NCBI RefSeq assembly: GCF_025421715.1
Contig: NZ_JAOEFC010000004.1
Location: forward strand, 124,001 to 188,000
Direction of reading: 5' to 3'
Length of the DNA: 64,000 nt
Source of the DNA: Microbacterium festucae
GTDB lineage: Bacteria; Actinomycetota; Actinomycetes; Actinomycetales; Microbacteriaceae
Shown here: piece after piece, positions 1-64,000 of the stretch
Numbering within the stretch: the stretch's first letter is position 1
How the letters are laid out: the number at the start of each line of letters is the position of its first letter
Notes under the pieces: model-generated
Seen by the model: only the letters and a program-made list of their open reading frames with translations
Told to the model about the DNA's origin: nothing
Databases searched by the model: none
Program-made: the position numbers and the translations under genes

Positions 1-892
1 CCTGCCGGTCGTGCCAGCCGATCGACGCGAGTTGCGCGGCCGTCAGCGGCTCGGTCATCAGGGCGTAGTCGTAGACCGGCACCGTCATCAGGCGGTTGCG
101 GCGCAGCAGCGACGGGAACACGTTGGTGGCCAGCACCGCCTGCGCCGCCTCGACGCGGCCGTGCTCGGTGACCACGCTCACCCCGGTGCCCGAGGTGTCG
201 AGCGCCCGCACCCGCGAACGCTCGAAGATCTCGACGCCGCGCTCCTCGGCCACGCGTGCGAGCTCGGCCGCCAGCCGCGCCGGATGCACCAGCCCGCACG
301 TGGCCTTCTCCCAGACGGCGGCGAGGTAGGTGGGCGAGGCCACGGCGCGCTGCGCCGCCTCCTGGTCGAGGAAGACGACGTCGGGGTCGCCCTCGGCGGC
401 CCACTCCTCCAGCCACGCCACCTCGTGCGGTTCGACGGCGGGGGCCAGCTGCCCGGTGCGCTCGAACTGGAAGTCCATGCCGTACTCGGCTTCGCTGGCC
501 TCGATGGCATCCAGGTTGGCGCGGCCGAGCCGGTCGAGCTGCGGCATCTCGTCGGGCCAGCGGTTGACGCCGTTCTCGTGCCCGTGGGTGAGGCTCGACT
601 CGCAGAACCCGCCGTTGCGGCCCGACGCCGCCCACCCGGTGCGGTTGGCCTCGACCACGACCACGCGCCGCTCGGGGTCGCGCGTCTTGGCCAGCAGGGC
701 CGTCCACAGCCCGGTGTAGCCGGCCCCGACGACCACGAGGTCGGCGGCGACCGTGCCGCGCAGCGGCGGCCGGTCGGGGCGCAGCGACGCCGGGAGGTCG
801 TCGATCCAGAACGCGCCGCTGCGCGTCTGCTCGAGGCTGTGGCTGATGACGGATGCCGAGGGCACGCGTCTTTCGAAGACGGTGGTTCCCAC
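1..892 (-). CDS. FAD-dependent amine oxidase (DAO family), C-terminus outside window
   Basis: A flavoprotein of the D-amino-acid-oxidase fold, probably oxidising an amine or polyamine in the cytoplasm. About 50 residues in, a Rossmann dinucleotide motif reads VVVGAGYTGLWTALL, followed by VVVVEANRTGWAASGRNGGF, typical of PuuB/glycine-oxidase-like enzymes. The frame stays open to base 1, so the C-terminal part is missing. The start is GTG at 892, with AGGA about 10 bases upstream; another GTG at 901 is too close to that site. There is no ATG start, so the gene is easy to overlook. It is the last visible gene of the minus-strand Pot importer cluster, so a polyamine or related amine is the likely substrate (inference). 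The exact substrate cannot be read from the sequence. Confidence 0.88.
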   Translation of the reverse strand, partial: MGTTVFERRVPSASVISHSLEQTRSGAFWIDDLPASLRPDRPPLRGTVAADLVVVGAGYTGLWTALLAKTRDPERRVVVVEANRTGWAASGRNGGFCESSLTHGHENGVNRWPDEMPQLDRLGRANLDAIEASEAEYGMDFQFERTGQLAPAVEPHEVAWLEEWAAEGDPDVVFLDQEAAQRAVASPTYLAAVWEKATCGLVHPARLAAELARVAEERGVEIFERSRVRALDTSGTGVSVVTEHGRVEAAQAVLATNVFPSLLRRNRLMTVPVYDYALMTEPLTAAQLASIGWHDRQ

Positions 893-981
893 GGGTATCA
901 CTTCCTATCGGGGTGTTGCTTCGGGGTGGTGGATGGGTGGTGTCGGGGTGTCGGGGTGCCCGGTCGTGCGGCGCCGGGGGT

Positions 982-1050
982 CATAACTCAGGCAGAACGG
1001 CGGTGCGGGCGGCTTTCGGCGCCCGTGCGGGCGATTCTGCCTGAGTTATG
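982..1050. repeat. 69-bp palindromic element (family D, single copy)
   Basis: A perfect 16-bp inverted repeat, CATAACTCAGGCAGAA and its reverse complement, forms the two ends of a 69-bp element with G+C-rich partly complementary middle sequence. It lies in the gap between the amidohydrolase stop and the oxidase start. Its size and layout recall the 67- and 79-bp palindromes elsewhere in the window, but the sequence differs. It may act as an intercistronic terminator or mRNA-stabilising hairpin. Confidence 0.75.
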
Positions 1051-1065
1051 CGCCGTGGCGACAGG

Positions 1066-2730
1066 CTAGGCGTCGTCGGCGGCGTACACGCGCGCCCCGT
1101 CGACGAAGGTCTGCAGCACTCGCGTGGCCCCGATGCGGTCGATGGGGCCGTCGAAGGGGTCGCGGTCGAGCACCGCGAGGTCGGCGAGCTTGCCGACCTC
1201 GATCGTGCCCGTGTCCCCGTCGAGGTGGTTCACCCACGCCGACCCGGCCGTGTAGGCGGTGAGTGAGGTGGCCAGGTCGATGGCCTGCTCGGGGAGGAAC
1301 GGCTCGTAGTCGCCCTCCTCGTGGCCGGGCGCGGCCTGACGGTTGACGGCGGTGTGGATCGCGGCCAGCGGATCGGGCGAGCTCACCGACCAGTCCGAGC
1401 CGGCCGCCAGCACCGTCCCGGCGCGCATCAGGTCGCCGAACGGGTACTGCCACGCGCTGCGCGGCGCGCCGAGGAACGGCAGGGTCAGCTCGACCATCTG
1501 CGGTTCGAGCGTGGCCCACAGCGACTGCATGTTGGCGGCGACGCCGAGCCGGCGGAAGCGCGCGATGTCGTCGGGGTGCACGACCTGGATGTGCGCGATG
1601 TGATGCCGGTTGTCGCTGCGCCCGTTGCGGACGATCGCCTGCTCGACGGCATCCAGGCACTCGCGCACGGCCCGGTCGCCGATGGCGTGGAAGTGCACCT
1701 GGAACCCGAGGGCGTCCAGCCGCGGCACCGCGTCGGAGAGCACCTCGGGCGGCACGAACGAGATGCCGGAGTTGTCGGTGGGGTGGCCGTGGCCGTCGCC
1801 GTAGGGCTCGAGCATGGCGGCGGTGAAGTTCTCGGCGACACCGTCTTGCATGACCTTGATCGTCGTGGCGCGGAAGCGCTCGCCGGTGAACCGCTCGCGG
1901 GCGGCGACGAGGTCGGGGATCTGCTCGATGCCGCGGGTGCGGTCGAACCACAGCGACCCCACGACGCGTCCGGTCAGCAGCCCCTCGCGCTCGGCGCGCA
2001 CGTAGCTGGGCGCCGGGTCGGCGGCGTCGCCGTACTCGGAGCCGACGATCGCGTCCTGCCACGCGGTGATGCCGAACGAGTGCAGGTAGCGCTGGCCGAG
2101 CAGCAGCGCCTCGAGCATGCGGTCGGCGGAGTCTTCGGGCAGCAGGCGGTTGACGAGGGTCATCGCGCCTTCGTGCAGGGTGCCCGAGGGCGCGCCGCCG
2201 GGCAGCCGTTCGATGCGGCCGTCGGCGGGGTCGGGGGTGTCGTCGCGGATGCCGGCGCGCTCGAGCGCCCGCGAGTTGACCCAGGCCCCGTGCCCGTCGC
2301 GGTTGGTGAGGAACACCGGCCGATCGGGCACGATGGCGTCGAGGTCGGCCGCGGTGGGCGTGCCGCCGGGGAAGGCCGACATCTGCCAGCCGCCGCCGAG
2401 GATCCACTCGTCGTCGTGGGCGGCCGCGTAGGCGGCGATGCGGGCGAGGTACTGCTCGCGGGTGGCGTCGTCGGCGAGGTTGCAGCGCAGCATGTCGAGG
2501 CCGCCCCACACCGGGTGCACGTGCGCGTCTTGGAAGCCGGGCACCAGCATCCGCCCGGCGAGGTCGACGACCTCGGCGCGCGCGTCGATGAGATCGCGGA
2601 TGCCGTCGTCGTGGCCGCGGCCGACCGCGATGATGCGTCCGTCCCGCACCGCCACCGCATCCGCCCGCGACCGCACGGTGTCGCCCGTGAACACGGCCCC
2701 GCCCACGAACACGAGGTCAGCGCCCCTCAC
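1066..2730 (-). CDS. Amidohydrolase family 3 (YtcJ-like metal-dependent hydrolase)
   Basis: A 554-residue metal-dependent hydrolase of the amidohydrolase superfamily. The N-terminal beta domain (DLVFVGGAVFTGD, with a VRDGRIIAVG turn) is followed by the barrel, opened by the metal-binding motif PGFQDAHVHP near residue 70. The C-terminus has the family ending in which YTAGSAWVN and GTIEVGKLADLAVLDRDPF precede the closing strands. The length is usual for YtcJ-like proteins. GTG at 2730 follows a GGGAGGGGG ribosome site. The gene is downstream of potC, separated by 132 bp holding a 67-bp palindrome, and is probably in the same operon. It could release an amine or acid from an imported amide, but the substrate is unknown. 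Confidence 0.9.
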   Translation of the reverse strand: MRGADLVFVGGAVFTGDTVRSRADAVAVRDGRIIAVGRGHDDGIRDLIDARAEVVDLAGRMLVPGFQDAHVHPVWGGLDMLRCNLADDATREQYLARIAAYAAAHDDEWILGGGWQMSAFPGGTPTAADLDAIVPDRPVFLTNRDGHGAWVNSRALERAGIRDDTPDPADGRIERLPGGAPSGTLHEGAMTLVNRLLPEDSADRMLEALLLGQRYLHSFGITAWQDAIVGSEYGDAADPAPSYVRAEREGLLTGRVVGSLWFDRTRGIEQIPDLVAARERFTGERFRATTIKVMQDGVAENFTAAMLEPYGDGHGHPTDNSGISFVPPEVLSDAVPRLDALGFQVHFHAIGDRAVRECLDAVEQAIVRNGRSDNRHHIAHIQVVHPDDIARFRRLGVAANMQSLWATLEPQMVELTLPFLGAPRSAWQYPFGDLMRAGTVLAAGSDWSVSSPDPLAAIHTAVNRQAAPGHEEGDYEPFLPEQAIDLATSLTAYTAGSAWVNHLDGDTGTIEVGKLADLAVLDRDPFDGPIDRIGATRVLQTFVDGARVYAADDA

Positions 2731-2748
2731 CGCGCCCCCTCCCGCCCG

Positions 2749-2815
2749 CGAGAGAACAACGGGGCGCCGAGGGAACGGGCGCCACCCGTGCCCTCGGCGG
2801 CGAGATGTTCTCTCG
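2749..2815. repeat. 67-bp palindromic repeat, family A copy 1
   Basis: An imperfect inverted repeat running from CGAGAGAAC to GTTCTCTCG, with an inner box CGCCGAGGGAACGGG and its complement. It has exactly the same length as copies 2-4 at 25625, 36251 and 37684. It lies between potC and the amidohydrolase gene, both on the minus strand. As RNA it would fold into a long hairpin from either strand. Confidence 0.9.
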
Positions 2816-2862
2816 ACGCCGGGGCACGGGCCGGACGGGCGGGGGAGGTCGCACGGGACATG

Positions 2863-3771
2863 TCAACCACCGGCCATCGTGCGGGCGATGTCGGTCGCGG
2901 AGTCGCCGGCGCGCTTGAGCACGACCGCTACCACGGCCAGGGCGATGAGGGTGAGGATCAGCATGACCGTCGACACCGCAGCCACCTCGGGGCGCAGCCC
3001 CGAGCGCACGGCCGACAGCACGTACACCGGCCAGGGCGTCGTGCCCGACACCTGCACGAAGGCGGCGACGATCGTGTTGTCGAGGCTGAGGGTGAACGCC
3101 AGCAGGAATCCGGCCAGCACCGCCGGGAGGGCCAGCGCCAGCGTCACCCGGCGGAAGGTCGTCGCGGGCTTGGCGTAGAGGTCGCTCGAGGCCTCTTCGA
3201 GGTTCGCGTCCTGACCCACCAGCCGCGCCCGCACGATGTACGACACGACCGCCGTGGCGAACAGCGACGAGCCGATCGACAGGCGCACGATGCCGTCGTT
3301 GAACATCGTGAGGCCGAGGTCCTGGCCCAGCCAGACGAACCAGGGCAGCAGGGCGACGGCATCCACGATCTCCGGCGTCACCGACACCAGCAGCAGCAGA
3401 CCCAGGAACCACCACACCCACTTGCCCGGGTAGCGGGCCATGGCGATGCCGGCGAGGGTGCCGATCGCGGTGGCGATGATCGCCGAGATGAGCGCCGTGA
3501 TCAGCGAGACCCGCACCGCGTTCTGCACCGCGGGCTTGTCGAGGATCGTCGCGAACGCGTCGAACCCGAACGCGTCGAACGACACCAGCAGGCGCCCAGT
3601 GTTGAACGAGTAGATGACGATCACGAGGATCGGCGCGAACAGGAACAGCAGCACGAGCACGCCCCACACGTTCAGGGCGACGTCGGTCCACGAGCGGTGC
3701 GAGCGGCGGCCGCTGCCGAGCATCGAGCCGTCGCGCTGACGCAGGATCGTCTCGGTCTTGGTGACGCTCAT
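2863..3771 (-). CDS. potC: PotC-type ABC transporter permease
   Basis: One of the two inner-membrane permeases of a spermidine/putrescine-type importer. The 302-residue protein has a short basic N-terminus, then about six hydrophobic segments starting with VWGVLVLLFLFAPILVIVIY. The cytoplasmic EAA loop, which contacts the ATPase, reads LEEASSDLYAKPATTFRRVTL. Its start overlaps the end of potB by four bases (ATGA), so translation is coupled. Length and architecture are usual for PotC. The partners are PotB, PotD and PotA just upstream. Substrate specificity within the polyamine/amine group is inferred from neighbours only. Confidence 0.93.
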   Translation of the reverse strand: MSVTKTETILRQRDGSMLGSGRRSHRSWTDVALNVWGVLVLLFLFAPILVIVIYSFNTGRLLVSFDAFGFDAFATILDKPAVQNAVRVSLITALISAIIATAIGTLAGIAMARYPGKWVWWFLGLLLLVSVTPEIVDAVALLPWFVWLGQDLGLTMFNDGIVRLSIGSSLFATAVVSYIVRARLVGQDANLEEASSDLYAKPATTFRRVTLALALPAVLAGFLLAFTLSLDNTIVAAFVQVSGTTPWPVYVLSAVRSGLRPEVAAVSTVMLILTLIALAVVAVVLKRAGDSATDIARTMAGG

Positions 3772-4766
3772 CGGGCGACCTCCTCGCGGGGGCGATTCTC
3801 ATCGGATGCCGGTGCCACCGGGCCCCCGGCGGCCGAGGGCGCGCCCGGGGCTGCGCCCTCGGTGGCGACGGGCGGAAGCTCCACCCGGTTGCGGTGGCGC
3901 AGCGGCAGTGCGATCAGCCACAGCAGCAGGGCGGCCACGCCGATGGTGAGGCTGATCACGAGCATGAGGACGACGGCCATCGCCGAGCCCAGCGCCCAGT
4001 TCTGCGCGGTCTGGAACTGGCTGGCCACGAGCTGGCCGATCATGTTGCCCTTGGCCCCGCCGAGCACGGTCGCGGTGATGTAGTCGCCCATCAGGGGGAT
4101 GAACACCAGCAGCACGCCCGCGATGACACCGGGTCGCGACAGCGGCAGCGTGACGCGGAAGAACGTCGCCACCTTGCCCGCGCCGAGGTCTTTCGAGGCC
4201 TCCCGCAGTGCCGGGCCGACCCGGTCGAAGGCGACGAACAGCGGCAGGATCATGAGCGGCAGGTAGTTGTAGACGACGCCCAGCAGCACCGCCTGGCGGG
4301 TGTAGAGCAGGTCGAGGGGGCCGCCCAGCAGCCCCGCCGCCTGCAGCGTCGTCGACAGCCAGCCCTCGGGGGCGAGGATCACCTGCCAGCCGATCGTGCG
4401 GATGAGGAAGTTCGTCCAGAAGGGGATGAGCACGAGCGCGATCAGCAGCCCGCGGCGCTCGGGGCGCACTTTGAAGGCCATCCAGTAGGCGACCGGGGCG
4501 CCGATGAGGAAGCACAGCACGGTGCCGAGCACGCCGACCCACAGGGTGTTCTGGAAGGTGGCCAGAAACGTGGGCGAGAAGGCCTCGACGTAGCGGTCGA
4601 AACTCAGCACATCGTTGGCGTGCGTGCCGAACACCCCCGGCTTGTAGCCGAAGCTGAACCACACCACCATGCCCACGGGGGCCACGAAGAACAGCAGCAG
4701 CCACACCCACGCGGGCACGGCCAGGGCGCCGCCCCACGAGCGGCGCGGTGCGGTGGTCTCAGGCAC
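3768..4766 (-). CDS. potB: PotB-type ABC transporter permease
   Basis: Second permease of the Pot-type importer, 332 residues. The first membrane segment is VWLLLFFVAPVGMVVWFSF. Family signatures visible include the periplasmic loop around SFDRYVEAF and the EAA loop REASKDLGAGKVATFFRVTLP. About six membrane segments are present, and the C-terminal tail is rich in Ala, Pro and Gly and probably disordered. The start is GTG at 4766, eight bases inside the end of potD, which indicates coupling to it. It should pair with PotC to form the channel. Confidence 0.93.
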   Translation of the reverse strand: MPETTAPRRSWGGALAVPAWVWLLLFFVAPVGMVVWFSFGYKPGVFGTHANDVLSFDRYVEAFSPTFLATFQNTLWVGVLGTVLCFLIGAPVAYWMAFKVRPERRGLLIALVLIPFWTNFLIRTIGWQVILAPEGWLSTTLQAAGLLGGPLDLLYTRQAVLLGVVYNYLPLMILPLFVAFDRVGPALREASKDLGAGKVATFFRVTLPLSRPGVIAGVLLVFIPLMGDYITATVLGGAKGNMIGQLVASQFQTAQNWALGSAMAVVLMLVISLTIGVAALLLWLIALPLRHRNRVELPPVATEGAAPGAPSAAGGPVAPASDENRPREEVAR

Positions 4767-5943
4767 CCGCGGCGGCCTTCATCTCGTTCCAGATCTCCAC
4801 GCGGGTGGTCTGCGAGTCGTTGAGCTCCTGCTCGTGCATGGTGGCCAGCTGCTCGTCGCTGAAGAAGATGAGCTCGGGCATCTCGAGGCCCTCGGCAGCC
4901 GCCTCGGCCTCCATGTCCTTGCCGCCGACGTGGTACCCGATGTAGTCGAGGTTGAGCATGAGGTTCTCGGGCGCCAGCGAGAAGTCGATGAAGGCGTGCG
5001 CGGCCTCGGGGTTGGGGGCGCCGGCGGCGATGGCCCAGTTGTCCATCCACAGCTCGGTGTCGGGGCCGGGCAGCACCCACTGCCAGCGGTCGGGGTCGCC
5101 GGCCTCGAGCAGGCCCAGTCGGGCATCGCCGTTCCACGCCTGCATGAGCACCTGGGTGCCCTGGGGGATGGCGTTGGTGCCGGGGTAGGAGTCGAAGGCG
5201 GCGATGTGCGGCGCGAGCTCGTTGACGAGGAAGTCGCGGCAGGCGGCGAGCTCGGCCTCGTCGGTGGTGTTCCAGTCGGCCCCGCGCGCCCAGAAGTAGG
5301 CGCCGATGATGCCGGCCGGGTCGTCGGACATGCTGGTCTTGCCGCTGGCCTCGTTCTGTGCGGCGTCGAAGAAGTCGTCCCAGGTCGCCAGCTCCCGGGT
5401 GATGACGGTCTTGTCGTAGACGAAGCCGGTGGTGCCCCACGCCTTGCAGACCGAGTAGTCGTTGCCCGGGTCCCACGCGCGCCCGAGGTAGGCCGGGTCC
5501 ATGTTGGCGAGGTTGGGGAGCAGGTCCTTGTTGAACTTGGTGAGCAGCCCGTTCTCGATCATCTGCGGGATGAACACCCCGGTCGGCACGACGATGTCGT
5601 AGCCGGAGGTGCCCTTGGCGGCGACGAGCTTCGCGATCAGCTCCTCGTTGGAGCTGTAGGAGTCGAGGGTCACCTTGGGGCCGAGCTCGCTGGTGAAGTT
5701 CGCGACGACGTCGGGCGAGTCGTAGTCGCCCCACGTGTACACCGACAGGCCGCTCTCCAGCGCGCCGCCGGTGGCCTGCGTCGACGGGCTCGATCCGCCG
5801 GCGGGCGTGCACGCGGCCAGCAGGGCCGCGCCGCCGGCGGCGGCGGCGAACGAGAGGAACCGTCGGCGTGAGAGCTCCTTGGCGATGACCGGCACGGCGC
5901 TCTCGTGGGCGAGGACGCGGATCGGATTGCGGGACTCGGGCAT
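4759..5943 (-). CDS. potD: Polyamine-type ABC substrate-binding lipoprotein, Tat-exported
   Basis: The extracellular binding protein of the importer, 394 residues. The N-terminus has a twin-arginine signal, SRRRFLSFAAAAGG, that runs into a lipobox LLAAC (Cys near residue 45), so it is likely exported folded by Tat and lipid-anchored. The mature part has the PotD/PotF pattern (LSVYTWGDYDSPDVVANF near the start; MIENGLLTKFNKDLLPNL). GGAGG lies five bases before the ATG. It follows potA after a 114-bp gap in which no feature is visible. A Tat lipoprotein signal is common for PotD homologues of Actinobacteria. The ligand may be a polyamine, but a compound cleaved by the linked amidohydrolase is also possible. 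Confidence 0.92.
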   Translation of the reverse strand: MPESRNPIRVLAHESAVPVIAKELSRRRFLSFAAAAGGAALLAACTPAGGSSPSTQATGGALESGLSVYTWGDYDSPDVVANFTSELGPKVTLDSYSSNEELIAKLVAAKGTSGYDIVVPTGVFIPQMIENGLLTKFNKDLLPNLANMDPAYLGRAWDPGNDYSVCKAWGTTGFVYDKTVITRELATWDDFFDAAQNEASGKTSMSDDPAGIIGAYFWARGADWNTTDEAELAACRDFLVNELAPHIAAFDSYPGTNAIPQGTQVLMQAWNGDARLGLLEAGDPDRWQWVLPGPDTELWMDNWAIAAGAPNPEAAHAFIDFSLAPENLMLNLDYIGYHVGGKDMEAEAAAEGLEMPELIFFSDEQLATMHEQELNDSQTTRVEIWNEMKAAAGA

Positions 5944-6057
5944 CGTGGCCTCCAGGGCGATATCGGGACGAGCGGTGTCGGGTACGGCGGGTCGGGCGAT
6001 CAGGCGGAGCGTGCGGGTCGAGCTGTCGGGCGGGTGTCGGGCTGTCGGGTGCGACGG

Positions 6058-7245
6058 TCAGGTGGGCGGGGCGATGTAGCCGCCCTCGGCGGCGGAGTCG
6101 TCGGCGGGGAAGAGCAGCACGTGGGCCGGCGACCAGCTGCAGACCACCGCGTCGCCGACGCGCAGGTCGGGGGCCTCGGGGGTCGGGCGGCGCGAGATGA
6201 GGCTCTGGTCGGGGGCGCCCTCGTCGCCGCGCAGGCGCACGAGGTACTGCATCGTCTCGCCAAGGTGCGAGAGGCCGATCAGGTCGCCGACGACGGCGTT
6301 GGATGCCGGCACCTCGCCCCCGGCGTAGCCGTCGATGCGCACGTTCTCGGGGCGCACCGCCGCCTCGCCGCGGGTGCTGGTGAGGGGGTCGCCGGCCGAG
6401 CGCACGAGACCGCGCGCGGTCTCGACGGCCGTGCCGTGCTCGACGACGGCGCCGCGGAAGAAGTTCTGCTGTCCGACGAACGCGGCCACGTAGGCCGACG
6501 CCGGGCGGGCGTAGACGGTGTGCGGGTCGGCGAGCTGCTCGATGCGCCCGGCCCGCATGATCGCGATGCGATCGCTCATCGACAGGGCCTCGCCCTGGTC
6601 GTGGGTGACGAAGACGAAGGTGATGCCCAGGCGCGCCTGCAGCAGCTTCAGCTCCAGCTGCATCTCTTCGCGCAGCTGACGGTCGAGCGCGCCGAGCGGC
6701 TCGTCGAGCAGCAGCACCGACGGGCGGTTGACCAGCGCGCGCGCCAGGGCTATGCGCTGCTGCTGGCCGCCGGAAAGCTGGGTGGGCTTGCGGTCGGCGA
6801 ACCGGCGCATCTGCACGAGGTCCAGCGCCGCCGACACCCGCTCGGCCACCTCCGCCTTGCGCACCGCGGCGCGTCCGCTCCGGCGCTGCTGCAGGCCGTA
6901 GGCGACGTTCCCGGCGACGCTCATGTGCGGGAAGAGGGCGTAGGCCTGGAACACGGTGTTGACGTCGCGCTTGAACGGCGCGGTGCCCAGCACGTTCGCG
7001 CCCGAGATGCGGATCTCGCCGGCATCCGGATGCTCGAACCCGGCGATCATGCGCAGGGTGGTGGTCTTGCCGCACCCCGAGGGGCCCAGCAGCGAGAGGA
7101 ACTCGCCGGGCCGGATGCGCAGGGTGAGGTCGTCGACGGCGACCTGATCGCCGTAGCGCTTCGTCACGCCGGTGAGCGTGACGTCGCCGCGAACGACGTC
7201 GAGTTCGGGTGCGCTGTCGATCGTCGTCTCGGGTGCCGACGTCAC
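6058..7245 (-). CDS. potA: PotA-type ABC transporter ATPase
   Basis: The cytoplasmic ATPase that powers the Pot importer, 395 residues. Walker A is GPSGCGKTT (about residues 54-62), the signature is [15 protein letters not shown], and Walker B is [12 protein letters not shown], with the switch histidine in FVTHDQ. After residue 270 comes the TOBE regulatory domain ([10 protein letters not shown]). The start chosen is GTG at 7245, preceded by GGAG with five bases between; an ATG 96 bases further upstream would extend into the promoter region. It is the first gene of the minus-strand operon potA-D-B-C-amidohydrolase-oxidase. It is the only transporter ATPase in the whole window. Confidence 0.94.
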
Positions 7246-7261
7246 AAGTTCTCCACTCTGA

Positions 7262-7278
7262 TGTTCCGCCCTGGAACA
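7262..7278. promoter_or_regulatory. Palindrome in potA leader, possible operator
   Basis: TGTTCC and GGAACA flank five bases, giving a perfect 6-5-6 inverted repeat 17 bases before the potA start. It sits between a possible -10 and the start codon, a usual place for a repressor site. The cognate regulator is not encoded nearby. Confidence 0.45.
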
Positions 7279-7289
7279 CGTGCGGTCAT

Positions 7290-7317
7290 TCAATACGTCC
7301 GGATGCGAGCGGGGCAA
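7290..7317 (-). promoter_or_regulatory. Possible promoter of the pot operon
   Basis: On the minus strand, TTGCCC (7317-7312) and TATTGA (7295-7290) are 16 bases apart, a moderate match to the main sigma factor consensus. Transcription would start about 35 bases before the potA GTG, just before the palindrome at 7262. Confidence 0.4.
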
Positions 7318-7470
7318 CGCTTTCGGCTCGAATGGTGGCATCCCGGCAGGGATCTCGGACGATACCGTCCGCCGGACGGCTCAGCCTGACACTTTGTCCG
7401 GTGCCGTTTCACGTGCGCGTAACACCCGCGACCCGCGCCCGTGCATGGCAGGCTGTCGGTCGTCGGGTGT

Positions 7471-7490
7471 CTGTCGTAGCGCTTCGACGA
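7471..7490. promoter_or_regulatory. LacI-type operator-like site upstream of GH43
   Basis: CTGTCGTAGCGCTTCGACGA is palindromic around AGCGCT, with 7 of 10 pairs matching. It shares the core GTCG.AGCGCTTCGAC with the sites at 18664 and 9111. It lies 28 bases before the GH43 start, so binding would block that gene. The LacI protein encoded at 15105-16106 is the obvious candidate (inference). Confidence 0.55.
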
Positions 7491-7517
7491 ACCCCATCCC
7501 TCACCGAGGAGGCACGC

Positions 7518-9035
7518 GTGTCCGACGTCCGACCGATCATCCCGGGCTTCTACCCCGACCCGTCCATCTGCCGGGTGGGTGACACGTACTACGTCGTGAA
7601 CTCGAGCTTCGAGTACCTGCCGGGGCTGCCGATCCACGAGAGCACCGACCTGGTCACCTGGCGCTTCGCCGGCAATGCGCTCACGCGCCCGAGCCAGATC
7701 CGCGAGCACCGCGGCAACCCGAGCGGTTCGGTCTACGCGCCGACGATCCGCCACCACGACGGTCGCTTCTGGATCGTGTGGACCGACACCAACCGCCACG
7801 GCGAGGGCATCGGCCAGTACCTCATCCACGCCGACGACGTCGCCGGGCCGTGGTCGGATCCGATCGAGGTGCCCGGCACCGTCGGCATCGACCCCGACCT
7901 GTGCTGGGACGAAAACGGGGTGTGCCACCTCACCTGGGCGCCGCACGCGCCGCACCTGCATCCCCTGGGCACCGTGCCGATCGATCCCGAGACCGGGCGG
8001 ATGCTGGGCGAGCCCAAGCTGCTGTGGGCGGGCACCGGCGGGGCCAACCCCGAGGGGCCGCACCTGTACCGCATCGACGGCTGGTGGTACCTGCTGGCCG
8101 CCGAGGGCGGCACCGAGCGCGGGCACGCCGTGACCATCGCGCGGGCGCGCACGCTCGACGGACCGTTCGAAGCCGCCCCGCACAACCCGATCCTCACCCA
8201 CCGCGGCCTGCCGCACCCGGTGCAGAACGCCGGCCACGGCGACCTCGTGCAGCTCGCCGACGGGTCGTGGGCGATGGTGCACCTCGGCGTGCGCCCCCGG
8301 GGCGCGACGCCCGGCTTCCACGTCAACGGCCGCGAGACCTTCCTGGTCGGGGTCGACTGGGAGGACGGCTGGCCGGTCGTCGACGAGGAGCGCTTCATCG
8401 CGGTGCGCCAGGACGCCTCGTTCGTCGACGACTTCTCCGCCCCGCAGCTGCACGGCCGCTGGCTCGGCACCGGCATGTTCCCGGCGACCTTCACCGCGCC
8501 CGCCCGCGGCGGGGGACTGACCGTGGCGGCCGGGCGAGGGCCCGGCATCCCGCTGCTGTGCGTGCGCCCCGTCGACGAGGAGTGGACGGTCGACGCGCGC
8601 CTGCACACCGAGGCGGGCGTCGCCGCGCTCGAGGTGCGCATCGACGACGCCCACACCTACGCCCTCGTGCACGACGGCGCCGCCGTGTCGGCGGTGCTGA
8701 CGATCGGGCCCGCCGTGGCGATGCTGGGGTCGGTGGCCACCGGCCCCGACGCGACCGTGCGCGTGCGGGTGCGCCTGCCCGAGCCGACCTCGCCGTGGGG
8801 CGAGCCGCAGCCCGACCTCGTCGACCTCGTCGTGGTCGGCGCCGACGGGGCCGAGACGGTGCTGGCATCCGCCGACGGCCGCTACCTGTCCACCGAGGTC
8901 GCGGGGCTGTTCACGGGCCGCGTCGTGGGGGTGCGCGCGGTGAGCGGCGAGGTCGTCGTGCGCTCGTTCTCCTACACCTCGGCGCCGGCCTCCGGCGGGG
9001 CGGTGGCGGGCGCGGCGGGAGCGTCGGATGCGTGA
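7518..9035 (+). CDS. GH43 glycoside hydrolase (beta-xylosidase/alpha-L-arabinofuranosidase type)
   Basis: A 505-residue enzyme with no signal peptide, so it acts on imported oligosaccharides. The five-bladed propeller starts at once with IIPGFYPDPSICRVGDTYY; D14 in PDPS is the expected base, D125 (GIDPDLCWD) the pKa modulator, and E179 (NPEGPHLY) the acid. From about residue 310 a beta-sandwich domain (DDFSAPQLHGRWLGTG) of the kind seen in GH43 beta-xylosidases follows. GTG at 7518 is preceded by GAGGAGG seven bases upstream, and the conserved domain begins directly after it. It precedes the Lpl-type importer operon and has an operator-like site of the same type. It would remove xylose or arabinose; which of the two cannot be decided from sequence alone. 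Confidence 0.88.
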   Translation: MSDVRPIIPGFYPDPSICRVGDTYYVVNSSFEYLPGLPIHESTDLVTWRFAGNALTRPSQIREHRGNPSGSVYAPTIRHHDGRFWIVWTDTNRHGEGIGQYLIHADDVAGPWSDPIEVPGTVGIDPDLCWDENGVCHLTWAPHAPHLHPLGTVPIDPETGRMLGEPKLLWAGTGGANPEGPHLYRIDGWWYLLAAEGGTERGHAVTIARARTLDGPFEAAPHNPILTHRGLPHPVQNAGHGDLVQLADGSWAMVHLGVRPRGATPGFHVNGRETFLVGVDWEDGWPVVDEERFIAVRQDASFVDDFSAPQLHGRWLGTGMFPATFTAPARGGGLTVAAGRGPGIPLLCVRPVDEEWTVDARLHTEAGVAALEVRIDDAHTYALVHDGAAVSAVLTIGPAVAMLGSVATGPDATVRVRVRLPEPTSPWGEPQPDLVDLVVVGADGAETVLASADGRYLSTEVAGLFTGRVVGVRAVSGEVVVRSFSYTSAPASGGAVAGAAGASDA

Positions 9036-9081
9036 GTGCGAGAGCGCTCCCAAGCGTTATCGGCGTGTTACCCGGTTTCGT

Positions 9082-9110
9082 TTGACGAATCGGGAGGCCG
9101 GGGGTTATCT
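9082..9110 (+). promoter_or_regulatory. Promoter of the Lpl-type importer operon
   Basis: TTGACG (9082-9087) and TTATCT (9105-9110) are 17 bases apart, a good match to the vegetative sigma factor consensus. The predicted start near 9117 falls inside the operator-like site at 9111-9130. Confidence 0.7.
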
Positions 9111-9130
9111 TCGTCGAAGCGGTTCGATTG
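9111..9130. promoter_or_regulatory. LacI-type operator at the importer promoter
   Basis: TCGTCGAAGCGGTTCGATTG contains the quasi-palindrome TCGAAGCGGTTCGA and overlaps the predicted transcription start. Its core matches the sites at 7471 and 18664. This suggests that the importer, GH43 and the GH95/GH42 operons answer to one LacI repressor. Confidence 0.6.
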
Positions 9131-9153
9131 TTGCGACCGCAAACAAATCGAAC
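9122..9153 (+). promoter_or_regulatory. Inverted repeat in the importer 5' leader
   Basis: GTTCGATTGTTGCG pairs, with a small bulge, to CGCAAACAAATCGAAC. In RNA it forms a hairpin about 30 bases before the ribosome site of the leader peptide. A third GTTCGATTG follows at 9160. It could be a second operator or a translation-control hairpin. Confidence 0.45.
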
Positions 9154-9183
9154 GACGACCGTTCGATTGCACAAAGGAGTGAC

Positions 9184-9237
9184 ATGAATCGGCGTAGCAC
9201 GCACGAGATGTCTCCCGCACAGGCGGTGGCGGCATGA
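9184..9237 (+). CDS. 17-residue leader peptide overlapping the permease start
   Basis: A short reading frame, MNRRSTHEMSPAQAVAA, preceded by a strong AAAGGAG four bases before its ATG. Its stop overlaps the permease start as ATGA. The permease itself has only a weak GGCGG site, so ribosomes probably reach it by finishing this peptide. The peptide has no run of a single amino acid that would point to classic attenuation. It is best read as a translational coupling leader; the strong ribosome site is the main support. Confidence 0.55.
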   Translation: MNRRSTHEMSPAQAVAA

Positions 9238-10229
9238 CGTCGCAGGCCGTCCTGACGGAGGTGGCGGCGTCCACCATCGAAGAAGGCGCGGAGAAGAAGA
9301 AGCGGCGCGGGCGTTCGCCCCGCGAGGCGGGCGGCAAGAAGTCGTTCGTGATGTTCCTGTGCATCCTGCCGTTCATCGTGCTGGTGTTCCTGTTCGCGTA
9401 CTTCCCGCTGTACGGGTGGATCTACTCCCTCTACGACTACAAGCCGGCCCTCGGGCTGGAGGGGTCGGAGTTCGTCGGTCTGCAGTGGTTCGAGCTGCTG
9501 GTGAGCTCGCCGACGCAGATGCAGCAGATCGGCCAGGTGCTGATCAACACCCTCGCCATCAGCTTCCTCGGCATCGCCACCTCGGTGCTGCCGCTGGCCT
9601 TCGCGATGTTCCTCAACGAGGTCAAGGCGCCGTGGTTCCGCAACTCGGTGCAGACCCTCACCACGCTCCCGAACTTCATCTCGTGGGTGCTGGTCTACAT
9701 GATCGCGTTCTCGCTGTTCTCGTCGTCGGGTCTGGTGAACAACGTCCTGGGCGACTGGGGGCTCATCACCGCGCCGATCAAGTTCCTCGACACCGACGAG
9801 AACGTCTGGCTCACCATGACGCTGTGGTCGATCTGGAAGGGCCTGGGCTGGGGGGCCATCATCTACCTCGCCGCCATCAGCGGCATCGACCAGTCGCTCT
9901 ACGAGTCGGCCGAGATCGACGGCGCGGGCCGGTTCCAGAAGATGTGGTTCATCACGCTGCCGCAGCTGATGCCGACCTACCTGGTGCTGCTGCTGCTGTC
10001 GATCGCCAATCTGCTCAACAACGGCATGGAGCAGTACTACGTGTTCCAGAACGCGTTCAACAAGGAGTACATCCAGGTGCTCGACCTGTACGTCTACAAC
10101 ATCGGCATGACCGGCAACAGCCTGTCGATGGCGACGGCGATCGGCATGTTGAAGTCGATCATCTCCGTCATCCTCCTGCTCACCGTCAACGCCATCGCCA
10201 AGCGCGTGCGCGGCCAGTCGATCGTCTGA
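9234..10229 (+). CDS. LplB-type ABC sugar permease
   Basis: Inner-membrane permease of a CUT1 oligosaccharide importer, 331 residues. A long charged cytoplasmic N-terminus with the basic stretch KKKRRGRSPR precedes six membrane segments, the first being FVMFLCILPFIVLVFLFAYFPLYGW, cited here as a span from about residue 39. The EAA loop reads LYESAEIDGAGRFQKMWFIT. The pattern PLYGWIYSLYDYKPALG is typical of the LplB/YtcP group that imports plant polysaccharide fragments. It is coupled to the short peptide at 9184 and followed after 10 bases by the second permease. Confidence 0.92.
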   Translation: MTSQAVLTEVAASTIEEGAEKKKRRGRSPREAGGKKSFVMFLCILPFIVLVFLFAYFPLYGWIYSLYDYKPALGLEGSEFVGLQWFELLVSSPTQMQQIGQVLINTLAISFLGIATSVLPLAFAMFLNEVKAPWFRNSVQTLTTLPNFISWVLVYMIAFSLFSSSGLVNNVLGDWGLITAPIKFLDTDENVWLTMTLWSIWKGLGWGAIIYLAAISGIDQSLYESAEIDGAGRFQKMWFITLPQLMPTYLVLLLLSIANLLNNGMEQYYVFQNAFNKEYIQVLDLYVYNIGMTGNSLSMATAIGMLKSIISVILLLTVNAIAKRVRGQSIV

Positions 10230-10239
10230 GGTTCCCGAC

Positions 10240-11160
10240 ATGTCATCTCTGACCCACCACGCGAAGACCCGCACCGCGGGCGACGTCGTGTTCACGATGA
10301 TCAACTACACGGTCTTCATCCTCATGGCCGTGCTGTGCGCCTACCCGTTCTACTACCTGATCATCAACTCGATCAGTGCCAACGACGTCTCCGCGCTCGG
10401 CGACGTGCGCATCTGGCCCGTCGACGTGCACTTCTCCAACTACGAGAAGGTGTTCCAGCTGCCGGGCCTGCCGATGGCCACGCTCGTCTCCATCGGGCGC
10501 ACCGTGATCGGCACGGTCGCCACCGTGCTGGCATCCGCGTTCCTCGGGTTCATGTTCACCCAGTCGCGCATGTGGGGCCGGAAGTTCTGGTACCGCTTCA
10601 TCATCATCACGATGTACTTCTCGGCCGGCCTCATCCCGATCTTCATCATCATGAAGACCCTGGGTCTGACCAACAACTTCTGGGTGTACGTGCTGCCGTT
10701 CATCGTGCAGCCGTTCAACATCATCCTCGTGAAGACGTTCGTCGAGTCGATGCCGGCATCCCTGCAGGAGGCGGCCGAGGTCGACGGGGCCAACATCCTG
10801 CAGATCTTCTTCCGCATCTATCTGCCGAACATGACGCCGATCCTCGCGACGGTGGCCATCTTCTCGGCCGTCATGCAGTGGAACATGTTCCAGGACACCC
10901 TGATCTACGTCACCGATCAGTCGCTGTACACGCTGCAGTACCTGCTGTACATGTTCATCAACCAGGCCTCGTCGCTGGCGCAAGCCGCGCAGGATGCCGG
11001 GGGCAACCTCGGCGCGATCGCCGGGGCCGCCACCTCGCAGACCCCCACGTCCATCCGGATGACGGTGTCGGTGCTCGTCGTGCTGCCGATCATCTTCGTC
11101 TACCCGCTCTTCCAGCGCTTCTTCGTGAAGGGCATCATGCTCGGCGCCGTCAAGGGTTGA
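10240..11160 (+). CDS. LplC/YtcP-type ABC sugar permease
   Basis: Second permease of the Lpl-type importer, 306 residues. It begins with a short cytoplasmic segment and then VFTMINYTVFILMAVLCAYPFYYLII. The EAA loop is LQEAAEVDGANILQIFFRIY, and the end FQRFFVKGIMLGAVKG is the usual C-terminus of this family. The periplasmic loop before the last membrane segment is longer than in MalG and carries a Gln/Ala-rich piece (QASSLAQAAQDAGGN), normal in LplC relatives. GAGG lies eight bases before the ATG. Confidence 0.92.
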   Translation: MSSLTHHAKTRTAGDVVFTMINYTVFILMAVLCAYPFYYLIINSISANDVSALGDVRIWPVDVHFSNYEKVFQLPGLPMATLVSIGRTVIGTVATVLASAFLGFMFTQSRMWGRKFWYRFIIITMYFSAGLIPIFIIMKTLGLTNNFWVYVLPFIVQPFNIILVKTFVESMPASLQEAAEVDGANILQIFFRIYLPNMTPILATVAIFSAVMQWNMFQDTLIYVTDQSLYTLQYLLYMFINQASSLAQAAQDAGGNLGAIAGAATSQTPTSIRMTVSVLVVLPIIFVYPLFQRFFVKGIMLGAVKG

Positions 11161-11194
11161 CGGACCGCCGCAGGCCACCAAGAAAGGAAATGCA

Positions 11195-12949
11195 ATGAAG
11201 CTCACTCGGAAGGTGGTGCTGACGGTCGCAGCGATCGTCACCGCCGGCTCCTTGGCCTCCTGCTCGGGCACTGCCGCCCCGACCCGCACCGCGATCAGCG
11301 AGTTCCCCGACAAGTGGGACAACGAGATCACGATCGACGTGTTCGACGGGCTGGCGAACTACATGGGGGTCCAGCAGGGCTGGTTCGCCAAGATCGTCAA
11401 GGACAAGTTCAACATGAAGCTCAACATCATCGCGCCCAACGTGGCCGGTGGTGGAGACACCCTGTACAACACGCGCGTCGCCGCCGGCGACCTCGGCGAC
11501 ATGATCATCACCGACAAGGGTCAGAAGCTCGACGAGCTGATCAAGGGTGGCCTGGTCATGGATGTCAAGGACATCTACCCGGCCATGAAGAACGCCGAGA
11601 CCTACGACGCCGCCGTGCAGAACCTCGCCGGCGACACGGGCGGCGTCTACGCCTTCCCGACCTCGGTCTCCTCGCTCAAGCCCACCGAGGCGTCGGAGGG
11701 TCTGAACCCGACGTTCGGCCCGTTCATCCGCTGGGACCTCTACAAGCAGCTCGGCTACCCGGAGCTCGGCACGCTCGAGGACCTCATCCCGGTTCTCCAG
11801 CAGATGCACGACCTGGAGCCCACCGCCCCCAACGGCAAGCCCACCTACGCCTTCTCCCTGTTCAAGGACTGGGACGGCAACATGATGAACAACGCGAAGC
11901 AGCCCGCGACGTTCTACGGCTACGACGAGATGGGCTTCGCCCTCGCGCAGGCCGACGGCTCCGACTACCAGTCGATCCTCGACTCCGACAGCGGCTACGT
12001 GCGCAGCCTGCGCCTCTACTTCGAGGCCAACAAGCTCGGCCTCGTCGACCCCGAATCGACCACGCAGAACTACGACACGCTGTACTCGAAGTTCCAGAAC
12101 GGCCAGGTCATGTTCTCGTGGTGGCCGTGGCTGGGTCAGACCGCCTACAACACCGAAGAGAACATGGCCGCCGGCAAGGGCTTCGAGATCGCCCCCGTCG
12201 CCGACCAGAAGATCTTCTCCTACGGTGCCGAGGCGTACGGCGGCAAGCAGGTCTTCGCCATCGGCTCCAAGGCCGAGGACCCGGAGCGCATCGCCGCGTT
12301 CATCGACTGGCTGTACTCGTCGGAGGGCGCCTACGCCAACAGTGCGCAGACGCAGGGCTCGGCCGGGCCCGAGGGCCTCACGTGGGAGCTCAACGCCGAC
12401 GGTGAGCCGCAGCTGACCGACTTCGGCAACGAGGTCTTCCTGCAGGGTGGGGCCAACGTGCCCGAGGAGTGGGGCGGCGGCGACTACGCCGACGGCGTCT
12501 CGGCCCTCAACGCCCCGTCGGTGCTCCCCGTGTCGGTCGACCCCGACACCGGCTACCCGTACAGCTACACCTTCTGGCCGTCGTACCAGGAGGCCACGGC
12601 CAACGCCCTCTCCGAGGACTGGTCGGCCCAGATGGGCGGCGCCACCTCGACGATGGAGTACCTGAAGAACAGCGACCAGCTGACCGTCGCCCCGGGTGCC
12701 AGCTACGCGGCCCCCGCCGACACGTCGGAGATCGAGACGCTGCGCAACCAGGTCAAGGCCGTCATCGTGCAGTACTCGTGGCAGATGGTCTTCGCCACCA
12801 GCGACGCCCAGTTCGAGTCGCTGCTCAAGGAGATGCAGGACACCGCGTCGGGCCTCGGCTACGACAAGGTGCTCGAGGTCGACATGGCCAACGCCAAGGA
12901 GCAGAACGACGCCCGCGTCGCCATCGCTGCGGAGTTCGGCGGCGAGTGA
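11195..12949 (+). CDS. Lpl-type oligosaccharide-binding lipoprotein
   Basis: Solute-binding lipoprotein of the importer, 584 residues, long for the class but normal for the LplA/YtcQ group. The signal peptide MKLTRKVVLTVAAIVTAGSL ends in the lipobox LASC (Cys about 23). Trp/Tyr-rich stretches such as FSWWPWLGQTAYN suggest aromatic sugar-binding subsites. AAAGGAA precedes the ATG by six bases. It is the last gene of the three-gene operon, and no ATPase follows. With GH95, GH42, GH31 and GH3 nearby, branched xyloglucan oligosaccharides are the likely ligand (inference). Confidence 0.92.
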   Translation: MKLTRKVVLTVAAIVTAGSLASCSGTAAPTRTAISEFPDKWDNEITIDVFDGLANYMGVQQGWFAKIVKDKFNMKLNIIAPNVAGGGDTLYNTRVAAGDLGDMIITDKGQKLDELIKGGLVMDVKDIYPAMKNAETYDAAVQNLAGDTGGVYAFPTSVSSLKPTEASEGLNPTFGPFIRWDLYKQLGYPELGTLEDLIPVLQQMHDLEPTAPNGKPTYAFSLFKDWDGNMMNNAKQPATFYGYDEMGFALAQADGSDYQSILDSDSGYVRSLRLYFEANKLGLVDPESTTQNYDTLYSKFQNGQVMFSWWPWLGQTAYNTEENMAAGKGFEIAPVADQKIFSYGAEAYGGKQVFAIGSKAEDPERIAAFIDWLYSSEGAYANSAQTQGSAGPEGLTWELNADGEPQLTDFGNEVFLQGGANVPEEWGGGDYADGVSALNAPSVLPVSVDPDTGYPYSYTFWPSYQEATANALSEDWSAQMGGATSTMEYLKNSDQLTVAPGASYAAPADTSEIETLRNQVKAVIVQYSWQMVFATSDAQFESLLKEMQDTASGLGYDKVLEVDMANAKEQNDARVAIAAEFGGE

Positions 12950-12988
12950 CAGTGGTGAGCTGACCCGCGGGTCGGCTGCACATCCGGA

Positions 12989-13014
12989 GGGTCCGGGGCT
13001 TCGGCTCCGGGCCC
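12989..13014 (+). terminator. Stem-loop terminator after the importer operon
   Basis: GGGTCCGGGGC and GCTCCGGGCCC form an 11-bp stem (with G-T pairs) closed by a TTCG tetraloop, 40 bases after the stop codon. No T-run follows, which is usual in high-G+C Actinobacteria. Confidence 0.6.
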
Positions 13015-13059
13015 TTCGGGGTGTTCGGGGGGTGTTTCGTTGGCGCGCGGTTTGCGGTT

Positions 13060-14400
13060 TGCGGTTTGCGGTTTGCGGGACGCGGGGTCGGGGCGGGTCC
13101 CGGAGAGTGCGGGTGCTCGGGTGGGTGGGGTGCCGTTTGCGGGACGGGAGAGAGGGGTGGGTCCCGCGATCTGCGGGTGCTGAGGCTGCGGGGCGCTGTT
13201 TGGGGGACATGGTGCGTGGGCGGGTCCCGCGAACTGCGGGCTCGGGCTGCCGCATCCGTCGTTTGCGGGACGGTCCGGCGGGCGGGGTCGCACAGACTGC
13301 GGATGCCGTCGGCGCGCGGCCCCCGCCGCGGTCGCCGCCTCCGAGGGGTGGTCTGAGCCGCGGATGCCGGGAGCGGTGGGCCCGCGGTGGCGGATGGCGC
13401 CGATGCGTCCCGCAATCGGTGGCTACAGGCCCTCGCATCCGCATTCTGTGGGACACGGTGTCGGGGCGGGTCACGCGTCCGGTGGGTTGAGGCCCATGCA
13501 GTCGCCACTTGCGGGACATGCTCTCCAGGCGGGTCGCGCAACCTGCGCGTCGAGGCCGTCGCATTCGCCGTTTGTGGGACACGGCGTCGGGGCGGGTCAC
13601 GCGACCGGTGGGTTGAGGCCCACCCAGTCGCCACTTGCGGGACATGCTCTCCAGGCGGGTCGCGCAACCTGCGCGTCGAGGCCGTCGCATTCGCATGCTG
13701 CGGGACGTGGTGTCGGGGCGGGTCACGCGACCGGTGGGTTGAGGCCGCCGCATCCGCCGTTTGTGGGACGTGCTGTCGGGGCGGATGCACAACCGGTGGG
13801 TTCGGGCCTCGCATTCGCCATCTTTGGGACATGACCTCCAGGCGGGTCACGCAACCTGCGCGTCGAGGCCCTCGCATCCGCATGCTGCGGGACGTGGTGT
13901 CGGGGCGGGTCACGCGACCGGTGGGTTGAGGCCGTCGCATCCGCCATTTGTGGGACGTGCTCTTGGGGCGCGTCACGCGATCGGTGGGTCCGGCCCCCGC
14001 AGTCGCCCTGTGCGGGACATACTCCCCGGGCGGTCACGCAACCTGCGCTTCGAGCCGTCGCATCCGCCGTTTGTGGGACGTGGTGTTGGGGCAGGTCACG
14101 CGACCTGTGGCTTGGGGCCTTCGCACCCGCCGTTTGTGGGACGTGGTGTTGGGGCGGGTCACGCAACCTGTGGGTTGGGGCTGTCGCATCCGCATTCTGT
14201 GGGACATGCGTTTAGGTCGCGTCACGCAACCGGTGGGTTCAGGGCCTCGCACCCGCCGTTTGTGGGACGCGCTCTGGGGCAGGTCACGCAAACGGTGGTT
14301 TGAGGGCCTCGCACCAGCTACTTGCGGGACACGCCCTCGGGCCGCGTCACGCGACTGGTGGGTTCCGGGCGCCGCACCCGCTGTCTGCGGGACCCGCCCC
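13060..14400. repeat. Tandem array of about 20 units of ~62.5 bp
   Basis: A core of GGGAC(A/G)(T/C)G recurs at 13077, 13141, 13204, 13267, 13450, 13513, 13576, 13639, 13702, 13764, 13826, 13889, 13951, 14014, 14075, 14137, 14200, 14262, 14326 and 14389, steps of 61-64 bp. The 183-bp gap fits three decayed units. Each unit continues with GGCGGGTCACGC, then ACCGGTGGGTTGAGGCC or ACCTGCGCGTCGAGGCC, then GTCGCATCCGC. The two kinds alternate between 13450 and 13701, giving a 126-bp higher-order repeat. The edge units are the most degenerate. Steps not divisible by three exclude a repeat protein. The array fills the space between two converging genes. A (TTTGCGG)4 run starts near 13050. Confidence 0.92.
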
Positions 14401-14457
14401 GCCGACGCGACCTCAGACCCCGACCAGACCCAGACCCGCCCCCCACCCCCGCCCGAC

Positions 14458-15102
14458 CTACTCCCGCTCGGCGCCGGTGATGTCCTCGTCGACGACGGCG
14501 GCGTCGTAGCGGGCGTAGACGGAGCGGAACAGGAACGCGGTGGCGTAGGCGCCCACCGAGAAGGCGATGGTGACGACGATCACCCAGAACACCGGGAACA
14601 GCACGGTGATCGCGAAGACGGTCGCCGGGATGATGAGGATGCCGAAGGTGCGGACGGGCTCGGCGGCGGGCAGCAGCAGCGCGTTCTTGAGGGTCTGGCG
14701 GAAGCTGTTGCGGAACTTCGCGGTGAGGGCCATCGCGTGCAGGAACGCCGCGAAGAAGTAGAGGGCGCCGGCGGCCGAGACGATGACGGCTCCGATCGCG
14801 AGGGGTTCGGGGCTGGCCGCCCAGAACGCCGTCGAGAACGCGAGCAGCACGAACGGGATGAGCAGCGACAGTCCGAGCAGCGTCGCGCGCGGGAAGTTGC
14901 GCACCAAGGCGGGGAAGTAGTCGGCGACGGGGCGTCCGCTCTCGTCGTCGGAGTAGCGAATCGTCACCTCGTAGAGCGCGCTCGTGGCGGCGGGGATCGT
15001 GACCAGCGGGATGCAGGTGACGATGTACATCAGGTTGAGGGCGACGAAGGCGATGAAGGCCGAGAGCCCGCCGTAGGTGCGGCCGTAGACGTTGATCTGC
15101 AT
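14458..15102 (-). CDS. DUF624 membrane protein (YesL family)
   Basis: A 214-residue integral membrane protein of the YesL/DUF624 family, found next to oligosaccharide ABC importers; its function is not established. Five to six hydrophobic segments are visible, starting with LSAFIAFVALNLMYIVTCIPLVTIP. Charged loops between them include SDDESGRPVADYF and an amphipathic KFRNSFRQTLKNALLLP. The start is ATG at 15102, two bases after the lacI stop, so the gene ends a three-gene operon with GH95 and lacI. A second DUF624 gene accompanies another importer at 57524. Confidence 0.85.
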   Translation of the reverse strand: MQINVYGRTYGGLSAFIAFVALNLMYIVTCIPLVTIPAATSALYEVTIRYSDDESGRPVADYFPALVRNFPRATLLGLSLLIPFVLLAFSTAFWAASPEPLAIGAVIVSAAGALYFFAAFLHAMALTAKFRNSFRQTLKNALLLPAAEPVRTFGILIIPATVFAITVLFPVFWVIVVTIAFSVGAYATAFLFRSVYARYDAAVVDEDITGAERE

Positions 15103-15104
15103 GA

Positions 15105-16106
15105 TCAGGCCGGCACGCCGAGGGGGGAGTCGGATGCCGAGGCGAGCCGCGGCGGCAGCAGCTGCACGCGCGGCGTCTCGCCGCCGGCCAGCAGCTCCTG
15201 CACGACGCGGGCGGCGGCCCGGCCGAGCTCTTCGGCGGGGATGTCGATGGCGTCGGTGAGTCCGCTGACCGACTGGGCGAGGTCGGCGGGGGCCAGGGCG
15301 ATGACGTCGGCGTGGGTGCCGCGCTCGCGTCCGATGCGCGCGAGGCGTCCCATGACGTGGGGGAGGGCGGCCTCGTTGTGCACGAAGAACGCGGTGACCT
15401 CGGCGTCGGCGGCGACCTGCTGCACGACGTCGACGCTCGCACCCGAGCTGGGGGTGGCGTGCACCGTGCCGGTGATGCCGCGCTCGGCGCAGCCGGCGAG
15501 GAAGCCCCGGGTGAGGCGCTCGGCGTAGGACGTGTGCCGCTCGAGCACCTCGGCGGGCGCGCCCAGCAGAGCGATGCGGGTGTGGCCGAGCTCGGCGAGC
15601 CGGTGCGCGGCCAGACGTCCGGCGCTCTCGAAGTCGAAGTCGACGCACGGCACCGCGCCGGCGCCGTCGGGCAGTCCGATGAGCACGCTCGGGGTCGCCA
15701 GGGCGCCCAGCGACGACAGACGCGGGTCGTGCGACTCGATGTCCATCACCAGCAGCGCGTCCACCGCCGAGGCGCGGGCGGCGCGCTCGAGGCCGGCGGC
15801 GTCGTCGCTGGTGAGCAGCAGGATGTCGTACTGGAACGCGCGCGCCTCGCGCACGATCCCGGCGACGATCTGCATCACGACGTTCACGTCGACGCCGGAG
15901 CGCAGCGGCGCCTGCAGGCCGATGACGTTCGTCGCCCGCGAGGCGAGCGACCGCGCGCTGGCATGCGGGCTGTACGACAGCTCGGCGATGGCCTGCTCCA
16001 CGCGCAGGCGCGTCTCCTGCGAGATGGTGCGCTTGCCGCTCATGACATACGAGACGGTCGAGATCGAGACCCCTGCCGCGTGGGCGACATCGGCGATCGT
16101 GGTCAT
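15105..16106 (-). CDS. LacI-family transcriptional regulator
   Basis: A 333-residue repressor. Residues 1-55 hold the LacI helix-turn-helix and hinge (MTTIADVAHAAGVSISTVSY, then SPHASARSLASR); the rest is a periplasmic-binding-protein-like sugar sensor. The ATG overlaps the GH95 stop (ATGA), so it is produced with the enzyme. It probably controls the nearby sites with the core GTCGAAGCG(C/G)TTCGA at 7471, 9111 and 18664, and so responds to a xyloglucan- or fucose-containing sugar. That link is inferred from operator similarity and location. Confidence 0.92.
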   Translation of the reverse strand: MTTIADVAHAAGVSISTVSYVMSGKRTISQETRLRVEQAIAELSYSPHASARSLASRATNVIGLQAPLRSGVDVNVVMQIVAGIVREARAFQYDILLLTSDDAAGLERAARASAVDALLVMDIESHDPRLSSLGALATPSVLIGLPDGAGAVPCVDFDFESAGRLAAHRLAELGHTRIALLGAPAEVLERHTSYAERLTRGFLAGCAERGITGTVHATPSSGASVDVVQQVAADAEVTAFFVHNEAALPHVMGRLARIGRERGTHADVIALAPADLAQSVSGLTDAIDIPAEELGRAAARVVQELLAGGETPRVQLLPPRLASASDSPLGVPA

Positions 16107-18568
16107 CCGGCCTCCTTGGCTTCGATGATCGTCGGCTCGTGCGGATGCACGTCGTGCCGGACGTTGTCGATGCCGGGCCCGGTCACTTCGACCGTACCCC
16201 GGCGTGTGGCGTGCACGCGTGCACGCACGACGGCTCCCGCGGCCCATTCCACATCCACGGTGTACCCGCCGCGGGCCCGGATGCCGGTGACCCGGCCCTC
16301 GGTCCACGCGGGGGGCAGGGCTGGCAGCAGCCGCAGGGTGCCGTCGTGCGACTGCACGAGGGCCTCGGCGATCGCGGCGGTGAGCCCCAGGTTGCCGTCG
16401 ATCTGGAACGGCGGATGCGCGGCGAACAGGTTGCGGTACACCCCGCCGCGGTGCTCGCCGCCGGCCTCGCCCGCCGTGGGCACGGGCCGCAGGGCCCGGC
16501 CGACGAGCTCGGCGACGCGGGCGCCGTCGCGCAGCCGCGCCCACATGGCCGCCCGCCAGGCGAGCGCCCACCCGGTCGATTCCGGTCCCCTCCCGAGAAT
16601 GGATGCCGCGGCGGCATCCGCCAGCTCGGGCGTCGACTCGCGGGTGATCTGGGCGAACGGGTACAGGCCGATCAGGTGCGACAGGTGGCGGTGCTCCGGC
16701 TCGGCCTCGCGGCGCGGCCGGTCCCACTCCTGCACCCTCCCGGCGTCGTCGATCTGCGGACCGGGCAGCCGCGCCGCGACCGCGGCCAGCTCGTCGATCC
16801 ACGCCGTGTCGGTGGAGTCCGCTCCGGCATCAGAGCCGGCGCCGACATCAGAGCCAGCGGCGGCGCCAGAACCCGCACCCGCGTCGGTGCCCGCACCCAC
16901 GGCATCCGCCCCGCCCGCCGCACCGTCGCCCCGCAGGCCCAGCGCGACCGCCGCCTCCGCGCACACGCGGGCGAGCTCGCGCACCAGCGCGACGTCCATC
17001 GTCGACGACACCGCGACGGCCCGCGGGGTGCCGTCGGCGTCGAGGTAGCTGTTCTCGGGCGAGGTCGACGGGCTCGTCCACGCGCGCTCGCCGTCGGTGC
17101 CCACCCACGACAGCACGAACCGGGCCGCGCCCGCCAGCGCCGGCCAGGCCGCGCGCAGTTCGTCGAGGTCGCCGCGGAACGCGAACGCATCGGCGTGGTG
17201 GAGCACGAGCCACACCCCGCCCCACGGCCAGAACGCCCAGGCGGGGTCGCCGTGACCGGCGCCCACCGGGGCCGCGAAGCCCCACGCGTCGGAGTTGTGG
17301 TGCATCGCCCACCCGTCGACGCCGTGCAGGGTCTGCGCGATCTCGGGGCCGGTGGTGGCCGCCACGCGGCGCACGAACCGCAGCAGCGGCTCGTGGCACT
17401 CGCCGAGGCCGGTGACCTCGGCCGGCCAGTAGGCCATCTGCAGGTTGATGTTGCTGGTGTACGCGCTCGACCAGGGGCCGGGCAGCTCGGCGTTCCAGAT
17501 GCCCTGCAGGTTCAGCGGCAGGCCGCCCGGCTGCGACGAGGCCATGAGCAGATAGCGGCCGTAGTGGAACGCGAGCGCCGCCAGCGCCGGCGACGGCGAC
17601 CCGTCGGCGCGCGCGATCCGCTCGTCGGTATCCTGCGCCGCCTCCTCGGGGGTGACGGGCACCTCCAGCGTGCACCGCAGGTACTGCGCGCGGTGGGCGG
17701 CCAGGTGGGCGGGCATGTCGACGGGGGCGGCGGCGATCGCGCGGGCGCGCGCCGCGGCATCCGCGCCGTCGTCGGGGTCGCCGGGGAGCGAGGGCGAGAC
17801 GCCGGTGCCGACCGTGACGACGTGCACGGTCGCCGGGGCCGTCTCGAGCGTGCCGCCCGTGATCGTGTGCGGGGTGGATGCCGTGACGGCGATGGCCCCG
17901 AAGCGGGAGGCGGCCGGGTCGTAGCGCACCGGCTCGGGCGGCTGCTCGTGGCCGGGCGCGACGTCGACCGGTAGCATCCAGCGCCCGACGAGCACCGGAC
18001 CCGTCGCCGCCGACTCGTCAGCCGCGGCACGCAGCAGACTGCCGACCCGCACCCGCACGCGCACCGGCCGGTCGGCGGTGATGCGGTGCACGATCGCGCC
18101 GCTGACGCGGTCGGCCCAGGTCTCGTGGCGCACGCCGTCGCCGTCGGCGCCGTAGAGATGGAGGGCGACGGCCGTGCCGAGGTCGAGCGCCCGCACGTGG
18201 TCGCCGCCGGCGCCGGCGCCGGTCACCTCGAGGTCGAGCCAGCCGAGGGGCAGGTAGGCCTGCGCCCACGGCGCCTGCTGGCGCTGGATGAGCCGCTCGG
18301 CCGTGGCGATGTCGCCGGCGTCGATCGCCGCACGGATGGCGGCGAGGGCGGCCGGTCCGCGGTCGCGGTCGTCGATGGTCGCCAGCGCGTCGGCATCCGG
18401 TCGCCCCGACCAGGCGGCCAGGTCGTTGAGCCAGAGGCGCTCGCCGCCCCGGCGCCCTTCGCACATCGCGGCGCGGATGCCGTTGCCCACCGGCAACGCG
18501 TCGGTCCAGCGCTCGGCGGGGCCGCGGAAACGCAGCGTGTGGAGGGCGGATGTGGACTGCGCGGACAT
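16103..18568 (-). CDS. GH95 alpha-L-fucosidase (1,2-alpha-fucosidase type)
   Basis: An 821-residue inverting fucosidase without a signal peptide. The N-terminal beta domain starts at LHTLRFRGPAERWTDALPVG, and the helical catalytic barrel follows. Residues in line with the Bifidobacterium AfcA site are N373 and N375 (in TSNINLQMAYW), acid E505 (in STSPENSYLD) and D724 (in FQIDGNLG). AAGGAGG lies six bases before the ATG. Residues about 550-584 form a Gly/Ala/Ser/Asp run, AGTDAGAGSGAAAGSDVGAG and similar, absent from typical members and probably a flexible surface loop. The gene heads the operon GH95-lacI-DUF624 and diverges from GH42. In this setting the substrate is likely the fucose on the galactose of xyloglucan. 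Confidence 0.92.
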   Translation of the reverse strand: MSAQSTSALHTLRFRGPAERWTDALPVGNGIRAAMCEGRRGGERLWLNDLAAWSGRPDADALATIDDRDRGPAALAAIRAAIDAGDIATAERLIQRQQAPWAQAYLPLGWLDLEVTGAGAGGDHVRALDLGTAVALHLYGADGDGVRHETWADRVSGAIVHRITADRPVRVRVRVGSLLRAAADESAATGPVLVGRWMLPVDVAPGHEQPPEPVRYDPAASRFGAIAVTASTPHTITGGTLETAPATVHVVTVGTGVSPSLPGDPDDGADAAARARAIAAAPVDMPAHLAAHRAQYLRCTLEVPVTPEEAAQDTDERIARADGSPSPALAALAFHYGRYLLMASSQPGGLPLNLQGIWNAELPGPWSSAYTSNINLQMAYWPAEVTGLGECHEPLLRFVRRVAATTGPEIAQTLHGVDGWAMHHNSDAWGFAAPVGAGHGDPAWAFWPWGGVWLVLHHADAFAFRGDLDELRAAWPALAGAARFVLSWVGTDGERAWTSPSTSPENSYLDADGTPRAVAVSSTMDVALVRELARVCAEAAVALGLRGDGAAGGADAVGAGTDAGAGSGAAAGSDVGAGSDAGADSTDTAWIDELAAVAARLPGPQIDDAGRVQEWDRPRREAEPEHRHLSHLIGLYPFAQITRESTPELADAAAASILGRGPESTGWALAWRAAMWARLRDGARVAELVGRALRPVPTAGEAGGEHRGGVYRNLFAAHPPFQIDGNLGLTAAIAEALVQSHDGTLRLLPALPPAWTEGRVTGIRARGGYTVDVEWAAGAVVRARVHATRRGTVEVTGPGIDNVRHDVHPHEPTIIEAKEAG

Positions 18569-18663
18569 CCTCGTCCTCCTTCGGTGCGTCGGCGGGAAGG
18601 CGCCGTGCCAGATGTGCCGGCGGTCCCCACCGGCGGTGTCGTTGTGGCTAGTATATGGTGAAA

Positions 18664-18683
18664 TTGTTGAAGCGCTTCGACAA
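18664..18683. promoter_or_regulatory. LacI-type operator between GH95 and GH42
   Basis: TTGTTGAAGCGCTTCGACAA is a 20-bp palindrome with 9 of 10 pairs matching, placed in the only A+T-rich stretch of the divergent region. A minus-strand TATACT lies at 18654-18649. One repressor here could silence both operons. This is the best copy of the site shared with 7471 and 9111. Confidence 0.75.
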
Positions 18684-18754
18684 TGCCCGACGATGAGCAC
18701 GGCTCGGCGGAGAGCACTGCGGCGCACTCGGATACGACCAAGGCCGGACGTTTC

Positions 18755-20821
18755 ATGCCAGACAGCCCCCGCACCCCCGGTGAGCGCCCCGCCGGCGCGC
18801 GCGCGTTCGACGCCCTGACGGCCGAGCGCGGCATCCTCTTTGGCGGCGACTACAACCCCGAGCAGTGGCCGCGCGACACCTGGCGCGAAGACGTCGAGCT
18901 CATGCAGCGCGCGGGCGTCAACGTGGTCACCGTCGGCGTGTTCAGCTGGGCGATGCTCGAGCCCACCCCCGGTGCGCGCGAGTTCGGCTGGCTCGACGAG
19001 GTGCTCGACCTGCTGCACGCCGGCGGCATCTCGGTCGACCTCGCCACGCCCACCGCCTCGCCGCCGCCGTGGCTGGGGGTGCGCCACCCCGAGACCCTCC
19101 CCGTCGACCCCGACGGCGTGCGGCTCGTCGCCGGCTCCCGCAACCAGTTCGCCCCCGCCTCGCGCGTCTACCGCGAGGCCGCGCTGGCCATCACCCGCGA
19201 CCTCGCCGAGCGCTACCGCGACCACCCCGCCGTGCGCATGTGGCACGTGGGCAACGAGTTCGGCCAGCTCGACTACGGCGACGAGGCGGCCCGCGCGTTC
19301 CGCGACTGGCTGAGCGCGCGCTACGGCACCATCGAGGCCCTCAACGAGGCGTGGGCGACGGCGTTCTGGTCGCAGCGCTACGCCGACTTCGACGAGATCC
19401 TGCCGCCGCGCCGGGCGCCCTACCTGATCAACCCCACGCAGTCGCTCGACTTCCGCCGCTACACCTCCGACGAGCTGCGCGCGTGCTACCTCGAGCTGCG
19501 CGACGCCATCCGCGACACCGGCGCCCACCAGCCGATCACCACCAACTTCATGGGGCCGTTCCATCACGCCGACTACTGGTCGTGGGCGGACGAGGTCGAC
19601 GTCATCAGCGACGACCAGTACCCCGACCCGGCCGACCCCGACGCCCCCGCCGACATCGCGTTCGCGCAGGACCTCATGCGGGGCCTCGGCGGCGGGGCGC
19701 CGTGGGTGCTCATGGAGCAGGCCATCAGCGCCGTGCAGTGGCGCGGCCACAACCTCCCCAAGACCCCCGCCCGCGCCCGTCTCGACTCGCTGCAGGCGGT
19801 CGCCCGCGGCGCCGACGGCATCAGCTTCTTCCAGTGGCGCCAGTCCCGGGCCGGCGCCGAGCGCTTCCACTCCGGCATGCTGCCGCACGCCGGGGCCGAC
19901 ACCGAGGTGTTCGCCGGTGTGTGCCGGCAGGGCGCCGACCTGCAGCGGCTGCGCCCGGTCGTCGGCAGCCGGGTCGCCGCGCGCACCGCGCTGCTGTTCG
20001 ACTGGTCGTCGTGGTGGGCCGCCGACGAGCCCGCCCGCCCCACCACGCGCCTGACGACCCTCGAGCAGGTGCAGCGCTGGTACCGGTCGCTGTGGCGGCG
20101 CAACGTACCGGTCGACGTCGTGGCCCACGGCGCCGACCTCACCGGCTACGACCTCGTCGTCGTGCCGCACAGCTACGTGCTCGAACCCCCCGCCGCCGCG
20201 GCGCTCATCGCCGCCGCCGAGCACGGCGCGCAGGTGGTCATCGGACCCTTCAGCGGCGTCGCCGACGTCAACGGCCACATCCTGCAGGGGCGCTCGCCCG
20301 TGCAGCTGCGGGGCCTGGTCGGCGCCAGCGGCGAGGAGTGGGCGGGTCTGCCGGATGCCGGTGCGGCCGTCGATCTCGCCGGTCTCACCGTCGCCGGGGC
20401 GGCCACCGCCGGCATCCTCGCCGAGAAGCTCCGCAGCGACGGCGCCGAGGTGCTCGCGAGCTTCGCCGACGGCGACCTCGCCGGTCGCCCCGTCGTCACC
20501 CGCAACGCCGCCGGCGCGGGCTCCGCCTGGTATGTGGGCGCCGTGCTCGGCGACGACCTGCTGGATGCCGTGCTGGCCGAGGCCCTCGCCGCGGCCGGCG
20601 TCGACGGCATCCGGCCCGAACCTTCCGCCGAGGCTGCCACGGCAGCCGTCGAGGCGGTGCGGCGCGGCGACGCGCTGTTCCTCCTCAACCGCGGCGACAC
20701 ACCCGCCCAGGTGCGGGTGCCCGGCGAGTGGGTCGACCTGCTCACCGACGAGACGACGGACAACCTCGTGACGATCGCCCCCTGGGACGCGCGAGTACTG
20801 ATGGAAAGGCACCACTCGTGA
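18755..20821 (+). CDS. GH42 beta-galactosidase
   Basis: A 688-residue cytoplasmic beta-galactosidase, usual GH42 length. The TIM barrel begins with ILFGGDYNPEQWP; acid/base E168 lies in HVGNEFGQ and nucleophile E321 in VLMEQAIS. A trimerisation domain (residues about 385-600) and a small C-terminal beta domain follow. An ATG at 18683 overlaps the operator and would add 24 non-conserved residues, so ATG 18755 is preferred although its ribosome site is weak. It overlaps GH31 by GTGA. Linked to GH95 and GH31, it would remove the galactose exposed after defucosylation of xyloglucan oligosaccharides (inference). GH42 enzymes on other galactosides exist. Confidence 0.92.
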   Translation: MPDSPRTPGERPAGARAFDALTAERGILFGGDYNPEQWPRDTWREDVELMQRAGVNVVTVGVFSWAMLEPTPGAREFGWLDEVLDLLHAGGISVDLATPTASPPPWLGVRHPETLPVDPDGVRLVAGSRNQFAPASRVYREAALAITRDLAERYRDHPAVRMWHVGNEFGQLDYGDEAARAFRDWLSARYGTIEALNEAWATAFWSQRYADFDEILPPRRAPYLINPTQSLDFRRYTSDELRACYLELRDAIRDTGAHQPITTNFMGPFHHADYWSWADEVDVISDDQYPDPADPDAPADIAFAQDLMRGLGGGAPWVLMEQAISAVQWRGHNLPKTPARARLDSLQAVARGADGISFFQWRQSRAGAERFHSGMLPHAGADTEVFAGVCRQGADLQRLRPVVGSRVAARTALLFDWSSWWAADEPARPTTRLTTLEQVQRWYRSLWRRNVPVDVVAHGADLTGYDLVVVPHSYVLEPPAAAALIAAAEHGAQVVIGPFSGVADVNGHILQGRSPVQLRGLVGASGEEWAGLPDAGAAVDLAGLTVAGAATAGILAEKLRSDGAEVLASFADGDLAGRPVVTRNAAGAGSAWYVGAVLGDDLLDAVLAEALAAAGVDGIRPEPSAEAATAAVEAVRRGDALFLLNRGDTPAQVRVPGEWVDLLTDETTDNLVTIAPWDARVLMERHHS

Positions 20822-23106
20822 AGTTCACCGACGGCTACTGGCTCACCCGCCCCGGCATCACCCCGCTGTACGCAGCCGAGGTCGACGACATCCGCGCCGA
20901 CGCCGACGCCGGCACCCTCACCGTCTACGCGCCGACGGCCACCATCCGCCACCGCGGCGACACGCTCAACCGGCCGATGATCACCACGACCTTCTCGGCG
21001 CCCGCGCCGGGCGTGGTCAAGGTGCGCGTGCAGCGCCACGCCGGCGCCGTGCACCGCGGCCCCGACTTCGCCGTCACCGGCGAGGAGGGCTTCGTGCCCG
21101 CCGTCACCGCCGACGCGTCGGAGGGCGTGCTGGATGCCGGCGACCTGCGGGTGCGCGTCACCCGCGGCGGCGCGTGGCACGTGGCCTTCGAGCAGGGCGA
21201 CCGGGTGCTCACCACCTCGCTGCCGCGGTCGGTCGGCCACATGACCGGGGACGGGCAGAGCTGGGTGCACCAGCAGCTGTCGATCGAGCCGGGCGAACGG
21301 GTCTACGGCTTCGGCGAACGCTTCGGCGCGTTCACGAAGAACGGCCAGACCGTCGAGACCTGGAACGCCGACGGCGGCACCTCGAGCGAGCAGGCCTACA
21401 AGTCGGTGCCGTTCTACCTCACCAGCCGCGGCTACGGCGTGTTCGTCGACAGCCCCGACGCGGTCTCGTTCGAGGTCGGCTCGGAGGTCAACTCGCGCGT
21501 GCAGTTCTCGGTGCCCGGCGAGACCCTCGACTACTACGTCATCGCCGGCCCCGCCCCCAAAGACGTGCTGCGCCGCTACACCGCCCTCACCGGTCGCCCC
21601 GCCCGCGTGCCGGCGTGGTCGTTCGGCCTGTGGCTGACCACGTCGTTCACCGCCGCGTACGACGAGCAGTCGGTCACCGAGTTCGTCGACGGCATGGCCG
21701 AGCGCGACCTGCCGCTGTCGGTGTTCCACTTCGACTGCTTCTGGATGCGCGAGTACCAGTGGACCGACTTCACCTGGGACGAGCGCACCTTCCCCGACCC
21801 CGACGGCCAGCTCGCGCGGCTGCACGAGCGCGGCCTGAAGATCTCGGCGTGGATCAACCCCTACATCGCGCAGCGCTCGGGGCTGTTCGCCGAGGCGGCC
21901 GAGAAGGGCTACCTGCTGAAGACCACCGTCGGCGGCGTCTGGCAGTGGGACATGTGGCAGGCCGGCATGGGCATCGTCGACTTCACGAACCCCGACGCGT
22001 GCGAGTGGTACGCCGGGCACCTGCGCGCCCTCGTGGCGCAGGGCGTCGACAGCTTCAAGACCGACTTCGGCGAGCGCATCCCCACCGAGGGCGTCGCCTG
22101 GCACGACGGCTCCGACCCGCAGCGCATGCACAACTACTACCCGCAGCTGTACAACGAGGTCGTCTTCCGCGTACTCGAGGAGGAGCTCGGTGCCGGGCAG
22201 GCCGTGCTGTACGCGCGGTCGGCCACCGCGGGCGGTCAGCAGTTCCCGGTGCACTGGGGCGGCGACAACGACTCCACGCTGTTGTCGATGGCCGAGACCC
22301 TGCGCGGCGGCCTGTCGCTGGCGATGAGCGGCTTCGGCTACTGGAGCCACGACATCGGCGGCTTCGAGGGCACCCCGGATGCCGGGGTGTTCAAGCGCTG
22401 GCTGGCCTTCGGTCTGCTCTCCTCGCACTCGCGCCTGCACGGCTCGGGCACCGTCCGGGTGCCGTGGGCCTTCGACGACGAGGCCGTCGAGGTCACGCGC
22501 CGGTTCACGACGCTCAAGCTGCGCCTCATGCCGTACCTGGCCCGCGTGGCCGAAGAGGCCCACACCGACGGCATCCCGATGATGCGTCCGCTCGTGCTCG
22601 AGTTCCCGGGCGACCGCACGACCCACGACGCCGACGTGCAGTACCTGCTGGGCGACAGCCTGCTGGTCGCGCCGGTGTTCACCGCCGACGGGTCGGTGGA
22701 GTACTACCTGCCCGAGGGCCGGTGGACCTCGCTGCTGCACGGCGACGTCGCCGACGGCCGCCGCTGGGTGAGCGAGCAGCACGGCTACGACTCGGTGCCG
22801 CTGCGGGTGCGGCCCGGCACGGTGCTGCCGTGGGGCGCCTCCGAGGCGCGGCCCGACTACGACTGGGCCGACGGGGTGACGCTGCGCTGCTTCGAGCTGC
22901 CCGACGGCTACGACGCCGAGACGGTCGTCCCCGGCCTCGACGGCGCGCCCGCCACCACGTTCCGCGTGCGGCGCGAGGGGGGTCGCATCACGGCATCCTC
23001 CACCGACGCCCACGCCGGCTGGAGCCTGCAGGCCGGCGACGCGGTCGCCACCGCCGACGGCGCCGGCGAGATCTCGATCGAGGTCGCGGGGGAGGCCGGC
23101 GCATGA
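20818..23106 (+). CDS. yicI: GH31 alpha-xylosidase (YicI type)
   Basis: A 762-residue alpha-xylosidase that removes xylose from the non-reducing end of xyloglucan fragments. The nucleophile is D416 in FKTDFGERIPT, the same number as in E. coli YicI, and acid/base D483 lies in HWGGDND. The YicI signature region (SGFGYWSHDIGGFE, then LLSSHSRLHGS) is well conserved, which separates it from GH31 alpha-glucosidases. No signal peptide. GTG at 20818 overlaps the GH42 stop and ATGA links it to GH3. This is the strongest single indicator that the cluster acts on xyloglucan or isoprimeverose-type sugars. Confidence 0.94.
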   Translation: MKFTDGYWLTRPGITPLYAAEVDDIRADADAGTLTVYAPTATIRHRGDTLNRPMITTTFSAPAPGVVKVRVQRHAGAVHRGPDFAVTGEEGFVPAVTADASEGVLDAGDLRVRVTRGGAWHVAFEQGDRVLTTSLPRSVGHMTGDGQSWVHQQLSIEPGERVYGFGERFGAFTKNGQTVETWNADGGTSSEQAYKSVPFYLTSRGYGVFVDSPDAVSFEVGSEVNSRVQFSVPGETLDYYVIAGPAPKDVLRRYTALTGRPARVPAWSFGLWLTTSFTAAYDEQSVTEFVDGMAERDLPLSVFHFDCFWMREYQWTDFTWDERTFPDPDGQLARLHERGLKISAWINPYIAQRSGLFAEAAEKGYLLKTTVGGVWQWDMWQAGMGIVDFTNPDACEWYAGHLRALVAQGVDSFKTDFGERIPTEGVAWHDGSDPQRMHNYYPQLYNEVVFRVLEEELGAGQAVLYARSATAGGQQFPVHWGGDNDSTLLSMAETLRGGLSLAMSGFGYWSHDIGGFEGTPDAGVFKRWLAFGLLSSHSRLHGSGTVRVPWAFDDEAVEVTRRFTTLKLRLMPYLARVAEEAHTDGIPMMRPLVLEFPGDRTTHDADVQYLLGDSLLVAPVFTADGSVEYYLPEGRWTSLLHGDVADGRRWVSEQHGYDSVPLRVRPGTVLPWGASEARPDYDWADGVTLRCFELPDGYDAETVVPGLDGAPATTFRVRREGGRITASSTDAHAGWSLQAGDAVATADGAGEISIEVAGEAGA

Positions 23107-25598
23107 GCGGCGAGGCCTTCCGGCGCACCGACCTGCCCGTCGCCGCGCGGGCCGAAGACCTGCTCGGCCGGCTCAGCCGCGAGGAGCGCATCGCGCTGCT
23201 GCACCAGGCCATGCCGGCCATCGACCGCCTCGGCATCGCGCGGTTCCACACCGGCTGCGAGGCGCTGCACGGCCTGGCGTGGGTGGGCACCGCCACGGTG
23301 TTCCCGCAGCCGGTGGGCCTGGCCGCCGCGTGGGACCCCGAGCTCGTCACGCAGGTCGCCGAGGTCGTGGCCACCGAGGTGCGCGCCAAGCGCGCCGACG
23401 GCGCCAACGTCGGACTCAACGTCTGGGCGCCGGTGGTCAACACGCTCCGGCATCCGCTCTGGGGACGCAACGAAGAGGGCTACTCCGAAGATCCGCACTA
23501 CACCGGCCAGCTCGGCGCCGCCTACAGTCGGGGGCTGCGCGGCGACCACGAGCGGGTGTGGAAGACGGTGCCCTCGCTCAAGCACTTCCTCGGGTACAGC
23601 AACGAGACCGACCGCTCGGCGACCTCGTCGGAGATGTCGCTGCGCACCCTGCACGAAGAAGAGCTGCCCGCTTTCCGCGACGCGATCGAGCAGAAGGTCG
23701 CCGGCAGCATGATGCTCGCCTACAACCAGGTCAACGGCGTGCCCGCCCACACCCAGCCCGAGCTCGTCGCCGAGGCGCGCACGTGGACCGACGAGTCGAT
23801 CGCGATCGTGTCGGATGCCGGTGCGCCCACGTTCCTCGTCACCATCCAGGGCGCCCAGCCCGACCAGGTGCACGGCGCCGCCGCGCTCGTGCGCTCGGGC
23901 ATGGACTCGTTCACCGACAACGACCAGAACGCCCAGCCGACGATCGACTACGTCACCGCCGCGCTGGCGCAGGGCCTGCTCTCCGAGGCAGAGGTCGACC
24001 AGGCCGTGCAGCGGCTGCTGGAGATGCGGGTGCGCACCGGCGAGTTCGACGGCGACGCCGACCCCTACGCCGGCATCGTCGCCGCCGACCTCGACACCCC
24101 CGCCGCCCGCGAGCTCGCCCGCGAGGCCGTGGCCCGGCAGGTGGTCGTGCTGCGCAACGACGCCGCCGTGCTGCCGCTGACAGAGCCCGCCTCGATCGCG
24201 GTGGTGGGGCCGATGGCCGACCTCGTGCTCACCGACTGGTACTCGGGCACCCCGCCCTACATGGTCGGCATCGCCCAGGGCATCGCCGAGCGCTACCCGC
24301 AGGCGCGTGTCGAGGTCGTCACCGGCGCCGACACCGTGGCCCTGCGCGCCGCGTCGGGCTACGTCGCCGCCAGCGCCGACGGTGCCCGCGTCGACGCGGT
24401 CGCCGCCGAGCGCACCGCGGCGACCCTGTTCGACGTGACCGACTGGGGCGACGGCATCCTCACCCTCCGCTCCGGCGCGAGCGGCCGCCTGCTCACCGGC
24501 GGCGCCTGGCCCATGCGGGCCGATGCCGACCGCGTCGGCGGCTGGGTCGTGCAGGAGAGCTTCCGCCGGCACGTGCACGCCGACGGCACCTGGTCGCTGC
24601 TGCACCTGGGCTCCGGGCGCTGGGTGCGCGTGGTGCGCGAGGTGGGGCTGCTGGTGGCCGAGGCTGTCACCCTCGACGACGCCGCACGCTTCGAGGCCGA
24701 GACCGTCACCACGGGGCTCGAGGTCGTCGCCACCGCCGCCACCGCCGCCGACGTCGTGATCGTCGCCGTCGGCAACGACCCGCACCTGTCGGGGCGCGAG
24801 ACCGCCGACCGCCCGCACCTGCTGCTGCCCACCGCGCTCACCGACGTGTGGCGGGCCGCCCGCGGGGTCAACCCGCGCAGCATCCTCACGATCGTCTCGA
24901 GCTTCCCGTACGTGCTGGCCGAGGCCGGGGGCGCCGAGACGGTCGTCTGGTCGAGCCACGGCGGGCAGGAGCTCGGCCACGGCGTGGCCGACGTGCTCTC
25001 GGGCGACCGCGAGCCGGTCGGCCGCCTCGCCCAGTCGTGGCCCGCCGACCCCGACCAGGCCGGCGACCTGTTCGACTACGACACGCAGCGCCAGCAGGCC
25101 ACCTACCGGCACCAGCCCGAGCCCTACGCGTTCGCGTTCGGGCACGGCCTCACCTACGGCGAGGTGACCTACGAGGCAGTCGCGCTCGACGCGGACTCGG
25201 TGCCCGCCCCCGCCCCGACGCACCGGCATCCGGCGCTCGCCGCCCGCCCCGACGAGCACGTCGTCACCGCGACGGTGTCGGTGCGCAACACTGGCGATCG
25301 TGCCGTCGACGAGCTCGTGCAGGTGTACGCGCTCGCGCCCGAGCTGCCGATCGCCGCCCCGCGCCGCCTGCTGCTCGGCTACGCGCGCGTGCGGCTGGAG
25401 CCCGGCGAGGCCCGCGCAGTCGCGGTGCCGTTCGCCGTGGAGCGGCTGGCCGTGTGGGACGGGGCGCTGCGCCTGCCGGGCGCCCCCGCCGACTGGCTGC
25501 ACGAGGGCGCGCTGCGCGTGCAGCCCGGCACCTACGAGATCGCCGCCGGCCCCTCCGCCGACGAGCTGGTGGTCACCGCCCCGCTGTCGGTCGCCTGA
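23103..25598 (+). CDS. GH3 beta-glucosidase with inserted beta-trefoil-like domain
   Basis: An 831-residue GH3 enzyme, last gene of GH42-GH31-GH3. The catalytic barrel contains SLKHFLGYS and the nucleophile D238 in IVSDAGA; the usual SDW/SDY has become SDAG. The sandwich domain starts near REAVARQVVVLRND and is interrupted at about residues 430-550 by a beta-rich piece (LRSGASGRLLTGG, WSLLHLGSGRWVRVV) that resembles a fascin/trefoil repeat. The fibronectin-like domain closes the protein. No signal peptide. It would hydrolyse the glucose backbone once xylose has been removed. Specificity for glucoside over xyloside is inferred from context. Confidence 0.9.
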   Translation: MSGEAFRRTDLPVAARAEDLLGRLSREERIALLHQAMPAIDRLGIARFHTGCEALHGLAWVGTATVFPQPVGLAAAWDPELVTQVAEVVATEVRAKRADGANVGLNVWAPVVNTLRHPLWGRNEEGYSEDPHYTGQLGAAYSRGLRGDHERVWKTVPSLKHFLGYSNETDRSATSSEMSLRTLHEEELPAFRDAIEQKVAGSMMLAYNQVNGVPAHTQPELVAEARTWTDESIAIVSDAGAPTFLVTIQGAQPDQVHGAAALVRSGMDSFTDNDQNAQPTIDYVTAALAQGLLSEAEVDQAVQRLLEMRVRTGEFDGDADPYAGIVAADLDTPAARELAREAVARQVVVLRNDAAVLPLTEPASIAVVGPMADLVLTDWYSGTPPYMVGIAQGIAERYPQARVEVVTGADTVALRAASGYVAASADGARVDAVAAERTAATLFDVTDWGDGILTLRSGASGRLLTGGAWPMRADADRVGGWVVQESFRRHVHADGTWSLLHLGSGRWVRVVREVGLLVAEAVTLDDAARFEAETVTTGLEVVATAATAADVVIVAVGNDPHLSGRETADRPHLLLPTALTDVWRAARGVNPRSILTIVSSFPYVLAEAGGAETVVWSSHGGQELGHGVADVLSGDREPVGRLAQSWPADPDQAGDLFDYDTQRQQATYRHQPEPYAFAFGHGLTYGEVTYEAVALDADSVPAPAPTHRHPALAARPDEHVVTATVSVRNTGDRAVDELVQVYALAPELPIAAPRRLLLGYARVRLEPGEARAVAVPFAVERLAVWDGALRLPGAPADWLHEGALRVQPGTYEIAAGPSADELVVTAPLSVA

Positions 25599-25624
25599 CG
25601 GGTCCGGCGCGGGTGGCGCGGCCG

Positions 25625-25691
25625 CGAGAGAACAACGGGGCGCCGAGAGAACGGGTGTCGACCGTTCCCTCGGCGCCCAGGTGTTCTCTCG
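25625..25691. repeat. 67-bp palindromic repeat, family A copy 2
   Basis: Runs from CGAGAGAAC to GTTCTCTCG with inner CGCCGAGAGAACGGG. It lies 26 bases after the GH3 stop and before the converging histidine kinase gene, a position suited to bidirectional termination. Confidence 0.9.
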
Positions 25692-25692
25692 G

Positions 25693-25781
25693 CGACGGGG
25701 CGGGGCCGACGGGGCGTGACGGGGCGGGGCGCGACGGGGCGCGACGGGGCGCGGCGTGACGGGGCGGATGCCGCGGCATCC
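25693..25781. repeat. Short tandem run plus 16-bp palindrome
   Basis: Near-tandem copies of ACGGGGCG with (C/T)G joints fill 25693-25766, followed by the perfect palindrome GGATGCCGCGGCATCC at 25766-25781. Together with the family A element this fills the space between converging genes and probably helps terminate both. Confidence 0.6.
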
Positions 25782-25798
25782 GGGAGGGGGAGCGGCGG

Positions 25799-26980
25799 TC
25801 AGGCGGGGGTGTGGGGGAGGAGGATCCACACGCGGGCGCCGCCGGCGGGGGACTCCTCGATGCCGATGTGGCCGCCGTGCGCGTGCACGATGTGACGGCA
25901 TGTCGACAGGCCGATGCCGAGGCCGGGGGCCGCGGTGTCGCTGCCCCGGGTGAGCAGATCGAACACGCTCTCGCGCTCGGCCTCGGGCACGCCCGGTCCG
26001 TTGTCGTCGACCGTGATGCGCCAGCCCAGCGGGTCGGACTCGGCGGTGACCTCGATGAACGGGGCGGCGCCGGCGGCCGGGGCGAACTTGAGCGCGTTGG
26101 CGAGGAGATTCTGGAACAGCACCCGCAACAGCGTCGGGTCGCCGGTGACCGTGGCATCCGCGTCGACGACGATGGTGGCGCCTGCCGCGCGGATCGCGGC
26201 ATCCAGGTCGCCGAGCGCGCCGCCGAGGATCTCGGACAGCGCGACCTCGGTGCGCTTGGGGTGGGCGCCGCCGACGCGGGCGTAGTCGAGCAGGTCGGTG
26301 ACCATGTCGGTCATGCGTCCCGCGGCCCCCTCGGCCTGGGCGATCGCGCGCGCGGCGCCGGGGGCGGCGGCCATGTCGGGGCTGTCGGCGGCGATCTCGA
26401 GGTAGCCGACCAGCGCGGTGAGCGGATTGCGGAGGTCGTGGCTCACGCGGCCCGCGAACGAGGCGAGCTGCTCGTTGGAGCGGCCGAGCTCGCGGGTGAG
26501 CCGGCGCAGCTCGAGCACGTCGACCACCTGGTGGGCGAGCAGGTTGAGTCCCTCGCTCTGCGACGGGGCGAGCTCGCCGGTCTCGTCGTCGAACACGCAC
26601 AGCGTGCCGATGATGACGCCCTCGGGCGTGCGCAGCGGGCTCGAGGCGTAGAAGCGCACGTGCGCGATCTCGCCGGTGACGAACGGGTTCGATGCGAAGC
26701 GCGCGTCGATGCGCGCGTCGGAGACTGAGATGGGGCGCTTCTCGGTCAGCACGACGGTGCACATGGAGTCTTCGCGGGAGCACACGTCGGGTTCGAAGCC
26801 GACGGCGGCCACCTGGTGCTGGTGGCGCTCGTCGATGATGTTGATCACGGCCTTCGGCACGGCGCACAGGCTGGCGGCCAGCTGCACGAGGCCTTCGAGG
26901 TCGGGCTCGGCCGGTCCGGTCAGCACGTCGTAGCGCGCGATCGCCTCGACGCGCACCCGTTCTTCGATCGTCGTCGTCAC
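25799..26980 (-). CDS. Cytoplasmic GAF-domain sensor histidine kinase
   Basis: A 393-residue kinase without membrane segments. Residues about 20-165 form a GAF domain (AVINIIDERHQHQVAAVGFE); a HisKA helix with phospho-acceptor His follows in SFAGRVSHDLRNPL (about residue 183). The ATP-binding domain has the N box (LLANALKFAP), the G1 box (VDDNGPGVP) and the G2 box (GLGIGLSTCRHIV). GTG at 26980 is preceded by GGGGAG. No response regulator is adjacent, so it is an orphan and its partner must be elsewhere. Its ligand cannot be inferred. Confidence 0.9.
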   Translation of the reverse strand: MTTTIEERVRVEAIARYDVLTGPAEPDLEGLVQLAASLCAVPKAVINIIDERHQHQVAAVGFEPDVCSREDSMCTVVLTEKRPISVSDARIDARFASNPFVTGEIAHVRFYASSPLRTPEGVIIGTLCVFDDETGELAPSQSEGLNLLAHQVVDVLELRRLTRELGRSNEQLASFAGRVSHDLRNPLTALVGYLEIAADSPDMAAAPGAARAIAQAEGAAGRMTDMVTDLLDYARVGGAHPKRTEVALSEILGGALGDLDAAIRAAGATIVVDADATVTGDPTLLRVLFQNLLANALKFAPAAGAAPFIEVTAESDPLGWRITVDDNGPGVPEAERESVFDLLTRGSDTAAPGLGIGLSTCRHIVHAHGGHIGIEESPAGGARVWILLPHTPA

Positions 26981-27028
26981 ACCGGACTCCCCATAGACGT
27001 ATTCAGCCTGATCAGACTATCCGTGCCG

Positions 27029-27075
27029 CACGCCCGCCGGGCCCCGGAACCCGGCCACGCCCGCCGGGCCCCGGA
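27029..27075. repeat. Two direct 20-bp repeats
   Basis: CACGCCCGCCGGGCCCCGGA occurs at 27029-27048 and again at 27056-27075. Each copy can form a small GCCCG/CGGGC hairpin. The pair lies between the GH3 stop and the kinase start and may serve as a terminator for the GH3 operon. Confidence 0.6.
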
Positions 27076-27086
27076 TCCGGCCAAGG

Positions 27087-29366
27087 TCAGCTGACGCGGG
27101 TGCGGATGGCGGCGGGGGCCAGGCGGGCGTCGGCGGGCGTCGGGGTGTACACCGGCCCGGTCAGGGTGACGGTCGTCTCGGTCTCGCGGTCGGCGCACGA
27201 GCCGCCGACCCACAGCTCGATGTCGCCGGGCTCGACGATGCGCGCCCCGGCGCGGCCGGTGAAGGCGAACCGCGTGGGCGGCACGGCGAACTCGACGATC
27301 GCCGACTCTCCCGGCTGCAGGGCCACGCGCTGGTAGGCCACCAGCTGCGCGACGGGGCGCACGACGCTCGCGTGCACGTCGCGGGCGTAGAGCTGCACGA
27401 GGTCGACCCCGGCCCGGTCGCCGGTGTTGGTCACCTCGACGGATGCCGTGAACGTCGCACCCGTGTCGGCCTCGGCCGGCGCCGTCAGGTCGGTGCGCGC
27501 GAACGTCGTGTACGACAGGCCGTGCCCGAAGGGCAGCGTCGGCGTGCTGTGGGCGCTCGTCACCCCCGACGACCCGCCGAGCAGCGGGTGCAGGTAGGAG
27601 TAGGGCTGCGCGCCGGCCGACCGGGGGAGGGAGACCGGCAGGTGCCCCGAGGGGCACAGCCGCCCCGACAGCACTCCGGCGATGGCGGCCCCGCCCTCCT
27701 CGCCGGGGAAGAAGGCCTGCACCACGGCGGCGGGGCGATGCGGACCCTCGATGGCCCAGTCGATTGTGTAGGGGCGGCCCGACAGCACGACCAGCACCAC
27801 CGGCGTCCCCGTGGCGACCACCGCCTCGACGAGGTCCCGCTGCACGCCGGGCAGTTCGAGGCTCTCGACGTCGTTGCCCTCGCCGACGGTGCCGCGGCCG
27901 AACAGGCCGGCGCGGTCGCCGACCACCACGATGGCCGCATCGGCCGACGCGGCCGCCTCGACGGCATCCGGGATGCCGGAGCGGTCGGCCCCTTCGACGT
28001 CGCATCCGGGGTGCACGGTGATGCCGGCGCGCGGCATCTCGCCGCGCAGCGCCGTGAGCACATCGGGGATCTCGAACCCCATCGGATGCCCCGGGTGGTG
28101 GGCGAGCACGTGGTTGGCGAACGAGTAGCACCCCATCAGCGCCTCGGCCGCCGCGGCGTTGGGGCCGATCACGGCCAGACGCCGACCGTCCTCCCCGCCG
28201 AGGGGCAGGATGCCGTCGTTGGTGAGCAGCACGACCGATTGCTCGGCCAGGCGGCGGGCGATGCCCCGGTGCACGGGGCTGTCGAGGTCGATGCGGGTCG
28301 GCGGCGTCTCGAAGGTCTCATCGAGCAGGCCGAGCTCCTCCTTCTGGGCGATCACCCGTCGCACCGCGGTGTCGATCAGCTGCTCGTCGATCCGGCCCTG
28401 CTCGATCGCCGCCCGCAGCGGGCCGGCGAAGGCGTCGCCGGTGGGCAGCTCCACATCCACCCCGGCCTCAAGGGCCAGCACCGCCGCCTCGCCGAGGTCG
28501 GCGGCGATGCCGTGCGTGGTGTGCAGGAAGTTGACGGCGAAGTAGTCCGAGACCACGACGCCGTCGAATCCCCACTCCCCGCGCAGCAGGTCGGTCAGCA
28601 GCTCGCGCGAGGAGGCCACCGGGATGCCGTCGATGTCGGTGTACGAGTTCATCACGCTGCGCGCGCCGCCGTCGCGCACCGCCATCTCGAACGGCGGCAG
28701 GAACACGTCGGCGATCTCGCGCGGCCCGGCGTGCACGGGGGCGTGGTTGCGCCCGGCCTGCGAGGCCGAGTAGCCGACGAAGTGCTTGAGGGTGGCGTGC
28801 ACGCCGCCGTCCTGCAGTCCGCGCACGTAGGCGGTGCCGATGGTGCCGACGACGTACGGGTCTTCGGCGATGCACTCGTCGACCCGCCCCCACCGGGGGT
28901 CGCGCACCACGTCCAGCACGGGGGCGAGCCCCTGGTGGATGCCGAGCTCGCGCATCGACGCGCCGATCGCCCGCCCCATCTCCTCGACGAGGTCGGCGTC
29001 GAAAGCGGCGCCCCACGCCAACGGGGTCGGGAAGGTCGCCGCCTTCCACGCCGCCAGCCCCGTGAGGCACTCCTCGTGGACGATCGCGGGGATGCCGGCG
29101 CGCGTGCGCGTGCGCAGTCGACGTTGCTCGGCCCACAGCCACCCGGCGCGTTCGACGGGGTCGACGGGGCGGGTGCCGTAGACGCGCGTGAGGTGTCCGA
29201 TGCCGTGGACGGTGGCATCCTCGTAGCGCGTGCTGCTGACCATCTCGCCCGCCATCGGGGCGACCACCACGCCGTCTTGATCGACCCAGTAGCCCACCAG
29301 CTGGGCGAGCTTCTCCTCTCGGCTCATCCCCGACACGATCGCTTCGACGCGTTCCGACACGTTCAT
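27087..29366 (-). CDS. GH3 beta-xylosidase/beta-glucosidase
   Basis: A 759-residue GH3 enzyme without signal peptide. The barrel holds ATLKHFVGYS and the nucleophile D274 in VVVSDYFAVNFLHT; the SDYFAV form is common in beta-xylosidases. The second domain opens with RRLAEQSVVLLTNDGILPL, and a fibronectin-like domain starts near residue 640 (FTASVEVTNTGDRAG). Its ATG overlaps the upstream permease stop (ATGA), so it is the last gene of the operon SBP-permease-permease-GH3. The next plus-strand genes are xylA and xylB, so release of xylose from imported xylo-oligosaccharides is likely. Confidence 0.91.
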   Translation of the reverse strand: MNVSERVEAIVSGMSREEKLAQLVGYWVDQDGVVVAPMAGEMVSSTRYEDATVHGIGHLTRVYGTRPVDPVERAGWLWAEQRRLRTRTRAGIPAIVHEECLTGLAAWKAATFPTPLAWGAAFDADLVEEMGRAIGASMRELGIHQGLAPVLDVVRDPRWGRVDECIAEDPYVVGTIGTAYVRGLQDGGVHATLKHFVGYSASQAGRNHAPVHAGPREIADVFLPPFEMAVRDGGARSVMNSYTDIDGIPVASSRELLTDLLRGEWGFDGVVVSDYFAVNFLHTTHGIAADLGEAAVLALEAGVDVELPTGDAFAGPLRAAIEQGRIDEQLIDTAVRRVIAQKEELGLLDETFETPPTRIDLDSPVHRGIARRLAEQSVVLLTNDGILPLGGEDGRRLAVIGPNAAAAEALMGCYSFANHVLAHHPGHPMGFEIPDVLTALRGEMPRAGITVHPGCDVEGADRSGIPDAVEAAASADAAIVVVGDRAGLFGRGTVGEGNDVESLELPGVQRDLVEAVVATGTPVVLVVLSGRPYTIDWAIEGPHRPAAVVQAFFPGEEGGAAIAGVLSGRLCPSGHLPVSLPRSAGAQPYSYLHPLLGGSSGVTSAHSTPTLPFGHGLSYTTFARTDLTAPAEADTGATFTASVEVTNTGDRAGVDLVQLYARDVHASVVRPVAQLVAYQRVALQPGESAIVEFAVPPTRFAFTGRAGARIVEPGDIELWVGGSCADRETETTVTLTGPVYTPTPADARLAPAAIRTRVS

Positions 29367-30250
29367 CCCTTCACCGCTCCGGTCAGCCCGCCGACGATCC
29401 GCCGCTCGAAGACGCTGAAGAACACGAGCGCGGGGATCATCGACAGAGATGTGAACGCCAACACCTTGGCGGTGTCGACGGAGTACTGCGACGAGAACGC
29501 CTGCACACCGAGCGGCAGGGTGAAGGTGGACTGGTCGTTGAGGATGTACAGCGGCAGCAGGTAGCTGTTCCAGCTGCCGATGAAGGCGAGGATGCCGACG
29601 GTGATGACACCGGGCAGCGCGAGCGGCAGCACCATCCGCCAGAAGAACCCGAGGCGACTGCATCCGTCGATGAAGGCGGCCTCCTGGATCTCGGCGGGGA
29701 TGGACCGCAGGAACGGTACCAGGATGATGATCGTCGTCGGCAGCGCGAAGGCGATCTGGGGCAGGATCACGCCGGTGAGCGAGTTCATCAGACCGAGCGA
29801 GCGCACGACGATGTACAGCGGGGTGATCGCGACGGTCAGCGGGAACATGAGGCCCGCGGCGAAGAGGGCATACAGGGCGCCGCGGCCGCGGAAGCGGTAG
29901 CGGGCGAGGGGGTAGGCGGCCATCAGCCCCAGCACGACCACGCCGACCGTGGTCGCCACGGCGGCGATGGTGGAGTTGAGCACCTCGCGCCAGAAGACCG
30001 GCCCGGCGAGCACGTCGAGGTAGTTCTTGCCCACCCACGGGTCGGGCCAGCCCGCCGGGTCGACGGTGATCTGCGCGTTGGTGCGGAAGCCGCCGATCAC
30101 GATGTAGAGGATCGGGGCGAGCATCAGCGCGATCACCAGCAGGGCGACGAACCCCACGACGGGCGTCGACCACCGGATGGGGCGGGGCCCGCGCCGGGGC
30201 GGGGCGGAGCGCTCGGGCGCGGAGCGGGGGGAGGCGGCGAGGGCGGTCAT
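29363..30250 (-). CDS. MalG-type ABC sugar permease
   Basis: A 295-residue CUT1 permease with six membrane segments, the first being VVGFVALLVIALMLAPILYI. The EAA loop reads IQEAAFIDGCSRLGFFWRMV, and the C-terminus ends in the usual RRIVGGLTGAVKG. The Ala/Pro/Arg-rich N-terminal 25 residues are probably cytoplasmic. It overlaps its neighbours by ATGA at both ends. It is part of the xyloside importer with the genes at 30247 and 31278. Confidence 0.92.
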   Translation of the reverse strand: MTALAASPRSAPERSAPPRRGPRPIRWSTPVVGFVALLVIALMLAPILYIVIGGFRTNAQITVDPAGWPDPWVGKNYLDVLAGPVFWREVLNSTIAAVATTVGVVVLGLMAAYPLARYRFRGRGALYALFAAGLMFPLTVAITPLYIVVRSLGLMNSLTGVILPQIAFALPTTIIILVPFLRSIPAEIQEAAFIDGCSRLGFFWRMVLPLALPGVITVGILAFIGSWNSYLLPLYILNDQSTFTLPLGVQAFSSQYSVDTAKVLAFTSLSMIPALVFFSVFERRIVGGLTGAVKG

Positions 30251-31269
30251 CGGGTGGGCCTGTCGGTGAGGGCGCCGTCGGTGTCGCGGCGCAGCACGTA
30301 GCGCTGATAGATCAGGGCGACGACGAGGGAGATGAGGAACAGCACCACCGCGACGGCGTTGCCGTAGCCGAACGCTCCCGCGTTGCGGCCGTTGGCGACC
30401 ATGTAGGTGACCATCGTGGAGGTGCCCGCGGTGGAGGCGATGTACTGCCCCCAGATGATGTAGACCAGGTCGAACAGCTGCAGGGCGCCGATGATCGACA
30501 GGAACGCCCAGATGCGCAGCGTGGGGGCCAGCAGCGGCAGTGCGATGCGGCGCTGGATCTGCCAGAACGAGGCGCCGTCGAGGGCGGCCGCCTCGTAGAG
30601 CTCTTCGGGGATGCCCTGGAGGCCGGCGAGGAAGAGGATGACGGCGAAGCCGATGTACTTCCAGGTGAGGATGGCCATCAGCGTCCAGATGGCGATGTCG
30701 GGGTCGGCGAGCCAGTCCTGCGCGAGGGTGCCCAGGCCCAGGCTCTCGAGCATGCCGTTGAGCGCGCCCTGCGTCTGCAGCATGAGGCTCAGCCCGGTGC
30801 CCACGACCACCTCGGAGATCACGTACGGCACGAAGATCAGCACCCGGATGAGCGATTGCCCCCGCATCCGGCGGTTGAGCAGCAGCGCGAGCAGGATCGC
30901 CGCCGGCCCCTGCAGCACGAGGGAGGCCACCACGATGAACGCGTTGTGGCCGAGCGCCTCCTGAAACTGCGGGTCGGTGAGGATGACGACGTAGTTCTGC
31001 AGGCCGACGAAGTCGGTGGCGGGGCCGTAGCCGCTCCAGCGGAAGAAGCCGTAATACGCCGCCATCGCCACCGGGAAGATGACGAACCCGACGAAGAAGA
31101 GGGCGGCGGGGCCCACGAGCAGGGCGATCTCGAGGCGGGCGGGCCACCGGGAGGAGGCCCGCGGGCGTCGGCGCGGCGAGGACGGGGGCGGCGTGGGCGC
31201 GCCCCCGTCCTGCGGTGCGACCTCCGCCGACGACGGGGGCGTCGTCAGGGTGTTCGCGCGGGTTGGCAT
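30247..31269 (-). CDS. MalF-type ABC sugar permease
   Basis: A 340-residue CUT1 permease. An unusually long N-terminal tail of about 45 residues, rich in Pro, Ser and Arg, precedes six membrane segments starting at IALLVGPAALFFVGFVIFPV. The EAA loop is LYEAAALDGASFWQIQRRIA. The ATG is eight bases after the binding-protein stop and the end overlaps the next permease by ATGA. No sugar-specific residues can be named. Confidence 0.92.
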   Translation of the reverse strand: MPTRANTLTTPPSSAEVAPQDGGAPTPPPSSPRRRPRASSRWPARLEIALLVGPAALFFVGFVIFPVAMAAYYGFFRWSGYGPATDFVGLQNYVVILTDPQFQEALGHNAFIVVASLVLQGPAAILLALLLNRRMRGQSLIRVLIFVPYVISEVVVGTGLSLMLQTQGALNGMLESLGLGTLAQDWLADPDIAIWTLMAILTWKYIGFAVILFLAGLQGIPEELYEAAALDGASFWQIQRRIALPLLAPTLRIWAFLSIIGALQLFDLVYIIWGQYIASTAGTSTMVTYMVANGRNAGAFGYGNAVAVVLFLISLVVALIYQRYVLRRDTDGALTDRPTR

Positions 31270-31277
31270 GAACCTGA

Positions 31278-32567
31278 TCAGCCCTTCTTGCCGGCCTGGT
31301 TGGCGGCGTCGACGAGCTCCTGCGGCGTGCTCTTGCCCGCGAGCATGTCGACGACGGCCACGTTCAGCGCGTTGCCGACGCTCTGGCCGAGGATCGTGTC
31401 GAGCCACTGCGACACGAACGGCGCCTTGTTGTACGACTCGAGGATCTGCTGCAGATAGTCCTCGGTGACCGCCTTCTGCGCCTCGGTGTTCACCGGCGGG
31501 GAGGAGAAGGCCGTGTAGTAGGCGATCTGCTGCTCGTTCGATCCGATGAAGTTGAGGAAGTCGGCGCACGCGGCCGGCGCCTGCGCGGCGCACGAGTAGC
31601 CGTCGACGCCGCCCATCATCGAGCCGGGCTCGCCCTCGCCGCCGCTGACCTCCGGGAACGGGTACCAGGCCAGGTCGGGCAGCGGCTTCTGGTCGGGGGT
31701 GAGCGAGGCGATCACGCCCGGGTCCCACGCGCCCATCAGCTCGCCGCCGGCCTTGTGGTTGGCCACGAGACCGGCCGAGCTGCCCGCGCCCTGCTGGGCG
31801 GAGGTGGTGAGGAAGCCCTCGTTGAACGGCTCGGTCTTCGCGAAGGCGTCGAGGTCTTCAGCCGCCTTCACCCAGCATCCGTCGCTGAAGTCCTTCGAGT
31901 CGCCGGTGGCCTCCATCGTCTTCGGGGAGCACTCGCGGATCGCGAACCAGTAGAACCAGTGCGCGGCCGGCCACGCGTCTTTGGCGCCGAGCGCCAGCGG
32001 TGCCACCCCGATCGACTTGAGCTTGTCGTTGGCGGCGACGAGCTCGTCGACGGTCGTCGGGGTCTCGGTGACGCCCGCCTGCTGGTAGAGGTCCTTGCTG
32101 TAGAAGATGCCGCCGGGCAGCACTGACAGCGGCATCGCCCAGATCTTGTCCTGGTAGGTCTCGGCCTTGAACGATCCGGCCGAGATGTTCTCCTTCGCCT
32201 CACCGGCGATCTTGTCGGTGAGGTCCATGAGCTGGCCGGCGGAGGCCATGGCCGTCATCTTGCCGCCGCCGCGCTGCAGGAAGATGTCGGGCGGGTCGCC
32301 GGCGTTGAGCGCGGTCTGGAGCTTGCCGTCCATGTCTTCGTTCTGCACGGACTGCATCTCGATCGTGACGTTCGGGTTCTCCTTCTCGAACGCGGCGATG
32401 GCGTCTTCCCAGTATTGCTGTCCGGGTCCGGTGGTGGAGTTCTGCCACAGCGTCATGGCGACCTCGCCGTCTGCGGATTCGGCGGATCCGCCGCCGCTGC
32501 AGCCACTCAGCGCGAGCGCGCCGAGCACTGCGATCGCTGAGCCCGCGAGGAGCTTGCGAGTGATCAT
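31278..32567 (-). CDS. CUT1 sugar-binding lipoprotein
   Basis: A 429-residue extracellular binding protein. The signal MITRKLLAGSAIAVLGALAL ends in the lipobox LSGC (Cys about 23). The family-1 pattern is visible in VAMTLWQNSTTGPGQQYWED and in the hinge region AGVTETPTTVDELVAANDKL. AGGGGA stands before ATG 32567; the frame is open further up, but that stretch is the promoter. First gene of the operon, facing lacI at 32744 across a perfect operator. The ligand is probably xylobiose or xylo-oligosaccharides, judged from GH3, xylA and xylB. Confidence 0.92.
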   Translation of the reverse strand: MITRKLLAGSAIAVLGALALSGCSGGGSAESADGEVAMTLWQNSTTGPGQQYWEDAIAAFEKENPNVTIEMQSVQNEDMDGKLQTALNAGDPPDIFLQRGGGKMTAMASAGQLMDLTDKIAGEAKENISAGSFKAETYQDKIWAMPLSVLPGGIFYSKDLYQQAGVTETPTTVDELVAANDKLKSIGVAPLALGAKDAWPAAHWFYWFAIRECSPKTMEATGDSKDFSDGCWVKAAEDLDAFAKTEPFNEGFLTTSAQQGAGSSAGLVANHKAGGELMGAWDPGVIASLTPDQKPLPDLAWYPFPEVSGGEGEPGSMMGGVDGYSCAAQAPAACADFLNFIGSNEQQIAYYTAFSSPPVNTEAQKAVTEDYLQQILESYNKAPFVSQWLDTILGQSVGNALNVAVVDMLAGKSTPQELVDAANQAGKKG

Positions 32568-32670
32568 GTGATTCCCCTCTTCATCGAGTCGCACCTCGGC
32601 CATCGAGGTGTGGGCACATCTGGGCGGAGCCGGTGCGGGGCGCCGCGCTTCGGGCGCTCCCGAAGTCCCG

Positions 32671-32702
32671 ATTAGTTTCCGGTGACCACAAATTCGTGTC
32701 AA
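32671..32702 (-). promoter_or_regulatory. Promoter of the xyloside importer operon
   Basis: On the minus strand a perfect -35 TTGACA (32702-32697) is followed about 18 bases later by AAACTAAT (32678-32671), a weaker -10. The last two bases of the operator at 32701-32720 are the first two of TTGACA, so a bound repressor would cover the -35. Confidence 0.6.
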
Positions 32703-32720
32703 CCGTTTTCGAAAACGGTT
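32701..32720. promoter_or_regulatory. Perfect 20-bp LacI operator
   Basis: AACCGTTTTCGAAAACGGTT is an exact palindrome with the central CG typical of LacI-family sites. It lies 24 bases before lacI and at the -35 of the divergent importer promoter, so it would serve both autoregulation and control of the operon. Confidence 0.85.
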
Positions 32721-32743
32721 TCCAGTCGTTATCCTTCTGTGCC

Positions 32744-33751
32744 ATGGCCCTGCGTCCGACCATCCACGACGTCGCCCGCGATGCCGGGGTGTCGGTCTCC
32801 ACGGTGTCCAAAGCGGTCAACGGGCGCTACGGCGTGGCATCCGAGACGGTCGAGCGCGTGCTCGCCTCGGTGCAGCGTCTCGGCTACGCGTCGAGCCTCA
32901 TCGCGAGCAGCATGCGCTCCTCGCGTACGGGGGTGATCGGCGTGCTCGTGGCCGACTTCGAGCCCTTCAGCACCGAGGTGCTCAAGGGCGTGAGCACGGC
33001 GCTGCGGGGCCACGCGTTCGACCTGCTCGCCTACAGCGGGTCGCAGGGGCCGGATGCCGCGGGGTGGGAGCGGCGCTCGCTCAGCCGCCTGAGCGGCACG
33101 CTCATCGACGGGGCGATCATCGTGACGCCGACCGTCGTGAACGTGCCCGTCGACGTGCCGATCGTCGCCGTCGACCCCCACACCGGTCCCGCCGACCTGC
33201 CGACCGTCGAGGCCGACAGCTTCGGCGGCGCGCTGCAGGCGGTGCGCTACCTCATCGAGCTCGGGCACACGCGGATCGCCTTCGTCGCGGGGCGCAGCGA
33301 CCTGCGCTCCTCGATCGCCCGCGACGCCGGGTACCGCCGGGCGCTGGCCGATGCCGGCATCCCGTTCCGCCCCGACATGATCGCGATCGGCGGGTACGAC
33401 ACCGAGGCCGGCCGTGAGGCCGCCCGGGCGCTGCTGTCGCACGCGGGCAGGCCGACCGCGATCTTCGCCGCCAACGACATGTCGGCGCTCGCGGTCATCG
33501 ACGTCGCGCGCGAACTGGGACTGCGGGTGCCCGAGGATCTCTCGGTGATCGGCTTCGACGACGTGCCCGAGGCGTCGCAGGCCACCCCGGCGCTGTCGAC
33601 CGTGCGCCAGCCGATGAAGCGCATCGGCGCGGCCGCAGCGACCATGCTGCTCGGACTGCTCGATGCCCCCGGCGGCGACGCCGCCCCGTCGCACCTGCGC
33701 CTGCCGACCCGTCTCGTGCCCCGCGGCACGACCGCCCCGCCCACCCGCTGA
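32744..33751 (+). CDS. LacI-family regulator of the xyloside importer
   Basis: A 335-residue repressor. The helix-turn-helix and hinge are in residues 1-58 (TIHDVARDAGVSVSTVSKAV, then YASSLIASSMRSSRTG), followed by the sugar-sensing domain with VIGFDDVPEASQATPALSTV near the end. No ribosome site is visible before the ATG; TTATCC lies ten bases upstream, so the mRNA may be leaderless. It faces the importer operon across a perfect operator, which makes local control nearly certain. The inducer is probably xylobiose or a related sugar (inference). Confidence 0.92.
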   Translation: MALRPTIHDVARDAGVSVSTVSKAVNGRYGVASETVERVLASVQRLGYASSLIASSMRSSRTGVIGVLVADFEPFSTEVLKGVSTALRGHAFDLLAYSGSQGPDAAGWERRSLSRLSGTLIDGAIIVTPTVVNVPVDVPIVAVDPHTGPADLPTVEADSFGGALQAVRYLIELGHTRIAFVAGRSDLRSSIARDAGYRRALADAGIPFRPDMIAIGGYDTEAGREAARALLSHAGRPTAIFAANDMSALAVIDVARELGLRVPEDLSVIGFDDVPEASQATPALSTVRQPMKRIGAAAATMLLGLLDAPGGDAAPSHLRLPTRLVPRGTTAPPTR

Positions 33752-33754
33752 CCC

Positions 33755-33800
33755 GCCCGCCGGAGCGGGCGCCCCGCGCCGGGGAGCCCGCGGCGCGGGG
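33755..33800. terminator. Paired stem-loops between converging lacI and ROK genes
   Basis: GCCCGC-CGGA-GCGGGC at 33755-33770 and CCCCGCGCC / GGCGCGGGG at 33772-33800 are two perfect G+C stems in the 63-bp gap between converging genes. Symmetry lets both work in either direction. Confidence 0.7.
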
Positions 33801-33814
33801 TGCGGGGTTCGAGG

Positions 33815-34969
33815 TCAGCCGACCGGGGCCCGGAGGAGGGGGGCGAAGGCGATCTCGGCGGCGCCGATGAGCAGGCGGTCGCCGGCGAGGCCGGCCGAGA
33901 GGATGCGCAGGCCCTCGCCGTTGGCCGACATCGCCTGGCCGCGCACGGCGTCGACGAGGTCGGAGCCGCTGAACTCGGAGATCAGCGCGAGGAACCCGCC
34001 GAGCACGATCACCTCGGGGTTGAGCACGTTCACCGCGTTGGCGAGCGCGGTGGCGAGGATGCGGCGCTGCCGGGCCACCTCGTCGGCCACGGCCGGGTCG
34101 GCCGAGGCGGTCAGCGCGGCGCGCAGGCCGCCGTCGTCGACGGCCGGGATGCCGAGGGCGGCCAGCAGCCGGGCGCGGCTGACCTCGTCTTCGAGCACGC
34201 CGTCGGGGGCGCTCCGATCGGCCTCGACCGCGATGCCGGGGCGGTTCTGCCCGAACTCGCCGGCGTAGCCGCGGGCTCCGGTGACGGGGATGCCGTGCAC
34301 GATGAGCCCGCCGCCGATGCCCGAGGCGCCGCCGTTGAGGTAGACGACGTCGTCGATGCCGTGCGCGGCGCCGAACAGGTGCTCGGCCAGGGCGCCGAGG
34401 CTCGCGTCGTTGTCGACGGCCACCGGCAGCCCGGTCGCAGCGCCGACGAGGTCGCGCAGCGGCGCGTCGGTCCAGTCCAGGTGCGGGGCGCGGCGCACCA
34501 GTCCGTCGTCGGCGCGCACCAGTCCCGGCACGGCCAGGCCGATCCCCACGATGCGGGCGGATGCCAGGGGTCCCTCGCGCCACGCTGCCACGCGCGCGGC
34601 GATGAGGGCGGCGGTGTCGTCGGGGGAGATGAGTCCGGTCTGCTCGTGGCGCTCGCGCACGACGATGCGCCGGTCGAGGCCGACGGCGGCGATCTCGACG
34701 GCATCCACCTCGGGGTTGGCCGCGATGGCGACGATGCCCGGGTGGGCCGAGACGATGGGCGACGGGCGACCGACGCGGCGCTCGGAGGCGCTGAAGCCGG
34801 GGGCGTGCTCTTCGACGAGCCCGCCGTCGACCAGTTCGGTGACGAGGTCGGCGATCGTCGAGCGGTTGAGGCCCGTCTCTTCGGTCAGCGCCGAGCGCGA
34901 CCGGGGGCCGCCGAGGTGCACGCTGCGCAGCAGGCGGGCGAGGTTTCGCTGTCGGACGCTGTCTTCCAC
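33815..34969 (-). CDS. xylR: ROK-family repressor, XylR type
   Basis: A repressor of about 384 residues. Residues 1-70 contain the winged helix ([20 protein letters not shown], then [20 protein letters not shown]); the ROK domain follows with the sugar/ATP fold signature ([28 protein letters not shown]). A canonical ROK zinc motif with clustered cysteines is not obvious. The start chosen is GTG 34969; the reading frame upstream runs into the operator. It diverges from xylA with TGTTGG-GA-CCAACA between them, so control of xylose isomerase by xylose is the likely role. Confidence 0.9.
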
Positions 34970-34984
34970 ATCTTCATCGTAGTA

Positions 34985-34998
34985 TGTTGGGACCAACA
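34985..34998. promoter_or_regulatory. xylO: ROK/XylR operator at the xylA promoter
   Basis: TGTTGG and CCAACA flank GA, a 6-2-6 inverted repeat. A TAGTAT -10-like box for xylA precedes it at 34980-34985, so the repressor would sit on the transcription start. Such TTGG/CCAA repeats are typical of XylR-type ROK sites. Confidence 0.7.
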
Positions 34999-35028
34999 AC
35001 AATTGGGTCACTCGCGCAAAGGAGCAAC

Positions 35029-36216
35029 ATGCCCACCCCCACGCCCGCCGATAAGTTCACCTTCGGTCTCTGGACCATCGGCTACAACGGCACCGATCCG
35101 TTCGGCGGACCGACCCGCAAGCCTCTCGACGTCGTTCACGCGGTCGAGAAACTCGCCGAGCTCGGGGCCTACGGCCTCACCTTCCACGACGACGACCTCT
35201 TCGCGTTCGGCTCCACCGACGCCGAGCGCCAGACGCAGATCGACCGCCTGAAGGGCGCGCTCGAGGCGACCGGCCTGGTCGTGCCGATGGTCACCACCAA
35301 CCTCTTCTCGGCGCCGGTGTTCAAGGACGGCGGGTTCACCTCCAACGACCGCGACGTGCGCCGCTACGCCATCCGCAAGGCGATCCGCCAGCTCGACCTC
35401 GGTGCCGAGCTCGGCGCCGAGACCTTCGTCATGTGGGGCGGCCGCGAGGGCGCCGAGTACGACGCGGCCAAGGACGTGCGCCAGGCGCTGGAGCGCTACC
35501 GCGAGGCCGTCAACCTGCTGGGCGACTACGTGACCGACAAGGGCTACGGCATCCGCTTCGCGATCGAGCCCAAGCCCAACGAGCCCCGCGGCGACATCCT
35601 GCTGCCGACGGTCGGCCACGCGCTCGCGTTCATCGAGTCGCTCGAGCGTCCCGAGCTGGTGGGTCTGAACCCCGAGGTCGGCCACGAGCAGATGGCAGGA
35701 CTGAACTTCGCCGCCGGCATCGCCCAGGCGCTCTACCACGGCAAGCTCTTCCACATCGACCTCAACGGTCAGCGCGGCATCAAGTACGACCAGGACCTGG
35801 TATTCGGTCACGGCGACCTGCACAACGCGTTCGCGCTGGTCGACCTGCTCGAGAACGGCGGCCCCGGCGGCACCCCCGCCTACACCGGCCCGCGGCACTT
35901 CGACTACAAGCCCTCGCGCACCGAGGACGAGACGGGCGTGTGGGAGTCGGCATCGGCCAACATGCGCACCTACCTGCTGCTCAAGGAGCGCGCCGCGGCC
36001 TTCCGCGCCGACCCCGAGGTGCAGGAGGCGCTGGCCGCCGCGAAGGTCGCCGAGCTCGCCGTGCCGACCCTCGGCGAGGGCGAGTCGTACGACGACTTCA
36101 TCGCCGACCGCGCCTCGTACGAGGACTTCGACGCCGACGCCTACCTGGGCGGCAAGGGCTTCGGCTTCGTGCGCCTGCAGCAGCTGGCCACCGAGCACCT
36201 GCTCGGCGCCCGCTGA
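35029..36216 (+). CDS. xylA: Xylose isomerase
   Basis: Converts D-xylose to D-xylulose. The 395-residue protein has the length of the short actinobacterial class. It begins [20 protein letters not shown]; the metal and substrate residues appear in [50 protein letters not shown] and [27 protein letters not shown] precedes ATG 35029 by four bases; an earlier ATG overlaps the operator. It is controlled by the divergent ROK protein and followed, after a 67-bp palindrome, by xylB. Confidence 0.97.
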
Positions 36217-36250
36217 CCCGCTGACCCGCTGCGCCCCTCCTCCCTGTCCG

Positions 36251-36317
36251 CGAGAGAACAACCGGGCGCCGAGGGTACGGGTGACGCCCGTGCTCTCGGC
36301 GCCGCGGTGTTCTCTCG
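36251..36317. repeat. 67-bp palindromic repeat, family A copy 3
   Basis: Runs from CGAGAGAAC to GTTCTCTCG between xylA and xylB, which are co-directional. Here it could lower xylB expression relative to xylA by partial termination, or protect the xylA message 3' end. Confidence 0.9.
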
Positions 36318-36351
36318 CGGACGGTGGGGCCGTGAACGAGAGGATGCCGGC

Positions 36352-37635
36352 ATGGCGCTGGTGATGGGGGTCGACTCGTCGACCCAGTCGTGCAAGGTCG
36401 TGATCGTCGACACCGCGACCGGAGCGGTCGTGCGCGAGGGGCGCGCGTCCCACCCGGACGGCACCTCGGTCGACCCGGAGGCGTGGTGGCGCGCGCTACA
36501 GCAGGCCATCGCGGATGCCGGTGGCCTCGGCGACGTGGCGGCGTGGGCCATCGGGGGGCAGCAGCACGGCATGGTCGCCCTCGACGCCGACGGCCGCGTC
36601 GTCCGCGACGCGCTGCTGTGGAACGACACCCGATCGGCCGGTGCCGCCGCCGACCTGGTGGCCGAGTTCGGCGCCGACGAGCTCGCCCGGCGCACGGGCC
36701 TCGTGCCGGTGGCATCCTTCACCATCACCAAGCTGCGCTGGCTGCGCGATGCCGAGCCCGAGCACGCCGCCCGGGTGGCGGCGGTGGCCCTGCCGCACGA
36801 CTGGCTCACCTGGCGGCTGCGCGGCTTCGGGCCGCAGCACCCGGTGCTCGACGAGCTGGTCACCGACCGCTCCGACGCCTCCGGCACGGGCTACTGGAAC
36901 CCCGACACCGGCGCCTACGACCGCGAGCTGCTCGTGGCGGCGCTCGGTCACGACGCCCTGCTGCCGCGCGTGCTGGCGGCGGGCGAGGGCGTGACGGATG
37001 CGGACGGCCGGGCTGTCGGCGCCGGCGCCGGCGACAACGCGGGCGCCGCGCTCGGGGTGGGCGCGGGCCTGGGCGACGTGGTCGTCTCGATCGGCACGAG
37101 CGGCACGGTGTTCGCGGTGAGCGCCGAGCGCACGACGGATCCGACCGGGATCGTCGCGGGCTTCGCCTCGGCCGACGGGCACTTCCTGCCGCTGGTGTGC
37201 ACCCTCAACGCCTCGCGCGTGCTCGACGCGATCCGCGGCCTCCTGGGCGTCGACCACGCCGAGCTCAGCCGGCTCGCCTTGGCCGCCGAGCCCGGCGCCG
37301 GCGGCGTGCAGCTGGTGCCCTACTTCGAGGGCGAGCGCACCCCCAACCTGCCCGACGCGACGGCATCCCTCACCGGGCTGACGCTGGCCTCGACCACGCG
37401 CGAGAACCTCGCCCGCGCCGCCGTCGAGGGGATGCTGTCCGGCCTGGCCGCCGGCCTCGACGCGGTGCGCGCGCTCGGCGTGCCGCTGGAGCGGGCGCTG
37501 CTGATCGGCGGCGGCGCCCAATCGGAGGCGGTGCGCGCCGTCGCGCCGCAGGTGCTCGGCATCCCCGTCGAGGTGCCCGCCCCCGCCGAGTACGTCGCCC
37601 TCGGCGCCGCCCGCCAGGCCGCCGCGCTCGTCTGA
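36352..37635 (+). CDS. xylB: Xylulokinase
   Basis: Phosphorylates D-xylulose to xylulose 5-phosphate, feeding the pentose phosphate pathway. FGGY-kinase motifs are clear: [20 protein letters not shown] at the N-terminus, [11 protein letters not shown] near residue 65, [20 protein letters not shown] around 225 and [13 protein letters not shown] around 385. At 427 residues it is somewhat shorter than many XylB proteins (450-500), but no motif is missing. The ATG is 135 bp after xylA, beyond a palindromic repeat, so both are probably transcribed together with attenuation. Confidence 0.94.
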
Positions 37636-37683
37636 CCCGGCTCGCCCCGACGGACCCGGGCTCGCCCCGGCCCGACCCGGCCG

Positions 37684-37750
37684 CGAGAGAACACCTGCGC
37701 GCCGAGGGTGCGGGTGCCACCCGTTCTCTCGGCGCTGAGATGTTCTCTCG
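37684..37750. repeat. 67-bp palindromic repeat, family A copy 4
   Basis: Runs from CGAGAGAAC to GTTCTCTCG between the xylB stop and the converging alarmone synthetase gene. It differs from copies 1-3 in the outer spacer (ACCTGCGC instead of AACNGGGC), yet keeps the 67-bp length. Confidence 0.9.
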
Positions 37751-37774
37751 CGGGCGAGGGGCGACCTGTGGGGC

Positions 37775-38500
37775 TCAGACCGCGGACAGGCGGCCGGGGG
37801 CCGGGGGGAGCGGGGTGGCGCGGGAGCCGTGCAGCTCGTCGTGCAGACGCTCCATGCGGGCATCGAGCAGGGCGGCCGAGTCGGCGGCGTCTTTGAGCTC
37901 GGCGACGAGGCCGTCGGGCACGATGCCGGCGTACTTGTAGTAGATCTTGTGCTCGAGGCTCGCCCAGAAGTCCATGGCGATGGTGCGGAACTGCACCTCG
38001 ACGGTGACCGCGACCCGTCCGGTCGACAGGAACACCGGCACGGCGAGGATCGCGTGCAGGCTCTTGTAGCCGTTGCGCTTGGGCGTGGCGATGTAGTCCT
38101 TCACCTCGAGCACGGTGATGTCGTCCTGCGCGGCGAGCAGGTCGAACAGGCGGTACGCGTCTTTGACGAAGCTGCACGTCACCCGCACCCCGGCGATGTC
38201 GGTGATGTTCGCGCGCACCGACTCGAAGTCGCCGGCCACGCCCTTGCGCAGCACCTTGTCGACGAGGCTGTCGGCCGACTTCACGCGGCTCGAGACGTGC
38301 TCGATCGGGTTGTAGTCGTGGGTGAGCTGGAACTCGTCGCGCAGGATGCCGAGCTTGGTCTCGATCTCGCGCAGGCCGAACTGGTACTGCAGCACGAACT
38401 GCTGGAACTCGTCGCGCATCGATCGCAGCTGCTCGGGGGTGAAGGTCGCCAGCCCCTCGTCGGTGATGACGGACAGCATCGGCGCCGGGTGGGGGTCCAT
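37775..38500 (-). CDS. Small alarmone synthetase ((p)ppGpp synthetase, RelQ/RelP type)
   Basis: A 241-residue single-domain synthetase that would make (p)ppGpp from ATP and GTP/GDP. The RelA_SpoT domain shows EHVSSRVKSADSLVDKVLRK, the metal/GTP motif NITDIAGVRVTCSFVKD, DYIATPKRNGYKSLHAIL and VEVQFRTIAMDFWASLEH. There are no hydrolase, TGS or ACT domains, so it cannot be the long RelA/SpoT enzyme. The C-terminal tail is Pro/Ala-rich. It lies 42 bp after the flavin reductase gene on the same strand; a shared transcript is possible but no functional link is known. Confidence 0.92.
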   Translation of the reverse strand: MDPHPAPMLSVITDEGLATFTPEQLRSMRDEFQQFVLQYQFGLREIETKLGILRDEFQLTHDYNPIEHVSSRVKSADSLVDKVLRKGVAGDFESVRANITDIAGVRVTCSFVKDAYRLFDLLAAQDDITVLEVKDYIATPKRNGYKSLHAILAVPVFLSTGRVAVTVEVQFRTIAMDFWASLEHKIYYKYAGIVPDGLVAELKDAADSAALLDARMERLHDELHGSRATPLPPAPGRLSAV

Positions 38501-38542
38501 GCTCCGACGGTAGCGGGGGCGGCTACGCGGATGCTGGGAAGA

Positions 38543-39112
38543 TCACACGTCCAGTCGCGAGTGGTCGCCGAGGCGGTGCCAGGTGCGGTTGTGGTAGACC
38601 AGCGCGTCGCCGGCGGCGCCCGGTTCGACGTCGCGCGCGACGCTGGACTGCAGCGCGTGGGCGGCGATGACCGTCGATGTGCCGGCATCCATGCGGCCGA
38701 TCACGGCGCAGCGCGCCCAGGCGCGCACGTCGTTGTAGACCGGCTCGCCGGTGACCAGGCGCGACCAGCGGTGGGTCTCGGCGAAGCGGTCGATGCCGCT
38801 GGTGGCGCCGAGCTTGGCGATGTCGATGTCGTTCGCGTCGAGCAGGTGCACGACGACCGTCTCGGCGCGCTCGAGCACCGGGGCCGCCGACGACAGCGCC
38901 GAGATGGAGAAGATGAGCAGCGGCGGCTCGGCGCTGACACTCGAGACCGAGGTGGCGGTGAGGGCCACGGGGCCCTCGCCCGCGTCGGCGGTGATGACGG
39001 CGACGCCGCCGGGGTGTCCGCGGAACAGCGACTTGAACTCCTCCGCCGACAGCGACGACGCGAAGCGGTGCGCGCCGGCGGGGTGGGCTGCGGAGACGGG
39101 ATTCGTGGACAT
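38543..39112 (-). CDS. Flavin reductase-like FMN-binding protein
   Basis: A 189-residue protein of the flavin reductase-like split-barrel family that reduces FMN or FAD with NAD(P)H. Visible signatures are FRGHPGGVAVITADAGEGPV, LTATSVSSVSAEPPLLIFSI and, near the end, LVYHNRTWHRLG. ATG 39112 is chosen because the conserved part begins about 20 residues later; an upstream ATG at 39190 would put 26 unconserved residues in front and overlap repeats. The gene diverges from the sulfurtransferase at 39253. A role with a flavin-dependent monooxygenase, perhaps for organosulfur, is only a guess. Confidence 0.85.
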   Translation of the reverse strand: MSTNPVSAAHPAGAHRFASSLSAEEFKSLFRGHPGGVAVITADAGEGPVALTATSVSSVSAEPPLLIFSISALSSAAPVLERAETVVVHLLDANDIDIAKLGATSGIDRFAETHRWSRLVTGEPVYNDVRAWARCAVIGRMDAGTSTVIAAHALQSSVARDVEPGAAGDALVYHNRTWHRLGDHSRLDV

Positions 39113-39155
39113 GCATCGACGGTATGCCGCGATCGCACCCCGTGGCGCGGCGTGT

Positions 39156-39199
39156 GTGACTGCGTGACCGTTCGTGAAGGAATGTGACACGACCGTGAC
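39156..39199. promoter_or_regulatory. Helically phased GTGAC repeats in a divergent promoter
   Basis: GTGAC or GTGAA starts at 39156, 39164, 39174, 39184 and 39195, steps of 8, 10, 10 and 11 bp, so four copies face one side of the helix. They lie between the divergent flavin reductase and sulfurtransferase genes. Repeated GTCAC boxes of this kind are bound by MtrA-like response regulators in other Actinobacteria; that assignment is tentative. Confidence 0.5.
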
Positions 39200-39252
39200 A
39201 CCGTGTTGCGTCCCCCCGCGCGCTGTCCGCCGTCGCGGTTCAGCATGGCGAC

Positions 39253-40110
39253 ATGTCTCACGTCGTGCCTGTCGATGCGCTCGTGGCCGAGCTGACGGCC
39301 GGTGCCCGCGTGCGCCTGCTGGATGTGCGGTGGCGACTGGACCGGCCCGAGGGGCGCCCCGAGTACCTCGCCGGGCACCTTCCCGGCGCCGTCTACGTCG
39401 ACCTCGAGCGCGAGCTGGCCCGGCCCGGCCGGCCCGAGGAGGGACGGCATCCGCTGCCCGATCGCGACGACCTCACCCTCGCCGCGCGGCGCTGGGGACT
39501 CGAAGACGGCGACAGCGTCGTCGTGTACGACGACAACGACGGGGTGCCGGCCGCGCGCGCGTGGTGGCTGCTGCGCCGACACGGCGTGGACGTGCGCGTG
39601 CTCGACGGCGGCTTCCGCGACTGGGTGCGCGCGGGGCTGCGCCTCGAGCACAGCGACCGCGCCCCCCGCACCGGCCGCATCACCCTTCCGGATGCCGTCG
39701 TCGACGAGGCGGCCGCCATCGACGAGGCCGCCGTCGCGCCGCGCACCGGCGTGCTGGTCGATGTGCGCGCGCCGCAGCACTACCGCGGTCACGCGCCCGG
39801 ACTCGACCCGGTCTCGGGCCACATCCCCGGGGCGGTGAACATCCCGACCGTCAGCCACATCGGCGCCGACGGGCGGCTGCGCGAGCCCGCCGACATCCGG
39901 GCGAACCTCGAGGGCTTCGGCATCACGCCCGGCACCCCCGTCGTGCTGTACTGCAGCTCCGGCATCCCGTCGGCCCACTCGGCGCTCGCCTTCGCCACCG
40001 CCGGCATCGGCACGCGGATCTTCGTCGGCTCGTGGAGCCAGTGGGCGCGCAGCCCCGGCCGCCCGGTGGCGGTGGGCGCGGGCGCCGCCGAGGTGATCGG
40101 CGCGGTCTGA
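39253..40110 (+). CDS. Thiosulfate/3-mercaptopyruvate sulfurtransferase (two rhodanese domains)
   Basis: A 285-residue sulfurtransferase with tandem rhodanese domains. The inactive N-terminal domain shows RLLDVRWRLDRPEGRPEYLA and GHLPGAVYVDLE; the C-terminal domain has VLVDVRAPQHYRG, GHIPGAVNIP and the active loop CSSGIPS with catalytic C234. The loop resembles mercaptopyruvate more than thiosulfate enzymes, but the choice is uncertain. No signal peptide. It precedes the sulfhydrylase gene by 115 bp on the same strand and fits a small sulfur-metabolism group. Confidence 0.92.
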   Translation: MSHVVPVDALVAELTAGARVRLLDVRWRLDRPEGRPEYLAGHLPGAVYVDLERELARPGRPEEGRHPLPDRDDLTLAARRWGLEDGDSVVVYDDNDGVPAARAWWLLRRHGVDVRVLDGGFRDWVRAGLRLEHSDRAPRTGRITLPDAVVDEAAAIDEAAVAPRTGVLVDVRAPQHYRGHAPGLDPVSGHIPGAVNIPTVSHIGADGRLREPADIRANLEGFGITPGTPVVLYCSSGIPSAHSALAFATAGIGTRIFVGSWSQWARSPGRPVAVGAGAAEVIGAV

Positions 40111-40225
40111 CCCGGGGCCCGGCCGCCGCGGTCGACCGCCGCCTGCACGCCCCGCCACCCGGCCCCGCGCCGCAACATCCCGCAACAACGCGGCACGCGG
40201 GCGCCCGGCCCGATGGAATGTCTTC

Positions 40226-41659
40226 ATGACCTTCTCCGGCGAACCCGCAGCCGACCGCCCCCACGACGGCGCCCACGACCCGGCGCGCGGCCGCGCCGAC
40301 GGCTTCGCCTCGATCCAGGTGCAGCGCGGCTACATCCCCGGCACCCCGCAGAACGCGGTCGCGCCCCCGATCTACCAGACGACCGCGTACGAGTTCGCGT
40401 CGCTGCAGGACGCCGCCGACATCTTCGCGCTGCGCAAGGTCGGCAACCTCTACAGCCGCGCCGCGAACCCGACGCAGCTGATCTTCGAAGAGCGCGTCGC
40501 GGCGCTGGAAGGCGGCCGCGCGGCGGTGGCCGTGGCATCCGGGCAGGCCGCCGTGGCGGTGGCGCTGCTGGCGCTGGCCAAGAGCGGCGAGCACATCGTG
40601 GCGGCGCGGCAGCTCTACGGCGGCACCGTCGACCTGTTCCAGGAAACCTTCGCCGACTGGGGCATCGAGGTCACCTTCGTCGACCAGGACGACCTCGACG
40701 CGTGGCGGGATGCCGTGCGGCCGACCACCCGCGCCCTGTTCGCCGAATCGGTCACCAACCCCACCGCGCTGGTGCTGGACGTGCGCGCGGTCGCCGACGT
40801 CGCCCACGACGCCGGGGTGCCGCTCGTCATCGACAGCACCGTCGCCACGCCCTACCTGCAGCGGCCCGGCGCCTTCGGCGCCGACATCGTGGTGCACTCG
40901 GCCACCAAGTACCTCGGGGGCCACGGCACCTCGATGGGCGGCGTGATCGTCGACATCGGTTCGTTCGACTTCGGCGCCGAGCCGGCGCGCTGGCCGCAGC
41001 TGACCGAGCCCTACGCGCGCATCAAGGACGTCGTGCTGTGGGACAGCTTCGGGGCCTCGGGGCAGGCGCTGGCCGTGCTCATCAAGACCAAGTACGTGCA
41101 CGACCTCGGCCCGTCGCTGTCGCCCTTCAACGCCTTCCAGCTGCTGCAGGGGCTCGAGACGCTCGACCTGCGCATCGCCCGGCACACCTCCTCGGCGCTC
41201 GAGGTGGCGCAGTACCTCGCCGACCATCCGGGCGTCGCGGCCGTTCACCACCCGGGCGTCGCCGGCAACCCCGGTGCCGCCGCCGCGCGCACCTACCTGA
41301 CGCGCGGTGCGCCGGCGGTGTTCTCGTTCGACCTCGTCGCCACCGGCGACGCCGACGCCGACCGCGACCGCGTGCACCGGTTCGTCGACGGACTGCGCCT
41401 GGTGAAGCTCGTCGCCAACATCGGCGACGCCCGCTCGCTGGTGGCCCACCCGGCGTCGATGACCCACAGCCACCTCACCCCGCAGCAGTTCGCCGAGGCA
41501 GGGATCTCGCCCACGACCATCCGCCTCTCGATCGGTCTCGAAGACCCCGCCGACATCGTCGCCGACATCGCCCAGGCTCTGGGCGCGGTGGCCGTGCCGG
41601 CGGATGCCGTGGCCGCCGCACCCGCGTCGTCGCCGGCGCCCGTCGAGATCACCTCGTGA
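40226..41659 (+). CDS. metY: O-acetylhomoserine sulfhydrylase
   Basis: A PLP enzyme that makes homocysteine from O-acetylhomoserine and sulfide. At 477 residues it is longer than cystathionine enzymes, as MetY usually is. Motifs include SIQVQRGYIPGTPQNAVAPP, YSRAANPTQLIFEERVAALE, IDSTVATPYLQRPGAFGADI and the PLP lysine in HSATKYLGGHGTSMGG. The C-terminal 25 residues are Ala/Pro-rich and probably disordered. Direct sulfhydrylation here and the transsulfuration pair just downstream give both homocysteine and cysteine routes in one place. Confidence 0.93.
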   Translation: MTFSGEPAADRPHDGAHDPARGRADGFASIQVQRGYIPGTPQNAVAPPIYQTTAYEFASLQDAADIFALRKVGNLYSRAANPTQLIFEERVAALEGGRAAVAVASGQAAVAVALLALAKSGEHIVAARQLYGGTVDLFQETFADWGIEVTFVDQDDLDAWRDAVRPTTRALFAESVTNPTALVLDVRAVADVAHDAGVPLVIDSTVATPYLQRPGAFGADIVVHSATKYLGGHGTSMGGVIVDIGSFDFGAEPARWPQLTEPYARIKDVVLWDSFGASGQALAVLIKTKYVHDLGPSLSPFNAFQLLQGLETLDLRIARHTSSALEVAQYLADHPGVAAVHHPGVAGNPGAAAARTYLTRGAPAVFSFDLVATGDADADRDRVHRFVDGLRLVKLVANIGDARSLVAHPASMTHSHLTPQQFAEAGISPTTIRLSIGLEDPADIVADIAQALGAVAVPADAVAAAPASSPAPVEITS

Positions 41660-41688
41660 GGTCCCGGCCGTCGCCGGCCGGGCTGTGT

Positions 41689-41694
41689 TACCGT
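41689..41694 (+). promoter_or_regulatory. -10 box of a leaderless transcript
   Basis: TACCGT fits the TANNNT form, and six bases separate it from the G of the GTG at 41701. Transcription would therefore begin at the first base of the polycysteine peptide. Confidence 0.6.
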
Positions 41695-41700
41695 AACCGT

Positions 41701-41730
41701 GTGTTCCTGACCTGTCGCTGTTGTCGCTGA
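41701..41730 (+). CDS. Leaderless polycysteine leader peptide (cysteine-sensing attenuator)
   Basis: GTG TTC CTG ACC TGT CGC TGT TGT CGC TGA encodes nine residues, VFLTCRCCR, with three Cys in the last five. No ribosome site precedes it, but a -10 box stands six bases upstream, so it is probably translated from a leaderless mRNA. It is 76 bp before the cystathionine beta-synthase gene. Polycysteine leaderless reading frames of this type are known in mycobacteria to control cysteine genes: ribosomes stall when charged Cys-tRNA is scarce and free the downstream ribosome site. The match in position, codons and architecture is close. Confidence 0.75.
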   Translation: MFLTCRCCR

Positions 41731-41765
41731 GTGCTCCCGCACTCCTTCGACGACCCCGACAGACC

Positions 41766-41787
41766 GCCGTGCCTCTGCGTGCACGGC
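41766..41787 (+). promoter_or_regulatory. Hairpin before the cbs ribosome site
   Basis: GCCGTGC and GCACGGC form a perfect 7-bp stem with an 8-base loop, eight bases before the AGGA site of the next gene. It lies downstream of the polycysteine peptide and could be the element that changes when ribosomes stall there. Confidence 0.5.
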
Positions 41788-41806
41788 CACACCCACAGGA
41801 CCCTTC

Positions 41807-42784
41807 ATGCGCTACGCGTCTCACATCGCCGACCTCGTCGGCAACACCCCGCTCGTCCGCCTCGGCGCCGTCACCGACGGCATCCGGGCCACGGTGCTCG
41901 CCAAGGTCGAGTACTTCAATCCGGGCGGCTCGGCCAAAGACCGCATCGCCCGCAACATCATCGAGGCCGCCGAGCGTGACGGGCTGCTGAAACCCGGCGG
42001 CACGATCGTCGAGCCCACCAGCGGCAACACCGGCGTGGGCCTGGCGCTGCTGGCCCTGCAGCGCGGCTACCGGATGGTCTTCGTCGTGCCCGACAAGTTC
42101 GCCGGCGAGAAGATGGCCGTGCTGCGCGCCTACGGTGCCGAGGTCGTCGTCACCCCCACCAGCGTGCCGCCCGAGCACCCCGACTCGTACTACAGCGTCT
42201 CGGACCGCCTGGCCCGCGAGATCCCCGGGGCGTTCAAGCCCAACCAGTTCGCGAACCTCAACGGCCCGCGCGGGCACTACGAGACGACCGGCCCCGAGAT
42301 CTGGCGCGACACCGACGGCCGGGTCACCCACCTGGTCGCCGGCATCGGCACCGGCGGCACCATCAGCGGCACCGGGCGCTTCCTCAAAGAGGCCTCGGCC
42401 GGTGAGGTCGTCGTCGTGGGCGCCGACCCCGAGGGCTCCATCTACTCGGGCGGCCCGCTGCACGGCTACCTGGTGGAGGGCGTCGGCGAGGACTTCTACC
42501 CCGCGACCTTCGACCCCGCCGTCGTCGACCGCTACGAGCGCGTCGGCGACGCCGAGAGCTTCACGATGACCCGCCGGCTCGCCCGCGAGGAGGGGCTGTT
42601 CGTCGGCGGCTCCAGCGGCATGGCGGTCGTCGCGGCGCTGCGCACCGCCCGCGACCTCCCCGACGACGCCGTCGTCGTGGTGGTGCTGCCCGACCACGGC
42701 CGCGGCTACCTCTCCAAGCTGTACGACGACGAGTGGCTCCATGCCCGCGGCGTCGCCCTCGACACCACCTCGACCGGAGCCTGA
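41807..42784 (+). CDS. Cystathionine beta-synthase, catalytic domain only
   Basis: A PLP enzyme of the cysteine synthase/CBS fold, 325 residues, with no C-terminal CBS-domain pair. It opens with DLVGNTPLVRLG, the PLP lysine is K44 in NPGGSAKDRIA, and the loops TSGNTGVGLA and GIGTGGTISGTGRFLKE bind substrate and phosphate. The gene is one base from the gamma-lyase, so the pair is likely reverse transsulfuration (homocysteine to cystathionine to cysteine). A cysteine synthase cannot be excluded from the fold alone; the length and the segment with SVPPEHPDSYYSVSDRLA favour CBS. Its AGGA site follows the leader hairpin. Confidence 0.88.
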   Translation: MRYASHIADLVGNTPLVRLGAVTDGIRATVLAKVEYFNPGGSAKDRIARNIIEAAERDGLLKPGGTIVEPTSGNTGVGLALLALQRGYRMVFVVPDKFAGEKMAVLRAYGAEVVVTPTSVPPEHPDSYYSVSDRLAREIPGAFKPNQFANLNGPRGHYETTGPEIWRDTDGRVTHLVAGIGTGGTISGTGRFLKEASAGEVVVVGADPEGSIYSGGPLHGYLVEGVGEDFYPATFDPAVVDRYERVGDAESFTMTRRLAREEGLFVGGSSGMAVVAALRTARDLPDDAVVVVVLPDHGRGYLSKLYDDEWLHARGVALDTTSTGA

Positions 42785-42785
42785 C

Positions 42786-43937
42786 ATGACCGTTCCCGCC
42801 CACCGCTTCGCGAGCCTCGCCGTACACGCCGGTCAGGATGCCGACGCCGCCACCGGCGCCGTGATCCCCCCGGTCCACTTCTCCACGACATATGCCCAAG
42901 ACGGCATCGGTGGCCTCCGCGGCGGCTACGAGTACGGCCGCAGCGGCAACCCCACCCGCACCGCGCTGCAGACCCAGCTGGCCGCGATCGAAGGCGGCGC
43001 CCACGCGTTCTCGTTCGCGTCGGGCCTCGCCGCCGAAGACACCCTGCTGCGCGCCGTGCTGCAGCCGGGCGACGAGGTGCTGCTGGGCAACGACGTCTAC
43101 GGGGGCACCCACCGGCTGCTCTCGCGCGTGCTCGGCCCGTGGGGCGTGAAGCTGCGGGTCGTCGACATGAGCGACCCGGATGCCGTGCGTGCGGCGATCG
43201 CGGCCCGGCCGCCCCGCATCCTGTGGGTCGAGACCCCGTCGAACCCGCTGCTGCGCATCACCGACATCGCCGGTCTCGCCGAGCTCGGCCACGCCGCCGG
43301 CGCCCTGGTCGTCGTCGACAACACCTTCGCCACCCCCGCGCTGCAGCAGCCCCTCGCCCTGGGCGCCGACGTCGTCGTGCACTCGACCACGAAGTACCTC
43401 GGCGGCCACTCCGACGTGGTCGGCGGTGCGCTGGTGCTGCGCGACGACGCCCTCGCCGAGAAGGTCGGCTTCCTGCAGTTCGCCGTGGGGGCGGTGTCGG
43501 GCCCGCTCGACGCGTGGCTCACCACGCGCGGCATCAAGACCCTGGCGGTGCGGATGCAGCGGCACAGCGAGAACGCCGCCGCCGTCGCCGCATTCCTCGA
43601 AGGGCATGAACGCGTCGCCCGCGTCTACTACCCGGGGCTCGCCTCGCACGCGGGGCACGAGCTGGCCGCGCGGCAGATGTCGGGCTTCGGCGGCATCGTG
43701 ACCGTCGCGCTCGAGTCGGGCGCGGCGGCGCGCCGCTTCGCCGAAGCCACGCGGGTGTTCCAGCTGGCCGAGTCGCTGGGGGGCGTGGAGTCGCTCGTGA
43801 ACTATCCCGACGCCATGACCCACGCCTCGGTGCGCGGCACCGAAGCGGCCGTGCCCGTCGAGATCGTGCGCCTGTCGGTGGGCGTCGAAGACGCCGCCGA
43901 CCTGCTCGACGATGTGGAGCAGGCGCTGCGGGTGTGA
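42786..43937 (+). CDS. Cystathionine gamma-lyase/gamma-synthase
   Basis: A 383-residue PLP enzyme of the Cys/Met metabolism family. Motifs are FASLAVHAGQDADAATGAVI, YEYGRSGNPTRTALQTQLAA, VDNTFATPALQQPLALGADV and the PLP lysine K203 in HSTTKYLGGHSDVVGGA. Next to CBS with a single base between them, it most likely splits cystathionine into cysteine, ammonia and oxobutyrate. The gamma-synthase reaction is possible because the two activities are not separable by eye. Confidence 0.92.
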   Translation: MTVPAHRFASLAVHAGQDADAATGAVIPPVHFSTTYAQDGIGGLRGGYEYGRSGNPTRTALQTQLAAIEGGAHAFSFASGLAAEDTLLRAVLQPGDEVLLGNDVYGGTHRLLSRVLGPWGVKLRVVDMSDPDAVRAAIAARPPRILWVETPSNPLLRITDIAGLAELGHAAGALVVVDNTFATPALQQPLALGADVVVHSTTKYLGGHSDVVGGALVLRDDALAEKVGFLQFAVGAVSGPLDAWLTTRGIKTLAVRMQRHSENAAAVAAFLEGHERVARVYYPGLASHAGHELAARQMSGFGGIVTVALESGAAARRFAEATRVFQLAESLGGVESLVNYPDAMTHASVRGTEAAVPVEIVRLSVGVEDAADLLDDVEQALRV

Positions 43938-43960
43938 CCGACGCCCGTGGTTCCCGGGCA

Positions 43961-43989
43961 TTGAGCTAGAAGGGATCGCCGGGTACCTT
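43961..43989 (+). promoter_or_regulatory. Promoter of the padR operon, leaderless
   Basis: TTGAGC (43961-43966) and TACCTT (43984-43989) are 17 bases apart. Seven bases separate the -10 from the A of the padR ATG at 43997, so the transcript would begin at the start codon. No ribosome site is present. Confidence 0.65.
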
Positions 43990-43996
43990 GTGATGC

Positions 43997-44356
43997 ATGT
44001 ATCCGGCGGATCGCGTGCAGACCAACCTCCGCAAGGGGGTGCTCGAGTGGTGCGCGCTCGCGGTGATGCGCGGCGGCGACGTCTACGGTCGTGACCTCGC
44101 CCGGCAGCTGACCGCCCTGGGGCTGCTCGCCAGCGAGGGGTCGCTGTATCCGCTGCTGTCGCGGCTGCGCGAGTCGGGGTGGGTGCAGACGCACTGGGTC
44201 GAGTCGGCCAGCGGTCCGCCGCGGCGCTACTACCGGCTCACCGATGCCGGCCGCGACGCGGTGGCAGGGTTCGAGCACACGTGGCGCGAGGTCTCGGCAT
44301 CCGTCGACCAGGCCCTCGCCGGCGCGCCACGAGACGGGGAAGAGGCCCAGACATGA
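43997..44356 (+). CDS. PadR-family transcriptional regulator
   Basis: A 119-residue PadR-type winged-helix protein. The fold is visible in LRKGVLEWCALAVMRGGDVY, LLASEGSLYPLLSRLRESGW and the wing SGPPRRYYRLTDAGRDAVAG. It is likely translated from a leaderless mRNA (promoter at 43961-43989). Its stop overlaps the start of the membrane protein gene (ATGA). PadR plus HAAS-domain membrane protein is a common pair in Gram-positive bacteria; the signal is unknown. Confidence 0.9.
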   Translation: MYPADRVQTNLRKGVLEWCALAVMRGGDVYGRDLARQLTALGLLASEGSLYPLLSRLRESGWVQTHWVESASGPPRRYYRLTDAGRDAVAGFEHTWREVSASVDQALAGAPRDGEEAQT

Positions 44357-45807
44357 CCGACGTCGACCAGGTGCTGCGCGACCCGCGGGTGCGCGCCTAC
44401 CTCCTCGAGCTGCACCGCGAGGTCGCCGCCGTCGACCCCGACGCCGCCGACGCCGTGCTGCAGGGGGTCGCCGACCACGTGCGCGAGGCCGTCGCCGACG
44501 GCAGCGCGGTCGACGAGGTCATCGCCGATCTCGGCGATCCCGCGCTGATCGCCGCGGCCGTCGAGCCGCGACCGGCGCCGGCCGCCCCGCCGCACGGCCG
44601 GTTCGTCGACTCCGCGGCCGCGGTGGGCGTGGCCGTGCTGCTGCTGACCATCGGCACGTTCGTCTTCACCCTCGTCGGCTGGGCGGCCGCGATGATCCTG
44701 CTGTGGAGCACCACCCGGTGGACCCGGGCCGACAAGATCATCGGCACGGCGGTGTGGCCGGCGACCCTGCTGAGCGTGGCCGTCGCCCCCGCCCTCGGGG
44801 TGGTCGGCGCCGGGCACGCGCTCATCGTCGTGAGCCTGATCCTGCCGGTGATCGCCGGGATCTGGCTGCTCGTGCGCGGGCTGTCGGGCGCGCGCTCGGG
44901 GGTGGGGGCGCGGGTCGGCGTGGGGGTCGGCGCGGGGGGTGCGACGCGCGGCGGCGCGCGCGGCTGGATCGACGGGCGACCCGCGCTGGTGACCGTGATC
45001 GCCGCTCCCACCGTGGCCGTCGCCGCGTTCGGGCCGTGGGCGCTCAACGCCGCGCCGCGCTCCTTCTTTACCGGCATCCTCGCCGCGGCCATCGCCCTGA
45101 CTGTCGGAGCCGTCGTGCAGTGGCGCTCGCGGGGGTGGTCGCGCACGGCATCCGTCGTCGGCACGCTGCTGAGCGTTGCGGTCGCGCTGACCCTGCTGGC
45201 CACCGTGCTCATCACGCCCGGCGGGTTCATCTGCTCGGTCGTCGCGACGGCGAGCTCGACGGCGTACGCGTGCGATCAGCCGTTCATCGGCATCGCGGCG
45301 CCGCCGGCGGCGCAGCTGCTCATCCAGGGGGTGATCCCGGCGCTGCTCGCCCACGCGGTCGTCGCCGCCGTCGCCTTCCGCGCGCCGGGCCGAGACGCGG
45401 CGCTGCGGATGCGGCGGCCGCAGGCGCTCGCAGTGGTGCTGCTCGTCGTGGTCGGGGCGCTCGGCTTCCCGCTGCTGCTCATGGCCCGCTTCGAGCCGGC
45501 GGGAGCCCTCTGGGCTCTCGGTGCGCTGGGGGCGCTCGCCCTCTGGGCGACGGGCATCGTGCTGCTGTGGCGCACCGCCGGGTGGACCGTCATCGACCGG
45601 GCCTTCGCCAGCGGCATCCTGCCCCTGCTCGTCGCGGTGCCCCTCACCACGCCGCTGGCCGTGGCCGGTGCCGGCGACAACCCGCTCCTGCCGGGCGGCA
45701 CCCTCGAGCGGCCCGAGGCGACGCTCGCGTGGGGCGTGTTCGCAGCCGTCGAGGTGGTCGTCGCGGTCTGGCTGCTGGTGCGGTTCGAGCCCGATACGGT
45801 GGAGTGA
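44353..45807 (+). CDS. HAAS-domain membrane protein
   Basis: A 484-residue protein. Residues about 1-75 form a helical HAAS-like domain (VRAYLLELHREVAAVDPDAA, then EVIADLGDPALIAAAV), as in DUF1700 proteins encoded next to PadR. About ten hydrophobic segments follow, grouped as 90-175, 210-290 and 320-475. A Gly/Val/Ala-rich loop (ARSGVGARVGVGVGAGGATR) separates the first two groups. Overlaps padR by ATGA and the next gene by one base (TGATG). No transport or enzyme motif is seen. Confidence 0.82.
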   Translation: MTDVDQVLRDPRVRAYLLELHREVAAVDPDAADAVLQGVADHVREAVADGSAVDEVIADLGDPALIAAAVEPRPAPAAPPHGRFVDSAAAVGVAVLLLTIGTFVFTLVGWAAAMILLWSTTRWTRADKIIGTAVWPATLLSVAVAPALGVVGAGHALIVVSLILPVIAGIWLLVRGLSGARSGVGARVGVGVGAGGATRGGARGWIDGRPALVTVIAAPTVAVAAFGPWALNAAPRSFFTGILAAAIALTVGAVVQWRSRGWSRTASVVGTLLSVAVALTLLATVLITPGGFICSVVATASSTAYACDQPFIGIAAPPAAQLLIQGVIPALLAHAVVAAVAFRAPGRDAALRMRRPQALAVVLLVVVGALGFPLLLMARFEPAGALWALGALGALALWATGIVLLWRTAGWTVIDRAFASGILPLLVAVPLTTPLAVAGAGDNPLLPGGTLERPEATLAWGVFAAVEVVVAVWLLVRFEPDTVE

Positions 45808-46784
45808 TGAGTGATGGAGCCCGCTGGGCGGTTCTCGGTCCCGGCGGCATCTCGGGTGATTTCGTCACCGCGCTGCCCTTCGCCCGCCTCGGCGCGCTGC
45901 ACGCGGTCGGCAGCCGCGATGCCGGCCGTGCCCGCGCGTTCGCCGACGAGCACGGCGCGCCCGTCGCGGGCACGTACGACGAGATCCTCGCCCGCGACGA
46001 CGTCGACGCCGTCTACATCGGCACCGTGCACACCACCCACGCCGAGCTCGCCCACGCCGCGCTCGATGCCGGCAAGGCGGTGCTCTGCGAGAAGCCGCTG
46101 ACCACGAGCCCCGCCGACACGGATGCCGTGCTGCAGCACGCCGCCCGCGTCGGCCTCCCCGTCGTCGAGGCGTTCAAGTACCGGTTCGGGCCGTTCCCCG
46201 ACCGCCTGCGCGCGCTGCTGGCGGAGGGCGCGATCGGCGAGGTGACCGAGATCGAAGCGAGCCTCGGCTTCCGCGCCGGAGAGCGCACCGGGCGCCTGTT
46301 CGACCCCGAGACCGCCGGTGGGGCGATCCTCGACGTCGGCTGCTACCCGATCTCCCTCGCCGTCGGCATCGCCGCCTGGGCCGGACGCTCCGGCGAAGCC
46401 CGGCTCGTCTCCGCCGACGGTGTCGTCGACCAGGTCGACGAACAGGCCGACGCGGTGCTCGACCTCGACGGCATCCGCGCGCGCGTGCGCTGCGCGATCA
46501 CCGCCGACACGCCCCGCCGCGTCGTGATCCGCGGCACCGCCGGCGACCTCGAGATCCCGAACGTGTGGGGCAGCCGCACCGACTCGGCCGACGAGGCCCT
46601 GATCCGCCGCCCCGACGGCTCGACCGAGGCCGTCCGCACCGGCACCGTCAGCCCGATGGCCGCCGAAGCCGACGCCACGATCCGCGCGCTCCGCGACGGC
46701 CGCACCGAAGCCCCCGAGATCCCGTGGTCGCAGACCCGCACCATCGCCCGCCTCCTCGACGACTGGCGCGCCGCCCTGGGGTGA
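45807..46784 (+). CDS. Gfo/Idh/MocA-family oxidoreductase
   Basis: A 325-residue NAD(P)-dependent dehydrogenase. The N-terminal Rossmann domain starts with WAVLGPGGISGDFVTALPFA, and the family lysine motif is CEKPLTTSPADTD (about residue 95). The C-terminal sheet holds GGAILDVGCYPISLAVGIAA. Its closest look is to trans-1,2-dihydrobenzenediol/xylose dehydrogenase-like members, but the substrate cannot be told. It shares one base with the membrane-protein stop, so it is in the PadR operon. Confidence 0.9.
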   Translation: MSDGARWAVLGPGGISGDFVTALPFARLGALHAVGSRDAGRARAFADEHGAPVAGTYDEILARDDVDAVYIGTVHTTHAELAHAALDAGKAVLCEKPLTTSPADTDAVLQHAARVGLPVVEAFKYRFGPFPDRLRALLAEGAIGEVTEIEASLGFRAGERTGRLFDPETAGGAILDVGCYPISLAVGIAAWAGRSGEARLVSADGVVDQVDEQADAVLDLDGIRARVRCAITADTPRRVVIRGTAGDLEIPNVWGSRTDSADEALIRRPDGSTEAVRTGTVSPMAAEADATIRALRDGRTEAPEIPWSQTRTIARLLDDWRAALG

Positions 46785-46832
46785 GGGTGCTGGTGCTGGT
46801 GCTGGTGCTGGGTCTCGGTGCCCGTTGTGCGC

Positions 46833-46911
46833 CGAGTGCACGAGGTAGAGCCGAGTGAACGGCATCCGCACGCGCTTCAGGTCGTGCATCGGGCAGTAAG
46901 CCGTGCACTCG
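46833..46911. repeat. 79-bp palindromic repeat, family B copy 1
   Basis: Runs from CGAGTGCAC to GTGCACTCG, with the inner box GCCGAGTGAACGG. It lies 48 bp after the Gfo/Idh stop. Together with copies 2 and 3 it occupies the 651-bp gap between converging genes; a (GGTGCT)n run at 46787-46812 precedes it. Confidence 0.9.
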
Positions 46912-46962
46912 GCGAAGGGCTCGGCGAAGGGCTCGGCGAAGGGCTCGGCGTGGGGCTCGGCG
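46911..46962. repeat. 12-bp tandem repeat
   Basis: GGCGAAGGGCTC is repeated three times and then decays (GGCGTGGGGCTC) directly at the edge of family B copy 1. It looks like slippage growth of the palindrome flank. Confidence 0.8.
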
Positions 46963-47070
46963 TGTTCGTGCCGTTTCGGATGCGGTGAGCTGTCGGCCCG
47001 GTCTGTGCCGCGCCCCGCATGCCGTCGCGCCCGCAACCCTGCTCGGCCCCGCCCCCGCCCCCCCCCGCGC

Positions 47071-47149
47071 CGACTGCACGAGGTAGCGCCGAGTGAACGG
47101 CATCCGCACCGATCAAAGGTCGTGCGCTGGGTGGTAAGCCGTGCAGTCG
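47071..47149. repeat. 79-bp palindromic repeat, family B copy 2
   Basis: Runs from CGACTGCAC to GTGCAGTCG. Both ends differ from copy 1 at the same paired position (G-C became C-G), so the pairing is kept. The inner box GCGCCGAGTGAACGG is unchanged. Confidence 0.9.
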
Positions 47150-47266
47150 GCGAGGGGTGGGGCTCGGGGTGCGCGTGCCGCTCCACGTACTCTGAGCTGG
47201 CGGCCGGCCGCGGCCGCGCCGTCGGATGCCATCACCCTCCGGCCCCGACCGCCAGCCACCGGGCGC

Positions 47267-47345
47267 CGAGTGCACGAGGTAGCGCCGAGCGAACGGCATA
47301 CGCGCGGGCTCGCGGCCGTGCGTTCGGCGGTAAGCCGTGCAGTCG
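47267..47345. repeat. 79-bp palindromic repeat, family B copy 3
   Basis: Runs from CGAGTGCAC to GTGCAGTCG, combining the left end of copy 1 with the right end of copy 2, hence one outer mismatch. It is the copy closest to the converging acyltransferase gene. Confidence 0.88.
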
Positions 47346-47435
47346 GCGCAGGGGGGCGGAGCAGCCCGGGGCATACGGCACCGGGGCCCCCGACCCCGGA
47401 CCCCAGCCCCCTCACCCCCAGACCCCAGCCCCACC

Positions 47436-49097
47436 TCAGGGGAGGGTGTCGGCGGGGGAGGGGCGGTGGACGCCGCGGGGGCGGTAGCCGAGGGCGGGGG
47501 CGTGGCCGAGCAGGTCGGCGAGGTACCAGATGATCGCCAGCCACATCTCGGTGCCCTGCAGCCCGGGATCGCCGCCGACGCGGAAGGCGAAGCCGGCGCC
47601 GTCGACCCAGCGGCGGAGCGCTCCGTCGAGGTGGGCGGTCGCCAGGGTGCGCACCTCGTCGGCGCGGTGGCCGGAGGCGCGGGTGAGCCAGAGCGGATGC
47701 GCGATGTCGAGCACGTTGCACGCGTCGAGCCGGTCGTCGGTGAACCACCGCGGGTCGCGGGCGTGCGCGAGCACCGTGTCGATCACGCGCTCCGGATGCG
47801 GCACCGGAAGGCCGAACTGGGCGAGCGTGCCGCGGCTGGCGCGATAGAACCCGTTGACCGGTTCGAGGTCGCCCTCTCCCGGCGCGGCCGAGCCCCACAG
47901 CCCCGTGCGCGGGTCGACGCGGGTGGCCAGCCACCCGACGAGCGCCTCGGGCACCCCGGCCGGCACGGCGTCGCCGCGGCGACGGGTCCACAGGAGCGCG
48001 GTGCCGACGGCATCCACCCAGTGCCCGGCGTTCCACGCGCCGCCGTCCCACGGCAGGGCGTCGAGGAAGGCGACGAGGCCACCGGGGTCGGCATCGGTGA
48101 TGAGGGTCAGCGGCGCGCGGAACGCGGAGCCCAGCAGATCGAGCGCGTAGCCCACGCAGAGCACGTGATAGGCGGCGTCGCCGTCATCGGCCGGGAGCGC
48201 GGCGACGGCGCCGGCGGCGTCGAGACGGCCGACGCGGCCGGTGACCGGGTCTTGCCAGCCGCGCAGCAGGCCCACCGGATCGGGCAGCTGAGCGGGTGCG
48301 GCACCGCGCAGCAGGTCGGACAGCTCGATCGCGTCGCACTGGGCGCGCACGGTCGGGGCGGTGCCCGGTCGGTCGGCGAACAGGCCGGCATCCGGGTTCC
48401 ACGCCCGCGCGAGCAGCCGGTCGGCATCGGCGCGCGCGGCGTCGCCGAACGCGCGCAGCCGGGCGACCAGATCGCCGCCCGCCCCCGCCCCGGCCCCCGT
48501 AGAGCCGACCGACCCACCCGGCAGACCGGATGCCGGGGGCACGCGCCACTTCAGCACGCGTGCGGGGGTGCCGCCGACGACCGCGCCGGCCGGAACGTCT
48601 TTCGTGACGACGGCGCCCGCGGCCAGCACCGCCTTCGCGCCGACGGTGATGCCGTCGAGCACGACCACGTGCGAGCCGATCCACACGTCGTCGCCGATGC
48701 GGATGCCCTTCGAGGTGAGCGGCTGCCGGCGCACCTCGATGTCGGGGTCGCTCATGGTGTGGTTGAAGCCGAGGATGGACGTGTGCGCCCCGATGCGCAC
48801 GGCGTCGCCGATGGTCACGTCGCCGCGCACCACGGTGTAGGCGTTGACGCTCACATCGCGGCCGAGGGCGACCGTGCCGGTGAGGTAGGCGCCGGCGGCG
48901 AGGTAGGTGCGCGCGCCGAGGGAGAGCGCGTCGGCATCGACCGAGGCGAGGTCGGAGACGAAGCAGTCGTCGCCGAAACGCCAGTCGGGGTGGGCGGCCA
49001 GCAGCTGCCGCTGCGCCTCACGCTGGCGCTCGCGGGCGGCGTCGTCGGCGCGCGACCAGAAGTCCCACGGTGAGTGCTGGAACGGGTCGACGGTCAT
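47436..49097 (-). CDS. Hexapeptide acyltransferase fused to a helical-hairpin domain
   Basis: A 553-residue two-domain protein. Residues about 1-185 are a left-handed beta-helix acyltransferase of the maltose/galactoside O-acetyltransferase type: repeats such as VTIGDAVRIGAHTSI, catalytic H113 in GFNHTM, and GIRIGDDVWIGSHVVVLDGI. A Gly-rich linker (about 189-208) leads to some 340 residues of repeated helices (DAAYHVLCVGYALDLLGSAF; GTEMWLAIIWYLADLLG) that recall an alpha/alpha toroid as in six-hairpin glycosidases. Its ATG overlaps the regulator stop (ATGA). It may acetylate or deblock sugars of the uronate pathway; no function is established for the combination. Confidence 0.82.
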   Translation of the reverse strand: MTVDPFQHSPWDFWSRADDAARERQREAQRQLLAAHPDWRFGDDCFVSDLASVDADALSLGARTYLAAGAYLTGTVALGRDVSVNAYTVVRGDVTIGDAVRIGAHTSILGFNHTMSDPDIEVRRQPLTSKGIRIGDDVWIGSHVVVLDGITVGAKAVLAAGAVVTKDVPAGAVVGGTPARVLKWRVPPASGLPGGSVGSTGAGAGAGGDLVARLRAFGDAARADADRLLARAWNPDAGLFADRPGTAPTVRAQCDAIELSDLLRGAAPAQLPDPVGLLRGWQDPVTGRVGRLDAAGAVAALPADDGDAAYHVLCVGYALDLLGSAFRAPLTLITDADPGGLVAFLDALPWDGGAWNAGHWVDAVGTALLWTRRRGDAVPAGVPEALVGWLATRVDPRTGLWGSAAPGEGDLEPVNGFYRASRGTLAQFGLPVPHPERVIDTVLAHARDPRWFTDDRLDACNVLDIAHPLWLTRASGHRADEVRTLATAHLDGALRRWVDGAGFAFRVGGDPGLQGTEMWLAIIWYLADLLGHAPALGYRPRGVHRPSPADTLP

Positions 49098-50194
49098 GTC
49101 GCCCGCGGGGCCGCGGTGCTCTCGCGCACGATGAGCCGCGGGCTCAGCAGCACGCGACGCAGCGCCCGGTCGGGGTGCGCGATGCGGCCGGCCAGCAGTT
49201 CGATCGCGGCGTGTCCCACGGTGGCCCGCGGCGGGCTCACCGCGGTGAGGGCGGGCGTGAACAGCTGGGCGACCTCGTCGTCGTAGGCGACGATCGACAG
49301 GTCGCGCGGCACTGAGATGCCCCGGTTCATCGCGAGGTCGACGACGGCCATCGCCTCGGGGTCGGAGTGCACCAGCAGGCCCGTGATGCCCGCCTCGAGC
49401 ACCGAGTCCAGCGCCGCGTCGACGGATGCCGAGAAGTCGGCGCTCGACCGGTCGGGCAGGATGCGCTCGAGGTGGCGCACCGGGCTGAGCCCGAGGTCGG
49501 TGCAGGCGGCGTGCCAGCCCGCGGCGATCTTGCGGGAGGTGGGGGAGTTGCGCGAGAGGACGAGCCCGACGCGGCGGTGACCGAGTTCGGCGAGGTGGCG
49601 GGCGGCCAGCACGGCCCCCAGCGCGTGGTCGGTGGTGACCGATTCGACCGGCTCGGCCGAGGGCATCGCGACGGCGTCGCGTTCGACGAGCACGTAGGGC
49701 AGCCCCGAGTCGGCGAGCCACTGGATGACGTCCTGCGCGTGGGCGGTGTCGGTGTTGGGCGCGACGATCAGGCCGCTGAGCTGTTCGCTGGCCACGAGGC
49801 GCTCCAGCACCGGGCGTTCGTCCTGGAGCTCGTAGGAGGCACCGCGCAGCAGCACCTTGAACCCGCGGTCGCGGGCCTCGGCCTCCATGCCCCGGATGAC
49901 ACCGGGCCAGTAGTAGTTCAGCGACGGCACGAGCACCGCGATGGCGCCGTCGGCCGCCGGCACCGCGGTTGCGGTCGGCGCGACGCCGCCTTCGGGGGGC
50001 ACGGCGCCGCCGTGCACGCGCACGAGCAGACCCTCGCGCTCCATCTGCGCCAGGTCGCGCCGCAGCGTCACGGGGGTGACGTCGAGCTCGTCGATGAGCT
50101 GCGCGATGCGCACCACGCCGTCGCGGGCGAGCGCCGTCAGCACGTGGGCACGGCGCTCCGCGCCCAGCAGGGCGGGGGAGTTCTGGTCGGTCAT
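49094..50194 (-). CDS. DeoR-type DNA-binding domain fused to LacI-type sensor domain
   Basis: A 366-residue regulator. Residues 1-65 carry a DeoR winged helix (ERRAHVLTALARDGVVRIAQ, then TPVTLRRDLAQMEREGLLVR and the closing HGG), whereas residues 75-366 match the periplasmic-binding fold of LacI proteins (VLVPSLNYYWPGVIRGMEAE; DLSIVAYDDEVAQLFTPALT). This mix is known in Actinobacteria but less common than either parent. It overlaps the genes on both sides by ATGA. It probably controls the divergent promoters at 52152-52213 in answer to a uronate oligosaccharide (inference). Confidence 0.88.
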   Translation of the reverse strand: MTDQNSPALLGAERRAHVLTALARDGVVRIAQLIDELDVTPVTLRRDLAQMEREGLLVRVHGGAVPPEGGVAPTATAVPAADGAIAVLVPSLNYYWPGVIRGMEAEARDRGFKVLLRGASYELQDERPVLERLVASEQLSGLIVAPNTDTAHAQDVIQWLADSGLPYVLVERDAVAMPSAEPVESVTTDHALGAVLAARHLAELGHRRVGLVLSRNSPTSRKIAAGWHAACTDLGLSPVRHLERILPDRSSADFSASVDAALDSVLEAGITGLLVHSDPEAMAVVDLAMNRGISVPRDLSIVAYDDEVAQLFTPALTAVSPPRATVGHAAIELLAGRIAHPDRALRRVLLSPRLIVRESTAAPRAT

Positions 50195-52095
50195 TCGTCG
50201 TCCTCGGCGATCACTTCGTCTCTTTCTACCGTCAGGTCGAACCGACCGCCTGCAGTGACATCGATCCGGATGCGGGTGAGGTGGGTTCCCCATACCGCGG
50301 TGAGCATCGGGTCCTCGAGCGCGCGCACCTCGGTGCGGGCGGCGAGGCCGGGCGTCCAGTGCAGGCGCACCGGGGTGGCGCCGGCGAGCGGGCGGATGCG
50401 CGCGCCGCCCTGCAGGAGCTCCACGTCGCCGGCGACGATGAGGTGCTCGGTGACCGGCGCCGCCTCGCCCTCCGGCCACACGTCGGTGATCGACACGCGA
50501 CGGGCGGCGCGGTCGAGGCGGGCCGTGCGCACGAGGCGGGTGCCCTCGGCCAGGCCGTAGGCGCCGGCGATGTCGAGCGACAGGGCCGCCTCGTCGGGGC
50601 GGGCGGTCACAGCGCGCGCCCCGAACCGGTGCCCCGGGTTCTGCGCGGTGCCGGCGACCCGCGGCACGTTGTGCCAGTCGCTCTGCATGGTCCAGATGTC
50701 GTAGCGGTGCGGCCCGAAGGTCTGCTTCGTGTAGGTGGGGCGGCCGGCGTCGACGAGCACCGGCACCCCGTCGCTGGCGACCACAAACGAGCCGACGTCG
50801 TTGTGGTTGTGGTTCTCGCCGTTGTGGCCGCCCTTGATCGCGAGGGTGAGGCCGGCGGCGGTGCCCGCGCGCTCGCGCGCCAGCAGCACCTGCACCGACG
50901 GCAGCCACACGGTGTCGGGCAACGGCTCGCCCGCCGGCTCGGCGGCGAGCCACTGCGGGTCGCTCATCGCGCGCAGCAGTCGCCCGGCTCCGGAGTGCTC
51001 GCTGGCCACGGGCTGCCCGGGGCGGCGCTGCGCGGCGGCGTGATCGCGCGCCTGCTCGTCGCCGGCGCGCACGGCCGCCCGGTGGAGCGCGTGCCAGATC
51101 TTCGGCTCGACGGGCCGGGCCTGCCCGTCGGCGAGGTTGAGGTACCACCCGTCGCCGAGGGCCATGCGGTGGGGGAAGGCGACGGTCGCCCGCAGGGCCG
51201 GCACGGCCGCGGCCGGCTGCACGCGGTCGCCGGTGGCGTGACCGAGCACGTCGAGGGCCTCCAGGGCGCGGCATGCCCCGTTCCACCAGTACTCGTAGCC
51301 CTCGTCGATGGCGCCGTCGTCGGGAAGAGCGGCCACGTAGCGGTCGAGTCCTTCGACGGCCAGGGCCACGACCTGCTCACGCTCGGCCCGCTCGTCGGGG
51401 GCGTCGAGCAGGCGCAGTGCGGCGACCAGCACGTTGCCGTGGATCCAGGGGTTCCAGTTGTGGGGGGTTTCGTCCCGGCCGATCCAGTGCCAGTCGCGGC
51501 GTGCGAGGAACGGGGCGAACACGCGCGTGCGCGCCTCGACGCGGATGCGGGCGCGCAGCCCCGGGTAGCGCTCGTCGAGTGCGTCGCCCAGCAGCTGGTC
51601 GATCCAGGCGAGCTGGGCGACCGCTTCGCCGGCGCCGAGGTCGACGAAGGGGTCGGTGGTGGTGGCCAGCACCGCGCCGTGGCGTTCGGCGGTGTCGTCA
51701 TGGGCGGGCCAGCACCACGACGACTGCTCGCACAGCAGCACGATGCCGTCGGCGACCTCGTCGAGCCATTCCGGCGCCGCGGTGATCGCGGCCATCGCCG
51801 CGGCCCGGGTGAGGCGGCGCTGACGCTCGAAGGCGGGACGCTCCCAGACCTCGCGGTCGCCGTCGCGGTGCACGCGGGCGGCCTGACTGGCCAGCGGCTG
51901 CGGCCACGGTGTGCCGCGCTCGCCGTCCGCCACCAGCGTCAGCGCGGCCACGGTGGCCGGGTCGGCCGCCGCCCACACCGAGCGATCGGATGCCGGAGTG
52001 AGGGGCAGCGCATCCGAGGGGGCGGACAGCAGCTCGAGCCACCCGGCGGGCAGCGCCGCCGCGAGCGGACCGCGGAACGCGGGGGTGCCGTCCAT
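50191..52095 (-). CDS. Heparinase II/III-family polysaccharide lyase-like enzyme
   Basis: A 634-residue protein with the two-part plan of heparinase II/III relatives: a helical toroid in residues about 90-370 (MAAITAAPEWLDEVADGIVL; DETPHNWNPWIHGNVLVAAL) and a beta-sandwich after about 400. The conserved motif KGGHNGENHNHNDVGSF with its histidines starts the sheet domain, and TYTKQTFGPHRYDIWTMQSD follows. There is no signal peptide, so it would act on imported oligosaccharides. AAAGGA precedes the ATG. It is the first gene of the operon with the DeoR/LacI chimera. It may cleave uronate-containing chains to unsaturated products for GH88; the exact polymer is unknown. Confidence 0.85.
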   Translation of the reverse strand: MDGTPAFRGPLAAALPAGWLELLSAPSDALPLTPASDRSVWAAADPATVAALTLVADGERGTPWPQPLASQAARVHRDGDREVWERPAFERQRRLTRAAAMAAITAAPEWLDEVADGIVLLCEQSSWCWPAHDDTAERHGAVLATTTDPFVDLGAGEAVAQLAWIDQLLGDALDERYPGLRARIRVEARTRVFAPFLARRDWHWIGRDETPHNWNPWIHGNVLVAALRLLDAPDERAEREQVVALAVEGLDRYVAALPDDGAIDEGYEYWWNGACRALEALDVLGHATGDRVQPAAAVPALRATVAFPHRMALGDGWYLNLADGQARPVEPKIWHALHRAAVRAGDEQARDHAAAQRRPGQPVASEHSGAGRLLRAMSDPQWLAAEPAGEPLPDTVWLPSVQVLLARERAGTAAGLTLAIKGGHNGENHNHNDVGSFVVASDGVPVLVDAGRPTYTKQTFGPHRYDIWTMQSDWHNVPRVAGTAQNPGHRFGARAVTARPDEAALSLDIAGAYGLAEGTRLVRTARLDRAARRVSITDVWPEGEAAPVTEHLIVAGDVELLQGGARIRPLAGATPVRLHWTPGLAARTEVRALEDPMLTAVWGTHLTRIRIDVTAGGRFDLTVERDEVIAEDDE

Positions 52096-52151
52096 GGCAT
52101 CCTTTCTCGTCGTCGAGACATGCTCCGAGCGGAGACCTCGTCTCCTAACCG

Positions 52152-52180
52152 ATCATAAACGATCAGATAAACTCAAACAA
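52152..52180 (-). promoter_or_regulatory. Promoter of the heparinase-like operon
   Basis: On the minus strand TTGTTT (52180-52175) and TATGAT (52157-52152) are 17 bases apart. The direct repeat CGATCATAAA / CGATCAGATAAA at 52150-52171 overlaps the spacer and the -10, a good site for the DeoR-type regulator. Confidence 0.65.
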
Positions 52181-52184
52181 CCAC

Positions 52185-52213
52185 TTGTGATGTGCGAAAC
52201 AGATTGCTAATCT
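52185..52213 (+). promoter_or_regulatory. Promoter of the uronate operon
   Basis: TTGTGA (52185-52190) and TAATCT (52208-52213) are 17 bases apart, so transcription starts near 52220. It is back to back with the heparinase promoter, and the two -35 boxes are only four bases apart. Confidence 0.7.
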
Positions 52214-52223
52214 CCTGAAGTGT

Positions 52224-52239
52224 TCGAGCGCGTGCTCGA
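52224..52239 (+). promoter_or_regulatory. Palindrome at the 5' end of the uronate transcript
   Basis: TCGAGC-GCGT-GCTCGA is a perfect 6-bp stem with a four-base loop just after the predicted start. It could be a repressor site or a 5'-stabilising hairpin. Confidence 0.4.
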
Positions 52240-52265
52240 GCTGACAGACCTTCAAAGGAGAAGTC

Positions 52266-54224
52266 GTGGTCCACCCGCAGCCCGCATCGGCGCCGAGTCG
52301 CACGCTCGCCCATGACTGGACGCGCGACCAGTGGCTCGCCCACGCCGACCGCCTGCTGGCGGGTGCGCGTCGCTGGGCGTCCGACGACTTCGCCCGCATC
52401 ACCCCGCCCGGCGACGCCGGCGGCTACGGCACCGCCGTCGACGGCCTCGAGGGCTTCGCGCGCACGTTCCTGCTCGCCGGCTTCCGCATCACGGGGGCCC
52501 GCGGCGAGGGGGTCGACCAGCTGATCGCCGACTACTCCCGCGGCATCGCCGCCGGCGTCGACCCGACGAACCCCAACCGCTGGGTGCGGCTCGACGAGCA
52601 CGCGCAGGCCAAGGTCGAGGCCGCCTCGATCGCCCTCATCCTCGACATGACGCGCCCCTGGATCTGGGACGCACTCGACGAGCTCACCCGGCAGCGGGTC
52701 ATCGACTACTTCGCCCCCGTCGTCGGCGACGACACCTACCCGCAGACCAACTGGGTCTGGTTCCGCCTCGTGGTGCAGACCTTCCTGCGCTCGGTGGGCG
52801 GGCCCTGGTCGGCCGCCGACATCGCCGCCGACCTCGCCCGTCACGACTCGTTCGTGCGCGGCGACGGCTGGCTCTCCGACGGCGACGAGCGCTCGTACGA
52901 CCACTACGTCGGCTGGGCCCTGCACGTCTACCCGGTGCTCTGGTCGCGGATGCAGGGGGCCGCAGACCTGGCGGGCGGCCGCACCCCGCGCGATGTGGCC
53001 GCCCTCGACCGCTTCCTCGACGACGCGCTCGCCCTGGTCGGCGGCGACGGATCGCCGCTCATCCAGGGGCGCAGCCTCGTCTACCGCTTCGCCGCGGCCG
53101 CGCCGTTCTGGCTCGGCGTGTTCGCCGAGGTGCCCTCGGTGCCGCTCGGAAGCCTGCGCGCGGCGGCATCGGCGATCGTCTCCCACTTCGCCGAGCGCGG
53201 AGCCCCCGACGACGACGACCTGCTCACCCTCGGCTGGTTCGGCCCATGGCGCCGCCTCGCACAGAACTACTCGGGCCCGGGCTCGCCCTACTGGGCGGTC
53301 AAGGGGATGCTCGGCATCGCCCTGCCCGCCGACCACCCGGTGTGGTCGGCCCCAGCCGAGCCGCTGCCGGTGCAGCGCCACGACGATCTGCGCATCGTGG
53401 CGCCCGCGGGCTGGGTCGTCTCGGGCACCGTCGCCGACGGCATCGTCCGCGTCGTCAATCACGGCACCGACCACGCCGTCGCCGGCTCGCTCGTGGGCGA
53501 CTCCCCGCTCTATGCGCGCATCGGCTACGCCACCGCCGCCGCGCCCCTCCTCAACGGCGACGCGTGGGTCGAGCCGCTCGAGCAGTCGGTCGCCCTCGTC
53601 GACGCGGCCGGGCGCGCCTCCCACCGCGCCGCCATGGAGCTGATCGACGTGCGCATCGACGGCGAGGTGGGCATCGCCGCCTCCACCGCCCGTGCCCACT
53701 GGATCGACCCCGCCGCGGTGCAGGTGCGTCACGGCTCGGGCATCACCGGCGAGGTCACCCCCGCGGGCGATCTCACCGTGTGGTCGCTCGTGCGCGGCGC
53801 GTGGGAGGTGCGCATCGCCGAGGTGGACGCCCTCGCCGCAGGCGCGGCGCCGACCTCCCTGCGCATCGGCGGCTGGGCGCTCAGCGCGGCCGAGGTCGAC
53901 GGGGAGCAGACGGCGGATGCCGCGACGGCGCGCACCGGCGAGATCACCGCGACGGTGCACGCGCTCACCCCCGGCGCCACGCTCTCGCTGGTCTCGCGCA
54001 CCCAGGCCAGCCCGCTCGGTGCGGCCTCGCTCGTGCCGGTCGCCGAGTATCCGGTCGTCGTGGGCCGCGCCGTCGTCACCGCGATCGCGCTCACCGGCAC
54101 CACCCCGACCGCCGCACCCGTCGTCGCGCTCGAGGGCGCCGACGTCACCATCACCTGGCCCGACGGCATCCGCACCGTCACGCGCCGCACAGACCCCCGG
54201 CCCGCCATGGGGGCGGACCGGTAG
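52266..54224 (+). CDS. DUF2264-family protein
   Basis: A 652-residue cytoplasmic protein of the DUF2264 family. The N-terminal two thirds are helical and Trp/Tyr-rich (GGYGTAVDGLEGFARTFLLA; PQTNWVWFRLVVQTFLRSVG; DGDERSYDHYVGWALHVYPV), compatible with an alpha/alpha barrel. From about residue 390 a beta-rich part follows. GTG 52266 has AAAGGAG with five bases to the start. Such proteins occur in gene sets for uronate- or rhamnose-containing polysaccharides, but their reaction is not settled. As first gene of the operon with GH88 and KduI, a lyase or hydrolase on uronate oligosaccharides is the working guess. Confidence 0.85.
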   Translation: MVHPQPASAPSRTLAHDWTRDQWLAHADRLLAGARRWASDDFARITPPGDAGGYGTAVDGLEGFARTFLLAGFRITGARGEGVDQLIADYSRGIAAGVDPTNPNRWVRLDEHAQAKVEAASIALILDMTRPWIWDALDELTRQRVIDYFAPVVGDDTYPQTNWVWFRLVVQTFLRSVGGPWSAADIAADLARHDSFVRGDGWLSDGDERSYDHYVGWALHVYPVLWSRMQGAADLAGGRTPRDVAALDRFLDDALALVGGDGSPLIQGRSLVYRFAAAAPFWLGVFAEVPSVPLGSLRAAASAIVSHFAERGAPDDDDLLTLGWFGPWRRLAQNYSGPGSPYWAVKGMLGIALPADHPVWSAPAEPLPVQRHDDLRIVAPAGWVVSGTVADGIVRVVNHGTDHAVAGSLVGDSPLYARIGYATAAAPLLNGDAWVEPLEQSVALVDAAGRASHRAAMELIDVRIDGEVGIAASTARAHWIDPAAVQVRHGSGITGEVTPAGDLTVWSLVRGAWEVRIAEVDALAAGAAPTSLRIGGWALSAAEVDGEQTADAATARTGEITATVHALTPGATLSLVSRTQASPLGAASLVPVAEYPVVVGRAVVTAIALTGTTPTAAPVVALEGADVTITWPDGIRTVTRRTDPRPAMGADR

Positions 54225-54276
54225 CCGAGGGCCCACTGCAGGGACCGACAGCAATCGCAAAGGAGCACCCAGTCAC

Positions 54277-55557
54277 ATGAACCGCAAGATCGCAGCAGCC
54301 GGCGGCCTGGCCGTCGTCGCCTCTCTCGCGCTCGCCGCGTGCAGCGGCGGCGGCACCTCCGAGCCCGCCGCCTCGTCGGGCCCCGTCACCCTCAGCCTCT
54401 CGGGCTGGAGCCTGTCGACGACCCCCGAGTTCCAGGTGCTCGCCGACGCGTTCCACGAGAAGAACCCCGACGTCACCGTCGAGCTCAAGGAGTACGACGC
54501 CGCCGAGTACAACACCCTGCTGACCGCCGACCTCGCCGCCGGCGTCGGCCCCGACATCATCACGCAGAAGGAGGTCAAGTTCGTCACGACCTTCCAGGAG
54601 GGCGGCCAGCTGCTCGACGTCTCCGACGTGACGCTGCCCGACGGCATCGGCGGGGCCTCCTCGTACGAGGTCGACGGCACCGCCTACGGTGTGCCCTACC
54701 GCCAGGACCGCTGGGTGCTCTTCTACAACAAGGCGCTCTTCGACGCCGCGGGCGTGGACTACCCCGACGGCTCGTGGACCTGGGAGGACTACGACAAGGC
54801 CGCCACCGAGATCGCCGCCGGCGGTTCGGTGAAGGGCGCCTACCAGCACCGCTGGCAGTCGACCGTGCAGGGCTTCGCCAACGCGCAGGAGGATGCCGAC
54901 ATCCTCGAGGGCGACTACGGCTACCTCGCCGACTTCTACAACCGCGTGCTCGCGCTGCAGGACGACGGCGCCCAGATCGACTTCAACACCTCCAGCGCCA
55001 ACCAGCTCACCTACCAGGGCGAGTTCGGAAAGCAGAAGGCGGCGATGATGCCGATGGGCACCTGGTACGTCGCCACGCTCATCTCGCAGCAGGCATCCGG
55101 CGAGGCCGACGACTTCGAGTGGGGCATCGCGCCGATCCCGCAACTCGACAGCTCGACCACCGGCACCGACAACACCCCGGTGACCTTCGGCGACCCGACC
55201 GGTCTGTCGATCAACGCGAACATCGACGAGGCCAAGGTGCAGGCGGCCAAGGACTTCCTCGCCTTCGCCGCCAGCGCCGAGGGTGCCGCCGCGCTCGCCG
55301 CGATCGGCATCACGCCGGCCTACGCCGACGACGAGACCACCGAGGCCTACTTCGCCGTCGAGGGCTCGCCCTCGGACGATCTGTCGAAGTTCGCCTGGTC
55401 GACCGCCGAGGTGCACCCGGAGAACCCGACGTCGAACAAGACGGCGACCATCCAGGGCATCCTCAACGACCTGCACACCGCGGTCCTGTCGGGCTCGACC
55501 CCGGTCGACAAGGCGATCAGCGACGCCGAGGCCCGCGTGGCCAGCGAGGTCGGCTGA
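54277..55557 (+). CDS. CUT1 sugar-binding lipoprotein of the uronate operon
   Basis: A 426-residue binding protein. The signal MNRKIAAAGGLAVVASLALA ends in lipobox LAAC (Cys about 22). The fold shows the family-1 pattern (FQVLADAFHEKNPDVTVELK; YGVPYRQDRWVLFYNKALFD). AAAGGAG precedes the ATG with a rather long gap of about 11 bases. It should bring unsaturated or intact uronate oligosaccharides to the permeases at 55675 and 56601. The ligand is inferred from GH88. Confidence 0.92.
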   Translation: MNRKIAAAGGLAVVASLALAACSGGGTSEPAASSGPVTLSLSGWSLSTTPEFQVLADAFHEKNPDVTVELKEYDAAEYNTLLTADLAAGVGPDIITQKEVKFVTTFQEGGQLLDVSDVTLPDGIGGASSYEVDGTAYGVPYRQDRWVLFYNKALFDAAGVDYPDGSWTWEDYDKAATEIAAGGSVKGAYQHRWQSTVQGFANAQEDADILEGDYGYLADFYNRVLALQDDGAQIDFNTSSANQLTYQGEFGKQKAAMMPMGTWYVATLISQQASGEADDFEWGIAPIPQLDSSTTGTDNTPVTFGDPTGLSINANIDEAKVQAAKDFLAFAASAEGAAALAAIGITPAYADDETTEAYFAVEGSPSDDLSKFAWSTAEVHPENPTSNKTATIQGILNDLHTAVLSGSTPVDKAISDAEARVASEVG

Positions 55558-55582
55558 CCTCCGATCGGCTGACGCCGACACC

Positions 55583-55615
55583 TGCGGCCGGCGCGGCGCG
55601 CCCGCGCCGGCCGCA
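55583..55615 (+). terminator. Intercistronic hairpin after the binding-protein gene
   Basis: TGCGGCCGGCGCG and CGCGCCGGCCGCA form a perfect 13-bp stem with a seven-base loop. It lies between binding protein and permease genes, where such hairpins let the binding protein be made in excess. A 15-bp tandem copy of GACTTTCCGTCCCCT follows at 55637-55666. Confidence 0.75.
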
Positions 55616-55674
55616 CCCCGGACACCCGTCCGCCGACTTTCCGTCCCCTGACTTTCCGTCCCCTGGGAGACCCC

Positions 55675-56601
55675 ATGACCACCGCCGCCCCCGAGGTTCG
55701 CGCCGCCGATCCCGTGAAGCGCCGCCGATCGAAGCTGGCACTGCGCAACACGCTGCTGGGCTGGAGCTTCATCCTGCCGAACTTCCTCGGCTTCGCGATC
55801 CTCACCCTCGTCCCCGTCGTGACGCTGTTCTACATGTCGCTCACGAACTGGAACGTGTTCGGCAAGGCCGATTTCATCGGACTCGCCAACTTCCAGCGCC
55901 TCCTGGGCGACGGGAGCTTCCAGGTCTCGTTCTGGAACACGATCTACTACGCCGCGCTGCACATCCCGCTGACGATCGTCGCCTCGCTCGGTCTGGCACT
56001 GCTGCTGAACAACAAGCTGCGCGGCGTGGCCTTCTTCCGCACCGCCGCATTCTTCCCCTACATCACCTCGATCGTCGCGATCGCGGTGGTGTGGAACCTG
56101 CTGTTCAGCCCCGACTACGGACCGATCAACCAGATCCTCCGCGCCATCGGCCTCGAGAACCCTCCCGGGTGGCTGACCTCCAACGAGTGGGCGATGCCCG
56201 CGGTGGTCATCGTCAGCACGTGGCGCGACATGGGCTACTACATGATCCTCTTCCTCGCCGGCCTGCAGACGGTGCCGCGTGAGCTCTACGAGGCCGCCCG
56301 CGTCGACGGCGCCAACGCCTGGCAGCGCTTCCGCAACGTCACCATCCCGTGCCTGCGCCCGACCATGTTCTTCGTGACCGTGATGCTCACGATCAACTCG
56401 TTCAAGATCTTCGATCTGATCCTGGTCATGACCGACGGCGGCCCCGGCCAGTCGACGCTCGTGATCTCGCAGTTCATCTACCGCAAGGGCTTCGAAGAGA
56501 GCCAGTTCGGCTACGCGTCGGCCGCCGCCGTCGCCCTCTTCTTCCTGTGCATCGTCGTGACCATCATCCAGTTCTTCTGGAACAAGCGGAGGAGCTCCTG
56601 A
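55675..56601 (+). CDS. MalF-type ABC sugar permease
   Basis: A 308-residue CUT1 permease with six membrane segments; the first is LLGWSFILPNFLGFAILTLV. The EAA loop reads LYEAARVDGANAWQRFRNVT. It shares one base with the next permease (TGATG), so both are made together. It belongs to the uronate importer, for which no ATPase gene is present. Confidence 0.93.
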   Translation: MTTAAPEVRAADPVKRRRSKLALRNTLLGWSFILPNFLGFAILTLVPVVTLFYMSLTNWNVFGKADFIGLANFQRLLGDGSFQVSFWNTIYYAALHIPLTIVASLGLALLLNNKLRGVAFFRTAAFFPYITSIVAIAVVWNLLFSPDYGPINQILRAIGLENPPGWLTSNEWAMPAVVIVSTWRDMGYYMILFLAGLQTVPRELYEAARVDGANAWQRFRNVTIPCLRPTMFFVTVMLTINSFKIFDLILVMTDGGPGQSTLVISQFIYRKGFEESQFGYASAAAVALFFLCIVVTIIQFFWNKRRSS

Positions 56602-57521
56602 TGACCGATCTGCTCGTTCCCGCCGACGACCGTCGGGCGCTGCGGCACCTGGCCGAAGAGCCGTCGCCGCGTCGCCGCCGCGCCGAGAGCACGACGCCGC
56701 TGCGCCGTGTCGGCCGCATCGTCGGCTACATCGCCCTCATCGCGGCCGCCGCCGGCCTGCTGATGCCGTTCTTCTGGATGCTCATGAGCTCGCTCAAGTC
56801 GTCCAACGAGGTCTTCTCGGTGCCGATCCAGTGGTTCCCCGAGGTCTTCATCTGGCAGAACTACATCGACATCTGGTCGCAGTCGAACATGCTCGTGTGG
56901 ATCCGCAACACGCTGTTCCTGGCGGTCGTGGTCACCTTCCTGCAGGTGCTCACCGGCTCGTTCGCCGCCTACGGCTTCGCCCGCATCCGCTTCCCCGGTC
57001 GCGACGTGCTGTTCCTGGCCTACATCGGCACGATCGCCGTGCCGTGGCAGTCGTACATGATCCCGCAGTTCATCCTGCTGTCCAACGCGAAGGTGTCCAA
57101 CACCCTCTGGGCGATCATCCTCATCCAGGCCTTCGGCGCCTTCGGCGTCTTCCTCATGAAGCAGTACTACGAGACGATCCCCGAAGAGCTCTCCGAGGCG
57201 GCGCGCCTGGACGGCCTGAGCGAGTACGGCATCTGGCGCCGCATCATGGTGCCCCTGTCGATCCCCGCCATCGCGAGCCTCACGCTGCTGACCTTCGTCA
57301 ACACCTGGAACGACTACCTCGGGCCGCTCATCTACCTGCGCAACCCCGACCTGTGGACGATCCAGCTGGGCCTCAAGAGCTTCGTGAGCAACCTCTACGA
57401 CACCAACTACGCGCTGCTGTTCGCGGGCCTGACCATCTCGGTGGTGCCGATCGCGATCATCTTCCTGCTCGGCCAGAAGTACTTCGTCGAGGGCATCGCC
57501 ACCAGCGGGATGAAGGGCTGA
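56601..57521 (+). CDS. MalG-type ABC sugar permease
   Basis: A 306-residue CUT1 permease. A charged N-terminus of about 40 residues precedes IVGYIALIAAAAGLLMPFFW. The EAA loop is LSEAARLDGLSEYGIWRRIM, and the protein ends VEGIATSGMKG as usual. GGAGG in the 3' end of the preceding gene serves as its ribosome site. It pairs with the permease at 55675. Confidence 0.93.
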   Translation: MTDLLVPADDRRALRHLAEEPSPRRRRAESTTPLRRVGRIVGYIALIAAAAGLLMPFFWMLMSSLKSSNEVFSVPIQWFPEVFIWQNYIDIWSQSNMLVWIRNTLFLAVVVTFLQVLTGSFAAYGFARIRFPGRDVLFLAYIGTIAVPWQSYMIPQFILLSNAKVSNTLWAIILIQAFGAFGVFLMKQYYETIPEELSEAARLDGLSEYGIWRRIMVPLSIPAIASLTLLTFVNTWNDYLGPLIYLRNPDLWTIQLGLKSFVSNLYDTNYALLFAGLTISVVPIAIIFLLGQKYFVEGIATSGMKG

Positions 57522-57523
57522 TC

Positions 57524-58195
57524 GTGAAGCGCGTCACCCACTCGACCTGGGCGAGCATCCTCGGGGTGCTCTACCTGGGCCTGATGGTCAACATGCTGGT
57601 GGCGGCGGCCTCGCTGCCGCTGGTGGTGCTGCTGCTGACGACCGACCCGATGGTGTCGTGGCCGCTGCTGGCGGTGGCCGCCCCCGTCGCCGGTCCCGCC
57701 TTCGCCGCCGCGTTCGCGACATTCCGGGCCCACGCCGACGGCGAGCCGTCGGTCATCGGCACCTACGTCGCGGCGTGGAAGCGCGTGTTCGTGAAGGCCC
57801 TGGCGATCGCCGCCGCGGCGACCGCCGTGCTCGTGGTGCTGCTGGTCGACGTGCGGATGCTGTCCGACACGGCGCTGTCGGTGGTCATCGTCCCGGTGCT
57901 GCTGGTGCTGTCGGTGGCCACGGTCGCCACGGCCCTGGTGGCCCTGGTGGCGCTGTCCGAGGTGCCGGGGGCGCGGCTGCGCGAGATCCTGCGGGCGAGC
58001 CTGTACCTGGCGGTGCGCCGCTGGGTCTTCACCCTCGTCTCGCTCGTGGTGATCGCGATGCAGGTCGCCCTGTTCACGCAGACGCCCGCCTTCGCCCTCG
58101 GCCTGACCGCCGCCCCCGCCCTCTACGTGGCCTGGGCCAACGCGCGCTACATCCTCCGCCCGGTGCTCGGCACGCCCGAGATCGCCACGGCCTGA
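57524..58195 (+). CDS. DUF624 membrane protein (YesL family)
   Basis: A 223-residue membrane protein with about six segments, the first at ILGVLYLGLMVNMLVAAASL. It starts with GTG two bases after the permease stop. YesL-like proteins often sit in operons of oligosaccharide importers and uronate enzymes; their role is unknown, and an accessory transport or sensing role is possible. It resembles the DUF624 protein at 14458 in plan but not closely in sequence. Confidence 0.82.
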   Translation: MKRVTHSTWASILGVLYLGLMVNMLVAAASLPLVVLLLTTDPMVSWPLLAVAAPVAGPAFAAAFATFRAHADGEPSVIGTYVAAWKRVFVKALAIAAAATAVLVVLLVDVRMLSDTALSVVIVPVLLVLSVATVATALVALVALSEVPGARLREILRASLYLAVRRWVFTLVSLVVIAMQVALFTQTPAFALGLTAAPALYVAWANARYILRPVLGTPEIATA

Positions 58196-58218
58196 ACTCC
58201 CCGTAAGGAACCCCCACG

Positions 58219-59403
58219 ATGACCTCGACCCAGCCCTCCGGGGCGACGACCGAGACCCGCGTCGACGGCGCGATCGCCGACGTGCTCACCACCCTGCGTC
58301 GCAACATCGCCGCTTTCGGTGTGACCTACCCCGACGACACCACCGCCGGCGACCGCTACCCGCTGCGCCCCGCCGCCGGACCCTTCGCTGAGGGCGCGAA
58401 CCGCGGCTGGACGACGAGCTTCTGGGCCGGGATGACCTGGATCGCGTGGGAGCTCACCGGCGACGAGTACTTCCGCGACGCGGGGCTGGCCTACGCGGCC
58501 GACTTCGCCCGCCGGGTGCGCGACGAGGAAGACCTCGACACCCACGACCTCGGGTTCCTCTACACGCTCGCCAGCGTCGCCCCCGCGCGCCTGCTGGGCG
58601 ACGACGACGCCCGGGCGGCCGCGCTGGATGCCGCCGACCACCTCATGCGGCGCTTCCTCGAGCCGGCCGGCATCGTGCAGGCGTGGGGAGATCTGTCCGA
58701 CCCCGAGCAGCGCGGCCGCACCATCATCGACAGCCTCATGAACATGCCGCTGCTCACATGGGCGGGCGAGCAGACCCGTCAGGAGCGCTTCGCCGACGCG
58801 GTACGCCGGCACACGACGCAGCTGCGCACCCACATCCTGCGCGACGACGACACCACCTTCCACACCTTCTTCTGGGATGCCGAGACCGGCGAGGCCCTGC
58901 GCGGGTCGACCGCCCAGGGCGCGTTCGACGACTCGTGCTGGGCGCGCGGGCAGGCGTGGGGCATCTACGGGTTCGCGATGAACCACCGGGCCACCGGCGA
59001 TCCCGAGCTGCTCACGGCCGCGCGCCGCTGCGCCGACCGCTTCCTCTCGCTCCTGCCCGCCGACCGGGTGCCCTACTGGGACATGGTCTACACCGACGGC
59101 AGCGACGAGCCGCGCGACAGCTCGTCGGGCGCGATCGCGGTGTGCGGTCTGCTCGAGCTCGCCGAGGTCGAGTCCGACCCCGCCCGCGCCGCCGCCGCGC
59201 GCACCGCCGCGCACGAGATCCTCGCGTCGCTGATAGCGCACTACACCCCGACGACGCCGGGCGCCTCCGACGCCGTCATCCTGCACTCGGTCTACGACTA
59301 CCCGAAGTCCATCGGCGTCGACGAGGGCACCCTGTGGGGCGACTACTTCTACCTCGAGGCGCTCATGCGCGTCGCCCGCCCCGACTGGAAGCGCTACTGG
59401 TGA
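58219..59403 (+). CDS. GH88 unsaturated glucuronyl hydrolase
   Basis: A 394-residue enzyme that hydrates the 4,5-double bond of delta-4,5-uronic acid at the non-reducing end and thereby releases it. The six-hairpin barrel shows WTTSFWAGMTWIAWELTGDE; the two key aspartates are D110 (in DTHDLGFLY) and D171 (in IIDSLMNMP). It has no signal peptide, so it is cytoplasmic. The end overlaps the next gene by GTGA. With KduI and KduD downstream, the released sugar would enter the KDG route. GH88 and GH105 are similar; the DTHDLGFLY form points to GH88. Confidence 0.92.
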   Translation: MTSTQPSGATTETRVDGAIADVLTTLRRNIAAFGVTYPDDTTAGDRYPLRPAAGPFAEGANRGWTTSFWAGMTWIAWELTGDEYFRDAGLAYAADFARRVRDEEDLDTHDLGFLYTLASVAPARLLGDDDARAAALDAADHLMRRFLEPAGIVQAWGDLSDPEQRGRTIIDSLMNMPLLTWAGEQTRQERFADAVRRHTTQLRTHILRDDDTTFHTFFWDAETGEALRGSTAQGAFDDSCWARGQAWGIYGFAMNHRATGDPELLTAARRCADRFLSLLPADRVPYWDMVYTDGSDEPRDSSSGAIAVCGLLELAEVESDPARAAAARTAAHEILASLIAHYTPTTPGASDAVILHSVYDYPKSIGVDEGTLWGDYFYLEALMRVARPDWKRYW

Positions 59404-60266
59404 GGCTCGTCACCGTCCGCACCGCCGCCGGGCCGCGCGCGGGCGTCGTCGACGAGGTCGACGGCACCCCGCGGGTCGCCCTGCTCGACGCCGGCGACCG
59501 GGTCGTCGACATCCTCGCCGACCCCGCCGCGCGCGCCCGAGCCGACACGGCGCGCGTCACCGCGGGCGATCCCGCGCTGGCAGACCTCGACCTCGACGCG
59601 CCGGTGCGCCCGGGCAAGCTGCTGTGCCTCGGCTACAACTACCGCGGCCACGTGCCCGACGGCGTCGACCCCACCGCCGACGACCCCGCCTCGCCCGACG
59701 TGTTCGTGAAGACCCCCAACACCGTCGGCGGGCCCGGCGACCCGGTCGTCGTGCCGGCCGTGGCCGACGACGTCGACTACGAGGGCGAGCTCGCCGTGGT
59801 CATCGGTCGCCGCGCCCACGCGGTGCCCCTCGCCGACGCGCTCGACCACGTCGGCGGCTACACCGTGCTCAACGACGTGTCCGACCGCTCGTGGCAGCGC
59901 AAGCAGAGCCAGTGGGCGCTGGGCAAGTGCTTCGACGGCTTCGCCCCGCTGGGGCCGTGGGTGATCACCGCCGACGCGGCCCCCGACCCGCAGGACGTTC
60001 TCGTCGAGGTCGTGCGCGACGGGGTGGTCACCGCCTCGCAGTCGACGGCGACGACCATCTTCAGCGTCGCGTTCGTGGTGCACCACCTCAGCCAGGTGAT
60101 GACCCTCGAGCCGGGCGATGTCATCTCCACCGGCACTCCGCAGAAGCTGCCCGCCGCCCAGGACGCGCACCGTCCCCTCGCCCCCGGCGACGCCGTCACG
60201 GTGCGCATCTCGGGCATCGGCGAATTGACCACGACCTTCATCGCCCCTCAGGAGGCCTCCGCATGA
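59400..60266 (+). CDS. Fumarylacetoacetate hydrolase-family protein
   Basis: A 288-residue FAH-fold enzyme. The N-terminal cap (VRLVTVRTAAGPRAGVV) is followed by the catalytic beta-roll with PGKLLCLGYNYRGHV, the metal-binding VDYEGELAVVIG, and VMTLEPGDVISTGTPQK. GTG overlaps the GH88 stop. FAH-like enzymes act on 2-oxo acids as hydratases, decarboxylases or C-C hydrolases. In this operon a step on a dicarbonyl uronate is plausible, yet no step of the known KDG route is missing, so it may open a side branch. Confidence 0.9.
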   Translation: MRLVTVRTAAGPRAGVVDEVDGTPRVALLDAGDRVVDILADPAARARADTARVTAGDPALADLDLDAPVRPGKLLCLGYNYRGHVPDGVDPTADDPASPDVFVKTPNTVGGPGDPVVVPAVADDVDYEGELAVVIGRRAHAVPLADALDHVGGYTVLNDVSDRSWQRKQSQWALGKCFDGFAPLGPWVITADAAPDPQDVLVEVVRDGVVTASQSTATTIFSVAFVVHHLSQVMTLEPGDVISTGTPQKLPAAQDAHRPLAPGDAVTVRISGIGELTTTFIAPQEASA

Positions 60267-61027
60267 TCCTCGACACCTTCCGCCTCGACGGCCGTGTGGC
60301 CGTGGTGACCGGCTCCAGCCGCGGCCTCGGCCAGGGCGCCGCCCTGGCGCTGGCCGAAGCCGGCGCCGACCTCGTGCTGATCGACCGTGGCGACGCGTCG
60401 GAGACCGCCGACCTCATCCGCGCCACCGGGCGCCGGGTGCACACCCTCTCGCGCGACTTCGCCGAGGCTGACCACGCCGCCCTCGCCGGTGCGATCGATG
60501 AGGCCGTCGCCGCCTTCGGCCGTCTCGACATCCTCGTCAACAACGCCGGCACCATCCGCCGCGCCCCGGCGGCAGAGCATCCGGTCGCCGACTGGGAAGA
60601 GGTGCTCGCCGTCAACCTCGACTCGGTGTTCCACCTCTCGCAGGCCGCCGGGCGCCACATGCTCGCGCAGGGCTCGGGCCGCATCATCAACGTGGCCTCG
60701 ATGCTCTCGTTCCAGGGGGGCATCCTCGTGCCCGGCTACACCGCCTCCAAGCACGCCGTCGCCGGCCTCACCAAGGCGTTCGCCAACGAGTGGGCGGCGT
60801 CGGGCGTCACCGTCAACGCGGTCGCCCCCGGCTACATGGCCACCGACAACACCGCGCCGCTGCGGGCCGACTCCGACCGGTCGGCGTCGATCCTCTCCCG
60901 CATCCCCGCCGGACGCTGGGGCACCCCCGCCGACCTGCAGGGCGCCTTCGTCTTCCTCGCCTCGGATGCCGCCGCCTACGTCACCGGGACGATCCTCCCG
61001 GTCGACGGCGGATGGCTCATCCGCTGA
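60263..61027 (+). CDS. kduD: 2-dehydro-3-deoxy-D-gluconate 5-dehydrogenase
   Basis: A 254-residue short-chain dehydrogenase that reduces 3-deoxy-2,5-hexodiulosonate to KDG. The cofactor motif is TGSSRGLGQG, the structural NNAG is present, and the catalytic Ser-Tyr-Lys set appears in NVASMLSFQGG and PGYTASKHAVAG. The ending GRWGTPADLQGAFVFLASDA is typical of KduD. Its ATG overlaps the FAH-gene stop. The assignment rests on adjacency to kduI as much as on sequence, since other sugar SDRs look similar. Confidence 0.92.
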   Translation: MILDTFRLDGRVAVVTGSSRGLGQGAALALAEAGADLVLIDRGDASETADLIRATGRRVHTLSRDFAEADHAALAGAIDEAVAAFGRLDILVNNAGTIRRAPAAEHPVADWEEVLAVNLDSVFHLSQAAGRHMLAQGSGRIINVASMLSFQGGILVPGYTASKHAVAGLTKAFANEWAASGVTVNAVAPGYMATDNTAPLRADSDRSASILSRIPAGRWGTPADLQGAFVFLASDAAAYVTGTILPVDGGWLIR

Positions 61028-61040
61028 CCTCACCGACCCG

Positions 61041-61098
61041 CACGACACCGCACGACACCGCACGACACCGCACGACACCGCACGACACGCACGACACG
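61041..61098 (+). repeat. 9-10-bp tandem repeat before kduI
   Basis: CACGACACCG is repeated four times (61041-61080) and followed by two 9-bp copies CACGACACG. A degenerate unit, CACCGACCCG, precedes at 61031. The array ends two bases before the AAGGAG ribosome site of kduI. Slippage here would change the leader length between kduD and kduI. Confidence 0.9.
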
Positions 61099-61109
61099 CA
61101 AGGAGCATC

Positions 61110-61955
61110 ATGAGCAGCGCATCCATCCCGCAGCGTTACGCCACCAACCCCGCGCAGATCCCCGGCATGACCACCGCCGAGCTGCGCGAGACCTACCTGA
61201 TCGACGACGTCTTCGCGCCGGGCGAGATCCGCCTCACCTACACCCACCACGACCGGGTCGTGCTCGGCGGCGCCGTGCCCGCCGGCGAGATCCTGCACCT
61301 CGGCGGCTACCCCGAGATCCGCAGCGACTACTTCCTCGAGCACCGCGAGCTCGGAGTGATCAACGTCGGCGGCACCGGCATCGTCGCCGCCGACGGTGAG
61401 AGCCACGAGCTCGAGAAGGGCGCGTGCCTCTATCTCGGTCGCGGCGTCGAGAGCGTGTCGTTCGCGGATGCCGAGGGCTCGGCCGGCGCGCAGTTCTACC
61501 TGTTCTCGGCTCCCGCCCACACCGACTACCCCACCCAGCTCGTGCGCCCGGGCGAGGGCACGGTGCGCGAGCTCGGCGACCAGCTCACGAGCAACCGCCG
61601 CACCCTCAACCAGTACATCCACGAGAACGGTGTCAAGAGCTGCCAGATCGTCATGGGCGTCACCCAGCTGCACCCCGGCTCGATGTGGAACACGATGCCG
61701 GCGCACACCCACGACCGTCGCACGGAGTGCTACCTCTACTTCGACGTGCCCGCCGACGCGCGGGTCGTGCACCTCATGGGTGAGCGCGAGGAGACCCGCC
61801 ACCTCATCGTGGCCGACCGTCAGGCGATCATCTCGCCGAGCTGGTCGCTGCACTCGGGTGTGGGGACTGCGGCATACTCGTTCGTGTGGGCCATGGCGGG
61901 CGAGAACCAGACGTTCGACGACATGGATCCGGCACCCATCACCGACCTCGCGTGA
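61110..61955 (+). CDS. kduI: 5-keto-4-deoxyuronate isomerase
   Basis: A 281-residue cupin enzyme that isomerises 5-keto-4-deoxyuronate to 3-deoxy-2,5-hexodiulosonate. The zinc ligands lie in MPAHTHDRRTECYLYF and in PSWSLHSGVG. The sequence LGGAVPAGEILHLGGYPEIR near residue 50 is characteristic of KduI. AAGGAG precedes the ATG directly behind the 10-bp repeats. It overlaps the kinase gene by GTGA. The reaction follows GH88 in the pathway. Confidence 0.95.
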   Translation: MSSASIPQRYATNPAQIPGMTTAELRETYLIDDVFAPGEIRLTYTHHDRVVLGGAVPAGEILHLGGYPEIRSDYFLEHRELGVINVGGTGIVAADGESHELEKGACLYLGRGVESVSFADAEGSAGAQFYLFSAPAHTDYPTQLVRPGEGTVRELGDQLTSNRRTLNQYIHENGVKSCQIVMGVTQLHPGSMWNTMPAHTHDRRTECYLYFDVPADARVVHLMGEREETRHLIVADRQAIISPSWSLHSGVGTAAYSFVWAMAGENQTFDDMDPAPITDLA

Positions 61956-62860
61956 CCGGCATCCTGCTCGCCGCCGGCGAGACGATGGCGATGATCACGC
62001 CGCTGACGGCCGCCCCCGTCGACACCGCCGACGTGTTCCGGGTCGACGCCGGCGGGGCGGAGTCCAACGTGGCCGGCCACGTGGCCGCCCTCGGTCATCC
62101 GGCCCGCTGGTTCAGCCGGCTCGGCGACGACGCGCTCGGCCGCCGCGTGGCCGGGCAGCTGGCCGCCCGCGGCATCGACATCGGTGCGGTGGTCGTCGAC
62201 CCCGCCCACCGCACCGGCCTGTACGTGAAAGACCCGGGCCGCGGCGTGCACTACTACCGCGACGGGTCGGCGGCATCGCACCTCGATGCCGGTGATGCCG
62301 ACGCCGTCGACCTGGAAGGCGTCGCCGTCGTGCACGTCTCCGGCATCACCGCCGCGCTGGGCGGCACCGCGCCCGTCTTCCTCGACCGGCTCATCGAGCG
62401 CGCCCGCGCGGCGGGCATCCCGGTGAGCTTCGACGTCAACCACCGCGCGGCACTGTGGTCGGCCGAGGCCGCCGCACCGGTGCTCCTGGGCCTCGCGCGC
62501 CGCGCCGACATCGTCTTCGTCGGACGCGACGAGGCCGAGACCCTGTGGGGCATCGCCACCGCCGCCGACGTGCGCAGCATGCTGCCGGCGGTGCCCGAGC
62601 TGGTCGTCAAAGACGGCGAGATCGGCGCGACCGTGTACGAGGCGGCGGGCGAGACGTTCGTGGCATCCGCCGTCGTCGAGGTCGTCGAGCCGGTGGGAGC
62701 CGGCGACGCGTTCGCAGGCGGCTACCTGGCCGCGCGCCTGTCGGGCGCCCCCGCCGAAGACCGCCTGGCCGCCGGGCACGCCCGCGCCGCCCTCACCCTG
62801 CAGACCACCGGCGATGTGCCCGACCTCATCGCCGACACCGAAAGCGAGATGCTCCCGTGA
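61952..62860 (+). CDS. kdgK: 2-keto-3-deoxygluconate kinase (PfkB family)
   Basis: A 302-residue ribokinase-like kinase that would convert KDG to KDPG. The first PfkB signature is in GGAESNVAGHVAALGHPARW, and the second is PVGAGDAFAGGYLAARL with the catalytic base Asp in GAGDAF. GTG overlaps the kduI stop and the end overlaps eda by GTGA. Specificity for KDG is inferred from the operon order kduD-kduI-kinase-aldolase. Confidence 0.93.
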   Translation: MTGILLAAGETMAMITPLTAAPVDTADVFRVDAGGAESNVAGHVAALGHPARWFSRLGDDALGRRVAGQLAARGIDIGAVVVDPAHRTGLYVKDPGRGVHYYRDGSAASHLDAGDADAVDLEGVAVVHVSGITAALGGTAPVFLDRLIERARAAGIPVSFDVNHRAALWSAEAAAPVLLGLARRADIVFVGRDEAETLWGIATAADVRSMLPAVPELVVKDGEIGATVYEAAGETFVASAVVEVVEPVGAGDAFAGGYLAARLSGAPAEDRLAAGHARAALTLQTTGDVPDLIADTESEMLP

Positions 62861-63471
62861 CCGATACCGCGCCGTTCTTCGAGCAGACCTTCGCGGGATC
62901 GCCGCTGATGGCGATCCTCCGCTCGGCGGGCGTCGAGCGCGCCGCGCGCGTGGCGACCACCGCGTGGGACCTGGGCCTGGACTCGGTCGAGGTCACCCTG
63001 CAGTCGCCCGCCGACGTCGACGCCCTCCGCGAGGTGGTGCGGCTGGGCCGCGACCGCGGCGCCGTGGTGGGCGCCGGCACGATCATCGCCCCCGAGCAGG
63101 TGGCCGTCGCCGCCGAGGCCGGTGCCGGATACCTCGTCTCGCCGGGGCTCGACCCCGACGTCGTGCGGGCGGCCCAGGCCGCCGGCATCCCGATCCTGCC
63201 CGGGGTCGCGACCCCCTCCGAGGTGCAGCAGGCCGTGGCCCTCGGCCTCACCTGGCTCAAGGCCTTCCCCGCCCAATGGCTCGGCGCCGACTGGTTCCGC
63301 CACATCCGCGGACCGTTCCCCCAGGCGCGCTTCATCGCGACCGGCGGCATGGATGCCGGCAACGCCGGCGCCTTCCTCGACGCCGGGGTGCGGGTGGTCG
63401 CCGTCGGCTCAGCCCTCGAAGACGAGACCCAGCTCGAGCAGCTCGCCGCCCTCCTCGCCGCCCGCCGCTGA
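62857..63471 (+). CDS. eda: KDPG/KHG aldolase
   Basis: A 204-residue class I aldolase that cleaves KDPG to pyruvate and glyceraldehyde 3-phosphate. The Schiff-base lysine is K135 in WLKAFPAQWLG, and the general acid/base is E45 in SVEVTLQSP, numbers close to E. coli Eda. GVATPSEVQQAVALGL matches the phosphate-side loop. It is the last gene of the uronate operon, translated by GTGA coupling, and is followed by repeat-rich DNA. Confidence 0.94.
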   Translation: MTDTAPFFEQTFAGSPLMAILRSAGVERAARVATTAWDLGLDSVEVTLQSPADVDALREVVRLGRDRGAVVGAGTIIAPEQVAVAAEAGAGYLVSPGLDPDVVRAAQAAGIPILPGVATPSEVQQAVALGLTWLKAFPAQWLGADWFRHIRGPFPQARFIATGGMDAGNAGAFLDAGVRVVAVGSALEDETQLEQLAALLAARR

Positions 63472-63473
63472 GG

Positions 63474-63640
63474 CGGTGGGTGCTGGGGGTCGGTGCTGGG
63501 GGTCGGGGGTGCTGGGGGTCGGGAGTGCTGGGGGTCGGGGGTGCGCGCCTCGGGCACCGAGTGCCGGGCGGCGTGCTTCGGTCGCCGAGTGCCGGGCGCG
63601 TGCTTCGGTCGCCGAGTGCGCGAGCGCGTGCCTCGGTCGC
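63474..63640. repeat. Simple and degenerate tandem repeats after eda
   Basis: TGCTGGGGGTCGG is repeated about five times with small changes (63474-63543). Then TCGGTCGCCGAGTGC recurs three to four times at about 27-bp steps (63545-63640), each copy ending like the left edge of the family B element that follows. The second part looks like partial duplications of that edge. Confidence 0.75.
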
Positions 63641-63719
63641 CGAGTGCACGAGGTAGCGCCGAGTGAACGGCATCCGCACGGTGTTTAGGTCGTGTACTCG
63701 GCGGTAGGTCGTTCACTCG
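63641..63719. repeat. 79-bp palindromic repeat, family B copy 4
   Basis: Runs from CGAGTGCAC to GTTCACTCG with inner GCGCCGAGTGAACGG and its partner. The right end differs from copies 1-3, giving a single outer mismatch. It is nearly identical to copy 5, so the two may be a recent duplication. Confidence 0.9.
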
Positions 63720-63858
63720 GGGATGGTGATGCCGCGTGGTGAGTGTGCGCGGGGGGCGTCGAGCTCGGGTCCGGGTGCCGGGGCGTGCGGCTCGGGTTCG
63801 GGTGCCGGGGTGCGGGGCGCCGGATGCGAGGTGCCGCCTTCTGGGCGCCCTCGGTCGC

Positions 63859-63937
63859 CGAGTGCACGAGGTAGCGCCGAGTGAACGGCATCCGCACGGT
63901 GTCTAGGTCGTGTACTCGGCGGTAGGTCGTTCACTCG
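63859..63937. repeat. 79-bp palindromic repeat, family B copy 5
   Basis: Runs from CGAGTGCAC to GTTCACTCG; differs from copy 4 by one base in the centre (GTGTCTAGG against GTGTTTAGG). The 139 bp between the copies hold no gene; GGTGCCGGGGYG repeats occur there. A (TGTGGG)n run follows near 63960, at the window edge. Confidence 0.9.
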
Positions 63938-64000
63938 GGGATGGGAATACTGCCTGGTGGGTGTGGGTGTGGGTGTGGGTGTGGCGTCGAGCTTGAGTCC

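Follow-up and report, generated by a model that had tools for sequence, protein, structure and literature searches.

The window analysed here, a stretch of DNA of 64,000 nucleotides, contains a tandem array of short units between two convergently transcribed genes (Table 1). What is this array: a gene for a repeat protein, a terminator, a row of sites for a DNA-binding protein, or a repeat that multiplies for its own sake?

Table 1. Positions in the window of the array, its parts, its neighbors and related palindromes.
Feature	Position	Strand	Description
ABC-transporter solute-binding protein gene	11195..12949	+	Left neighbor; named by its position after two permease genes
Short hairpin	12988..13015	+	AGGGTCCGGGGC-TTCG-GCTCCGGGCCCT; directly 3' of the left gene; read from the sequence
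GCGGTTT heptamer	13047..13078	+	4.6 copies; left array edge, running into the first half-site
Whole array	13063..14397	.	About 20 units of 61-64 bp, each of two inverted half-sites
Left rim	13063..13435	.	Four recognizable units with TTTGCGGGAC or a near form, then about 120-180 bp degraded
Local 126-bp higher-order stretch	13436..13750	.
Remaining homogeneous center	13751..14374	.	Steps of 61-63 bp
Right rim	14375..14397	.	Final decayed unit, then C-rich DNA until the next gene
DUF624 (YesL-like) membrane protein gene	14458..15102	-	Right neighbor; convergent
Third palindrome family	2749-2815, 25625-25691, 36246-36322, 37681-37753		CGAGAGAACA...TGTTCTCTCG; 67-77 bp, loop 1-7
Fourth palindrome family	47263-47349, 63640-63720, 63858-63938		CGAGTGCACGAGGTAGCGCCGAGT...

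The array and its neighbors

The genome from which the window comes, hereafter the home genome, is that of a Microbacterium near M. telephonicum. The solute-binding protein encoded to the left of the array, for which no Pfam match was found, is 93% identical to its M. telephonicum counterpart. A 73% identical copy of this actinobacterial protein is encoded on a contig labelled Stenotrophomonas maltophilia (L017), which is probably an assembly contamination. Judging from its sequence, the short hairpin behind the gene is likely the gene's terminator and separate from the array; hairpins like it are also found behind the orthologous gene in other species.

A preliminary description of this DNA had reported an array of about 20 units filling a convergent intergenic space, most homogeneous in the middle and decayed at the rims. 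All of this was borne out. About 20 units were recovered at 13063-14390, and Tandem Repeats Finder (TRF) detected a period of 63 (15 copies, score 657) at 13427-14364 as well as periods of 126 (score 793) and 187 (score 857), all within 13427-14365. Splitting the array at GGGAC gave 20 anchors between 13077 and 14389. The first steps are 64, 63, 63 and 183 bp and the later ones 61-63 bp; the 183-bp step spans a degraded stretch. Comparison of unit identities confirmed that the middle is the most uniform part, and the left-rim units have low identity to the center.

The 126-bp higher-order repeat that had also been proposed is present, but only locally. Within its stretch the unit at 13499 recurs unchanged at 13625, and the partners of these two, at 13436 and 13562, are 87% alike. 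Similar units come back at 13812 (86%) and 14000 (79%), and mean unit identity at lag 2 or 3 (0.75) is slightly above that at lag 1 (0.71).

A repeat protein had been dismissed on the grounds that the steps are not multiples of three. This argument fails because the modal step, 63, equals 3 x 21, and frames stay open over several units. Its conclusion nevertheless holds: open reading frames in the array score -0.5 to -1.0 per codon with a flat GC123 (about 0.7/0.7/0.7), as compared to codon scores of +1.15 and +1.20 for the flanking genes. Because its codon scores are negative and its GC content has no frame preference, the array does not look coding, and we rejected a repeat-protein gene.

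A genome-wide family of 63-bp arrays

Units of this kind are found throughout the home genome. With the array as query we obtained 66 matches at about 28 places, and a profile trained on these matches identified 27 arrays with 3-17 units each, 259 units in total; this is a minimum (at least 27 arrays), as a census built from similarity matches and the stretches surrounding them may miss solitary or decayed units. One candidate place (L094) contained 0 units. We refer to this family of 63-bp-unit arrays, which includes the array in the window, as F1.

The F1 unit (consensus GCCGGCACCCGCAGTTTGCGGGACGTGCCGGCGGGGCGGGTCCCGCAAACGGCGGGTGCGGGG) consists of two inverted copies of (A)CCCGCMGTTTGCGGGAC, and the consensus is self-reverse-complementary around a single dyad, with a correlation of 0.83 as compared to a median of 0.14 for other shifts. 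The units of the array do run in one direction, as previously noted, but a unit almost equals its own reverse complement, so that orientation has only a partial meaning here. Among steps between 55 and 71 bp, 165 of 203 are exactly 63 bp. The best-conserved columns are CCCGC, TTTG and GGGAC together with their mirror images, and the freest are the central 15 bp and position 13. Units are about 59% identical across arrays (0.586) and 66% identical inside one array (0.661); these values and the single identical unit pair support the local growth by duplication that the layout had suggested.

From one half-site center to the next, the distance alternates between about 41 bp (roughly 4 helical turns) and about 22 bp (roughly 2), and the array is therefore a regularly spaced row of inverted sites. 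Helical phasing of the half-sites, that is, their placement on one face of the DNA, is suggested rather than shown, because inserts between units do not come in whole helical turns. The spacing could also partly reflect the common descent of the units.

No F1 array in the home genome overlaps a predicted gene, as called with a codon model trained within this analysis. In a count that defined clusters by half-site pairs and gave 26 of them in the home genome, the arrays of the home genome, M. telephonicum and the genome G192 were found in 36 convergent, 19 co-directional and 4 divergent positions. Compared to home-locus gaps of at least 100 bp, convergent placement is enriched (p = 1e-5) and divergent placement is depleted (p = 5e-4). 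This test is conservative because the reference gaps include the array gaps themselves.

The array gaps of the home genome (L089-L114) run on average from a G-rich left end to a C-rich right end. We considered transcription as the source of this GC skew and rejected it: the left-to-right trend is the same whatever the orientation of the neighboring genes, and gene direction therefore does not explain it. One array (L110:3050-3674) sits between co-directional genes that, judged by eye, are nusG-like and rplK-like. The matching slot in M. telephonicum is a 211-bp gap, and this array may therefore be inside a transcription unit.

Other Microbacterium species

Across 198 sampled Microbacterium genomes, the F1 sequence as such hardly occurs outside the home genome. 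The same layout, with a period of 63-64 bp and different half-sites, occurs in M. telephonicum, G192 and G057; the half-site reads TTTGCGGGAC in the home genome, TTCGTGTGAC in M. telephonicum, TTTCTGAGAC in G192 and AAGTGGGAC in G057. The spacing between paired half-sites is 41-42 and 22 bp, at a period of 63-64 bp, for TTTGCGGGACATG (home), TTCGTGTGACATG (M. telephonicum) and TTTCTGAGACACG (G192), and the G057 half-site AAGTGGGACACG repeats at exactly 63 bp. In a survey, the pattern GNGACAYG-N7-11-CRTGTCNC matched 60 times in G057, 16 times in G192 and 5-9 times in each of six further genomes; the reversed pattern, used as a control, matched at most 2 times.

For 24 of the 26 home clusters tested, the left flank is present in M. 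telephonicum, in every case with the same right neighbor near. Seven of these 24 slots hold telephonicum-type sites, as compared to about one expected by chance in a rough estimate that allows for the shared preference for convergent gaps. Positions are therefore partly inherited, with the core rewritten genome-wide. The home arrays at the shared slots carry the home core; retention of an ancestral GTGAC core there was considered but found no support (p = 0.73). The other 17 slots are empty of the family in M. telephonicum, so gain or loss has occurred, and at least 4 of the 17 hold other palindromes.

The slot of the array in the window holds different palindromes in M. telephonicum, M. helvum, M. 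hibisci, M. yannicii and M. ureisolvens. In Microbacterium sp. Leaf288 (L018:7943-8489) it is occupied by a 124-bp tandem array (4.4 copies, 95% matching) that is palindromic and unrelated to the home array.

Sister palindrome families

At least three palindrome families besides F1 occur in the home genome. The second home family has the form GAGTGTCCAAGACACGCGG-N17-CCGCGTGTCTTGGACACTC (43 copies scanned, all 55 bp), and a 61-bp palindrome, GTTCATCCGTCACAGATGTACGC-N15-GCGTACATCTGTGACGGATGAAC, is present 22 times in M. helvum. In both, the arms are 94-98% identical, the spacers are 49-61% identical and indels occur in 0 copies; scans of the loci allowed a wide length range, and this count may be low as the copies were gathered by similarity. 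No target-site duplication was found at either family, which speaks against a MITE with target duplication for these two.

Copies of the second home family (L243-L262) often lie 2-5 close together with near-identical spacers, and have C-rich DNA immediately 5' and G-rich DNA immediately 3'. The M. helvum palindromes (L157-L176, L021:7847-7907) have C-rich DNA to their left and G-rich DNA to their right on either reading strand, with a GC skew of -0.53 (left) and +0.46 (right) over the adjacent 20 bp. The third home family lies mostly directly past stop codons and has well over ten genomic locations; the fourth frequently forms spaced tandem copies and is dispersed in the genome too.

Folding and RNA tests

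Single F1 units fold only slightly better than shuffled sequences (mean z = -1.55), as compared to z = -9.4 and -7.3 for the single-copy sister palindromes, which fold very well. At most variable positions the two arms of an F1 unit agree less often than expected, a deficit that rests on related units; when one unit per array was used, each of the 5 positions tested was only about 1.3-2 SD below expectation. No positive covariation between the arms, and thus no compensatory change, was seen in F1 units, nor did the sister palindromes show compensatory changes. The weak folding and the under-matched arms argue against a hairpin being what is conserved in F1. A small hairpin inside each half-site is conserved, but was rejected for want of covariation. 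A search of Rfam over 12500-15000 gave no match at E <= 1, and a known RNA family was rejected.

Comparison with known repeat systems

Clustered REPs are known as bacterial interspersed mosaic elements (BIMEs), which are bound by DNA gyrase, IHF or Pol I; BIME-2 is the type that binds gyrase. A REPIN consists of two inverted REPs that form a hairpin and is mobilized by RAYT. The MIRU-type minisatellites of mycobacteria, which are actinobacteria as well, are dispersed intergenic tandem arrays with a unit length similar to that of F1; we know of no description of two-fold symmetry in them, nor of a species-specific swap of the core.

BIMEs and REPINs are the closest described systems, and REP, BIME and REPIN repeats are linked to a Y1 transposase (PMC2817692, PMC3116915, PMC3733652). 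Searches for this enzyme (PF01797, RAYT) found none in six Microbacterium genomes while control genomes gave matches, and a RAYT partner was rejected. A GTAG or CGTC tag beside the hairpin is part of the REP definition (PMC3733652); the F1 unit consensus, which was checked in place of every copy, has neither. A phage or plasmid origin was rejected as no matches were obtained. Among the titles and abstracts listed in literature searches, none was relevant to palindromes of Microbacteriaceae or actinobacteria.

Like BIMEs, F1 arrays are extragenic, tandem and favored at gene 3' ends, with palindromic units regularly spaced in alternating orientation, the layout common to REPs, BIMEs and REPINs. 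They differ in having no Y1 transposase or tag, in occurring in another phylum than the described cases and in their stricter 63-bp step. With REPINs, F1 shares two conserved inverted ends, a less conserved spacer, many dispersed copies and a species-specific sequence; in contrast to REPINs, RAYT is absent and the units fold poorly, without the stable hairpin and compensatory changes of a REPIN. The sister families depart from REPINs in their invariant spacer length and in that compensatory changes were not seen. MITEs are, like F1, short, dispersed inverted-repeat elements; the sister families differ from them in their fixed spacer length and, in the two families examined, in the lack of target-site duplication. 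F1 works like a BIME, yet we do not file it as one, since it lacks the tag, shows no compensatory changes and, most importantly, comes without the Y1 transposase.

Interpretation

The reading we prefer, with a probability of about 0.45, is that F1 arrays are BIME-like rows of inverted half-sites that would be bound as duplex DNA by a hypothetical fast-evolving protein. The array in the window would then be one member of a dispersed, extragenic family. A sequence-specific protein, dimeric or self-associating, would bind the half-sites as double-stranded DNA in intergenic, mostly convergent gaps and would mark or organize these regions; the most natural guess is that its role is topological or insulating. 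Arrays would lengthen through tandem duplication, and the protein and half-site would change together, so that every species would have a core “dialect” of its own, at positions that are partly inherited. Against this reading, no candidate for the protein was found, and the inserts between units do not come in whole turns. Recognition of F1 as double-stranded DNA rather than as a hairpin is favored, on sequence grounds, because the spacer is fixed in length and free in sequence, the steps are strict, the units fold poorly and the arms are under-matched. A protein-binding array or chromosome-structure site was among the uses first proposed, and is supported as one option; as a whole, the earlier interpretation is partly supported. 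It had missed the two-fold symmetry of the unit, the genome-wide family and the persistence of the layout in other species with another core.

The main rival to protein binding is that these are REPIN-like selfish elements, non-autonomous and palindromic, whose half-sites would be recognition ends for a mobilizing enzyme other than Y1. Arrays would be local pile-ups, dialects would be successive subfamilies, and a role in the host would be unneeded. The dispersed copies, the several families per genome and the 17 of 24 home slots without the family in M. telephonicum all agree with this, as do the nearly invariant arms around a spacer that varies at constant length, a pattern described for REPINs (PMC3116915). 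Moreover, with at least three further palindrome families in the genome, several binding proteins would be needed, which counts against the binding model. On the other hand, the six genomes have no Y1 transposase, the two families tested have no target-site duplication, and home arrays at shared slots hold the home core and not relics of another. We regard selfish elements as possible but doubtful.

It could also be speculated that the repeats act in RNA, with transcribed units that terminate in both directions, block read-through or protect the 3' ends of the convergent transcripts; this is improbable for F1. Bidirectional termination, another of the uses first proposed, gains little from our data, since the left gene already has a hairpin of its own behind it, separate from the array, and the units fold little better than shuffled sequence. 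Runs of 17-22 units far exceed the needs of termination, the arms are less complementary than expected, and neither compensatory changes nor an Rfam match was found, although gene 3' ends and convergent gaps are preferred and the sister palindromes fold very well. Least probable is a functionless neutral expansion, or an assembly artefact, in a permissive convergent gap. Greater similarity within than between arrays, the identical pair and the unrelated Leaf288 array in the same slot agree with such a process. It is largely refuted by the conservation of the half-site core and the 63-bp step over 27 arrays that are otherwise about 59% alike, and of a core half-site with this step in four species; an artefact would not be expected to recur in independent assemblies.

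These repeats may tentatively be placed in a separate actinobacterial class of extragenic palindromes that would be independent of Y1 transposase, would have either single copies with two long inverted arms at a fixed distance or phased 63-bp arrays, and would depend on a trans-acting protein co-evolving with the arms, with species dialects at partly inherited positions. A repeat population similar to REPs, BIMEs and REPINs is present in a high-GC Gram-positive genus without Y1 transposase; its spacing is unusually strict, and close relatives differ in its core throughout the genome. The same slots with different dialects provide a natural experiment for finding the recognizing protein, one that also bears on whether the repeats serve the host or themselves.

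A dispersed palindrome family of its own was also observed in Actinomyces glycerinitolerans, with a 15-bp spacer between the arms (L044:8635-8705) and 46 matches on both strands of its genome.
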